32,008 nt of DNA from assembly GCA_002694885.1 (NCBI GenBank), contig NZNM01000106.1, positions 1 to 32,008 on the forward strand, written 5' to 3'. Below are positions 1 to 32,008 of this stretch, in pieces; position 1 is the stretch's first letter; each line of letters opens with the position of its first letter. The notes under the pieces were generated by a model. The model did no database searches, had not been told where the DNA came from, and saw only the letters and a list, made by a program, of their open reading frames with translations. The position numbers were made by a program, and so were the translations under genes. Origin of the DNA: Opitutaceae bacterium (GTDB lineage Bacteria > Verrucomicrobiota > Verrucomicrobiia > Opitutales > Opitutaceae).

Positions 1-217
1 CCTCCTGTACGATTCGAACATCTATCAATCAGCGGTCGAAAAGATAGGAGCCGATCGCATCCTTTTCGGTACAGACTACCCATTGATGACTTTCCCCAAA
101 ACACAGTCGAAACCGAACTTCACTTCCCATATCAACCAAGTCCGAAACTCCTCCCTCAGTGACCAGGATCAGGCGCAAGTATTGGGAAGAAATTTCCAAC
201 GACTGTTTGCTTCATAA
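1..217 (+). CDS. Amidohydrolase-family protein, C-terminal fragment
   Basis: Only the last 71 codons are present, in the frame that ends with TAA at 215-217; the start lies outside the window. The visible peptide contains RILFGTDYPL and ends LGRNFQRLFAS. This is the usual C-terminal signature of amidohydrolase-2 (PF04909) metal-dependent TIM-barrel hydrolases, in which the Asp of GTDYP is a metal or catalytic ligand and the G-N-RLF helix closes the barrel. The substrate cannot be told from this fragment. The following carbonic anhydrase-like gene is on the same strand 55 bases downstream and may be co-transcribed. Confidence 0.8.
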   Translation, partial: LLYDSNIYQSAVEKIGADRILFGTDYPLMTFPKTQSKPNFTSHINQVRNSSLSDQDQAQVLGRNFQRLFAS

Positions 218-272
218 TAGTTTGGCGATTAATCTCCTATTCCTGTTTGAAAGCTCTAGAGACTCTTGACAA

Positions 273-803
273 ATGACTATCGACGAACGGCTACAGAAAT
301 TCCTCTCCAAGGATCCGGCTATTCCGGAATCCGCATACATTGCCGACAGCGCAGTCGTGATTGGCGATACCACTCTAGGTGAGCAATCCAGCATCTGGCC
401 CGGCTGCATCATTAGAGCAGATATTAATTTCATCGTAATCGGCAACAGAACCAATATTCAGGACGGATCAATTCTACATTTGGCAGATGATTATGGAGTC
501 TCGATCGGCAACGATGTGACCGTGGGCCATGGAGCCATCATCCACGCCTGCGCAATCGAGGACGAATGCCTTATCGGCATGGGAGCCACCATCATGGATG
601 GAGCGGTGATCGGCAAGAATAGCATCATCGGAGCGGGAGCTCTCATCACTGGAGGCACCCGGATCCCACCCGGGTCATTAGCCATGGGATCCCCCGCCAC
701 GGTCGTACGTTCTTTGAACGAAGCCGAACAATCGTCGATCAAGAAGTGGGCGCTTAAATACGTATCAGTCGCTGCCGCGCACAAACAGAAGTTCCAAAAG
801 TAG
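273..803 (+). CDS. Gamma-carbonic anhydrase family protein (left-handed beta-helix)
   Basis: This 176-residue protein has the length and hexapeptide-repeat pattern of the gamma-class carbonic anhydrase/YrdA/PaaY group: repeated I-G-x-x-x units from about residue 24 to 140, then a C-terminal alpha helix. The three metal-binding histidines of the family are visible as H69 (ILHLADD), H86 and H91 (VGHGAIIHAC). The conserved R48-x-D50 and Q63-D64 are also in place, so a Zn/Fe site and a trimer are expected. Many family members have little or no measurable CO2 hydration activity, so activity is inferred only. It ends 7 bases before the stop of the convergent lnt gene. Confidence 0.9.
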   Translation: MTIDERLQKFLSKDPAIPESAYIADSAVVIGDTTLGEQSSIWPGCIIRADINFIVIGNRTNIQDGSILHLADDYGVSIGNDVTVGHGAIIHACAIEDECLIGMGATIMDGAVIGKNSIIGAGALITGGTRIPPGSLAMGSPATVVRSLNEAEQSSIKKWALKYVSVAAAHKQKFQK

Positions 804-810
804 CGCTGGG

Positions 811-2412
811 CTAAAATATGGTATCTCGCGGCTTATAGAATCCGGCAAAGAGCGCTATCGCTAGCAAAACGCCCCAGGAAACGACGACAAACCAGTCACC
901 ATGGAGCGTGTAAAACGTCTCTCTCCCTTTCCATCGCTTGTCACGGTCGATCTCCCAGGTTGTCCCACCTGAAAACCAAATTTGCCCTTTCTCGTCGAGC
1001 AGTTCGTCGCGAACATTTCCATACTCATCAATCCACCCTGACCAACCGTCATTGCCAACCCGATACACAACACGTCGATTTTCAACAGCTCGCAAAACGG
1101 AATGAGCCATATGCTGAAACGAGGCCGCGCTCTTGCCATACCAAGCGCTGTTGGTAGCCACGAATAGCAACGCTGCTCCATCCAATGTCGAGCGTCTCGC
1201 CAAGCCGGGAAAGACGTCTTCGTAGCATATCAAAGAGCCCACTTGAACCGTCCGCCCTTCCATTGACAAGGAGAGCAATGCGGTATCTTCTCCCGGATAG
1301 AGATCCCCTTCAATTGGTACGATCTTGTCAATCCATGGCCAGAGATTTCGAAGAGGAATGTATTCGCCAAAGGGGACAAGGTGGCGTTTCGTATAGTATT
1401 TTGGATACATGCCCCACTTGGGGCGAATCAGATAGACCCCATTCTTCCACACTTCTTCGGATTCCGCTACTAACGCGCCCGCGAAGATCGGAGCATTCGC
1501 CTGCGTGGCAATCCGCTCAACCCAAGCCCTCATTGCTCGATCGCCTTTGATGGGATAAGGCAAGGTCGCTTCTGGCCAGAAAATGACATCCGGTTTCATG
1601 GGAGCCAAGCGCAGAGTGTTCCTCTCAATCCGAGTCAATACGCTTTGGCTCATTGAGGGGTCCCATTTCTCGTTTTGCGGGATGGCCGGTTGCATCGCCG
1701 CAGCTCGGAAAAGCGGCTCTCTGTCTTGACCCTTTATATGCCGGGTCTGCAGGAAAGTTAGACTGACGAAAACGATTAGCGAAAAATAGAATTCCGGGCA
1801 AAACGTTTTCGATTTAACGCGAGCGTATTCGACGATCCTTACTCCGTAGGTGGCTATTCCGACGTTGAGCAACACAAGGGAGAACGATATTCCCCAGGCT
1901 CCGAAGAACGTCGCGCTCTGCAACATTATCGGCCGACTCCACTGGCTCGCAGATAAGGGGAGCCACGGAAATCCGGTAAATATCCAACCACGTATGTGCT
2001 CGACAACCACCCATAAAGCAGCCGCGCCGATTGCATATGGAAGGCCCAACCACGGCCCTTTTCCCGATAGGCGGCGACTTAGCCAGGACGTTCCCAGGCA
2101 CCACAACATAAAATGAGTTCCTACAATTCCAGAAAGAAGGATCGTCCCGATCCAAGTTACATGACGCAGCCAGATAATGAGAAAGAACCATGCAATCCAG
2201 CCAACAGCCAAACCCGTCCAAGCAACTTGCCGGTAGGATGGCTTAAAACGCAACCAAAGCAGAAACGGTGTCAGCATAAGAAACCCTGCTTCGGGATAGT
2301 CGAAAGGCGGAAACGCGACGATGTAGAGAATCGTCGTCAATCCAATTGCCGCCGCTTGCCCAATCAGAAAGCGACGCTCAGCAAGCCTGTTGGCGATAGC
2401 GCTGATCCACAT
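811..2412 (-). CDS. lnt: Apolipoprotein N-acyltransferase
   Basis: Inner-membrane enzyme that adds the third acyl chain to the N-terminal Cys of lipoproteins, needed for export to an outer membrane. From the ATG at 2412 it is 533 residues. It has hydrophobic segments over about residues 14-225, then a nitrilase-type periplasmic domain at about 235-490, and a last membrane helix near the C-terminus. The nitrilase triad is visible: E281 in FWPEATLPY, K342 in YYTKRHLVPFGEY and C396 in SLICYEDVFPG. A TTG codon directly upstream (2415) is also in frame; no clear ribosome site separates the two. Apparently monocistronic and convergent with the gamma-carbonic anhydrase gene. Its presence argues for a Gram-negative envelope. 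Confidence 0.95.
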   Translation of the reverse strand: MWISAIANRLAERRFLIGQAAAIGLTTILYIVAFPPFDYPEAGFLMLTPFLLWLRFKPSYRQVAWTGLAVGWIAWFFLIIWLRHVTWIGTILLSGIVGTHFMLWCLGTSWLSRRLSGKGPWLGLPYAIGAAALWVVVEHIRGWIFTGFPWLPLSASQWSRPIMLQSATFFGAWGISFSLVLLNVGIATYGVRIVEYARVKSKTFCPEFYFSLIVFVSLTFLQTRHIKGQDREPLFRAAAMQPAIPQNEKWDPSMSQSVLTRIERNTLRLAPMKPDVIFWPEATLPYPIKGDRAMRAWVERIATQANAPIFAGALVAESEEVWKNGVYLIRPKWGMYPKYYTKRHLVPFGEYIPLRNLWPWIDKIVPIEGDLYPGEDTALLSLSMEGRTVQVGSLICYEDVFPGLARRSTLDGAALLFVATNSAWYGKSAASFQHMAHSVLRAVENRRVVYRVGNDGWSGWIDEYGNVRDELLDEKGQIWFSGGTTWEIDRDKRWKGRETFYTLHGDWFVVVSWGVLLAIALFAGFYKPRDTIF

Positions 2413-2568
2413 CAACCGACAAAGCAGGCCAATTACCGCGGCTAAAGCAAGTCCTTACTATGGACAAAAGATGCCACGGTCGTGTCAATCCTGCTCGTGG
2501 AGGCACTCGTGATCCAAACAAAATTCCCTCTAGCTTGACGAATATCCATTGGCGACAACAGTTAGGGC

Positions 2569-2805
2569 ATGGCTACCTACATTTACGAAACGATCCCCTC
2601 TTCGAATAACGAGAGCCCAGAGCGCTTCGAAATCCAGCAAAGCATGAACGACTCGCCTCTAACAGAACATCCCGAGAGCGGTGTTCCTGTTAAAAGAGTG
2701 ATTACCGGTGGCTATGGATTCAACGTAACCGGAAGCGAAAAGTCCGCTCCCGCGCCTCCGAGCAGTTGCTGCAATCAAGGAGGATGCGGTTGCTCTCCAA
2801 ACTAG
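2569..2805 (+). CDS. FmdB-like small protein with degenerate zinc ribbon
   Basis: A 78-residue protein. Residues 1-50 follow the FmdB/CxxC-CxxC 'putative regulatory protein' pattern: MATYIYET, then FEIQQSMNDSPLTEHPESG, then PVKRVITGG. In the usual family the ribbon carries two CxxC pairs at YxC-x-x-C and CPxC. Here these positions read YETIPSS and HPESG, so the usual ligands are absent. Instead the C-terminus has a Cys cluster (SCCNQGGCGCSPN) that may bind metal in another way. The role of the family is poorly known. It sits one base upstream of the glycosyltransferase gene, so the two are almost certainly translated from one message. No homology search could be run. Confidence 0.7.
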   Translation: MATYIYETIPSSNNESPERFEIQQSMNDSPLTEHPESGVPVKRVITGGYGFNVTGSEKSAPAPPSSCCNQGGCGCSPN

Positions 2806-2806
2806 A

Positions 2807-3961
2807 GTGTCGGAAAAACCACCGAACTCCATCGAATCTAAACGCATTTGCCTCGTTGAGCCGTTCTTCACCGGATCGCATCGGCGCTGGGCCAACGAAC
2901 TCGCTCAGCGATCCCGACATGATATTCGGATACTATCTTTGCCTGGCCGCCATTGGAAGTGGCGTATGCATGGAGCGGCCATAACCTTAGCCGAGGCGTT
3001 CCTCGAAGAACGCGAGCCATTCTCCGCTATTCTGGCGAGCGACATGCTCGATCTTCCCCTCTTTCTCTCCAGGATTCGGAGACGCAATCCATCCATTCCC
3101 ACGGGAGTATATTTCCACGAGAACCAGCTGTCCTACCCCTGGTCTCCGAGAGATGGAGACAAGAAGCGTGGCCAAGATCTGCATTATTCGTTTTTGAACT
3201 ATACGAGCGCGCTAGTAGCCGATACAGCGTTCTTCAACTCCGACTTTCATAGGCAGCGCTTTCTCCACGATTTGCCGGGTTTTCTTGAACGATATCCAGA
3301 TTACCATAATTTGGATACAGTAGAAGAGATCGAATCCAAGTCTCAAACGCTCTGGCTAGGAATGGATCTAGCGGCTTTCGACAAGCATCGTGTTCCAAAT
3401 CGCGGATCCAGCGACAATCGGCCTTTGATCCTCTGGAACCATCGCTGGGAATACGATAAAAACCCTATAGGGTTCTTCCGAATACTGTATCGCCTTATCG
3501 ATGACGGGATCGATTTCGATCTAGCGTTAGCAGGGGATCGTTTCGAAGAAGAGCCACCCTATTTTCAAGAAGCCAAAAAACGTCTGGGAAAACGCATCGT
3601 TCAATACGGGATGCTGGAATCTTTCGACGACTACGCCAAACTACTATGGAAATCCGACATTGCTCTCGTCACTTCCCATCAGGACTTTTTCGGTGGCAGC
3701 GTCGTCGAGTCTATCTACTGTGGCTGCCATCCTGTTCTCCCTCGCCGACTCGCCTACACTGACCATCTCCATCCGGACGATTTTCCAGACGTCTTCTATA
3801 ACGAAGAAGAGGAAGCTGTCGATCTTATCAAACAGCTTGTCGGCGCCAATCAGTGGCGAAAGCCATTTCACGAGGGACCCGCTACGGGCCGTTATGATTG
3901 GAACTCTCAAATCGACGCCTACGACGATGCTCTCGCCAAGCTCTCGGAGATTGTTGAATAA
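2807..3961 (+). CDS. Bacterial QTMAN-like glycosyltransferase (DUF3524, tRNA-queuosine mannosyltransferase-like)
   Basis: A 384-residue GT-B protein. Residues 13-65 (RICLVEPFFTGSHRRWANEL, then LPGRHWKWRMHGAA) match the DUF3524 N-terminal domain typical of animal GTDC1/QTMAN, which mannosylates queuosine in tRNA-Asp. The C-terminal half carries the donor-site motif HQDFFGGSVVESIYCGCHPVLP-like at about residues 291-311, with E301 in the nucleotide-sugar-binding position, and an ILWNHRWEYDKNP strand at 208-220. It starts with GTG one base after the FmdB-like stop; no in-frame ATG lies close upstream. A Shine-Dalgarno-like AAGGAGG at 2777-2783 lies inside the upstream gene, about 23 bases before the GTG, so translational coupling is likely. 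Substrate in bacteria is inferred, not shown: another possibility is a different hydroxylated acceptor. Confidence 0.8.
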   Translation: MSEKPPNSIESKRICLVEPFFTGSHRRWANELAQRSRHDIRILSLPGRHWKWRMHGAAITLAEAFLEEREPFSAILASDMLDLPLFLSRIRRRNPSIPTGVYFHENQLSYPWSPRDGDKKRGQDLHYSFLNYTSALVADTAFFNSDFHRQRFLHDLPGFLERYPDYHNLDTVEEIESKSQTLWLGMDLAAFDKHRVPNRGSSDNRPLILWNHRWEYDKNPIGFFRILYRLIDDGIDFDLALAGDRFEEEPPYFQEAKKRLGKRIVQYGMLESFDDYAKLLWKSDIALVTSHQDFFGGSVVESIYCGCHPVLPRRLAYTDHLHPDDFPDVFYNEEEEAVDLIKQLVGANQWRKPFHEGPATGRYDWNSQIDAYDDALAKLSEIVE

Positions 3962-4346
3962 GCCATTTTTAGAGCATCAATGACAGACTGCCAACCATCC
4001 TTAGTCAGCCGCATTAGCATACTGCGTATCGGCTATTTAAGGACAAAAGCTCTGCCCATCTTTCATTCGCGAGCTATTGTGAATTCGATCAAAACTATGA
4101 GTCATGGGCTTCCATAACATAGGCCCCGTAAATGTTACTTACAATGTACTTGTATCTGATAAAACCATACACATCGGTTTCCCAACGTCCAACTTGAGCC
4201 AACCCTTAGAGTAGATATTGCAATTTACTGATTCTTACTAAGTTAGGAAACCCGCCCCTTTCCGCAGCCTTGCTTCCGGGCAGCAAGGGTATACCCCGAA
4301 GCGAAGCGCCCTATTCCAAGTCGACCCTTTCTGGACGAGCGCCACC
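3962..4346. other. Gene-poor intergenic stretch between convergent genes
   Basis: No convincing open reading frame, RNA gene or promoter was found in these 385 bases between the convergent glycosyltransferase and dGTPase-like genes. The left two thirds are more AT-rich than the neighbouring genes. The right end holds one small hairpin and a possible degenerate REP half-site, listed separately. Confidence 0.6.
4268..4288. other. Perfect 7-bp hairpin
   Basis: CCTTGCT at 4268-4274 pairs perfectly with AGCAAGG at 4282-4288 around a 7-base loop. It lies about 60 bases past the stop of the minus-strand dGTPase-like gene. It lacks a clear T-run on either strand, so it is not called a terminator. 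Just to its right, 4294-4314 reads on the minus strand as ATAGGG...CTTCGCTT, which resembles the REP heads found near 18.3 and 19.6 kb but without a clean hairpin. Confidence 0.35.
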
Positions 4347-5612
4347 TCAGTCCAAATCGATAATCGAGGCGTACTCGGGGTCGTACAACCGCTTATGAAT
4401 TCTCATCGCTTGGCCATCAGACAGGCTCGCAAGGTAATCTCGAGCCACTAACTGTTGCTCAGAGCGATTACCTTCAGCCTCCTGCATCCATGCAGCCGGC
4501 TGTTCTGGCAGAATTCGCGATCGCTGCCCGGAGGTATTTATGTAGCATTCAGCGATTGCTTGGAAAATCTCCTCCAAAATTCGGTCTCCCTTGAAATCCA
4601 TTTGCTGCAACGGAGCGGAACGGAAAATCAAATCTAGGGCCACCCGCTTATAGAAACCAGCCAGCTGCTTGACTTCTCCATCCACTTTCAAGGCGAAAGC
4701 ATACCGGTTGGACTGGACTACCAAAGCATTATCGCGTGGCGCTAACCGGCAAGCTTTGATGAACAAGCCGATTTTCGCTCCAAATATGGCTTCAAGTTTG
4801 TCCTTTCGGATCTCGTCTATTAGCGCCGTGAACAGTGGCTCAGTAACGGCGTCGAGGCCCTCTCGGGCCGCCCAGCGCTCAAGACGCTCGATCGTCAAAA
4901 AACCTGCCCTGACCCCATCGACAAGGTCGTTCAGGCAATAAGCCGTATCATCAGCCCAGTCCATGATTTGGCATTCCAAACTGGTAAGCTGATTGAGCGA
5001 TTCACCGCATTGCGATCCAGAAGCTCCTTCGTGAGCGAAATCTCGATACGCCTTTTGAAAGTCATAGATGAAGTGATTTCGAGGACTCCCTTTTTCAGAG
5101 TGGGTAGCCTTGTACTTGAGCACGCCATCGAGAAAGGCTCTAGTGGGGGACATACCGCTGCGTCTGCCGCCCGAATGATAGAGCGTATCGGTTATCAACC
5201 TAAGGGTTTGGGCATTTCCTTCGAATCCTCCAATGTTCGAAAACAGGCGGTGCAATGTCCGCTCACCGCCATGCCCAAATGGCGGATGCCCCAAATCATG
5301 GCTCAAGCAACAGGCCTCAACCAAATCAGAATCGATATGGAATTCCGAATTCAATTGCTCCGAGCTTCCGTTGAGAAACGCGCAGATCGAACGCCCGATC
5401 TGGGCAACTTCAATCGAGTGCGTCAGTCGAGTCCGATAAAAATCGTACTCACCCGAAAGGTATACTTGCGTTTTGGACTGCAGCTTTCGGAAAGCTGCCG
5501 AGTGTATTATGCGATCCCGATCAATTTGAAACGGTGTCCGATAATCGCTGGGCCGATTCCCTCCGGGCAGCGGCTCTAGATCGAACTCCTTATAGAACGC
5601 GTTCCCAGTCAT
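4347..5612 (-). CDS. dgt: dGTPase-like HD-domain triphosphohydrolase
   Basis: Likely deoxyguanosinetriphosphate triphosphohydrolase-like protein (dNTP to deoxynucleoside plus triphosphate), 421 residues. The N-terminal signature DYRTPFQIDRDRIIHSAAFRKLQ is followed by the HD metal site: H65 in RTRLTHSIEVAQI, H105-D106 in SHDLGHPPFGHGGE, and D218/D221/D222 in MDWADDTAY. The length suits the shorter dGTPase-like branch rather than the 505-residue E. coli Dgt; some of these act on several dNTPs. ATG start at 5612; it lies 47 bases past the end of glyA on the same strand and may be co-transcribed with it. Confidence 0.9.
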   Translation of the reverse strand: MTGNAFYKEFDLEPLPGGNRPSDYRTPFQIDRDRIIHSAAFRKLQSKTQVYLSGEYDFYRTRLTHSIEVAQIGRSICAFLNGSSEQLNSEFHIDSDLVEACCLSHDLGHPPFGHGGERTLHRLFSNIGGFEGNAQTLRLITDTLYHSGGRRSGMSPTRAFLDGVLKYKATHSEKGSPRNHFIYDFQKAYRDFAHEGASGSQCGESLNQLTSLECQIMDWADDTAYCLNDLVDGVRAGFLTIERLERWAAREGLDAVTEPLFTALIDEIRKDKLEAIFGAKIGLFIKACRLAPRDNALVVQSNRYAFALKVDGEVKQLAGFYKRVALDLIFRSAPLQQMDFKGDRILEEIFQAIAECYINTSGQRSRILPEQPAAWMQEAEGNRSEQQLVARDYLASLSDGQAMRIHKRLYDPEYASIIDLD

Positions 5613-5659
5613 CAGTTAGCGGGAAACGATTTCGAGAAGTGATGGATATTGCTTCAATT

Positions 5660-7192
5660 CTAAACGCCCCCGAATTGACCCTTGAGAAAGTCTAGATCGA
5701 GATCTGGATAGAGAACGAAGGCATCGAGAAGGGACTTTATGCGGCTACGGCCTTCCTCAATAACTTGCGTATCCAGATTGTACTTAACTTTGCTCGGCTG
5801 GCCCGCGTTCTTCCCTTTTTCGAGAATCCGTGGAGTTGTATTAGAAAGGATCAACTTGAAAATGGCGGCGATCTCTTTCATTTCCGGCTCCCCCATGCCT
5901 AGCGAAGTTATCGCGGGCGTACCTACTCGCAATCCGCTGGTGTAGTGCGGGCCATTTGGATCGAATGGCAGGGAGTTTCGATTCAATGTAATTCCGCATT
6001 CCCGGACCGCTGCTTCCGCCTGGCGCCCATTCAAACCGAATGGAGTCACGTCGATCAGGAGCAAGTGATTGTCCGTTCCATCCGTGCAAACGGTTAGACC
6101 TTCATCAATCAACGCTTGAGCCATAGTCCGGCAATTTTCCACGATCTTGGCGGCGTACGACTTGAATTCGGGTTCATTCGCTTCCTTGAAAGCCACCGCT
6201 TTGGCTGCCATGACGTGCGGCAAAGGTCCGCCGATCACGAGCGGGCATCCTTTATCCACGTACTCCGCGAATTCCTTTTTACACAAGACAATACCACCTC
6301 GGGGCCCGCGAAGCGTTTTGTGGGTTGTCGTCGTCACCACATCCGCAAAGGGCATCGGGTTGTAATCCCCTTCAAATACGTCACCTGCCACGAGGCCGGC
6401 AAAGTGGGCCATATCCACCATGAGGACGGCTCCCACCTTGTCCGCGATCTCCTTCATTCGTCGAAAATCGACTTTTCGTGGATAAGCGCTGTAACCCGCC
6501 AGAAGGATCAGGGGCTTGATGTCCACCGCCTGAGCCTCCAACTCGTCGTAGTCCAGCAGACCAGTTTCCCGGCTAACGGAATAGCTGTAGGCATCGAAAA
6601 ACTGAGCGGAAACGTTAAACCGGTAGCCATGGGTTAGGTGGCCGCCGGAATAGTAGTCCAGGCCCAACATTCTTTGGTTTCCCATGGCGGCCCGAACGCG
6701 ATTCCAGTCTTCCCGAGACATCTTGGCTGGGTTGCCCGTCCCGATCTCCTCCATCAAAGGCGCGCCCACTTTCGCCTGCAAAATTGCCCAGAAAGCAATC
6801 AAATTGGCATCGGCGCCCGAATGGGGCTGCACATAAGCGTGCTCGGCATTGAAGAGGCGGCAGGCTTGCTCGCAGGCTTCTGTCTCAATGTCATCGATGT
6901 TGTCGCAGCCAGCATAGTAACGAGAACCGGCGAATCCTTCTGCATACTTATCGGTAAGCAAGTTACCCATGGCCGCTTGGGTATTGAGCGAAGTGAAGTT
7001 CTCGGAGGCGATAAGCTTTAAATGGCTCCGCTGGTCCTCCAGTTCCTGTATAATGGAGGCTGCGACAGGCGGGTTGACCTCAGCAACTTGCTGCAAATTA
7101 GCTACATAGCCAAGCATAGCCGGATTGATCTGATCCTCGGACCGGGATAACAGATATTCAGAGACTGGCGAAGACGTTTTAGTGTCGGACAT
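5660..7192 (-). CDS. glyA: Serine hydroxymethyltransferase (long form)
   Basis: PLP enzyme that interconverts serine and glycine with transfer of a one-carbon unit to tetrahydrofolate. The PLP lysine is K292 in VVTTTTHKTLRGPRGG, and D260 and H263 in MVDMAHFAGLVAG contact the cofactor. At 510 residues it is about 90 longer than E. coli GlyA. The extra length is an N-terminal extension of about 40 residues and an insertion near residues 138-178 (LQAKVGAPLMEEIG and after). From memory this long form is typical of Chlamydiae and Verrucomicrobia, so it supports the taxon guess. No glycine riboswitch was recognised in the 226 bases upstream. Confidence 0.95.
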   Translation of the reverse strand: MSDTKTSSPVSEYLLSRSEDQINPAMLGYVANLQQVAEVNPPVAASIIQELEDQRSHLKLIASENFTSLNTQAAMGNLLTDKYAEGFAGSRYYAGCDNIDDIETEACEQACRLFNAEHAYVQPHSGADANLIAFWAILQAKVGAPLMEEIGTGNPAKMSREDWNRVRAAMGNQRMLGLDYYSGGHLTHGYRFNVSAQFFDAYSYSVSRETGLLDYDELEAQAVDIKPLILLAGYSAYPRKVDFRRMKEIADKVGAVLMVDMAHFAGLVAGDVFEGDYNPMPFADVVTTTTHKTLRGPRGGIVLCKKEFAEYVDKGCPLVIGGPLPHVMAAKAVAFKEANEPEFKSYAAKIVENCRTMAQALIDEGLTVCTDGTDNHLLLIDVTPFGLNGRQAEAAVRECGITLNRNSLPFDPNGPHYTSGLRVGTPAITSLGMGEPEMKEIAAIFKLILSNTTPRILEKGKNAGQPSKVKYNLDTQVIEEGRSRIKSLLDAFVLYPDLDLDFLKGQFGGV

Positions 7193-7418
7193 TTGGAAGC
7201 GATTTAATGAATCTTGTGGGCTCTACCCAGGCGAACGATAGAACCGCGCTGCTTCCCGACGGTCAATCCCGCCCATGTCGCCAGTCGCTAAAAACTGGGA
7301 TCGTTTCAACCTCAATGCCAACGAATGTCAATCCCTGGAATTCTGAAAATGTTGCTCGGAGCCCGTTCAATCCTGAAAGCGTATTCGGTAATCGATTACT
7401 AGACCAAGGGAACCGTAA
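7193..7418. promoter_or_regulatory. Upstream region of glyA with a 12-bp palindrome
   Basis: Gap between the start of glyA and the stop of the exported CxxC protein, both on the minus strand. It contains the perfect palindrome GTAATCGATTAC at 7388-7399. No promoter hexamers or riboswitch fold could be assigned. The palindrome lies about 200 bases upstream of glyA, which is distant for an operator. Confidence 0.3.
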
Positions 7419-8504
7419 TTATTCGCCGTCCTTTATCGTCAGGCTCCCGAGATAGCTACCATAGACAAGCTGCTGTTGCACATCGGCTTGGGCGGCGCTC
7501 CAAGCTGGAGAGGCCAGAGCATCTATATCGGTAAAGCCGAACGCTTCCAAGGGAGACAAAGGCCCGATCTCCGCTCGCTCGATCGTCTTGTCGAACCATT
7601 GTCTCTGGCGCTCTTTGCGGCTTTCGTCATCCGGAAGCAGGTGGTATTGGGCCTGCCAATCTATGATGTTGGTCAATTCGGTTGGATTGAGGCGTCCGCC
7701 CCATATCCAGTATGCTCCATTTAGAGCCCATTCCTTCAGTTCCTTCCATCCTTCAGCATCGAGAGATCTTAGCGGATTGATGGATCGGGCCCGCTTGATG
7801 ATTTCATTGGCCGCCTCAGCATCGTCCAACGGTGGCCGTAGCCAGGCAAGCGAAAGCGAAGCAACCAAGGCTTTGTAGCGATCGCTGTTTCGCTCGGTCG
7901 CTGGGGCTAAGGCAGGCTGGCCCAGCGGAATTGCGTTCGGCGTGCCCAGTTTATCCATCAGGGCCAGGATGCGGGTCTGCATGTCCATGACATTGAGAGC
8001 GAATGCTTCGGCCACTTTTCTATCATCATCGGAAATGCCTCCCCGCCAATGAGAGGCCACAACCGTTTCCCATTCGGATGGATTGTTGAGATAATGGTCG
8101 GGGTCCTCAGTGTAGATCCGCAGCATGTCGAGCAGATCGGAGCGACGGTTCTTTGGGTCGCTGTGGGCAAAACCGAATTGCATCAAGGGCAGCGTCACAT
8201 CCCGATCCTTGTTCTGGAAAGTTGTCAGAATGAACCGGACCGGCGCCGGAGCAAAACCCTGAGAAACAGCCGCCAATTCCTCGATGCACTTGCTGCAACC
8301 CAAGCTGTAAACCGCTATCTGACTCGGGACCGATGTTGCCTGCCCTCCCGGGGCTAGCCAATCCAAAGAGTAGCCGACTATCGGGGCTGGATCCAGCACG
8401 ATAGCATTCTGAGCGACCAGGCCAACGGGAGCCATCGATAGGCACAGAGCGCTGACCAGCCTCCGGGCTTTTCGGCGAATTGATGGGATTTCCAATGCCT
8501 TCAT
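7419..8504 (-). CDS. Exported protein with thioredoxin-like CxxC, function unknown
   Basis: Not assigned to a named family. The 361-residue product starts with a basic n-region (IRRKARR) and a hydrophobic stretch ending near VGLVAQ, a likely signal peptide cleaved around residue 31. A strand-turn-helix follows, SQIAVYSLGCSKCIEEL, with a C70-S-K-C73 motif as in thioredoxin/DsbA-type folds. The next strand, PVRFILTTF, would suit that fold. The rest (residues 110-361) is helical and Trp-rich with no motif I know. A periplasmic thiol protein is therefore an inference. The gene lies between glyA and the MazG-like gene on the same strand. Confidence 0.6.
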   Translation of the reverse strand: MKALEIPSIRRKARRLVSALCLSMAPVGLVAQNAIVLDPAPIVGYSLDWLAPGGQATSVPSQIAVYSLGCSKCIEELAAVSQGFAPAPVRFILTTFQNKDRDVTLPLMQFGFAHSDPKNRRSDLLDMLRIYTEDPDHYLNNPSEWETVVASHWRGGISDDDRKVAEAFALNVMDMQTRILALMDKLGTPNAIPLGQPALAPATERNSDRYKALVASLSLAWLRPPLDDAEAANEIIKRARSINPLRSLDAEGWKELKEWALNGAYWIWGGRLNPTELTNIIDWQAQYHLLPDDESRKERQRQWFDKTIERAEIGPLSPLEAFGFTDIDALASPAWSAAQADVQQQLVYGSYLGSLTIKDGE

Positions 8505-8579
8505 GGGTTAATGATCGAATTCGTCGAACACGATTTGGCAACGCCTAAGCGGCAAAAGCCCGTTTTCAACGACCTCTAA

Positions 8580-8945
8580 CTATAGGGCGTCGTACTTATC
8601 CGACCGGCCTCGGGACTTTTCCACGGGATACTTCTGGGCGTTCAGTTCCAGTTTACGTCTTGTCGCCGTCGCCAGGTCGATGCCTGCCATATTGGCAAAC
8701 TGGAGAAGGTAAATAAATACATCCGCCAGTTCTTCCTCGATGGCTATTCGCTCCTCGGGGTTATCGACTCCCTTGTCAGATTCGGCATTCTCCAACCATT
8801 GAAAGCGTTCCATGAGTTCGGAGGCTTCGATGGCTATCGAGATAGAGAGATTCTTTAGCGAGTGAAACCGCTCCCACTCTCGATCCGAAGCAAATTGGGC
8901 CACGGACTGCTTTAGCGTATCAACACTCATCTGGCTATCTAACAT
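8580..8945 (-). CDS. MazG-like nucleotide pyrophosphohydrolase
   Basis: A 121-residue all-alpha NTP pyrophosphohydrolase of the MazG/dCTPase (RS21-C6) type, likely a house-cleaning enzyme that hydrolyses non-canonical or excess dNTPs to monophosphate and pyrophosphate. The metal site follows the family rule E-x-x-E...E-x-x-D: E40/E43 in IAIEASELMERFQW and E72/D75 in EEELADVFIYLLQFAN. The tail NAQKYPVEKSRGRSDKYDAL matches the usual KYPV...KY C-terminus. Start ATG at 8945; an alternative ATG lies five codons in. Cytosolic and apparently monocistronic. Confidence 0.88.
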   Translation of the reverse strand: MLDSQMSVDTLKQSVAQFASDREWERFHSLKNLSISIAIEASELMERFQWLENAESDKGVDNPEERIAIEEELADVFIYLLQFANMAGIDLATATRRKLELNAQKYPVEKSRGRSDKYDAL

Positions 8946-9062
8946 TCCTGGCTTCTAGAGGATGCCAGACTACCCTTCAAGTTATACCAATTGATAAAAG
9001 TTCTGCTGAACCCATATTTGACAAATGCCCGCCATTGCGACGGAATGTTGTTCTGCAGCATC

Positions 9063-9257
9063 ATGAAGTTCCCATCATACCTTCTCACCATCCTTCTCAT
9101 TGCCAGCTCCAGCGCATTCGGACACGGGAACCCAGTTCCTCACAACCATCCGCATTCAGGTATCTCAGTCAGCTGGATAGCTTTGATTGCCGCGGCCGGA
9201 TCTATCGCTCTGGCTTTCGGCTACCTAGCTAGACGTCGGCGCCGTTTAGGCAACTAA
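9063..9257 (+). CDS. Small His-rich membrane protein upstream of lar genes
   Basis: Not a known family. From the ATG at 9063 it has 64 residues: a signal-like hydrophobic start (MKFPSYLLTILLIASSSAFG), a short His-rich loop HGNPVPHNHPHSG with four His at about residues 21-31, a transmembrane segment WIALIAAAGSIALAFGYLA, and an Arg-rich end RRRRRLGN. An upstream TTG (8991) would extend it, but the signal-like start favours 9063. It sits 88 bases before larE on the same strand. The His-rich loop beside a nickel-cofactor operon hints at metal handling, which is inference only. It could also be an unrelated short membrane-anchor peptide. Confidence 0.5.
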   Translation: MKFPSYLLTILLIASSSAFGHGNPVPHNHPHSGISVSWIALIAAAGSIALAFGYLARRRRRLGN

Positions 9258-9345
9258 TCGCCTTCCAATTAAAACTCGAGGGGAATCAGCCACTCTTTCA
9301 ACAATCGTTGCTCTCGCCACACCTCCTAGGTCTTTGCCAATCCCG

Positions 9346-10167
9346 ATGAATGATGCTGCCCAGATGGATGCCTTGAAGACGATTGAGGCATGGTTCAGCG
9401 GAGTGGAAGGTAGCCTTACCGCCTTTTCCGGTGGTGTCGATTCGGCTCTCGTCCTGTATCTGTCTCACCGCTTTCTCGGCGAGAAGGGCATTGGCGTGGT
9501 CGCTGATTCCCCGAGCTTGAAACGGTCGGATCTGCAAATCGCCAAAGACTTTTGCCAGCAATACGGCATCACTCTGCGAATTTTGAAAACGAACGAGCTG
9601 GACAATCCAGACTACGCAAAGAACCCCTTCAATCGCTGCTATTACTGCAAAGACACGCTGTACCGACAACTCAGAGAGCTTCAAGAAAGCGAATTCCCTC
9701 AATTCCATTTGCTGAACGGCGCGAATCAAGATGATCTGCAGGACCATCGGCCCGGACACCAAGCAGCCAAGGAGCAGACCATTCATTCCCCCCTGGCCGA
9801 TTGTGGTCTCAGTAAAGCGGAGATCCGTTCGCTTGCCCGCCGATTTGAACTGCCAGTCTGGAGCAAGCCGGCCAGCCCCTGCATGAGTTCGCGCATCCCC
9901 TACGGGCAATCAGTATCCAAAGAAAAACTATCGCAAATCGAATCAGCGGAAGTTACGCTCAATCAACTCGGCTTTGAGGAGGTGCGGGTTCGGCACTTCG
10001 GAGATACCGCTCGCATCGAGGCTCCAACCGATTCGATTCCCCGACTGCAAACCTTGTTTCCTCTAGTCGAACGAGCCCTGCAAGGCATCGGCTTTCAGAG
10101 AATCGAAATCGACGAGGAAGGTCTGATTTCCGGAAAACTCAATCGAGCTATACAAGCGAATGGATGA
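9346..10167 (+). CDS. larE: Pyridinium-3,5-bisthiocarboxylate mononucleotide sulfurtransferase LarE
   Basis: ATP-dependent sulfur transferase that converts the two carboxylates of the nickel-pincer precursor into thiocarboxylates. The PP-loop SGGVDS is at residues 28-33 when counted from the ATG at 9346 (an upstream in-frame TTG at 9334 is less likely). Cysteines sit in NRCYYCKDTLY (C98, C101) and SKPASPCMSSR (C179). In Lactobacillus LarE a Cys at the C179 position is the sacrificed sulfur donor. From memory, enzymes with all three cysteines can hold a [4Fe-4S] cluster and use sulfide catalytically, so the three-Cys type is likely here. The stop overlaps the larB start by 8 bases. Confidence 0.93.
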   Translation: MNDAAQMDALKTIEAWFSGVEGSLTAFSGGVDSALVLYLSHRFLGEKGIGVVADSPSLKRSDLQIAKDFCQQYGITLRILKTNELDNPDYAKNPFNRCYYCKDTLYRQLRELQESEFPQFHLLNGANQDDLQDHRPGHQAAKEQTIHSPLADCGLSKAEIRSLARRFELPVWSKPASPCMSSRIPYGQSVSKEKLSQIESAEVTLNQLGFEEVRVRHFGDTARIEAPTDSIPRLQTLFPLVERALQGIGFQRIEIDEEGLISGKLNRAIQANG

Positions 10168-10822
10168 TTTCATATTGGATACCGATCGCGAAAAACGGTT
10201 AGGGTTTCCTGAAGTCATCTTCGGCAGCTCGAAATCAGTAGATCTCCTTCGACGCATTCTCAACGAGTATCACTCCAAAGGGGAGAATGCCTTGGCCACC
10301 CGCGTACAGCCCGATAAAGGCCACGCCCTAATGGAATCCTTTCCCGACGCCCACTACGACTCGGGTTCCCAATCCTTCCTGCTCCAATACCGTAAACTCG
10401 ATGATACTAATGCTCCCATCGCCATTCTGAGCGCCGGCAGTTCCGATCTAAGCGCCGTCAACGAGGCCTACTTCACTCTAAATTTATTAGGTACTGCTGC
10501 CAAGCGAGTCAATGACGTAGGTGTTGCGGGGATACATCGCCTATTCAACCGATTAGACGATTTCAAAGAATGTCGAGTCCTGATCGTCGTGGCTGGATTT
10601 GAAGGCGCTCTTCCTAGCGTTGTCGGGGGCTTGCTTTCCCAGCCGATAATCGCCGTTCCGACGAGCGTCGGGTATGGCGTCGCCCAAAGCGGGACCACCG
10701 CTCTCCACGCCATGCTGACCAGCTGCTCCAATGGAATCACCGTCACCAATATCGATAATGGCTACGGAGCTGCCATGGCCGCCTACCGAATATTGAGGCA
10801 GATCGAAGCGGATCCCTCCTAA
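10160..10822 (+). CDS. larB: Pyridinium-3,5-biscarboxylic acid mononucleotide synthase LarB
   Basis: First step of nickel-pincer cofactor synthesis: carboxylates nicotinic acid adenine dinucleotide and releases AMP. The 220-residue protein has the LarB N-terminal region (KRLGFPEVIFGSSKS) and a PurE-like C-terminal domain. Visible motifs are ILSAGSSDLSAVNEA (89-103), DVGVAGIHRL (119-128), AGFEGALPSVVGGL (145-158) and VPTSVGYG. Its start overlaps the end of larE, so translation is coupled. It is sometimes annotated as an AIR carboxylase because of the PurE fold; the larE/larC neighbours settle the call. Confidence 0.95.
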   Translation: MDDFILDTDREKRLGFPEVIFGSSKSVDLLRRILNEYHSKGENALATRVQPDKGHALMESFPDAHYDSGSQSFLLQYRKLDDTNAPIAILSAGSSDLSAVNEAYFTLNLLGTAAKRVNDVGVAGIHRLFNRLDDFKECRVLIVVAGFEGALPSVVGGLLSQPIIAVPTSVGYGVAQSGTTALHAMLTSCSNGITVTNIDNGYGAAMAAYRILRQIEADPS

Positions 10823-10859
10823 ACGATCGGATACTGGCTAACCAACCGCTATCTCAATC

Positions 10860-12083
10860 ATGAAAGTGCTCTACATCGAACCCTTCTCCGGCCTATCGGG
10901 CGATATGTTTCTTGGATCCTTGTGCGGATTGCTCGATGCCTACGATGAGATCCTGGATCTGCCAGAGAAATTGAATCTTCCGGATGGTCGTATCGCAATT
11001 ACGCCTACAGAAAAGAACGGAATCGTTTGCAAGCAGATTCGGGTCATTGACCTAAACGAGACATCCGAGAGCTCAGGGCATCATCATCACCACGACCACG
11101 ATGAATCTGAAAGCGGCCATCATCACGGTCACCACCACCATCATCATCGACATCTGAGCGACATCATAAAGATCATCGATGAAGCGGCGATTACAGCTGA
11201 GGCGAAGCGGATCGCTAAAGAAATTTTCCAATTTATCGGTGAAGCCGAGTCGCAAGTGCACGACATTCCGATCGAGGAGATCCATTTTCATGAGATCAGC
11301 GCGGTGGACTCGATCATCGATATAATCGGTTGCGCGGCGCTACTGGAGCGCCTGAAGATTTCCAAGACCTATTGCGACCCCATTTGCGTTGGTTACGGGA
11401 TGGTTTCCACCCAGCACGGCAGGCTTCCCGTTCCTGCGCCAGCAACGGCAAAATTGCTGTATGGAATGCCTACATACAAAGGTGACGAGGAAGGCGAGCG
11501 GGTCACTCCTACAGGTGCCGCTATTCTCAAGTACTTGAATCCTGTCTTTGCCTCGCCTGAAATCGCAATCGAACAAAGCGCTTACGGTCCCGGGCAAAAG
11601 GAGTTCGTCGCTCCCAATGTTCTTAGACTCTCGATCGGAACCGTCTCAGGCGAGCCGGATTCCCTTTTCTCCGTGGAAACCAATTTAGATGATTGTCCGC
11701 CAGAATCGCTGGGATCACATTTCCAAGATCGTCTAAAGGAAGCTGGCGCAATCGATTTTACCATTTCCCCGGTCACGATGAAAAAAGGTCGCCCCGGCTT
11801 TTGCCTCAGCGTCTTGGCTTCCAAATCCCAGCTTGAGACCGTCTGCGATGCCATTCTGGAGAACACCAGCGCCATCGGCGTCCGCTATTTCCCGGTTGAG
11901 CGAAAGATACTCGAGCGCACGGAAGAATCCAAAACCACGCCCTTCGGTGAATTCCGCATTAAGACCGTTACTACGCCCTCCGGAAAATCGAGGTTTAAGA
12001 TCGAATCCGACGATCTAGAACGAGCCTCTAGGGAGCATGGTATTCCCGTAACCGAACTGCGTCGCAAACTGGAAAACCTATAG
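10860..12083 (+). CDS. larC: Nickel insertion protein LarC (pincer cofactor cyclometallase)
   Basis: CTP-dependent enzyme that inserts nickel into the bisthiocarboxylate precursor to give the mature (SCS)Ni pincer cofactor. The 407-residue protein starts MKVLYIEPFSGLSGDMFLGSL, a LarC hallmark, and has HFHEISAVDSIIDIIG and PVPAPATAKLL in the N-domain and NLDDCPPE in the C-domain. A nickel-storage-like insert at residues 74-98 is very His-rich: 16 His in 25 residues. It is one uninterrupted frame, whereas in Lactobacillus plantarum larC is read through a frameshift. It lies 37 bases after larB in the operon. No LarA-type racemase is in the window. Confidence 0.95.
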   Translation: MKVLYIEPFSGLSGDMFLGSLCGLLDAYDEILDLPEKLNLPDGRIAITPTEKNGIVCKQIRVIDLNETSESSGHHHHHDHDESESGHHHGHHHHHHRHLSDIIKIIDEAAITAEAKRIAKEIFQFIGEAESQVHDIPIEEIHFHEISAVDSIIDIIGCAALLERLKISKTYCDPICVGYGMVSTQHGRLPVPAPATAKLLYGMPTYKGDEEGERVTPTGAAILKYLNPVFASPEIAIEQSAYGPGQKEFVAPNVLRLSIGTVSGEPDSLFSVETNLDDCPPESLGSHFQDRLKEAGAIDFTISPVTMKKGRPGFCLSVLASKSQLETVCDAILENTSAIGVRYFPVERKILERTEESKTTPFGEFRIKTVTTPSGKSRFKIESDDLERASREHGIPVTELRRKLENL

Positions 12084-12172
12084 CCCCAGCGGCAAGCGAC
12101 CCGTCAAAAGCCTTTACTCGGCTCCCGCTGCTGAATACATCTGTCTCTCAAGCTGAGAACCTCGGACATTCC

Positions 12173-13120
12173 ATGATTAGCCAGCGCAATCTCGTTCACA
12201 TTCTAGCCCTATCGACCCTACTCCTGGGCGCCACCGCCCTGGCGGAGGACACCAAGATTCTTTTCGTCGCCGGAAAGAAGAGCCACGGCTACTTCGCCCA
12301 CGAAAACAACGCGGGCTCCTTGCTGCTGGCCAAGGCCCTGAACGAGAGCGGGTTGAATTTCGACGCCTCCGTCTACCATGATCCGGAAGATCCAGGCTGG
12401 CCCCGGAACAGAAACCTTCTCAAAGGGATCAAGGCAGTAGTGATTTATTGCAACGGCGGCAAGAGGCATGTCGCCAACAACCATGTGGCTGCCATCGACG
12501 CCCTCCAAGAGAAAGGAGTCGGAGTAGGCTGCCTTCACTACGCTGTAGAGACAGTTGATGGCGAAGCCGGCGATGCCTTCCTTCGCTGGATGGGCGGCTA
12601 TTACCAGCTATACAAATCCGTGAACCCGCATTGGACTCCGAAATTCGAAAAGCTGCCGGATCATCCTGTGGCAAACGGCGTGGAACCGTTTTCGATCAAC
12701 GATGAATGGTACTTCAATATGCGCTTTCGCAAGGATATGGAAGGAGTAACCCCGATTCTATCAGCGGTGCCTCCTCAAGATTTGCTTCCGGAAAAGGACC
12801 ATCACCACAATTCCACGCCTGACGCTCGAGCAGCCGTGGCTCGACGAGATCTTCAACACGTCATGTGGGTTTCCGAGAACGAAAACGGCAGCCGCGGATT
12901 CGGATTCACCGGCGGGCACTTCCACGACAATTGGCAAGACGACAATTTACGGACAGTCGTCCTCAACGCGATCGCCTGGATCGCCCACCGGGAAATTCCA
13001 GAGTCAGGCATCCCTTCCCAAACTCCCACCATGGAAGAGCTGAAGGAGAACCAGGATTTCGAATACGATGCCTCAAAAATTCGCGATGACAAATACGCCG
13101 ATCGCCGACGCCACCGCTAA
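12173..13120 (+). CDS. Secreted ThuA-like domain protein
   Basis: A 315-residue protein with a signal peptide (hydrophobic LVHILALSTLLLGATALAE, cleavage near residue 24). A ThuA-like domain (PF06283, class I glutamine amidotransferase-like fold) follows, starting at KILFVAGKKSHGYFAHE. Further family features are VVIYCNGG, the GVGVGCLHYAVE strand with a Cys at the nucleophile-elbow position, GGYYQLYKSVNPHWTP, FSINDEWYFNMRF and the terminal TGGHFHDNW...VLNAIAWIA. Such proteins are common in Verrucomicrobia and Planctomycetes next to sugar genes and are linked to trehalose/ketosugar metabolism, but the reaction is unknown. It is 89 bases after larC; no clear shared function. Confidence 0.87.
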   Translation: MISQRNLVHILALSTLLLGATALAEDTKILFVAGKKSHGYFAHENNAGSLLLAKALNESGLNFDASVYHDPEDPGWPRNRNLLKGIKAVVIYCNGGKRHVANNHVAAIDALQEKGVGVGCLHYAVETVDGEAGDAFLRWMGGYYQLYKSVNPHWTPKFEKLPDHPVANGVEPFSINDEWYFNMRFRKDMEGVTPILSAVPPQDLLPEKDHHHNSTPDARAAVARRDLQHVMWVSENENGSRGFGFTGGHFHDNWQDDNLRTVVLNAIAWIAHREIPESGIPSQTPTMEELKENQDFEYDASKIRDDKYADRRRHR

Positions 13121-13202
13121 GCAACCGCAATATTATAGTGGCTATCCTGGAATTCCTGCTTCCCGATTCTGTCCGATGATATCGCCTTCCTAGGCTCGAA
13201 CC

Positions 13203-14687
13203 ATGCTTTCTCCGGTATACTCAGTCGCCTCGCTCGTCGTCGATTTTCAGGAGACAATTATTCAACGAGCGGAAAAGGCTAGAGATTGGTTTACCGATAC
13301 AGCGCCGCTATTCGAGCAATCGCCATCCCTTTCCTCCCTAGTGCAAAAGGCGATCGATGGAGAGCGCTTTTGCAATGGAGAGATCGCCCACCGATACAAT
13401 GATGGCCGCTCCCGCGTAGCTCTAGTCGCTCAGTGCATCCCCTTGCCGGCTCATTCCCTCGTATTCGTCACTCTGACGGAATCCAATAACAAATCCGTCA
13501 GCACAAATAACTCGGGAGAACGGCGCTTAGACATGCAAAGCGCTTTTCTGGCCAATATGAATCACGAGATTCGCACCCCTCTCAACGGGATGATCGGGAT
13601 GCTGGATCTCCTGGAAGACACAACCCTAGACTCGGACCAGAAAGAAATGCTGGAAGCGATCCGGGCCAGCGGCGACACCCTTCTCACACTCATAAATGAT
13701 ATCCTCGATCTGTCTCGCATTGAGTCCGGGAAGTTCGAGATAGAATCCATTCCCTTCTCTCCCAGCGACTGCATAAACAACTGCGTCTTCCTGCTGAAAA
13801 GCAAAGCTTTGCAGCGTTCGATATCCATAAGCGCCCAAATCGACGAGAGCGTGCCATGTATAGCCGTGGGCGACTCAGCCAGGCTGAGACAGATTATTCT
13901 GAATTTGGTCAACAACGCCTTGAAGTTCACCCTTGAAGGTGAAATCGAGATCAAAGCTTCAGCAACCCGGATATCGGATCGCCAAGCTCGGTTGAGCGTA
14001 TCGATAAGAGATACAGGCATTGGCATTCCCACCGAGAAAATGCATCGGCTTTTCAAGCCGTTCTCGCAAATCGATGCTTCCATCTCCCGCCGTTTCGGAG
14101 GGAGTGGTCTCGGACTAGCCATTTGCAAGAATCTGGTCGAGCTCATGGAGGGTGATATCGAAGTTGAGTCCGTATTTGGGCAGGGATCTGAATTCAGATT
14201 TTCGATACCATTGGAAACGACTAGCGACTCTCAAGAAGAAACGGCAAGCGGCAAAGGCGATACTCGTGAAACCAGCGACCGATTTCCGCTATCGATTCTC
14301 ATTGTCGAAGACAACCTGGCCAACTTGAAGACTCTAGAAGCCATGCTAGTCAAATTCGGATACCGGCCAGACTTGGCGAGCAATGGTCAAGAGGGACTGG
14401 ACTCCTATCGCAAGCGCAACCAGGACGTCATCCTCATGGACATGTATCTTCCGCTCCTTTCAGGCTTCGAAACGACGCGCGAAATCAGATCAAACGAGAA
14501 CAAGCAGAATCAACCTTGGATCGTCGGTATTTCCGCAGCCACTACGCGATCGGAACAGAAGCGAGCTATTGATTCGGGACTCGACGACTTCTACTGCAAG
14601 CCCTTATCGCTCAATGCTCTACACGATCTTCTCGGGACTGCCTATTGCGGATTGCAAGAACGTAGAGCCAAGCAAGGAGCCGGCTAA
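13203..14687 (+). CDS. Soluble hybrid histidine kinase (HisKA-HATPase-receiver)
   Basis: A 494-residue cytosolic kinase without membrane helices. Residues 1-95 may be a degenerate PAS-like sensor fold. HisKA follows with the phospho-accepting H121 in NMNHEIRTPLNGMIGMLDLLE. The ATPase domain has the N box LVNNALKFT, G1 box RDTGIGIP and G2 box FGGSGLGLAI. A C-terminal receiver begins at LSILIVEDN (364-371), with D413 in ILMDMYLPLLSG as phospho-acceptor and K466 in FYCKPLS. No response regulator with an output domain is adjacent, so the partner is unknown. The stop overlaps that of feoB on the other strand by 4 bases. Confidence 0.93.
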   Translation: MLSPVYSVASLVVDFQETIIQRAEKARDWFTDTAPLFEQSPSLSSLVQKAIDGERFCNGEIAHRYNDGRSRVALVAQCIPLPAHSLVFVTLTESNNKSVSTNNSGERRLDMQSAFLANMNHEIRTPLNGMIGMLDLLEDTTLDSDQKEMLEAIRASGDTLLTLINDILDLSRIESGKFEIESIPFSPSDCINNCVFLLKSKALQRSISISAQIDESVPCIAVGDSARLRQIILNLVNNALKFTLEGEIEIKASATRISDRQARLSVSIRDTGIGIPTEKMHRLFKPFSQIDASISRRFGGSGLGLAICKNLVELMEGDIEVESVFGQGSEFRFSIPLETTSDSQEETASGKGDTRETSDRFPLSILIVEDNLANLKTLEAMLVKFGYRPDLASNGQEGLDSYRKRNQDVILMDMYLPLLSGFETTREIRSNENKQNQPWIVGISAATTRSEQKRAIDSGLDDFYCKPLSLNALHDLLGTAYCGLQERRAKQGAG

Positions 14688-16918
14688 AACCAATTTCCCA
14701 CCTGATACACGACAATCGATGCCACCCAGGCAAGGGAAGTCATCAATACGAATGACAAACCCGCCCACTTCCAACTCGTTTCCTGGGCGATGATCGCCAG
14801 AGTCGCTCCACACTGTTGGCATAGGGCGAAAAACACCATAATACCTATGGCAACCGGGATCGTAAAGATGGGGGTTCCTGCTCTTGGTCCCGAGGGCCAG
14901 GTTTGATTGGCCATGGTCTCCCGAAGATCACCCGCTTCCTCATCTACATCTCCTCCCAGGCTGTAGATGATTCCCAAGGTTGAAATTATCACCTCGCGGG
15001 CCGGGAAACTGGCAATTATTCCTACAGTAACCTTCCAATCGAACCCGGCCGCATCGAAAACGGGCTGTACAGTTTTGCCCATACGGCCCATCAAGCTCTG
15101 CTCGATGTAATCTGAAGAAACTCGATTCTCAAGCTCGAGTTGCAGTTCTTCGCTTTCCTCAATAGCCTGCAAGGCATCCGTTTCCGTAATTGACCTTTCA
15201 GCAGCGAGCGAAGCAGCAAAGCTGGCCCTGGTTTCTTCCATCACGGATTCAGGACGCGGAAAATATAGCAAGGCCCAAATGACTATCGTAATGGCGAATA
15301 TAACGGTCCCCGCATTGACCACGAACTCCTTGCCCTGACTATACATCTTGATGAAGACGTCTTTCACCTTTGGAATCTGATAGCTTGGAAGCTCTAGCAA
15401 GAAGGGCTGGGGAGGAGTCTTGAGTACGTATTTATTCATTACATACACAAAAGGCATCGCGACCAAGAGACCGACAAAGTGCATCACAAACAAAGTAGCC
15501 CCCGCTACACCTGCCCCATACCGGGGCTCGATAAATGCCCCGATCATGAGAACATACACGGGTAGCCTAGCAGAACAGCTCATGAATGGGGCCACCAAAA
15601 TCGTGACTAGTCTGGCTTTCGAATCCTGGATTGTCCGCGTCGCCATCACTCCTGGTATCGCGCAGGCATAGCTGGAAAGCAGAGGTACAAAGCTCTTTCC
15701 TGAAAGGCCACACCAACTAAAGAGCTTGTCCATCAGAAAAGCCGCCCTCGCCATGTATCCAGTATCTTCCAACAGTGAAATGAAGAAAAACAGTATCAAG
15801 ATTTGCGGCAGGAATATAACGACCGCCCCCACTCCTTCGACAATTCCGTCCGTAACCAGGCTATTGATTATCGGCCATCCATCCAACCATGAAGAAACGG
15901 CGCCCTGCAAGGCCGACTTTCCACCGTCAATCAAATCCATAAAGGGGCCAGCCCAGCTATAGACAGATTGGAAAACCAAATACATTAGGCCCAAGAACGC
16001 TAGCAATCCCCACCACTTATGGGTCAGCAAGCTATCAATCGACTCGCTCCCCCGCGTCTGCGACAAGGCATCCTGTTTTATGGAGGAATCGATAATCGTC
16101 TTGATGTGGCGATACAGGAGTACAGCCTCGACATTGGACGGATTCAATCCCCCTTTAAACAAGGTTTTCTTTCCGATATCCAGGGCTTCGGCGACCTGAG
16201 TATCAGACGCGCCGTAGCGGAGCAACCGTTCTTCATTACCCTCAAACAAGCTGCGCAGCAAAGCAGCCTCGTCCAATTGGTCCAAACTCTCGCTTGGAAG
16301 AACGGCCCGCATCTCATCTAACGCTTCGATGACGGCATCCGGCCAATCTGGGGTCTGCAATCGCGGTTTGCTGACTAAGGTTTCAGCGATGGCTTCTTTA
16401 AGCTCGGCAATCCCTTCCGCCCTAGAAGCCGATATTGGCACGACCGGTACACCCAAACGCGAACGGAGCTCGGCAAGATCGATATCTATACGCCGCTTCT
16501 TGGCGGAGTCCCAATAATTAAGGGCCAGTACGATCGGCAAACCCAATTGCCCTATTTGATACGCCAAGAATAGATTTCGCTTCAGATTGGTGGCATCCAG
16601 GATACAGAGCGCCATGTCCGGACGATCGACATTCTCAATTTCCCCTCGGAGGGCTTCCACGACCACCCGTTCATCTGGGGACTCCGCAGCCAAACTATAG
16701 GTACCCGGTAAATCTAGAATCTCTATGTTGTCGCCGCCTATGGAAGTAATGCCCGTCTTCTTCTGAACGGTAACACCGGAATAATTGCCCACCTTTTGCC
16801 GCAGACCCGTAAGGCAATTAAATAAAGTGCTCTTGCCCGTATTCGGGTTGCCGATTAGGGCCACACGCTTCAGCTGTTTCGATGCAGATACACGGGCGCT
16901 ACTGTCTAAAGAGGGCAC
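14684..16918 (-). CDS. feoB: Ferrous iron transporter FeoB
   Basis: Inner-membrane Fe(II) transporter with an N-terminal G domain, 744 residues (normal length). G1 is GNPNTGKST (23-31), the switch region GNYSGVTVQKKTG, G3 LDLPGTYSL (D69-G72) and G4 NYWD (134-137). The membrane part starts near residue 305 with two Gate regions, including the Cys-containing MSCSARLPVYVLMIGAF and the conserved SFPAREVIIST. A periplasmic/cytosolic acidic helix loop is at about 560-610. Translation starts with GTG at 16918, 27 bases after feoA. The last bases overlap the convergent histidine kinase gene. Confidence 0.97.
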   Translation of the reverse strand: MPSLDSSARVSASKQLKRVALIGNPNTGKSTLFNCLTGLRQKVGNYSGVTVQKKTGITSIGGDNIEILDLPGTYSLAAESPDERVVVEALRGEIENVDRPDMALCILDATNLKRNLFLAYQIGQLGLPIVLALNYWDSAKKRRIDIDLAELRSRLGVPVVPISASRAEGIAELKEAIAETLVSKPRLQTPDWPDAVIEALDEMRAVLPSESLDQLDEAALLRSLFEGNEERLLRYGASDTQVAEALDIGKKTLFKGGLNPSNVEAVLLYRHIKTIIDSSIKQDALSQTRGSESIDSLLTHKWWGLLAFLGLMYLVFQSVYSWAGPFMDLIDGGKSALQGAVSSWLDGWPIINSLVTDGIVEGVGAVVIFLPQILILFFFISLLEDTGYMARAAFLMDKLFSWCGLSGKSFVPLLSSYACAIPGVMATRTIQDSKARLVTILVAPFMSCSARLPVYVLMIGAFIEPRYGAGVAGATLFVMHFVGLLVAMPFVYVMNKYVLKTPPQPFLLELPSYQIPKVKDVFIKMYSQGKEFVVNAGTVIFAITIVIWALLYFPRPESVMEETRASFAASLAAERSITETDALQAIEESEELQLELENRVSSDYIEQSLMGRMGKTVQPVFDAAGFDWKVTVGIIASFPAREVIISTLGIIYSLGGDVDEEAGDLRETMANQTWPSGPRAGTPIFTIPVAIGIMVFFALCQQCGATLAIIAQETSWKWAGLSFVLMTSLAWVASIVVYQVGNWF

Positions 16919-16945
16919 GATTCAATAAAGCCGGTCCACGACTTA

Positions 16946-17173
16946 CTACTCGGGTTGCACGTAAATTTGAGCCGCATCCTCACGACGCAAGCTCAGCTGA
17001 CGGCCTTCCACATCTAGCGCAATTGGATCCCCCAGAGGGGCTGACTTGATAAATCGGACGCGGACGCCCGGCATCAATCCCAACTCCATCAATCGACGGG
17101 ATGCCCCAAGCGTTTGCTTGTAGGAGCCGATTTTCACGGTCTGGCCGTTGACTAGATCATTGAGGGTCTTCAA
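16946..17173 (-). CDS. feoA: FeoA small SH3-like protein
   Basis: A 75-residue FeoA, a cytosolic SH3-like partner of FeoB. It shows the family pattern TLNDLVNGQTVKI, RRLMELGLMPGVRVRF and the ending PIALDVEGRQLSLRREDAAQI. The start codon is TTG at 17173: the minus strand reads AAAGGAG, seven bases, then TTG-AAG-ACC, so the strong Shine-Dalgarno supports this start. It is first in the feoA-feoB operon. No good Fur box was recognised upstream. Confidence 0.93.
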   Translation of the reverse strand: MKTLNDLVNGQTVKIGSYKQTLGASRRLMELGLMPGVRVRFIKSAPLGDPIALDVEGRQLSLRREDAAQIYVQPE

Positions 17174-17245
17174 AATAATTCTCCTTTAGCCTTGTTGAGA
17201 CCGAGTTTCAGTAGTAGGTTTTTAAAGTCAATCCGTTTTGCGCCC

Positions 17246-17419
17246 ATGCAGCAACTTTTGGAAATCGCAATCGTCCTAGCAATCGTCCTAGCCGCTCTAA
17301 CATGGCTCGGGAGTCGATTTCTGTTGGCCAACAGATCCGCCAAATCTAGCTGCAGCAGCGCTTGCGGGTGCTCGAAGCCAAGCGCCGCGACCTCGCCACC
17401 AAAATCAATCAGAGACTAG
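17246..17419 (+). CDS. FeoB-associated Cys-rich membrane peptide
   Basis: A 57-residue peptide from the ATG at 17246. A transmembrane helix (QLLEIAIVLAIVLAALTWLG) is followed by a short basic linker and a Cys cluster CSSACGC (C36, C40, C42), then a Pro/Ser-rich tail. This is the layout of the FeoB-associated Cys-rich membrane proteins (PF12669), which usually sit beside feoB. Unusually it is divergent from feoA, 72 bases away, so both may share a control region. Its stop overlaps that of the SDR gene by 4 bases. The function is unknown; iron or Fe-S handling is suggested by location only. Confidence 0.72.
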   Translation: MQQLLEIAIVLAIVLAALTWLGSRFLLANRSAKSSCSSACGCSKPSAATSPPKSIRD

Positions 17420-18213
17420 AGCCGAGGGATCGTCAGACCTCCATCGACCATGATGACTTGGCCTGTCGAATAGGGGAAATCGCCTCGGGCTAGCGAAGCG
17501 ACTGCCTTGCCAACATCTTCAGGTTCGCCCCAACGTTTGGTAACACACAGGCCGTCCTCAATCAGGCGATCGTATTTCTCCGTGACCGCCGGCGAAGCCG
17601 TCATATCCGTTTTGGTCACTCCTGGACGAATTTCATATACCGGTATCCCACATTCGCCCAAGCGGGCTGCAAAGGCCAGGGTGAGCATACTTAAGCCGGC
17701 CTTGGCGATGCAGTATTCAGCTCGATTCACCGACGCCACGGTCGCCGAAATCGAGGAAATATTTACGATCGACGCCTCGAATTCCGGACTCGATTTCCTG
17801 GCGGCAACCATGTCTCGAGCGATTCCCTGGGTCAGAAAGAAGGGACCCTTCAAATTGATATCGAGAACGAAGTCGTAGTTGTCTTCGGTGGTCTCCAACA
17901 GATCGAGCCGCTCTTTGGGAGCAACGCCAGCATTGTTCACGAGGAGATTCACCGTTTGGCCGCCACTGGCATCCCGAGCAACCTTCCTAATCGTGCTCCG
18001 GCCTTCGGGCCTGCCGATATCGCCCTGAGCATAGGCGACTTCGCAATCCAACGATCGCAATTCATCGAGGACTTGGGCGATCTGATCCTCTGGCCGAACA
18101 CCATTGAGAACTAGATTCCAACCCTCTTTGGCTAAGGACTGGGCAATGCCCAAACCAATTCCTCGGGTGCCCCCGGTAACCAATGCCGTTTTAGATTTCT
18201 GTCCACTTTCCAT
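17416..18213 (-). CDS. SDR-family oxidoreductase (FabG/KduD-like sugar dehydrogenase)
   Basis: A 265-residue classical short-chain dehydrogenase. It has the cofactor motif TGGTRGIG (13-20), NNAG (93-96), N120, S154 in NISSIS and the Y167-x3-K171 pair in EYCIAKAG, so the active site is complete. The end YSTGQVIMVDGGLTI is standard. It resembles the group annotated '3-ketoacyl-ACP reductase' that occurs in sugar clusters (with RPGVTKTDMT and RWGEPEDVGKAV), more than true FabG. As the last gene of the uronyl hydrolase operon, it is probably a sugar or deoxyketo-uronate dehydrogenase in the manner of KduD; the substrate is inferred. Confidence 0.85.
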   Translation of the reverse strand: MESGQKSKTALVTGGTRGIGLGIAQSLAKEGWNLVLNGVRPEDQIAQVLDELRSLDCEVAYAQGDIGRPEGRSTIRKVARDASGGQTVNLLVNNAGVAPKERLDLLETTEDNYDFVLDINLKGPFFLTQGIARDMVAARKSSPEFEASIVNISSISATVASVNRAEYCIAKAGLSMLTLAFAARLGECGIPVYEIRPGVTKTDMTASPAVTEKYDRLIEDGLCVTKRWGEPEDVGKAVASLARGDFPYSTGQVIMVDGGLTIPRL

Positions 18214-18250
18214 AGCTCATGTTCTCTCGTTTATTTGGTATATCCCCGAT

Positions 18251-18325
18251 GTAGGGCTTTGATTGCCAAGAATGCTCAACTGAGATTTTGGAAACTTATG
18301 CGGTCTCCGCAAGCGAAGCCCCTAC
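18251..18325. repeat. BIME-like inverted pair of REP elements (copy 1)
   Basis: The gap between the SDR and Gfo/Idh genes holds a 75-base unit with inverted ends: GTAGGGCTT at 18251-18259 and AAGCCCCTAC at 18316-18325. The right half, read on the minus strand, starts with a GTAG head and then an imperfect hairpin with stem CGC..GCG around AA (18307-18314), the REP layout. The left half is a degenerate inverted copy. The same sequence type recurs at 19582-19659, which argues against chance. Confidence 0.6.
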
Positions 18326-18362
18326 AGGTTTCTTGATTGGCTGGGCGCTGTCTCCTCCAATA

Positions 18363-19517
18363 CTACAATTCAGGCACGTCGAGCCACTTGCGTTCCTCCC
18401 AGCTTTGCAGTCCGAGTTCCGCCAGCTGAACGCCTTTGGCGCCCTCTAGCAAGGTCCATCGAAATGGCGTATCCAAAACGACATGCTTCAAGAAAAGCTC
18501 CCATTGGACTTTGAAGGCGTTGTCATAGAGCTCTTGATTCGGAACTTTCGACCAATCGTCGAAAAAGTCTATAGGCTGGTCGATGTCTGGATTCCAAACT
18601 GGTTTGGGAGTGTTGGCGTAATGCTGAACATGGCATTCGCGAAGCCCGGCGACGGCTGAACCCATTTCTCCATCGATGTGCAATGTAAGTAAATCATCCC
18701 TACGGACACGAGTGCACCAAGAAGAATTGAAATTCACGACAATCTCCCCATCAGGCCCATCGACCTCGAACATCGAATAGGCGGCATCATCCGCCGTGCA
18801 AGCGTAGGGATTACCGCTTTCGTCAACACGCTCTTTGATGTGCGTCGCTCCGCGGCAACTGACCGCCTTCACCGGACCGAAAAGATTGTCGAGCACATAT
18901 CTCCAATGGCAAAGCATATCGATCATCATGCCTCCCCCATCTTCCTTTCGGTAGTTCCAGGAAGGGCGCTGAGCCGGCACGGTATGTCCTTCGAACACCC
19001 AGTATCCAAATTCTCCAGTCACCGAAAAAATCCTACCGAGGTAGCCTTTTTCAATTGCCCGCTTGAGTTTTACCAAGCCAGGCAACCACAACTTGTCTTG
19101 GACTACCCCGCTCTTAATCCCCTTCCCTTCACAAAAATAGTGCAGATCAACCGCGGTTTTCGTATCTACCGCGGTCGGCTTTTCGCAATAAACATGCTTG
19201 CCTGCAGTCGCTGCCTCTTTGACGGCATCCGCTCGCCTCAATGTGCTTTGAGCGTCGAAGTAAACGGGGAAATCCGGGTCTGACATGACGCTGTCCAAGT
19301 CAGTAGTCCACCGCTCCACACCCGACATGGCGGAAAGATTCCTGAGCTTAGTCTCGTTTCTCCCTACCAGAATCGGCACTGGGACAATCGTTTCCTCGGG
19401 ATTTACCCAAACGCCACCTTGCTTGATGATCTCCACGATCGAGCGCATGAGATGCTGATTCGTGCCCATGCGCCCGGTGACGCCGTTCATTATAATACCA
19501 ACCTTGTGAGTTTTCAT
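18363..19517 (-). CDS. Gfo/Idh/MocA-family oxidoreductase
   Basis: A 384-residue NAD(P)-dependent sugar oxidoreductase. The Rossmann start KVGIIMNGVTGRMGTNQHL replaces the usual GxGxxG with a GVTGRMG loop, as in a sub-branch of this family. The lysine motif CEKPTAV (K113) is in place. The C-terminal alpha/beta domain has GGGMMIDMLCHWRYVLDNLFG, with a His in the usual catalytic place. It is the fourth gene of a minus-strand set and has a BIME-like repeat on both sides. Together with the TIM-barrel isomerase upstream it suggests oxidation and rearrangement of a sugar or uronate, but no substrate can be read from the sequence. Confidence 0.88.
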   Translation of the reverse strand: MKTHKVGIIMNGVTGRMGTNQHLMRSIVEIIKQGGVWVNPEETIVPVPILVGRNETKLRNLSAMSGVERWTTDLDSVMSDPDFPVYFDAQSTLRRADAVKEAATAGKHVYCEKPTAVDTKTAVDLHYFCEGKGIKSGVVQDKLWLPGLVKLKRAIEKGYLGRIFSVTGEFGYWVFEGHTVPAQRPSWNYRKEDGGGMMIDMLCHWRYVLDNLFGPVKAVSCRGATHIKERVDESGNPYACTADDAAYSMFEVDGPDGEIVVNFNSSWCTRVRRDDLLTLHIDGEMGSAVAGLRECHVQHYANTPKPVWNPDIDQPIDFFDDWSKVPNQELYDNAFKVQWELFLKHVVLDTPFRWTLLEGAKGVQLAELGLQSWEERKWLDVPEL

Positions 19518-19581
19518 AATCTATATCGTTAAATTTATCGCGCTCGGAGCGCTTATAAGTGGTTTAAGCGGATCGATCAAC

Positions 19582-19659
19582 ATAGGGCCTTCGCTTGAGA
19601 AGAGCCGCTCAAGTCGAGTTCTGTCTGAAAAAACGGCGTGCCGCAAGCGACAGCCCTAC
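19582..19659. repeat. BIME-like inverted pair of REP elements (copy 2)
   Basis: In the gap upstream of the Gfo/Idh gene, the plus strand reads ATAGGGCCTTCGCTTGAGAA from 19582. In the opposite sense, 19634-19659 (minus strand) starts GTAGGGCTGTCGCTTGCGG. The minus-strand half folds into a hairpin with GGC/GCC, TG/CA and CGC/GCG pairs around an AA loop. At copy 1 the middle pairs are CT/AG, so the stem has changed on both sides at once. This supports a selected hairpin rather than random similarity. Confidence 0.6.
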
Positions 19660-19696
19660 GTACTTGATAAAAGAATTTGGCTCGATCGGACTCCAT

Positions 19697-20521
19697 CTAA
19701 GAAAGTTCTTTGTAGGCTTTGATAATTCTATCAAGGTACTCGTCTTGATCCATCGCCCAGTATTTATTGGAAAAGATCTCCACCTCATCGTATCCAGAAA
19801 ATCCTGTATCACGAACCCAACGGCGAATCCCCGACACATCGATAACGCCTTCTCCCATTATCCCTCTGTCATTGAGCATGTCTTCGGGAAGATTCTTCCA
19901 ATCGCAGATGTGGAAAGAGAAGAGCTGATTCTTCTCCCCCGCTTTCTTGATTTCCTCTTCAAGATGATCATCCCACCAAATATGGAAAACATCGGCAGTA
20001 ATCCCTAGGTTCGGATATCCCACTTCATCGCAGATTGCCCCTGCTTGAGACATTGTGTTCACCGCGCTCCGACTGTCTGCGTACATCGGATGCAAAGGTT
20101 CGATTCCCAGCTTTACGCCGGCAGCGGCCGCATGTTCTATGGACGCCGCGATTCCTTCAGTTATCTGCTTTCTCGACTCGAAAAGCGATTGTCCCGGTGT
20201 CGCGCCGCAAACGAGCACCACTAGCGGCGCCCCGATTTCCGCAGCCTCATCGATGATTCGCTTATTCTCATCGATAGCCTTGATTCGTTCAGCCCCATTC
20301 AAGGTAGTGAAGAATCCGCCTCTCACGTAGCTGACCACTTCGATACCTTCATCCCGCAGCATGCTACCCGCGGCTCGATGGCCGTCGCTATAGGCCGCCG
20401 CTGCATCCTGCCAAACGGACATACCACCTATACCTGCCGAACGGTATTTGACAGCAGCCTCTCGCAAACCCCAAGGCTTAGTCGTTATACTGTGTATACA
20501 AAGTTTCGATAAATCCGTCAC
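19697..20521 (-). CDS. Sugar phosphate isomerase/epimerase-type TIM-barrel protein
   Basis: A 274-residue AP_endonuc_2/xylose-isomerase-like TIM barrel. Likely metal ligands are E141 in LGIEPLHP, D177 (or H180) in TADVFHIWWDDH, H204 in FSFHICDW and E248 in YDEVEIFSNKYW, the usual E-D-H-E set of sugar isomerases and epimerases in this fold. The start is GTG at 20521: the minus strand shows GAGGAG seven bases ahead, a good ribosome site. It is 18 bases from the GH88-like gene in the same operon. The isomerase or epimerase reaction is inferred from family; a ketosugar lyase or hydratase role cannot be excluded. Confidence 0.85.
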   Translation of the reverse strand: MTDLSKLCIHSITTKPWGLREAAVKYRSAGIGGMSVWQDAAAAYSDGHRAAGSMLRDEGIEVVSYVRGGFFTTLNGAERIKAIDENKRIIDEAAEIGAPLVVLVCGATPGQSLFESRKQITEGIAASIEHAAAAGVKLGIEPLHPMYADSRSAVNTMSQAGAICDEVGYPNLGITADVFHIWWDDHLEEEIKKAGEKNQLFSFHICDWKNLPEDMLNDRGIMGEGVIDVSGIRRWVRDTGFSGYDEVEIFSNKYWAMDQDEYLDRIIKAYKELS

Positions 20522-20539
20522 AACGTTTCTCCTCAGCGA

Positions 20540-21919
20540 CTATCGGTTTAAACAACCAAAGAAAGTGTAGTAGGAATCGCTACGAATCTCGCGCTGCAAC
20601 ATGAGCGCCGCTTCCCGAATATGGTAGTCGCCCCACTGGCTGGATTCCCCGCAGGCGATCTTCTGACCCTCAGGAACATTGTCCCAGCCATTGGGCTCAT
20701 GGTAGATCGAGTGCAGCAGCAATCCCTGATGAGAGCTATCTTCACTCAAATATGGCGAAGCGAGGAGAGATCGCATGCTCGTAAGTCCCGCCTGCCAGTA
20801 CTTGGAGCCCTCTTCCGTTTCCGTACCCAAATAGCGACCGAGCCGGAGCAAGCCCTGAGCGCCGATCGCCGCCGCAGTACTGTCAATAGGTTCCCACTCA
20901 TTGTAAGGATCCGAATCGCGCTCCCTCCAATCCCCGAGGCGATGCAATTGAGGAGCCCCGCCATCCCAGTAGGGAACCCCATCGACTGGCGTATTTTCGA
21001 TGAACCAATCGCAGGTCGCTTTGGCCGCCTTCAGGCAGGTTTCCTGGATCGCCGATTTCCCGCCGAAAGCTGCGAATTGATCTTTATCAATCGTGTCGAT
21101 GAATTCGAGCTCTTCGGGGAAGCCAACCATGGCCCAAGCCAATCCACGCGTCCAAGTCGTGTATCCACTGAATCCTTGCTGGGCGTTCGGGCATCGGTAG
21201 CGGCCGTCATTGGTATTGAATACACTTTCATGGGCCGTCCGTCCCCATTCGTCATACTTATCGCGCCCTTCGCCATAATACACACTGTATCTGGCTGTTG
21301 CATTCATGTGATCGATGCCTCGTCCAAGGAGACTGATAGGAGAATCGTTCTCACCCATTAGCACATGCCCCAATGCATGAGCTACCATCAAGATGCGACA
21401 GCTTCGAATTGTATCTACAAATAGGCTATGTGGTCCATTGAATGAGTATATGTACCCTCCTCCCTCATGCGTTGTCGACCAGCGACTTGCTTGGACGGCG
21501 CCCGAAGTTTTCAGTGCGAGCTCACAAAAATCCCGCTCCGCTTGAGGCCCAGCAGCTTTGCCCTCGTTGAGCAGGCGAAGCCAATTCCCATAGCAGCTCA
21601 AATTGTTGAATCCGTGATCATGGACCCCCACATGACTGACATGCGTTGCCATACGTTCGACGGTATGCTTCTTCGCTAATTCCAGATAGCGCTCATCGCC
21701 GGTAGCGTCGAACTGCAAGAACGAAGAACCGTAAACGAACCCTTCCGTCCATTCCGTCCACCCGCGAGTGTCATACCTTCCATTGACGGTAAAGACGGGC
21801 GAACCTCGCGACATATCGTATTCGGCTTCGATGAGATCAATCTTCTGACCCGAAAGCTGCCAGAATTTTTCCAGCGAATCTTTTAGAGAGTCTATAGTAA
21901 TCGTAGTGTCGATTTTCAT
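20540..21919 (-). CDS. GH88-like unsaturated uronyl hydrolase
   Basis: A 459-residue (alpha/alpha)6 barrel protein with the GH88 layout. It has WTEGFVYGSSFLQF (57-70), HDHGFNN (100-106, D101 in the place of the hydration Asp), FVDTIRSCRIL with D169 matching the second catalytic Asp, WTRGLAWAMVGF (256-267), DGVPYWD (313-319) and DSTAAAIGAQGLLRLG (346-361). GH88 enzymes hydrate the double bond of 4,5-unsaturated uronic acids left by polysaccharide lyases, releasing a keto-uronate. No signal peptide is seen, so it should act in the cytosol on imported oligosaccharides. The start lies 12 bases after the XRE-cupin regulator. The exact glycan is unknown. Confidence 0.8.
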   Translation of the reverse strand: MKIDTTITIDSLKDSLEKFWQLSGQKIDLIEAEYDMSRGSPVFTVNGRYDTRGWTEWTEGFVYGSSFLQFDATGDERYLELAKKHTVERMATHVSHVGVHDHGFNNLSCYGNWLRLLNEGKAAGPQAERDFCELALKTSGAVQASRWSTTHEGGGYIYSFNGPHSLFVDTIRSCRILMVAHALGHVLMGENDSPISLLGRGIDHMNATARYSVYYGEGRDKYDEWGRTAHESVFNTNDGRYRCPNAQQGFSGYTTWTRGLAWAMVGFPEELEFIDTIDKDQFAAFGGKSAIQETCLKAAKATCDWFIENTPVDGVPYWDGGAPQLHRLGDWRERDSDPYNEWEPIDSTAAAIGAQGLLRLGRYLGTETEEGSKYWQAGLTSMRSLLASPYLSEDSSHQGLLLHSIYHEPNGWDNVPEGQKIACGESSQWGDYHIREAALMLQREIRSDSYYTFFGCLNR

Positions 21920-21931
21920 ACAGTTTAAATT

Positions 21932-22495
21932 CTAGTAGCGTTTATCTTTCCTGATATGGACGATTATGAACTGACAATCTTCCAGAGCTTCATAGGTATG
22001 CTCTTGGATAGCGTCGAATTGAATGCTTTGCCCTTCAGCGAGTTCTTGAATTTCTTGGGGCAATGTAATCCGAAGTCGGCCTTTTAAGACCCAGCAAATT
22101 TCGTGGTCGTCATAGTGCACTTCAGGCTTGGAAAGGCTGGCGCCCTTCTTGGCTTCTCCCAGCAAGCAATTAGCATTGGCATAACGAACCGCCCGAAAAA
22201 GGAAGCCCTCGGAATTATAAAATTCCGACTCTTTTCGATTGGAAAGCGGCGCCTCCGCCAAAGTGAGCAAATCGGTGGCCCGCATTCCAAAAACGCGGCC
22301 AATCTTGTACAAAGTCTCTACCTCAGCCTGCGTCTGGTTTCGCTCCAATTTTGAGATAACCGCTATGGATACCCCGCTCGCCTGGGATAAGTCGCTCAAA
22401 GTCATCTCGGCCCGTTTGCGAATCTCCCGCAACACGGAAAAATCGAACATCGGCAAGGCGATTTCTTCCTCTAGCACAACCTCGGACATTCTCAT
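21932..22495 (-). CDS. XRE-family regulator with C-terminal cupin
   Basis: A 187-residue regulator. The helix-turn-helix is at about residues 20-78 (VLREIRKRAEMTLSDLSQASGVSIAVISKLERNQ in pattern), and a single cupin domain is at about 120-180 (KPEVHYDDHEICWVLKGRLRI, GQSIQFDAIQEHTYEAL). It has His and Glu at the metal positions, though the set is not complete. Such proteins bind DNA and sense a small molecule in the cupin. It is first in the operon and only 12 bases from the GH88-like gene, so it probably autoregulates the uronate operon. Two close ATGs (22495 and 22489) cannot be separated. Confidence 0.9.
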   Translation of the reverse strand: MRMSEVVLEEEIALPMFDFSVLREIRKRAEMTLSDLSQASGVSIAVISKLERNQTQAEVETLYKIGRVFGMRATDLLTLAEAPLSNRKESEFYNSEGFLFRAVRYANANCLLGEAKKGASLSKPEVHYDDHEICWVLKGRLRITLPQEIQELAEGQSIQFDAIQEHTYEALEDCQFIIVHIRKDKRY

Positions 22496-22637
22496 ACAGA
22501 TAGAGCCTAAGGTTTCTTAAGCAAGAAGAATATGAACAAAATTTATCTATAAAGAAAATAAAGAATTTTCGCTCTCGGCACGAGAAACGACTGAAGAACC
22601 ATGAAAGTGAATGATAAAACTCATCTCTATCAGCATG

Positions 22638-22669
22638 AAAAAACGCGCTCCCGCAGACGCGGGACCGCG
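22638..22669 (-). terminator. Intrinsic terminator downstream of xylA
   Basis: On the minus strand a strong hairpin is followed by six T. On the plus strand the arms are CGCG (22644-22647) plus TCCCGC (22649-22654) and GCGGGA (22659-22664) plus CGCG (22666-22669). They have one C-C mismatch and an AGAC loop; the A-run is at 22638-22643. It lies about 105 bases past the xylA stop and separates xylA from the uronate operon. Confidence 0.8.
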
Positions 22670-22671
22670 TT

Positions 22672-22720
22672 CCACCCTCTAAGCCAACGTAAAGAGGTGG
22701 AGCTCGATCTCCGGGCGAGC
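22672..22720. repeat. Two short stem-loops beside the xylA terminator
   Basis: Between the terminator and xylA are two more inverted repeats: CCACCCTCT (22672-22680) with AGAGGTGG (22693-22700), one base bulged, and GCTCG (22702-22706) with CGAGC (22716-22720). The whole block looks like a multi-hairpin extragenic element. I recall similar GGAGCTCGA-type repeats in related genomes, but no copy count could be made here. Confidence 0.4.
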
Positions 22721-22772
22721 TTGGGTCGACGCAATACGTGCCTAGGAACGATCCGCGTAAAAAACCGCGCGG

Positions 22773-24101
22773 CTAGATAAAATCGTTTACGATCTGCTCG
22801 TAGCGCTCTTGCTTTCCGCTGATCTGCTCTGGCTCACCGGCTGAACGGCCAATGGCATAGAGATCCTCCAAAGAAAGCTCTCCCTTTTCAAAACGGGCGC
22901 CCTCTCCCGATTCAAAACTGGCATAACGCTGGCTTTTTAAAACAGGCAATTTGGACTCGTTTAGGATCCGCTCAGCTGTCAGGGCTGCTCGGGCAAAGGC
23001 GTCCATACCGGCGATGTGGGCGATAAAGATGTCTTCCAGGTCCGTTGAATTGCGTCGCAGCTTAGCATCGAAGTTGACACCTCCGCCTTTAAAGCCCCCC
23101 GCTTTGAGGATGACTAGCATCGCTTCCACGAGCTCGTTCAAGTTCATAGGGAATTGGTCGGTGTCCCAACCGTTCTGGTAGTCGCCACGATTGGCGTCGA
23201 TGCTTCCCAAAAGGCCCGCGTCCGCTGCCATCTGCAGCTCATGCTGGAAGGTATGGCCGGCCAGCGTCGCATGATTCACTTCCACATTCAGCGAGAAATC
23301 ATCCAGCAGATCGTACTGCCTCAAGAAGCCGATAACCGTTTCGCAGTCGAAATCGTATTGGTGCTTGGTAGGCTCCGCCGGTTTAGGCTCGATGAAAAAC
23401 TGTCCTTTGAAGCCTTGAGATCGGCCGTAGTCCCGGGCGATCGTCAACATCCGTGCGAAATGCTCTTTCTCGCGCTGGGTATCGGTATTCAGGAGCGACA
23501 TGTAGCCTTCCCGTCCTCCCCAGAATACATAGTTTTCGCCACCTAAAGCGATCGTCGCATCGATTGCGTTCTTCAACTGAGCTCCCGCATAGGCTACGAC
23601 GCTGAAGTCCGGATTGGTCGACGCGCCATTCATGTAGCGCGGATTGCTGAACAAATTAGATGTGCCCCAGAGCAACTTCACTCCCGAGGCTGCTTGCTTC
23701 TCCTTGGCATAATCGACGATGGCTTGGAGATTGGCTTCGGATTCGGCAAAGCTGGATCCTTCGTCTACAAGGTCAAAGTCGTGAAAGCAGTAGTAGGACG
23801 CCCCAATCTTGGTGAAGAACTCGAAAGCGGCGTCCATCTTGCCCTTGCCTCGGCTGATCGCGTCTGAGCCCTCATCCCATGGAAAGGCCTTGGTGCCGGG
23901 CCCGAAGGGGTCGCCTCCTGTTCCGCAAAAGGTATGCCAGTAGGCAATCGCGAATCGGAATAGCTCCCCCATCGTCTTGCCAGCAATTTCCGTTTCTGGG
24001 CTGTACCATTTGAAAGCGAGCGGGTTGTCGCTCTCAGGCCCTTCGTATCCGATTTTCCCAATACCGGGAAAGTACTCTTTCTCTCCAATTGTGATGCTCA
24101 T
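22773..24101 (-). CDS. xylA: Xylose isomerase
   Basis: Cytosolic isomerase that converts D-xylose to D-xylulose (also glucose/fructose). At 442 residues it is the long class II type. Family marks are YYCFHDFDL with catalytic H107 and D110, [33 protein letters not shown] with the metal Glu/Lys, and [19 protein letters not shown]. No xylulokinase or xylose transporter is in the window. The gene is divergent from an AraC regulator 282 bases away that probably controls it, and it is followed by a strong terminator, so it is transcribed alone. Confidence 0.97.
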
Positions 24102-24383
24102 GTTTGTTCGTGTATTTGCGGGTTTATAAATTCGAAATTCGGTCCTCTAAATCACTCTGCTCAAACGAACGAAAAGGTCTTCGCGAAGAACTCGAGAACC
24201 TTTTCATTATGCCAAGATTAAAGAAGCGATATCCTTAATCATTTTCCCAATTTCTAGCATTATTATCTCATCATTATTGACCGACCGGAAGCGAACCAGC
24301 TATTTTCTCGAGGCATACCCGGGGCGAGTCGACGACACGCTCTCGGAAAAAATCAGCACGATCGTATTTCAAATTCAATTTTG
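24102..24383. promoter_or_regulatory. Divergent control region of xylA and the AraC regulator
   Basis: The 282-base gap between two divergent starts should contain both promoters. The clearest element is an inverted repeat AAAAGGT (24172-24178) / ACCTTTT (24198-24204), with a perfect 10-base palindrome CTTCGCGAAG (24179-24188) next to the left arm. It is placed 71-103 bases upstream of xylA, in reach of an activator. No clear -35/-10 pair could be fixed for either gene. Confidence 0.5.
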
Positions 24384-25292
24384 ATGACAGGCATTCTTGC
24401 AGAGGGCAGAAACTACTTCGAGGACGTGAACTATCCGATAACGGCGAGGCACGTGCTCACATCGACAACCAGCGAGCCTTCCCACGAGTACGATCTTACT
24501 GAGACGAAACACGCCCATGACTTTTGCGAACTAGTCCTCATAGTCAGCGGAACGGCTATGCACTGGCTCAACGGCGACGAGTTTCCCGTGGTTGCCGGAG
24601 ACGTGTTTCTGCTTCAAGGCAAGCAAAACCATTTTTTCCACAAACGGGAACGGCTGGAGATGATTAATATCATGTACGATCCAGCCCGAATTGGACTCCC
24701 TGAAAACCGGCTCCTGAAAATCCCCGGATATTGCGCCCTGTTTCTTCTGGAACCGGTTTTCCGAAAACAACACCGGTTCTCCAGTCGACTCCACCTCGAA
24801 CGGCTCGCCCTTTCCCGAGCTGAGCGAATAGCCTTGGAGATGGTGGACGAAGTCGATCGTCGGGAAGACGGCTACGAATCCGCTCTGCTCGGCAAGCTCA
24901 TTGACCTCATGGTCTTCCTATCCCGCTCGTATCAGGAAACGCAGTCGGAATCAAATCGATCCGCTGCCCTACTAAGAGTGGGTTCGGTTATCAGTAGCAT
25001 GGAGCAGGATTACGCTCGCGATTGGAAGCTGGAGGACTTCGTGGAAATGTCTCGCCTCTCGCGAAGCCACTTCATGCGAACGTTCACTAAAGCAACTCGC
25101 CAGCCGCCTTTCGACTATTTGATCCAATTGCGGCTCCAGAACGCTATGCGACTGTTGCGGGATTCACGGCTAACTGTATCCCAAATCGCCTACGAGGTCG
25201 GGTTCAATGATAGCAATTACTTCACGCGCCAATTTTCGAAACGCAAAGGACAGTCCCCGCTCGCCTACCGAAAGTCCTTTGGCGGCAGCTGA
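24384..25292 (+). CDS. AraC-family transcriptional regulator
   Basis: A 302-residue regulator counted from the ATG at 24384 (an in-frame TTG directly before it is less likely). The N-terminal cupin-like sugar-binding part is at about 35-95 (HAHDFCELVLIVSGTAMHWLNGDEFPVVAGDVFLL). The C-terminal double helix-turn-helix is at about 205-300: WKLEDFVEMSRLSRSHFMRTFTKATRQPPFDYLIQLRLQNAMRLL in pattern, then VSQIAYEVGFNDSNYFTRQFSKRKGQSPLAYR. Divergent orientation to xylA suggests it activates xylose isomerase in response to xylose or a related pentose. Confidence 0.93.
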   Translation: MTGILAEGRNYFEDVNYPITARHVLTSTTSEPSHEYDLTETKHAHDFCELVLIVSGTAMHWLNGDEFPVVAGDVFLLQGKQNHFFHKRERLEMINIMYDPARIGLPENRLLKIPGYCALFLLEPVFRKQHRFSSRLHLERLALSRAERIALEMVDEVDRREDGYESALLGKLIDLMVFLSRSYQETQSESNRSAALLRVGSVISSMEQDYARDWKLEDFVEMSRLSRSHFMRTFTKATRQPPFDYLIQLRLQNAMRLLRDSRLTVSQIAYEVGFNDSNYFTRQFSKRKGQSPLAYRKSFGGS

Positions 25293-25494
25293 AGACACAA
25301 CCTTCCAGCCCGGATCCGGTATGCGAGATTCAGGCATCCAAATTTCTACGTAAACCACAGCGCAGATCCCCTATCCCGATCAGTCATTTTCACTCCCGAG
25401 AATCGAGAAACTCATGGACCCAATTGAGGAATTTTACCTCATTTGCACAATTCCGTGTTTGAGCCAAAAAACGGTTTCCGTTTGAGAAAGATCT

Positions 25495-25943
25495 ATGCTT
25501 CATGCCGCTCTGAGATTTCCCATTTTTTCCACACTGATTGCCCTGCTAGCCAGCTTCACTTTCGCCGACCAGCAAGACGTCGGTCAGACCCAGGAACATT
25601 CAGGCGAAAAACCGGCAGCCGATTCGTCCGGAGCCTACTTTGCTGGCTTAATGGATGCCTGTCAGCAAATCGATTTTCTTTCCCGGAACGAGCGCTTCGA
25701 AAGTCTGCTAAAAGCGACGGAACGCTTTCGCAACTACCTCAAGAAAGCCTCCGATCACCTGCCGCCAAGCGCTCACTCGAGCAACTCTCTCAGGCGATTC
25801 ACAATTTTCTCTGGCGCAACGATGAACGCCGGCTTCGAGAAGCATCGGAAAAACTGCAGTTGCTAGCCAACCACACCCAGTCCCTGCTGTCGGCTGACGA
25901 GATCGAACGAGCCCGCGAATACAAACAGCTCGCTAAGAGCTGA
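25495..25943 (+). pseudogene. Small exported helical protein, broken by a frameshift
   Basis: Two overlapping frames each look coding in only one part. The first frame (from ATG 25495) gives a signal peptide, LHAALRFPIFSTLIALLAS then FTFADQ, and a helical part DACQQIDFLSRNERFESLLKA. The second frame, ending at TGA 25941-25943, gives a helical tail KRSLEQLSQAIHNFLWRNDE ... LLSADEIERAREYKQL. Sense-like sequence switches near 25740-25770, as if one base were missing around CTGCCGCC. Joined, the product would be about 149 residues, exported and alpha-helical, of no known family. The loss may be real or a sequencing error. On the other strand the IclR gene ends within its last bases. Confidence 0.6.
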
Positions 25944-26619
25944 AACGGGTCAGCAATCGCTTAACTTCGGCGAGGGCCCCTTCCGAATAGCGGAAGTCCG
26001 GCCAAGTAACCGCGATCATAGGCGTCAACGGAGAGGGCTCGCCCAGCCAAGTTCCCCAAGCGATAATGCCTTCCTCGGACTCGCCTCGATTCCAGGCTTC
26101 GCCCGTTTCCTTGGCCAAATCGATCTCCCGTATCAAGTTTTTGGGGCTTCCGGTCGGGAGCAAGTCTGGTCGTTGACCTAAAACCAGCTTGCCCATAGCC
26201 ATCCGCTCAAGCGGAATCTTACGGCTAATCGGAGGAGCAACCCGAACACGGCAATCGGGTTCTTCATAGTGCAGATGCCGAATCCCGCGCCCTTGAAGCT
26301 GACCCAATATCGCCATCTCCCCAACCTCACTGGCAATGCGTTCCATGATGTCGCGATAATGGTCGATGAGTTCCTCGTCCCGGTTCGATATTCGCCATTC
26401 CCTGAATTTGCCCGTAACCCGGTAACGCTTGTCCATCGCTCGCTCGACAAAACCGTAGTGAATCAAACTGTCCAAAATGCGAATCAAGCTACTCCGAGGC
26501 AGACCCATCCCTTCCACTATCTCTCGAATCGCCAACCCACTCGAACGCGAGCTCAACAAGCTAAGCGTGTCCAATGCTTTGAACAAAGATGTGGCGAGCC
26601 CTCTTGAATCAGTTGACAT
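25933..26619 (-). CDS. IclR-family transcriptional regulator
   Basis: A 228-residue regulator. The N-terminal winged helix (KALDTLSLLSSRSSGLAIREIVEGMGLPRSSLIRILDSLIHYGFVERAMDKRYRV in pattern) spans about residues 13-70. A shortened effector-binding domain follows, with LHYEEPDCRVRV and RMAMGKLVLG, a little below the usual 250-270 residues of the family. ATG at 26619 is preferred over an in-frame TTG at 26625. It is divergent from eda-kdgK, so by analogy with KdgR it probably controls ketodeoxygluconate use, with KDG as a plausible ligand (inferred). Confidence 0.9.
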   Translation of the reverse strand: MSTDSRGLATSLFKALDTLSLLSSRSSGLAIREIVEGMGLPRSSLIRILDSLIHYGFVERAMDKRYRVTGKFREWRISNRDEELIDHYRDIMERIASEVGEMAILGQLQGRGIRHLHYEEPDCRVRVAPPISRKIPLERMAMGKLVLGQRPDLLPTGSPKNLIREIDLAKETGEAWNRGESEEGIIAWGTWLGEPSPLTPMIAVTWPDFRYSEGALAEVKRLLTRFSS

Positions 26620-26661
26620 GATCAATCTAAGATTTCATGTTGTCGGATATATTGTTTATTT

Positions 26662-26678
26662 TGTCAACTATACTGACA
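26662..26678. promoter_or_regulatory. Candidate IclR operator between iclR and eda
   Basis: The 78-base gap between the divergent starts holds an inverted repeat TGTCA (26662-26666) and TGACA (26674-26678) with a 7-base AT-rich spacer. Its size and position, 20 bases before eda, suit an IclR dimer site. A TATACT lies inside it, so binding would block a promoter on the plus strand. No matched -35 was found. Confidence 0.45.
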
Positions 26679-26697
26679 TAATTCTAGACTGATACCC

Positions 26698-27348
26698 ATG
26701 TTCCCGACTGAACTCCAAACCAAATTAAAAGAAACCGCCATCATCGCTGTCCTGGTTATCGACGATGCGAAACGAGCGGTCCCCCTCGCTAAATGTCTCC
26801 TGCGAGGAGGGGTCGATGCCATTGAGCTGACTCTCCGCACCGATGCAGCTTTGGATGCCCTTCGGGCGATTCGCCAAGAGGTGCCCGAGATGCTCGCGGG
26901 TATCGGCACGATATTGACCACCCAGCAGATCGACGAGGTTGTCGCTGCGGAAGCGGCGTTCGGCGTTGCCCCGGGTCTGAACCGCCGCATTGTCGAGTAC
27001 GCTCAAGATAAAGGTCTCCCCTTCGGCCCAGGTATTGCGACTCCTAGCGACATTGAGCAAGGCCTGGAACTGGGTTGCCAGACTTTGAAGTTCTTTCCGG
27101 CCGAAACCTCTGGGGGCCTGTCTCACCTTAAGAGCATGGCTGGGCCCTATCCGCACTTGGGCATCGATTTCATTCCTCTCGGGGGCCTCAATGCCCAGAA
27201 CATGGAGTCCTACGTAGCTTCACCGCTTATCTCGGCGATCGGCGGATCATGGATTGCCAAGCGCGATCTTATCGCCGCTAGCAATTGGGATCAGATCGAA
27301 GCGAATGCCAGAGAAGCCCGCCAAATCGTGACCGCGACACGGGGGTAG
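26698..27348 (+). CDS. eda: 2-keto-3-deoxy-6-phosphogluconate aldolase
   Basis: Class I aldolase that splits KDPG (and often KHG) to pyruvate and glyceraldehyde-3-phosphate (glyoxylate). The 216 residues give the full family pattern: E43 in IELTLRTDAAL, GIGTIL, GVAPGLNRRIVEYA, PGIATPSDIEQGLELG and the Schiff-base lysine K131 in TLKFFPAETSGG, then PLGGLN and GGSWI. It lies 66 bases upstream of the KDG kinase on the same strand, forming the last two steps of the Entner-Doudoroff-type uronate route. Confidence 0.95.
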   Translation: MFPTELQTKLKETAIIAVLVIDDAKRAVPLAKCLLRGGVDAIELTLRTDAALDALRAIRQEVPEMLAGIGTILTTQQIDEVVAAEAAFGVAPGLNRRIVEYAQDKGLPFGPGIATPSDIEQGLELGCQTLKFFPAETSGGLSHLKSMAGPYPHLGIDFIPLGGLNAQNMESYVASPLISAIGGSWIAKRDLIAASNWDQIEANAREARQIVTATRG

Positions 27349-27413
27349 GATTAGGAACAAGATTACTGACCGCAAAACTCCCTCGTAAGCAAATTTTCTA
27401 TACAGCTAACACA

Positions 27414-28505
27414 ATGAAAACCATCGTTACTTTCGGAGAAATAATGGGTCGCCTTTGCCCGCACGGACACAATCGCTTCCGCCAATCGCTACCCGGCGAC
27501 CTCAATCTAACCTTCGCTGGGGCCGAGGCCAACGTCGCCGCTTCCATCGCCATGCTGGGCGGCGACGCCCGATTCGTTACCGCCCTCCCGGACAACGACA
27601 TCACGCAAGCCTGCCTTTCTACGCTTCGCGGCCTGGATGTCGACACGAATGACGTTGTACTAACAAATCAAGGACGGCTTGGTTTGTATTTTGTAGAAGC
27701 TGGAGCCAATCAACGCCCTAGTCGAGTCATCTATGATCGTGAATACTCATCGGTAAGCATGACCCCCGCGTCAGCTTACGACTGGGAGTCCATACTGGAT
27801 GGCGCTGGCTGGTTTCACACTACCGGCATTACCCCAGCTCTATCGGAAGCGTCTGCGGAAGCCACGATCGAGTCTGTTAGACGAGCCAAAGCCGCAGGTC
27901 TCACGGTTTCTTGCGATCTCAATTTCCGTAAAAAGCTTTGGACTTGGAATCCGACCTTGTCATCGAAAGAACTGGCCGGCGAAACCATGCGGCGCCTGCT
28001 TCCCTATGTGGATGTTGTTATCGGCAATGAAGAGGACGCGTCCGATGTTCTCGGTATCAAGGCTGAGAATACGGATGTCCATTCCGGGAAAATAGACGCA
28101 ACTAAATACGCTACCGTCGCCCGGGAAATCGTCGAGCAGTTTCCCAATGTTTCCCGAGTCGCTATCACGCTTCGCGAGAGCATATCCGCATCCCACAATA
28201 ACTGGGGGGCCATGCTTTACGATAAGTCGAGCGATCATCCCTACTTCGCTCCGCTGGATGCCAACCAATACCAGCCTTACGAGATTCGCAACATCGTGGA
28301 CCGTGTAGGCGGTGGTGATTCATTTGGAGCTGGTCTGATCTTCGCCCTAAACACACCGGAGTTAAAGGACCCGCAAACCGCCATCGCTTTCGCTGTGGCC
28401 GCTTCCTGCTTGGCCCATTCAATCTATGGCGATTTCAATTTCTCCACTCGAGCCGAAGTAGAAGCTCTGCTCAACAGCGGCGGCTCAGGTCGCGTTGTCA
28501 GATAG
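27414..28505 (+). CDS. kdgK: 2-keto-3-deoxygluconate kinase (PfkB family)
   Basis: A PfkB-family sugar kinase that phosphorylates KDG to KDPG. From ATG 27414 it is 363 residues; a longer frame begins inside eda but has no merit. Family marks are TFGEIMGRLCPHG at the start, FAGAEANVAASIAMLGGDARFVTALPDND (pattern), CDLNFRKKLW, the GNEEDASDVLG segment and the anion hole/catalytic base DRVGGGDSFGAGLIF with D302. The R-K-K-W and NEED motifs are typical of KdgK. The context with eda and the IclR regulator makes this call firm, though a related ketohexose kinase is possible. Confidence 0.9.
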   Translation: MKTIVTFGEIMGRLCPHGHNRFRQSLPGDLNLTFAGAEANVAASIAMLGGDARFVTALPDNDITQACLSTLRGLDVDTNDVVLTNQGRLGLYFVEAGANQRPSRVIYDREYSSVSMTPASAYDWESILDGAGWFHTTGITPALSEASAEATIESVRRAKAAGLTVSCDLNFRKKLWTWNPTLSSKELAGETMRRLLPYVDVVIGNEEDASDVLGIKAENTDVHSGKIDATKYATVAREIVEQFPNVSRVAITLRESISASHNNWGAMLYDKSSDHPYFAPLDANQYQPYEIRNIVDRVGGGDSFGAGLIFALNTPELKDPQTAIAFAVAASCLAHSIYGDFNFSTRAEVEALLNSGGSGRVVR

Positions 28506-28539
28506 TGAGGGCCGGATCAGGTCCTCCAGCAAATTGATT

Positions 28540-29115
28540 TCAGGAGATCCCTCTCTCCTGGTCCTTCGTTTCCTTACGAGACTTCGAGTAATCGACTAGC
28601 CCGACTACGAGCAGGATAACGCCAGCTACAGATAATACCATAGCCGAGGGAATTCCTATCAGGAACCATTTCCCCATTGAGTCGAAAATTCCGGGCGAGA
28701 AGGAGAGCACGCGTTCTTCGAAGTCGCCAGTTATCTCGATTAGCAACGAATTCGTGTATTCGATTTCCACGTGCCCGACACTCGCCTTCGAATAGTCTCC
28801 AATATTGGCAGACATCCCTGAGCGACTGACAAATTCTAAGGGCGATCCATTCCCATCCTTCACGCGGATCTCCAAGCCATTCGGGAGGGAAGGGTCCAAA
28901 CTGTATCGACGATTTTGGAAGAGCGTCGCTTGGTCATTTCAAAGATAATACCTTCCTGGCTCGCTGATATCGATTTCCAAACTCCCCGGCGCCAGAAATT
29001 GGTTGATCGGCCCCCCATTCTCTAGAATCGATACAATGAAGAATGCGAACATTCCGGCTGGAGGAATGACCATCAAAACCGCACCCGAAAGAATCTTGAC
29101 GAGACATCGTTTCAT
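28540..29115 (-). pseudogene. Two-helix membrane protein, interrupted by an in-frame TGA
   Basis: One continuous minus-strand frame is stopped by a single TGA at 28939-28941. Before it: a basic start MKRCLVK, a membrane helix LSGAVLMVIPPAGMFAFFIVSIL and ILENGGPINQFLAPGSLEIDISEPGRYYL. After it, in the same frame, the protein goes on without pause: NDQATLFQNRRYSLDPSLPN, a beta-rich soluble part, a second helix GKWFLIGIPSAMVLSVAGVILLVVGLV and a charged tail SKSRKETKDQERGIS. The intact product would be about 191 residues. TGG (Trp) differs by one base. A TTG at 29139 could extend the start. Family not recognised. Real nonsense mutation, sequencing error, or readthrough cannot be told apart here. 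Confidence 0.75.
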
Positions 29116-29159
29116 CCAGCTATCCGAGACTTTCTCCAACCCTCAATTTTTTCCAGAGC

Positions 29160-29531
29160 CTATTCTTCGCTAGAGCCTTGGCCCGCTTCCATGAATTCGA
29201 TGCGATTTCCAAATGGATCGGAGGTGTAAAAACGGATACGCCCGGGGAGAGCCTCATTCCATTGAGCAGGATAGCCTCCTTGTTCCAAGCGTTGAGCAAG
29301 CTCACCAATATCCGCCGCCAGAAAGGCCGGGTGGGCCTTGCGCTGAGGAACGAAGTTGGGATCGATGCCCAAGTGTACGATGGCGTCCCCATTACGAAAC
29401 CAGCAACCGCCTCTGCCTCTGAGAGGCTCCGGCTTTTCTTCCTCTATAAATCCTAATGTATCTGCAAAAAAGCTCCGAGCCTGATGCTCTCCACCCTCCA
29501 GCATAGCGAGTTGGATATGGTCGAGCTTCAT
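29160..29531 (-). CDS. VOC-superfamily (glyoxalase/dioxygenase-like) protein
   Basis: A 123-residue single-unit vicinal oxygen chelate protein with the two beta-alpha-beta-beta-beta modules: MKLDHIQLAMLEGGEHQARSFFADTLGF and HPAFLAADIGELAQRLEQGGYP ... RIRFYTSDPFGNRIEFME. Likely metal positions are H5, H52-54 region and the Glu of NRIEFME. Its actual substrate is unknown; such proteins may be glyoxalase I, fosfomycin resistance or isomerase relatives. It lies 21 bases from the PhoD-like gene on the same strand. Confidence 0.85.
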   Translation of the reverse strand: MKLDHIQLAMLEGGEHQARSFFADTLGFIEEEKPEPLRGRGGCWFRNGDAIVHLGIDPNFVPQRKAHPAFLAADIGELAQRLEQGGYPAQWNEALPGRIRFYTSDPFGNRIEFMEAGQGSSEE

Positions 29532-29552
29532 TCGCCTATTAGGGATGCTTCG

Positions 29553-31466
29553 CTAGCGAATCGATATCGTCAACCGATCCTTGCTTTCCTCTTCAACAGA
29601 TTGGATACCGCTCACTGATTTCAGAATAGGCTGATTCTTGCCTACTCTCACGGTGTAGGTTCCATTCGCATACACTTTCGGGCGATAGCGCGTTCCTTTG
29701 ACACGAGTCGTGTGAAGAATTTCTCCGGAGGATTCCTCGATCACTTGGACGACTGGATTGGAAATTCCGCGAAACCGAATTTCCGGCAAATAGGCAACGG
29801 CTTCTCGGCCATCGTTATCCGCCATTCTGAAAGTTCTGGGCCAACCGGGAAACTGCTCGGAATCCCCTTTGCTAACATCCGAAAAACGTGGCCAACATTC
29901 GAATACGACTTCTTGCTTATCCTTGAAAAAACGAGCCAAACCATAACCGTCTGCCCAATCTTCCTCGGGATCGCGCTCGCCTTGTCGATTCGCTTCAGGA
30001 TCGGGATTAGCGTAGGCAACCATGGTGATCTTATTGCCCAAACCATCTTCGAAGTCGCCCGTCCATGGAAGAGGGCTGTCTTCGATCAGGTTGGCTCCCG
30101 CCTCTCCACCTTCGGGCCACCACCAGCGGCCGTAGTAATTGTTCACGATCGCAGGGCTAACGAAAGTTACTGGCCCATCGCGCCAATCTTCGATTCCGTG
30201 CTTGGTCATCACGGAGAGATGCTGGTCTCCGGCCAGATGGAAAGCCATGCCTCTGCGAATCTCCGTTAACGCCTTTCTCCGGCCTGTCTGAGGCCATCCA
30301 TTGCTATCCAAATCCGCCAAAAGCCGATTCTCAAAGCTGCCATGCAAGTGCACTGCTCCAGCGAAATTCGTCGCGGAGAGAACGCATTTCATATCGGCAT
30401 CCGTCCAGTCTTGAGAGAACTGATGCAGAAAGGCCAATTGCCTGTCGCCGAGAAGCTTGAGCCCTGGCACATCCACCGCCGAACGCTTGTAGGTCGGCTC
30501 ATTGATATGGTCCGGTCTCGGGCCCATATCAGGAATTTCGCCATTGGGCCCCGTCTTGAACTTCCGGTCCTCAATAATGGCAAAGTCGACGCCTCCCACG
30601 TTGTAGCTCGTGTAATAGACTCCGATACCTTGAGCGATAGGCGTGGCATCGTAGGGATCTGGCAGGTGCCAGGTCTGGCATCGCTCAACCATTCTCACAT
30701 AGTCAGCCGGGTAAAAATAGCCTCCGTCATTGCCAGCTCGGATCTTGGCCTGAACGCCTCCTTCACCCCATAGGTTTCCTTGACCAATATCGTGATCGTC
30801 AGGAATGGTTACCACAGACCGGTCTTTGATAATCTCTTTGAATTGCTTTCCCCAAAGCAGCCAACCCGACGTATGCTCGGTATGATCGTAGGTTTGGTCT
30901 CCCGCGAAAAAAAGCATGTCTGGATCCTGTTTAAGGAGGTTGGCTACAATGGAATTGCGATCACCTCGGTCGCGATTGGAATTGCAGGACAGGGATCCGA
31001 TCACGATCTCGTTCTTGCTGCGATCATTGGCCCGAATGGTCCCCGCGAACTGGGCATCTTCGCCATGACGGACGCGATAGGGAACGCGTTTGCTTTCGTC
31101 CCATCCATCGATTCTAAAGTGGGCAGACCAACCGTGCTCGTAAATGGGAGCCCTAGCCACTTCTTGCCATTGGTCATCAATCTCAAGCTCTAGGCGGGCC
31201 ACTCGTTCTTCGTGAGGATATAGCGGATACATTTGGGCTGTCATTTTTACCGTATTCCGATCCACTGTATACAAAGCGAACCCAACAACTTGGTCCCTCG
31301 GAACTTTCACCATTTCCAGCCATGCCCGGTTCCCCGTGTGCTTTTTGTTCCACCATTCGCCTTTAACGGCTGTATCCATCTCATCCAGGCTGGGCGCGAT
31401 GTCGGCAGCTTGAACTGCGATAGAACCTATGGCAAGATAGATGGCAAGTAGACTGTGTAGCTTCAT
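29553..31466 (-). CDS. Secreted PhoD-like metallophosphatase
   Basis: A 637-residue exported phosphatase or phosphodiesterase. A standard signal peptide (LHSLLAIYLAIGSIAVQA, cleavage near residue 20) is followed by a beta-rich N-terminal domain to about residue 145. Then comes the calcineurin-like core: IGSLSCNSNRDRG, FFAGDQTYDH (metal Asp), TIPDDHDIGQGN and HLAGDQHLSVM. A C-terminal beta domain closes the protein. It fits the PhoD-like group (PF09423) common in Verrucomicrobia and Planctomycetes, where phosphate release from phosphodiesters is the known type of role. Its promoter is described separately. Confidence 0.9.
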   Translation of the reverse strand: MKLHSLLAIYLAIGSIAVQAADIAPSLDEMDTAVKGEWWNKKHTGNRAWLEMVKVPRDQVVGFALYTVDRNTVKMTAQMYPLYPHEERVARLELEIDDQWQEVARAPIYEHGWSAHFRIDGWDESKRVPYRVRHGEDAQFAGTIRANDRSKNEIVIGSLSCNSNRDRGDRNSIVANLLKQDPDMLFFAGDQTYDHTEHTSGWLLWGKQFKEIIKDRSVVTIPDDHDIGQGNLWGEGGVQAKIRAGNDGGYFYPADYVRMVERCQTWHLPDPYDATPIAQGIGVYYTSYNVGGVDFAIIEDRKFKTGPNGEIPDMGPRPDHINEPTYKRSAVDVPGLKLLGDRQLAFLHQFSQDWTDADMKCVLSATNFAGAVHLHGSFENRLLADLDSNGWPQTGRRKALTEIRRGMAFHLAGDQHLSVMTKHGIEDWRDGPVTFVSPAIVNNYYGRWWWPEGGEAGANLIEDSPLPWTGDFEDGLGNKITMVAYANPDPEANRQGERDPEEDWADGYGLARFFKDKQEVVFECWPRFSDVSKGDSEQFPGWPRTFRMADNDGREAVAYLPEIRFRGISNPVVQVIEESSGEILHTTRVKGTRYRPKVYANGTYTVRVGKNQPILKSVSGIQSVEEESKDRLTISIR

Positions 31467-31473
31467 AGTTATT

Positions 31474-31479
31474 ATTATA
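31474..31479 (-). promoter_or_regulatory. -10 box of the PhoD-like gene, probable leaderless start
   Basis: On the minus strand a perfect TATAAT is followed by seven bases and then the ATG of the PhoD-like gene. A start of transcription seven bases after the -10 would fall on the ATG itself, so the message would have little or no leader. No Shine-Dalgarno is seen. No good -35 hexamer was found 16-18 bases farther upstream. Confidence 0.5.
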
Positions 31480-31656
31480 GCAGGTTACGCGTAGCGACGA
31501 GCTCGACATTTGACTGATTCGCTCAACATCCTTGTTCCCAAACCAAACACACGCCTATGTCAAAGGAGATTCGTTACGGATCAGACTCGCTCGATCTCTT
31601 TCCTCACGGAGATCGATGGGAACCTTTGCCAAGCTGTGATTTCCACTTTACCAACA

Positions 31657-32008
31657 ATGATCAATATCGAGAGTCGATTTCCGTTGGTAATCATTGAAGC
31701 CATAGCGGCAACATCTTTAGCCCTTGGAACAGCTGCCGAAGAATTTACCCGCAAGGCTCTTTTCGCCCCAAATAAGGACTACCCTTACTTTGAATCCACC
31801 GCCTTTCCGAGCTCCGCCAATGAGGGCGCATTCGATCTGCAAGTCGCTGGATTCCTGGCCGAAGCCTCCCTGCTCGTGTTCGTAAAGGATCCAAAGTTCA
31901 TCGAAACGGCTCTCGATCAGGACGGTTTTTCAAAAACTCGCTTCTTCGAGAATTCGCGGAATGATAGCCGCTTGGATGTGCGACGGCGTCTCGTAGCCTA
32001 TTCCGTCG
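31657..32008 (+). CDS. Truncated protein, possibly a class 3 lipase-like N-terminus
   Basis: A frame runs open from ATG 31657 through the window edge (117 codons, no stop). The peptide includes EEFTRKALFAPNKDYPYFES, then DLQVAGFLAEASLLVFVKDP, and KTRFFENSRND. The FLAEASLLVFV-x-D segment is like the region before the lipase core in some bacterial class 3 lipase family proteins, but the catalytic Ser motif lies beyond the edge, so the call is weak. The start is uncertain: the frame is open further left without an ATG, and another frame (31557-31700) also looks protein-like just before it, so a frameshift near 31690 is possible. Confidence 0.45.
   Translation, partial: MINIESRFPLVIIEAIAATSLALGTAAEEFTRKALFAPNKDYPYFESTAFPSSANEGAFDLQVAGFLAEASLLVFVKDPKFIETALDQDGFSKTRFFENSRNDSRLDVRRRLVAYSV

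Follow-up and report, generated by a model that had tools for sequence, protein, structure and literature searches.

A candidate queuosine glycosyltransferase of the bacterial QTMAN branch beside a cysteine-tailed FmdB relative in the Opitutales

The window, i.e., the whole stretch of DNA analysed here, comprises 32,008 nucleotides from an Opitutaceae bacterium (contig NZNM01000106.1 of assembly GCA_002694885.1). Close to its beginning, two neighbouring genes encode a small protein derived from FmdB and a glycosyltransferase of the QTMAN family. Their features are as follows.

2569..2805, forward strand: gene of the FmdB-derived small protein, 78 aa, with ATG start at 2569 and TAG stop at 2803-2805
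2668..2670, forward strand: codon of His34 (HPxxG), invariant in 11 aligned members
2767..2793, forward strand: C-terminal Cys cluster CCNQGGCGC (Cys 67, 68, 73 and 75)
2807..3961, forward strand: gene of the QTMAN-family GT4-like glycosyltransferase, 384 aa, with GTG start at 2807 and stop at 3959-3961
2843..3364, forward strand: QTMAN_N domain (PF12038), 187.9 bits at the DNA level, no stops
within QTMAN_N: motifs WKWRM (residues 50-54) and HENQ (residues 104-107), invariant in 41 aligned members
3443..3460, forward strand: Arg213 to Lys218, each of these two residues invariant (41/41)
3683..3709, forward strand: Asp293-x7-Glu301; position 293 is D in 35/41 and E in 6/41, position 301 is E in 32/41 and Q in 9/41

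An earlier sequence-only reading had put the two genes one base apart, and the window sequence agrees: a single base lies between the stop codon of the small gene and the start of the glycosyltransferase gene. Both genes probably belong to one transcription unit.

The glycosyltransferase is a member of the QTMAN family. The QTMAN_N model PF12038 is matched over its full profile (1-168 of 168) with 185.6 bits, far over the curated cut-off of 25, which bears out the QTMAN-like (DUF3524) identity first proposed from the letters. The model Glycos_transf_1 (PF00534) is matched just over its cut-off (27 vs 26.4). Besides WKWRM and HENQ, the motif NHRWExDK is also invariant in the 41-member alignment. 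Arg213 and Lys218 are the pair that we would expect to hold the donor diphosphate in GT4 enzymes, and the (D/E)-x7-E pattern at positions 293-301 is taken here to be the signature of retaining GT4 enzymes; its second catalytic Glu, at position 301, is E in the window protein. Identity of the window protein is 27-33% to five other Verrucomicrobiota members, and 43-65% to 40 members obtained from a scan of species genomes.

An AlphaFold2 model produced with the 41-member alignment (pLDDT 90.6, pTM 0.90) presents a predicted GT-B fold with the GT4 catalytic signature. The best 50 solved chains matched to this model are all GT-B sugar transferases, with Z scores from 31 downward over 301-344 residues, and include the mannosyltransferases 7qsg (Z = 29.4), PimB’ with GDP-Man (3oka, Z = 26.1) and PimA with GDP-Man (2gej, Z = 25.1). 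No solved QTMAN structure was found by sequence search or among these 50 matches. The enzyme resembles the GT4 enzymes BshA, MshA, PimA and PimB’ in its GT-B fold and retaining GT4 signature (Z = 25-29), yet it is only 12-17% identical to them in the structural alignments, and their acceptors are other ones. Given that BshA and MshA (thiol cofactors), SenB and the tetrahydrobiopterin glucosyltransferase 9v0l (Z = 25.4) are also among the nearest folds, a few Z units apart, the fold is silent on the acceptor.

These neighbours in fold space favour a different reading of the family, which we regard as possible, though doubtful: the bacterial homologue would transfer sugar to another small acceptor, for instance a pterin or thiol cofactor, or else a lipid or surface polysaccharide; the Pfam model would then have given it the name of the animal enzyme. 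However, a QTMAN_N match so far over the cut-off and such long invariant motifs would be unexpected if acceptors varied freely.

The scan of species genomes yielded at least 590 pattern matches, at least 577 of which are QTMAN relatives. According to the records’ own labels, the best 80 of these (at least 577) relatives are distributed among Bacteroidota, Balneolota, Thermodesulfobacteriota, Myxococcota, Fidelibacterota, KSB1, Chloroflexota, Krumholzibacteriota and Opitutales, with one planctomycete and one Bacillota member. Carriers named in the scan include Pelagicoccus sp. SDUM812005, Geomonas paludis, Flavilitoribacter nigricans and Balneola sp. EhC07. In even samples the family is uncommon, being present in 6 of 194 Verrucomicrobiota, 7 of 177 genomes of the host’s order and 24 of 198 Chloroflexota. 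No viral relatives were found in IMG/VR (two patterns) or in phage records, and the viral fold matches to the model are general GT-B glycosyltransferases only.

The QTMAN tree holds 93 of 96 rows, leaving out L018, L068 and L070 (fragments of 7, 4 and 13 residues); the rows L016/L122 and L086/L121 are identical, since the same sequences came via two collections. The window gene forms one clade with L007, L008, L009, L052 and L079, with support 100/97. This Opitutales clade nests in a Bacteroidota/Balneolota group (97/78) and its nearest outside row is a Saprospiraceae MAG (97/76), although both supports fall under the tool’s bar of 95/80. The remaining Verrucomicrobiota rows (L002-L006) are placed elsewhere. 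This topology is most simply explained by a single transfer into one clade of Opitutales, the donor probably being Saprospiraceae-like (Bacteroidota). A divergent QTMAN_N branch was also observed in two families of the host’s order (L006, from genome G119, and L137-L139), with 26-30% identity to the window protein; the G119 member is 27% identical, with a branch of 3.99, and its genome is rated 100% complete.

As for the proposed acceptor, the host organism has queuosine (Q) genes: Tgt at G000:C116:11803-12906 (477.7 bits) and QueG at G000:C120:16087-17049 (301.2 bits vs a cut-off of 200), with no match to QueH in the host genome. A wider set of 79 QTMAN carriers was assembled from 6 Verrucomicrobiota, 50 genomes from the loci of the best-80 scan and 23 further Chloroflexota. 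Tgt is found in 73 of them (51/56 and 22/23). QueG is over its cut-off in 33 and QueH in 38, never both, so that 71 carriers have either; the QTMAN family goes with either of two unrelated Q-making enzymes. Six of the QueH carriers (G426, G443, G479, G508, G524 and G586) additionally have a full-length QueG-like match of 137-159 bits, under the cut-off of 200. Neither enzyme is over cut-off in eight carriers (G117, G129, G203, G213, G215, G220, G221 and G231), among which G117 and G129 have QueG-like matches over most of the profile, also under the cut-off (121 and 131 bits).

At least one of Tgt, QueG and QueH is present in 77 of the 79 carriers. The exceptions, at the thresholds used, are G215, which has a 65.6-bit QueG fragment, and G231. 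The sequence-only reading had offered co-occurrence with queuosine genes as a check and the gene’s occurrence in genomes without tgt as grounds for refutation. Co-occurrence is found, and 77 of 79 argues against another acceptor. Still, 186 of 194 Verrucomicrobiota and 190 of 198 Chloroflexota have Tgt, against 5/6 and 22/24 of the respective carriers, i.e., with no excess; given that it is near-universal in both control phyla, its co-occurrence hardly tests the acceptor, and it was set aside as uninformative on function. Conversely, six carriers do lack a Tgt match (G119, G204, G206, G215, G231 and G431), but these are hard to read as a refutation because four of them (G119, G204, G206 and G431) have QueG or QueH, meaning the pathway is there or has left traces. 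The divergent member in G119 speaks for another acceptor, the genome having no Tgt match, yet that same genome has a QueG of 355 bits and, to our knowledge, QueG acts only on epoxyqueuosine in tRNA. In Chloroflexota, QueH is present in all 24 QTMAN-positive genomes and in 140 of 174 QTMAN-negative ones (one-sided Fisher p = 0.008, uncorrected for kinship), a weak excess that fits a Q acceptor.

Gene neighbourhoods lean the other way. None of eight query proteins (two each of Tgt, QueG, QueH and GluQRS, one of the Tgt queries being a 216-aa piece) had a match near QTMAN in 95 loci, which favours an acceptor other than queuosine. The recurrent neighbours, counted over those 95 loci minus L014, L019, L041, L060 and L128, are lineage-specific only: an alpha/beta hydrolase in 14 loci and TyrRS-SmpB in 8 loci (hydrolase and SmpB named by eye).

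Taken as a whole, the explanation to which we give somewhat better than even confidence is that the enzyme belongs to a bacterial QTMAN branch that glycosylates Q34, with the small gene as a positional or regulatory neighbour; judging from the sequences, queuosine is most likely the acceptor of the window enzyme. The enzyme would be a GT-B glycosyltransferase of the retaining kind that takes its sugar from a nucleotide donor. Once the Q pathway with Tgt, QueA and QueG had made Q, the enzyme would attach a single hexose to the cyclopentene-diol of this base, in position 34 of one of the four tRNAs that have a GUN anticodon. Q34 is the presumed acceptor, and the sugar is putatively mannose, by analogy with the animal enzyme. 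The gene would have reached the clade in one transfer from the Saprospiraceae-like source, and it would have landed once behind an FmdB-like gene, the two staying together since. The small protein, in turn, belongs to a family of the Opitutales that descends from the FmdB zinc ribbon; it has lost both knuckles and has a Cys tail that may bind soft metal or metalloid ions.

Animal QTMAN (GTDC1, tRNA-queuosine alpha-mannosyltransferase) is specific for tRNA-Asp. The window enzyme is like it in having a full-length QTMAN_N by the PF12038 profile, a GT4-like C-terminal domain and a Q-making organism, and unlike it in being bacterial, in belonging to a two-gene unit and in sharing its genome with GluQRS. 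The latter (YadB, glutamyl-Q34 tRNA-Asp synthetase) is likewise a bacterial enzyme for a second modification of Q34, with fold and chemistry unrelated to QTMAN. GluQRS modifies Q34 of tRNA-Asp, the very base that animal QTMAN caps; were the bacterial enzyme to do likewise, the two would be predicted to exclude each other. This prediction failed. The host genome has a GluQRS on another contig than the pair (G000:C122; NF004315, 262.3 bits vs 250). GluQRS is over the TIGR03838 cut-off (276.7) in 10 of the 79 carriers, and eight more, host included, have a GluQRS frame of 291-365 codons with 194-268 bits, under that cut-off; G207 and G225, with partial frames, may have to be added. GluQRS is found in only part of the carriers. 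Where they coexist, either both enzymes act on tRNA-Asp, or QTMAN serves another tRNA.

Gene context offers one candidate for such a tRNA. Two Pelagicoccus loci (L052, 3258-4544; L009, 3214-4494) have the gene tyrS immediately before the pair, and tyrS with smpB adjoins QTMAN in eight loci (L025, L028, L040, L054, L064, L068, L071 and L073), i.e., seven of Fidelibacterota plus L068. Given that the Pelagicoccus and Fidelibacterota-type TyrRS are of unlike types, only 26-32% identical, the two tyrS contexts look independent. tRNA-Tyr may therefore be put forward as a candidate substrate of QTMAN, and no more than that. A refinement of the preferred explanation follows, in which QTMAN would modify Q34 in tRNA-Tyr (or His/Asn) and leave tRNA-Asp to GluQRS, hence their coexistence. 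The shared genomes, the host’s included, and the two tyrS contexts are in its favour, but the contexts are only two, no aminoacyl-tRNA synthetase was seen by eye in 18 loci of other groups, and the animal enzyme acts on tRNA-Asp; we consider this refinement unlikely.

The relation between the two genes was assessed with tblastn searches for the FmdB-like protein in 101 QTMAN loci (L001-L086, L119-L128 and L135-L139), upstream DNA being short in a few of them and almost absent in L069 and L077. An FmdB-like gene lies directly upstream of QTMAN in all six members of the Opitutales clade and in none of the other 95 loci, which include the other six QTMAN carriers found in the host’s order. Outside the six clade loci, no FmdB-like match was better than E = 0.04; a single-locus run on L136 gave E = 0.006 at a position inside the QTMAN gene. 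Conservation of the pair, which had been conjectured from the window, is thus real within one clade and does not extend beyond it. Chance is not the explanation, because all five other genomes have the small protein, at 64-76% identity, encoded immediately before this enzyme. From the FmdB-like gene to the nearest in-frame QTMAN starts, the gaps are 1 base in the window, 25 in L007, 7 in L008, 27 or 114-117 in L009, 86 in L052 and 9 in L079. On the upstream side, lnt lies on the opposite strand in the window, in L008 and in L079, and also in L007 with one further opposite-strand frame between. In the Pelagicoccus loci L009 and L052 tyrS takes the place of lnt, so the two genes stay together even in different surroundings.

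The small protein was described in the sequence-only reading as FmdB-like without the CxxC ligands, and this description held. It retains residual similarity to the FmdB zinc ribbon over the second half of the ribbon, with matches that begin at profile position 13-14 and stay below both curated cut-offs (PF09723, 17.5 bits vs 34.4; TIGR02605, 21.6 vs 31.3). In contrast with the ordinary ribbon, both CxxC knuckles are gone and a Cys tail is present. His34 presumably stands where the second CxxC begins in ordinary FmdB, going by the FmdB motif CPxCG. Cys68, Cys73 and His34 are invariant in the 11 aligned members.

A match to the small protein was found in 89 of the 177 genomes of the host’s order. 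The 30 loci read were the best-scoring in the order, one per genome, whereas weaker matches mostly span residues 1-46. All of these best 30 members align over most of the protein, have no CxxC in the first 50 residues and carry at least three Cys in the tail. The C-terminal Cys cluster, which had been called new, is hence present as described but common to the best 30 members in the order instead of peculiar to the gene pair.

Several genomic contexts were observed for these FmdB-like genes, and the common thread of several of them is metal, metalloid and sulfur. Ten of the best 30 loci lie in arsenic clusters (L091, L095, L096, L098, L099, L103, L104, L106, L108 and L117). The arsenic genes (ArsA, ArsC, ACR3 and ArsM) were called by short motifs, and four proteins were checked by family search: ACR3 and ArsM are over cut-off, ArsC is below its cut-offs, and ArsA is below the ArsA equivalog cut-off but over that of the GET3/ArsA subfamily. 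Five loci have uppS as a neighbour, and in four of them cysH flanks the FmdB-like gene from the opposite side; the two genes were named by eye, with a check of both in L092. Two adjoin a CobW-type GTPase, which in L111 matches the zinc chaperone ZigA with 611 bits and in L116 is 81% identical. We know of no described role for an FmdB relative in arsenic clusters, and a search of the literature on FmdB found nothing on such a role. A role as an arsenic-resistance accessory protein was considered for the small protein, but at the window locus the neighbours of its gene are lnt and QTMAN, with no ars cluster. No match to the FmdB-like protein was found in plasmids. The likeliest description is a predicted thiol-based binder of metal or metalloid ions, acting via its tail.

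A further context involves GluQRS. Of five sampled members of the family whose genomes lack QTMAN, four (G010, G075, G099 and G122; not G143) have a co-directional GluQRS 0.6-4.3 kb ahead of the FmdB-like gene. G099 shows the series GluQRS-Mog-FmdB, all in one direction and with gaps of 71 and 44 bases (L144, 8002-9763; GluQRS over the NF004315 cut-off), Mog being the molybdopterin adenylyltransferase between them. This second meeting of an FmdB-like gene with a Q34 enzyme is a lead, though the arrangement in the four genomes may be one inherited event. The loci of the three other genomes, which are related to G099, are L140, L141 and L142.

Two readings of the adjacency were weighed with these data. 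According to one, the two gene products are a functional pair, the FmdB-like one being a Cys-tailed accessory (a metal or redox carrier, or an RNA-binding aid) of enzymes that act on the Q34 diol. The adjacency in 6/6 clade members, kept where the upstream gene differs, agrees with this, as does the position of GluQRS, the other bacterial Q34 modifier, in the four QTMAN-less genomes. However, 95 of the 101 QTMAN loci have no FmdB-like gene, and the FmdB-like family also occurs in arsenic clusters and beside uppS/cysH or a zinc chaperone; the GluQRS arrangement may date from a single event in one family, and the host’s own GluQRS is on another contig. We find a functional pair quite improbable.

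According to the other reading, which we hold to be fairly probable and which is compatible with the preferred explanation for the enzyme, the adjacency is a positional accident without joint function. A single origin explains the six cases, and the FmdB-like family occurs in many contexts, mostly without QTMAN: among the genomes of the best 30 members, 26 have no QTMAN_N and only four do (G000, G119, G285 and G357), with adjacency only in G000. Persistence of the pair where the upstream neighbour differs, and a gap as short as one base, weigh against a mere accident. The partnership is probably positional or regulatory and not catalytic; the small partner most likely does not belong to the sugar-transfer reaction, and it looks like a resident metal-binding protein that is predicted not to be an essential partner.

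The suggestion that the pair marks a bacterial tRNA-modifying system hence divides in two: a QTMAN-family member in a host with Tgt and QueG stands, while the FmdB-like protein as a dedicated part of that system does not, given the 95 of 101 QTMAN loci without it and the 26 of the best 30 FmdB-like genomes without QTMAN. A bolder combination, which we deem very improbable, would have sugar-capped queuosine made in many phyla by QTMAN acting on a Q34 tRNA other than tRNA-Asp (tRNA-Tyr being the first candidate), with the FmdB relative as a helper shared by Q34-diol enzymes in Opitutales, its gene being close to that of GluQRS in one lineage and next to that of QTMAN in a second.

QTMAN was reportedly identified in a Cell paper of 2023. 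No bacterial sugar-queuosine was found in the open-access literature searched, which is no proof of its absence. For hexosyl-Q, the mass transition m/z 572.2 to 163.1 is given in PMC8654956. In a review, sugar-queuosine is described as a vertebrate modification and glutamyl-queuosine as a bacterial one (PMC12710937). As far as the open-access literature shows, the novelty here lies in how widely a probable Q34 glycosylation extends among bacteria, and in the coexistence of QTMAN and GluQRS. Given that QTMAN relatives are present in many queuosine-making bacteria, sugar-capped queuosine in bacteria is directly testable. Hexosyl-Q in a single carrier would mean that animal-type glycosylation of the wobble base exists in bacteria, perhaps widely, and the bacterial branch would then offer a way to study how the animal enzyme arose.

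Two other regions of the window were observed in passing. At 9334-12083, larE, larB and larC of the nickel-pincer cofactor pathway lie in a row, larC being a single frame that includes both LarC1 and LarC2, the former preceded by a His-rich stretch; no larA was seen by eye in the window’s ORF list. At 4347-5612, shortly after the pair, lies the gene of a dGTP triphosphohydrolase that comes close to the model of anti-phage dGTPases (343 bits vs a cut-off of 400), and a similar gene was seen by eye further downstream of QTMAN in L007 and L079.
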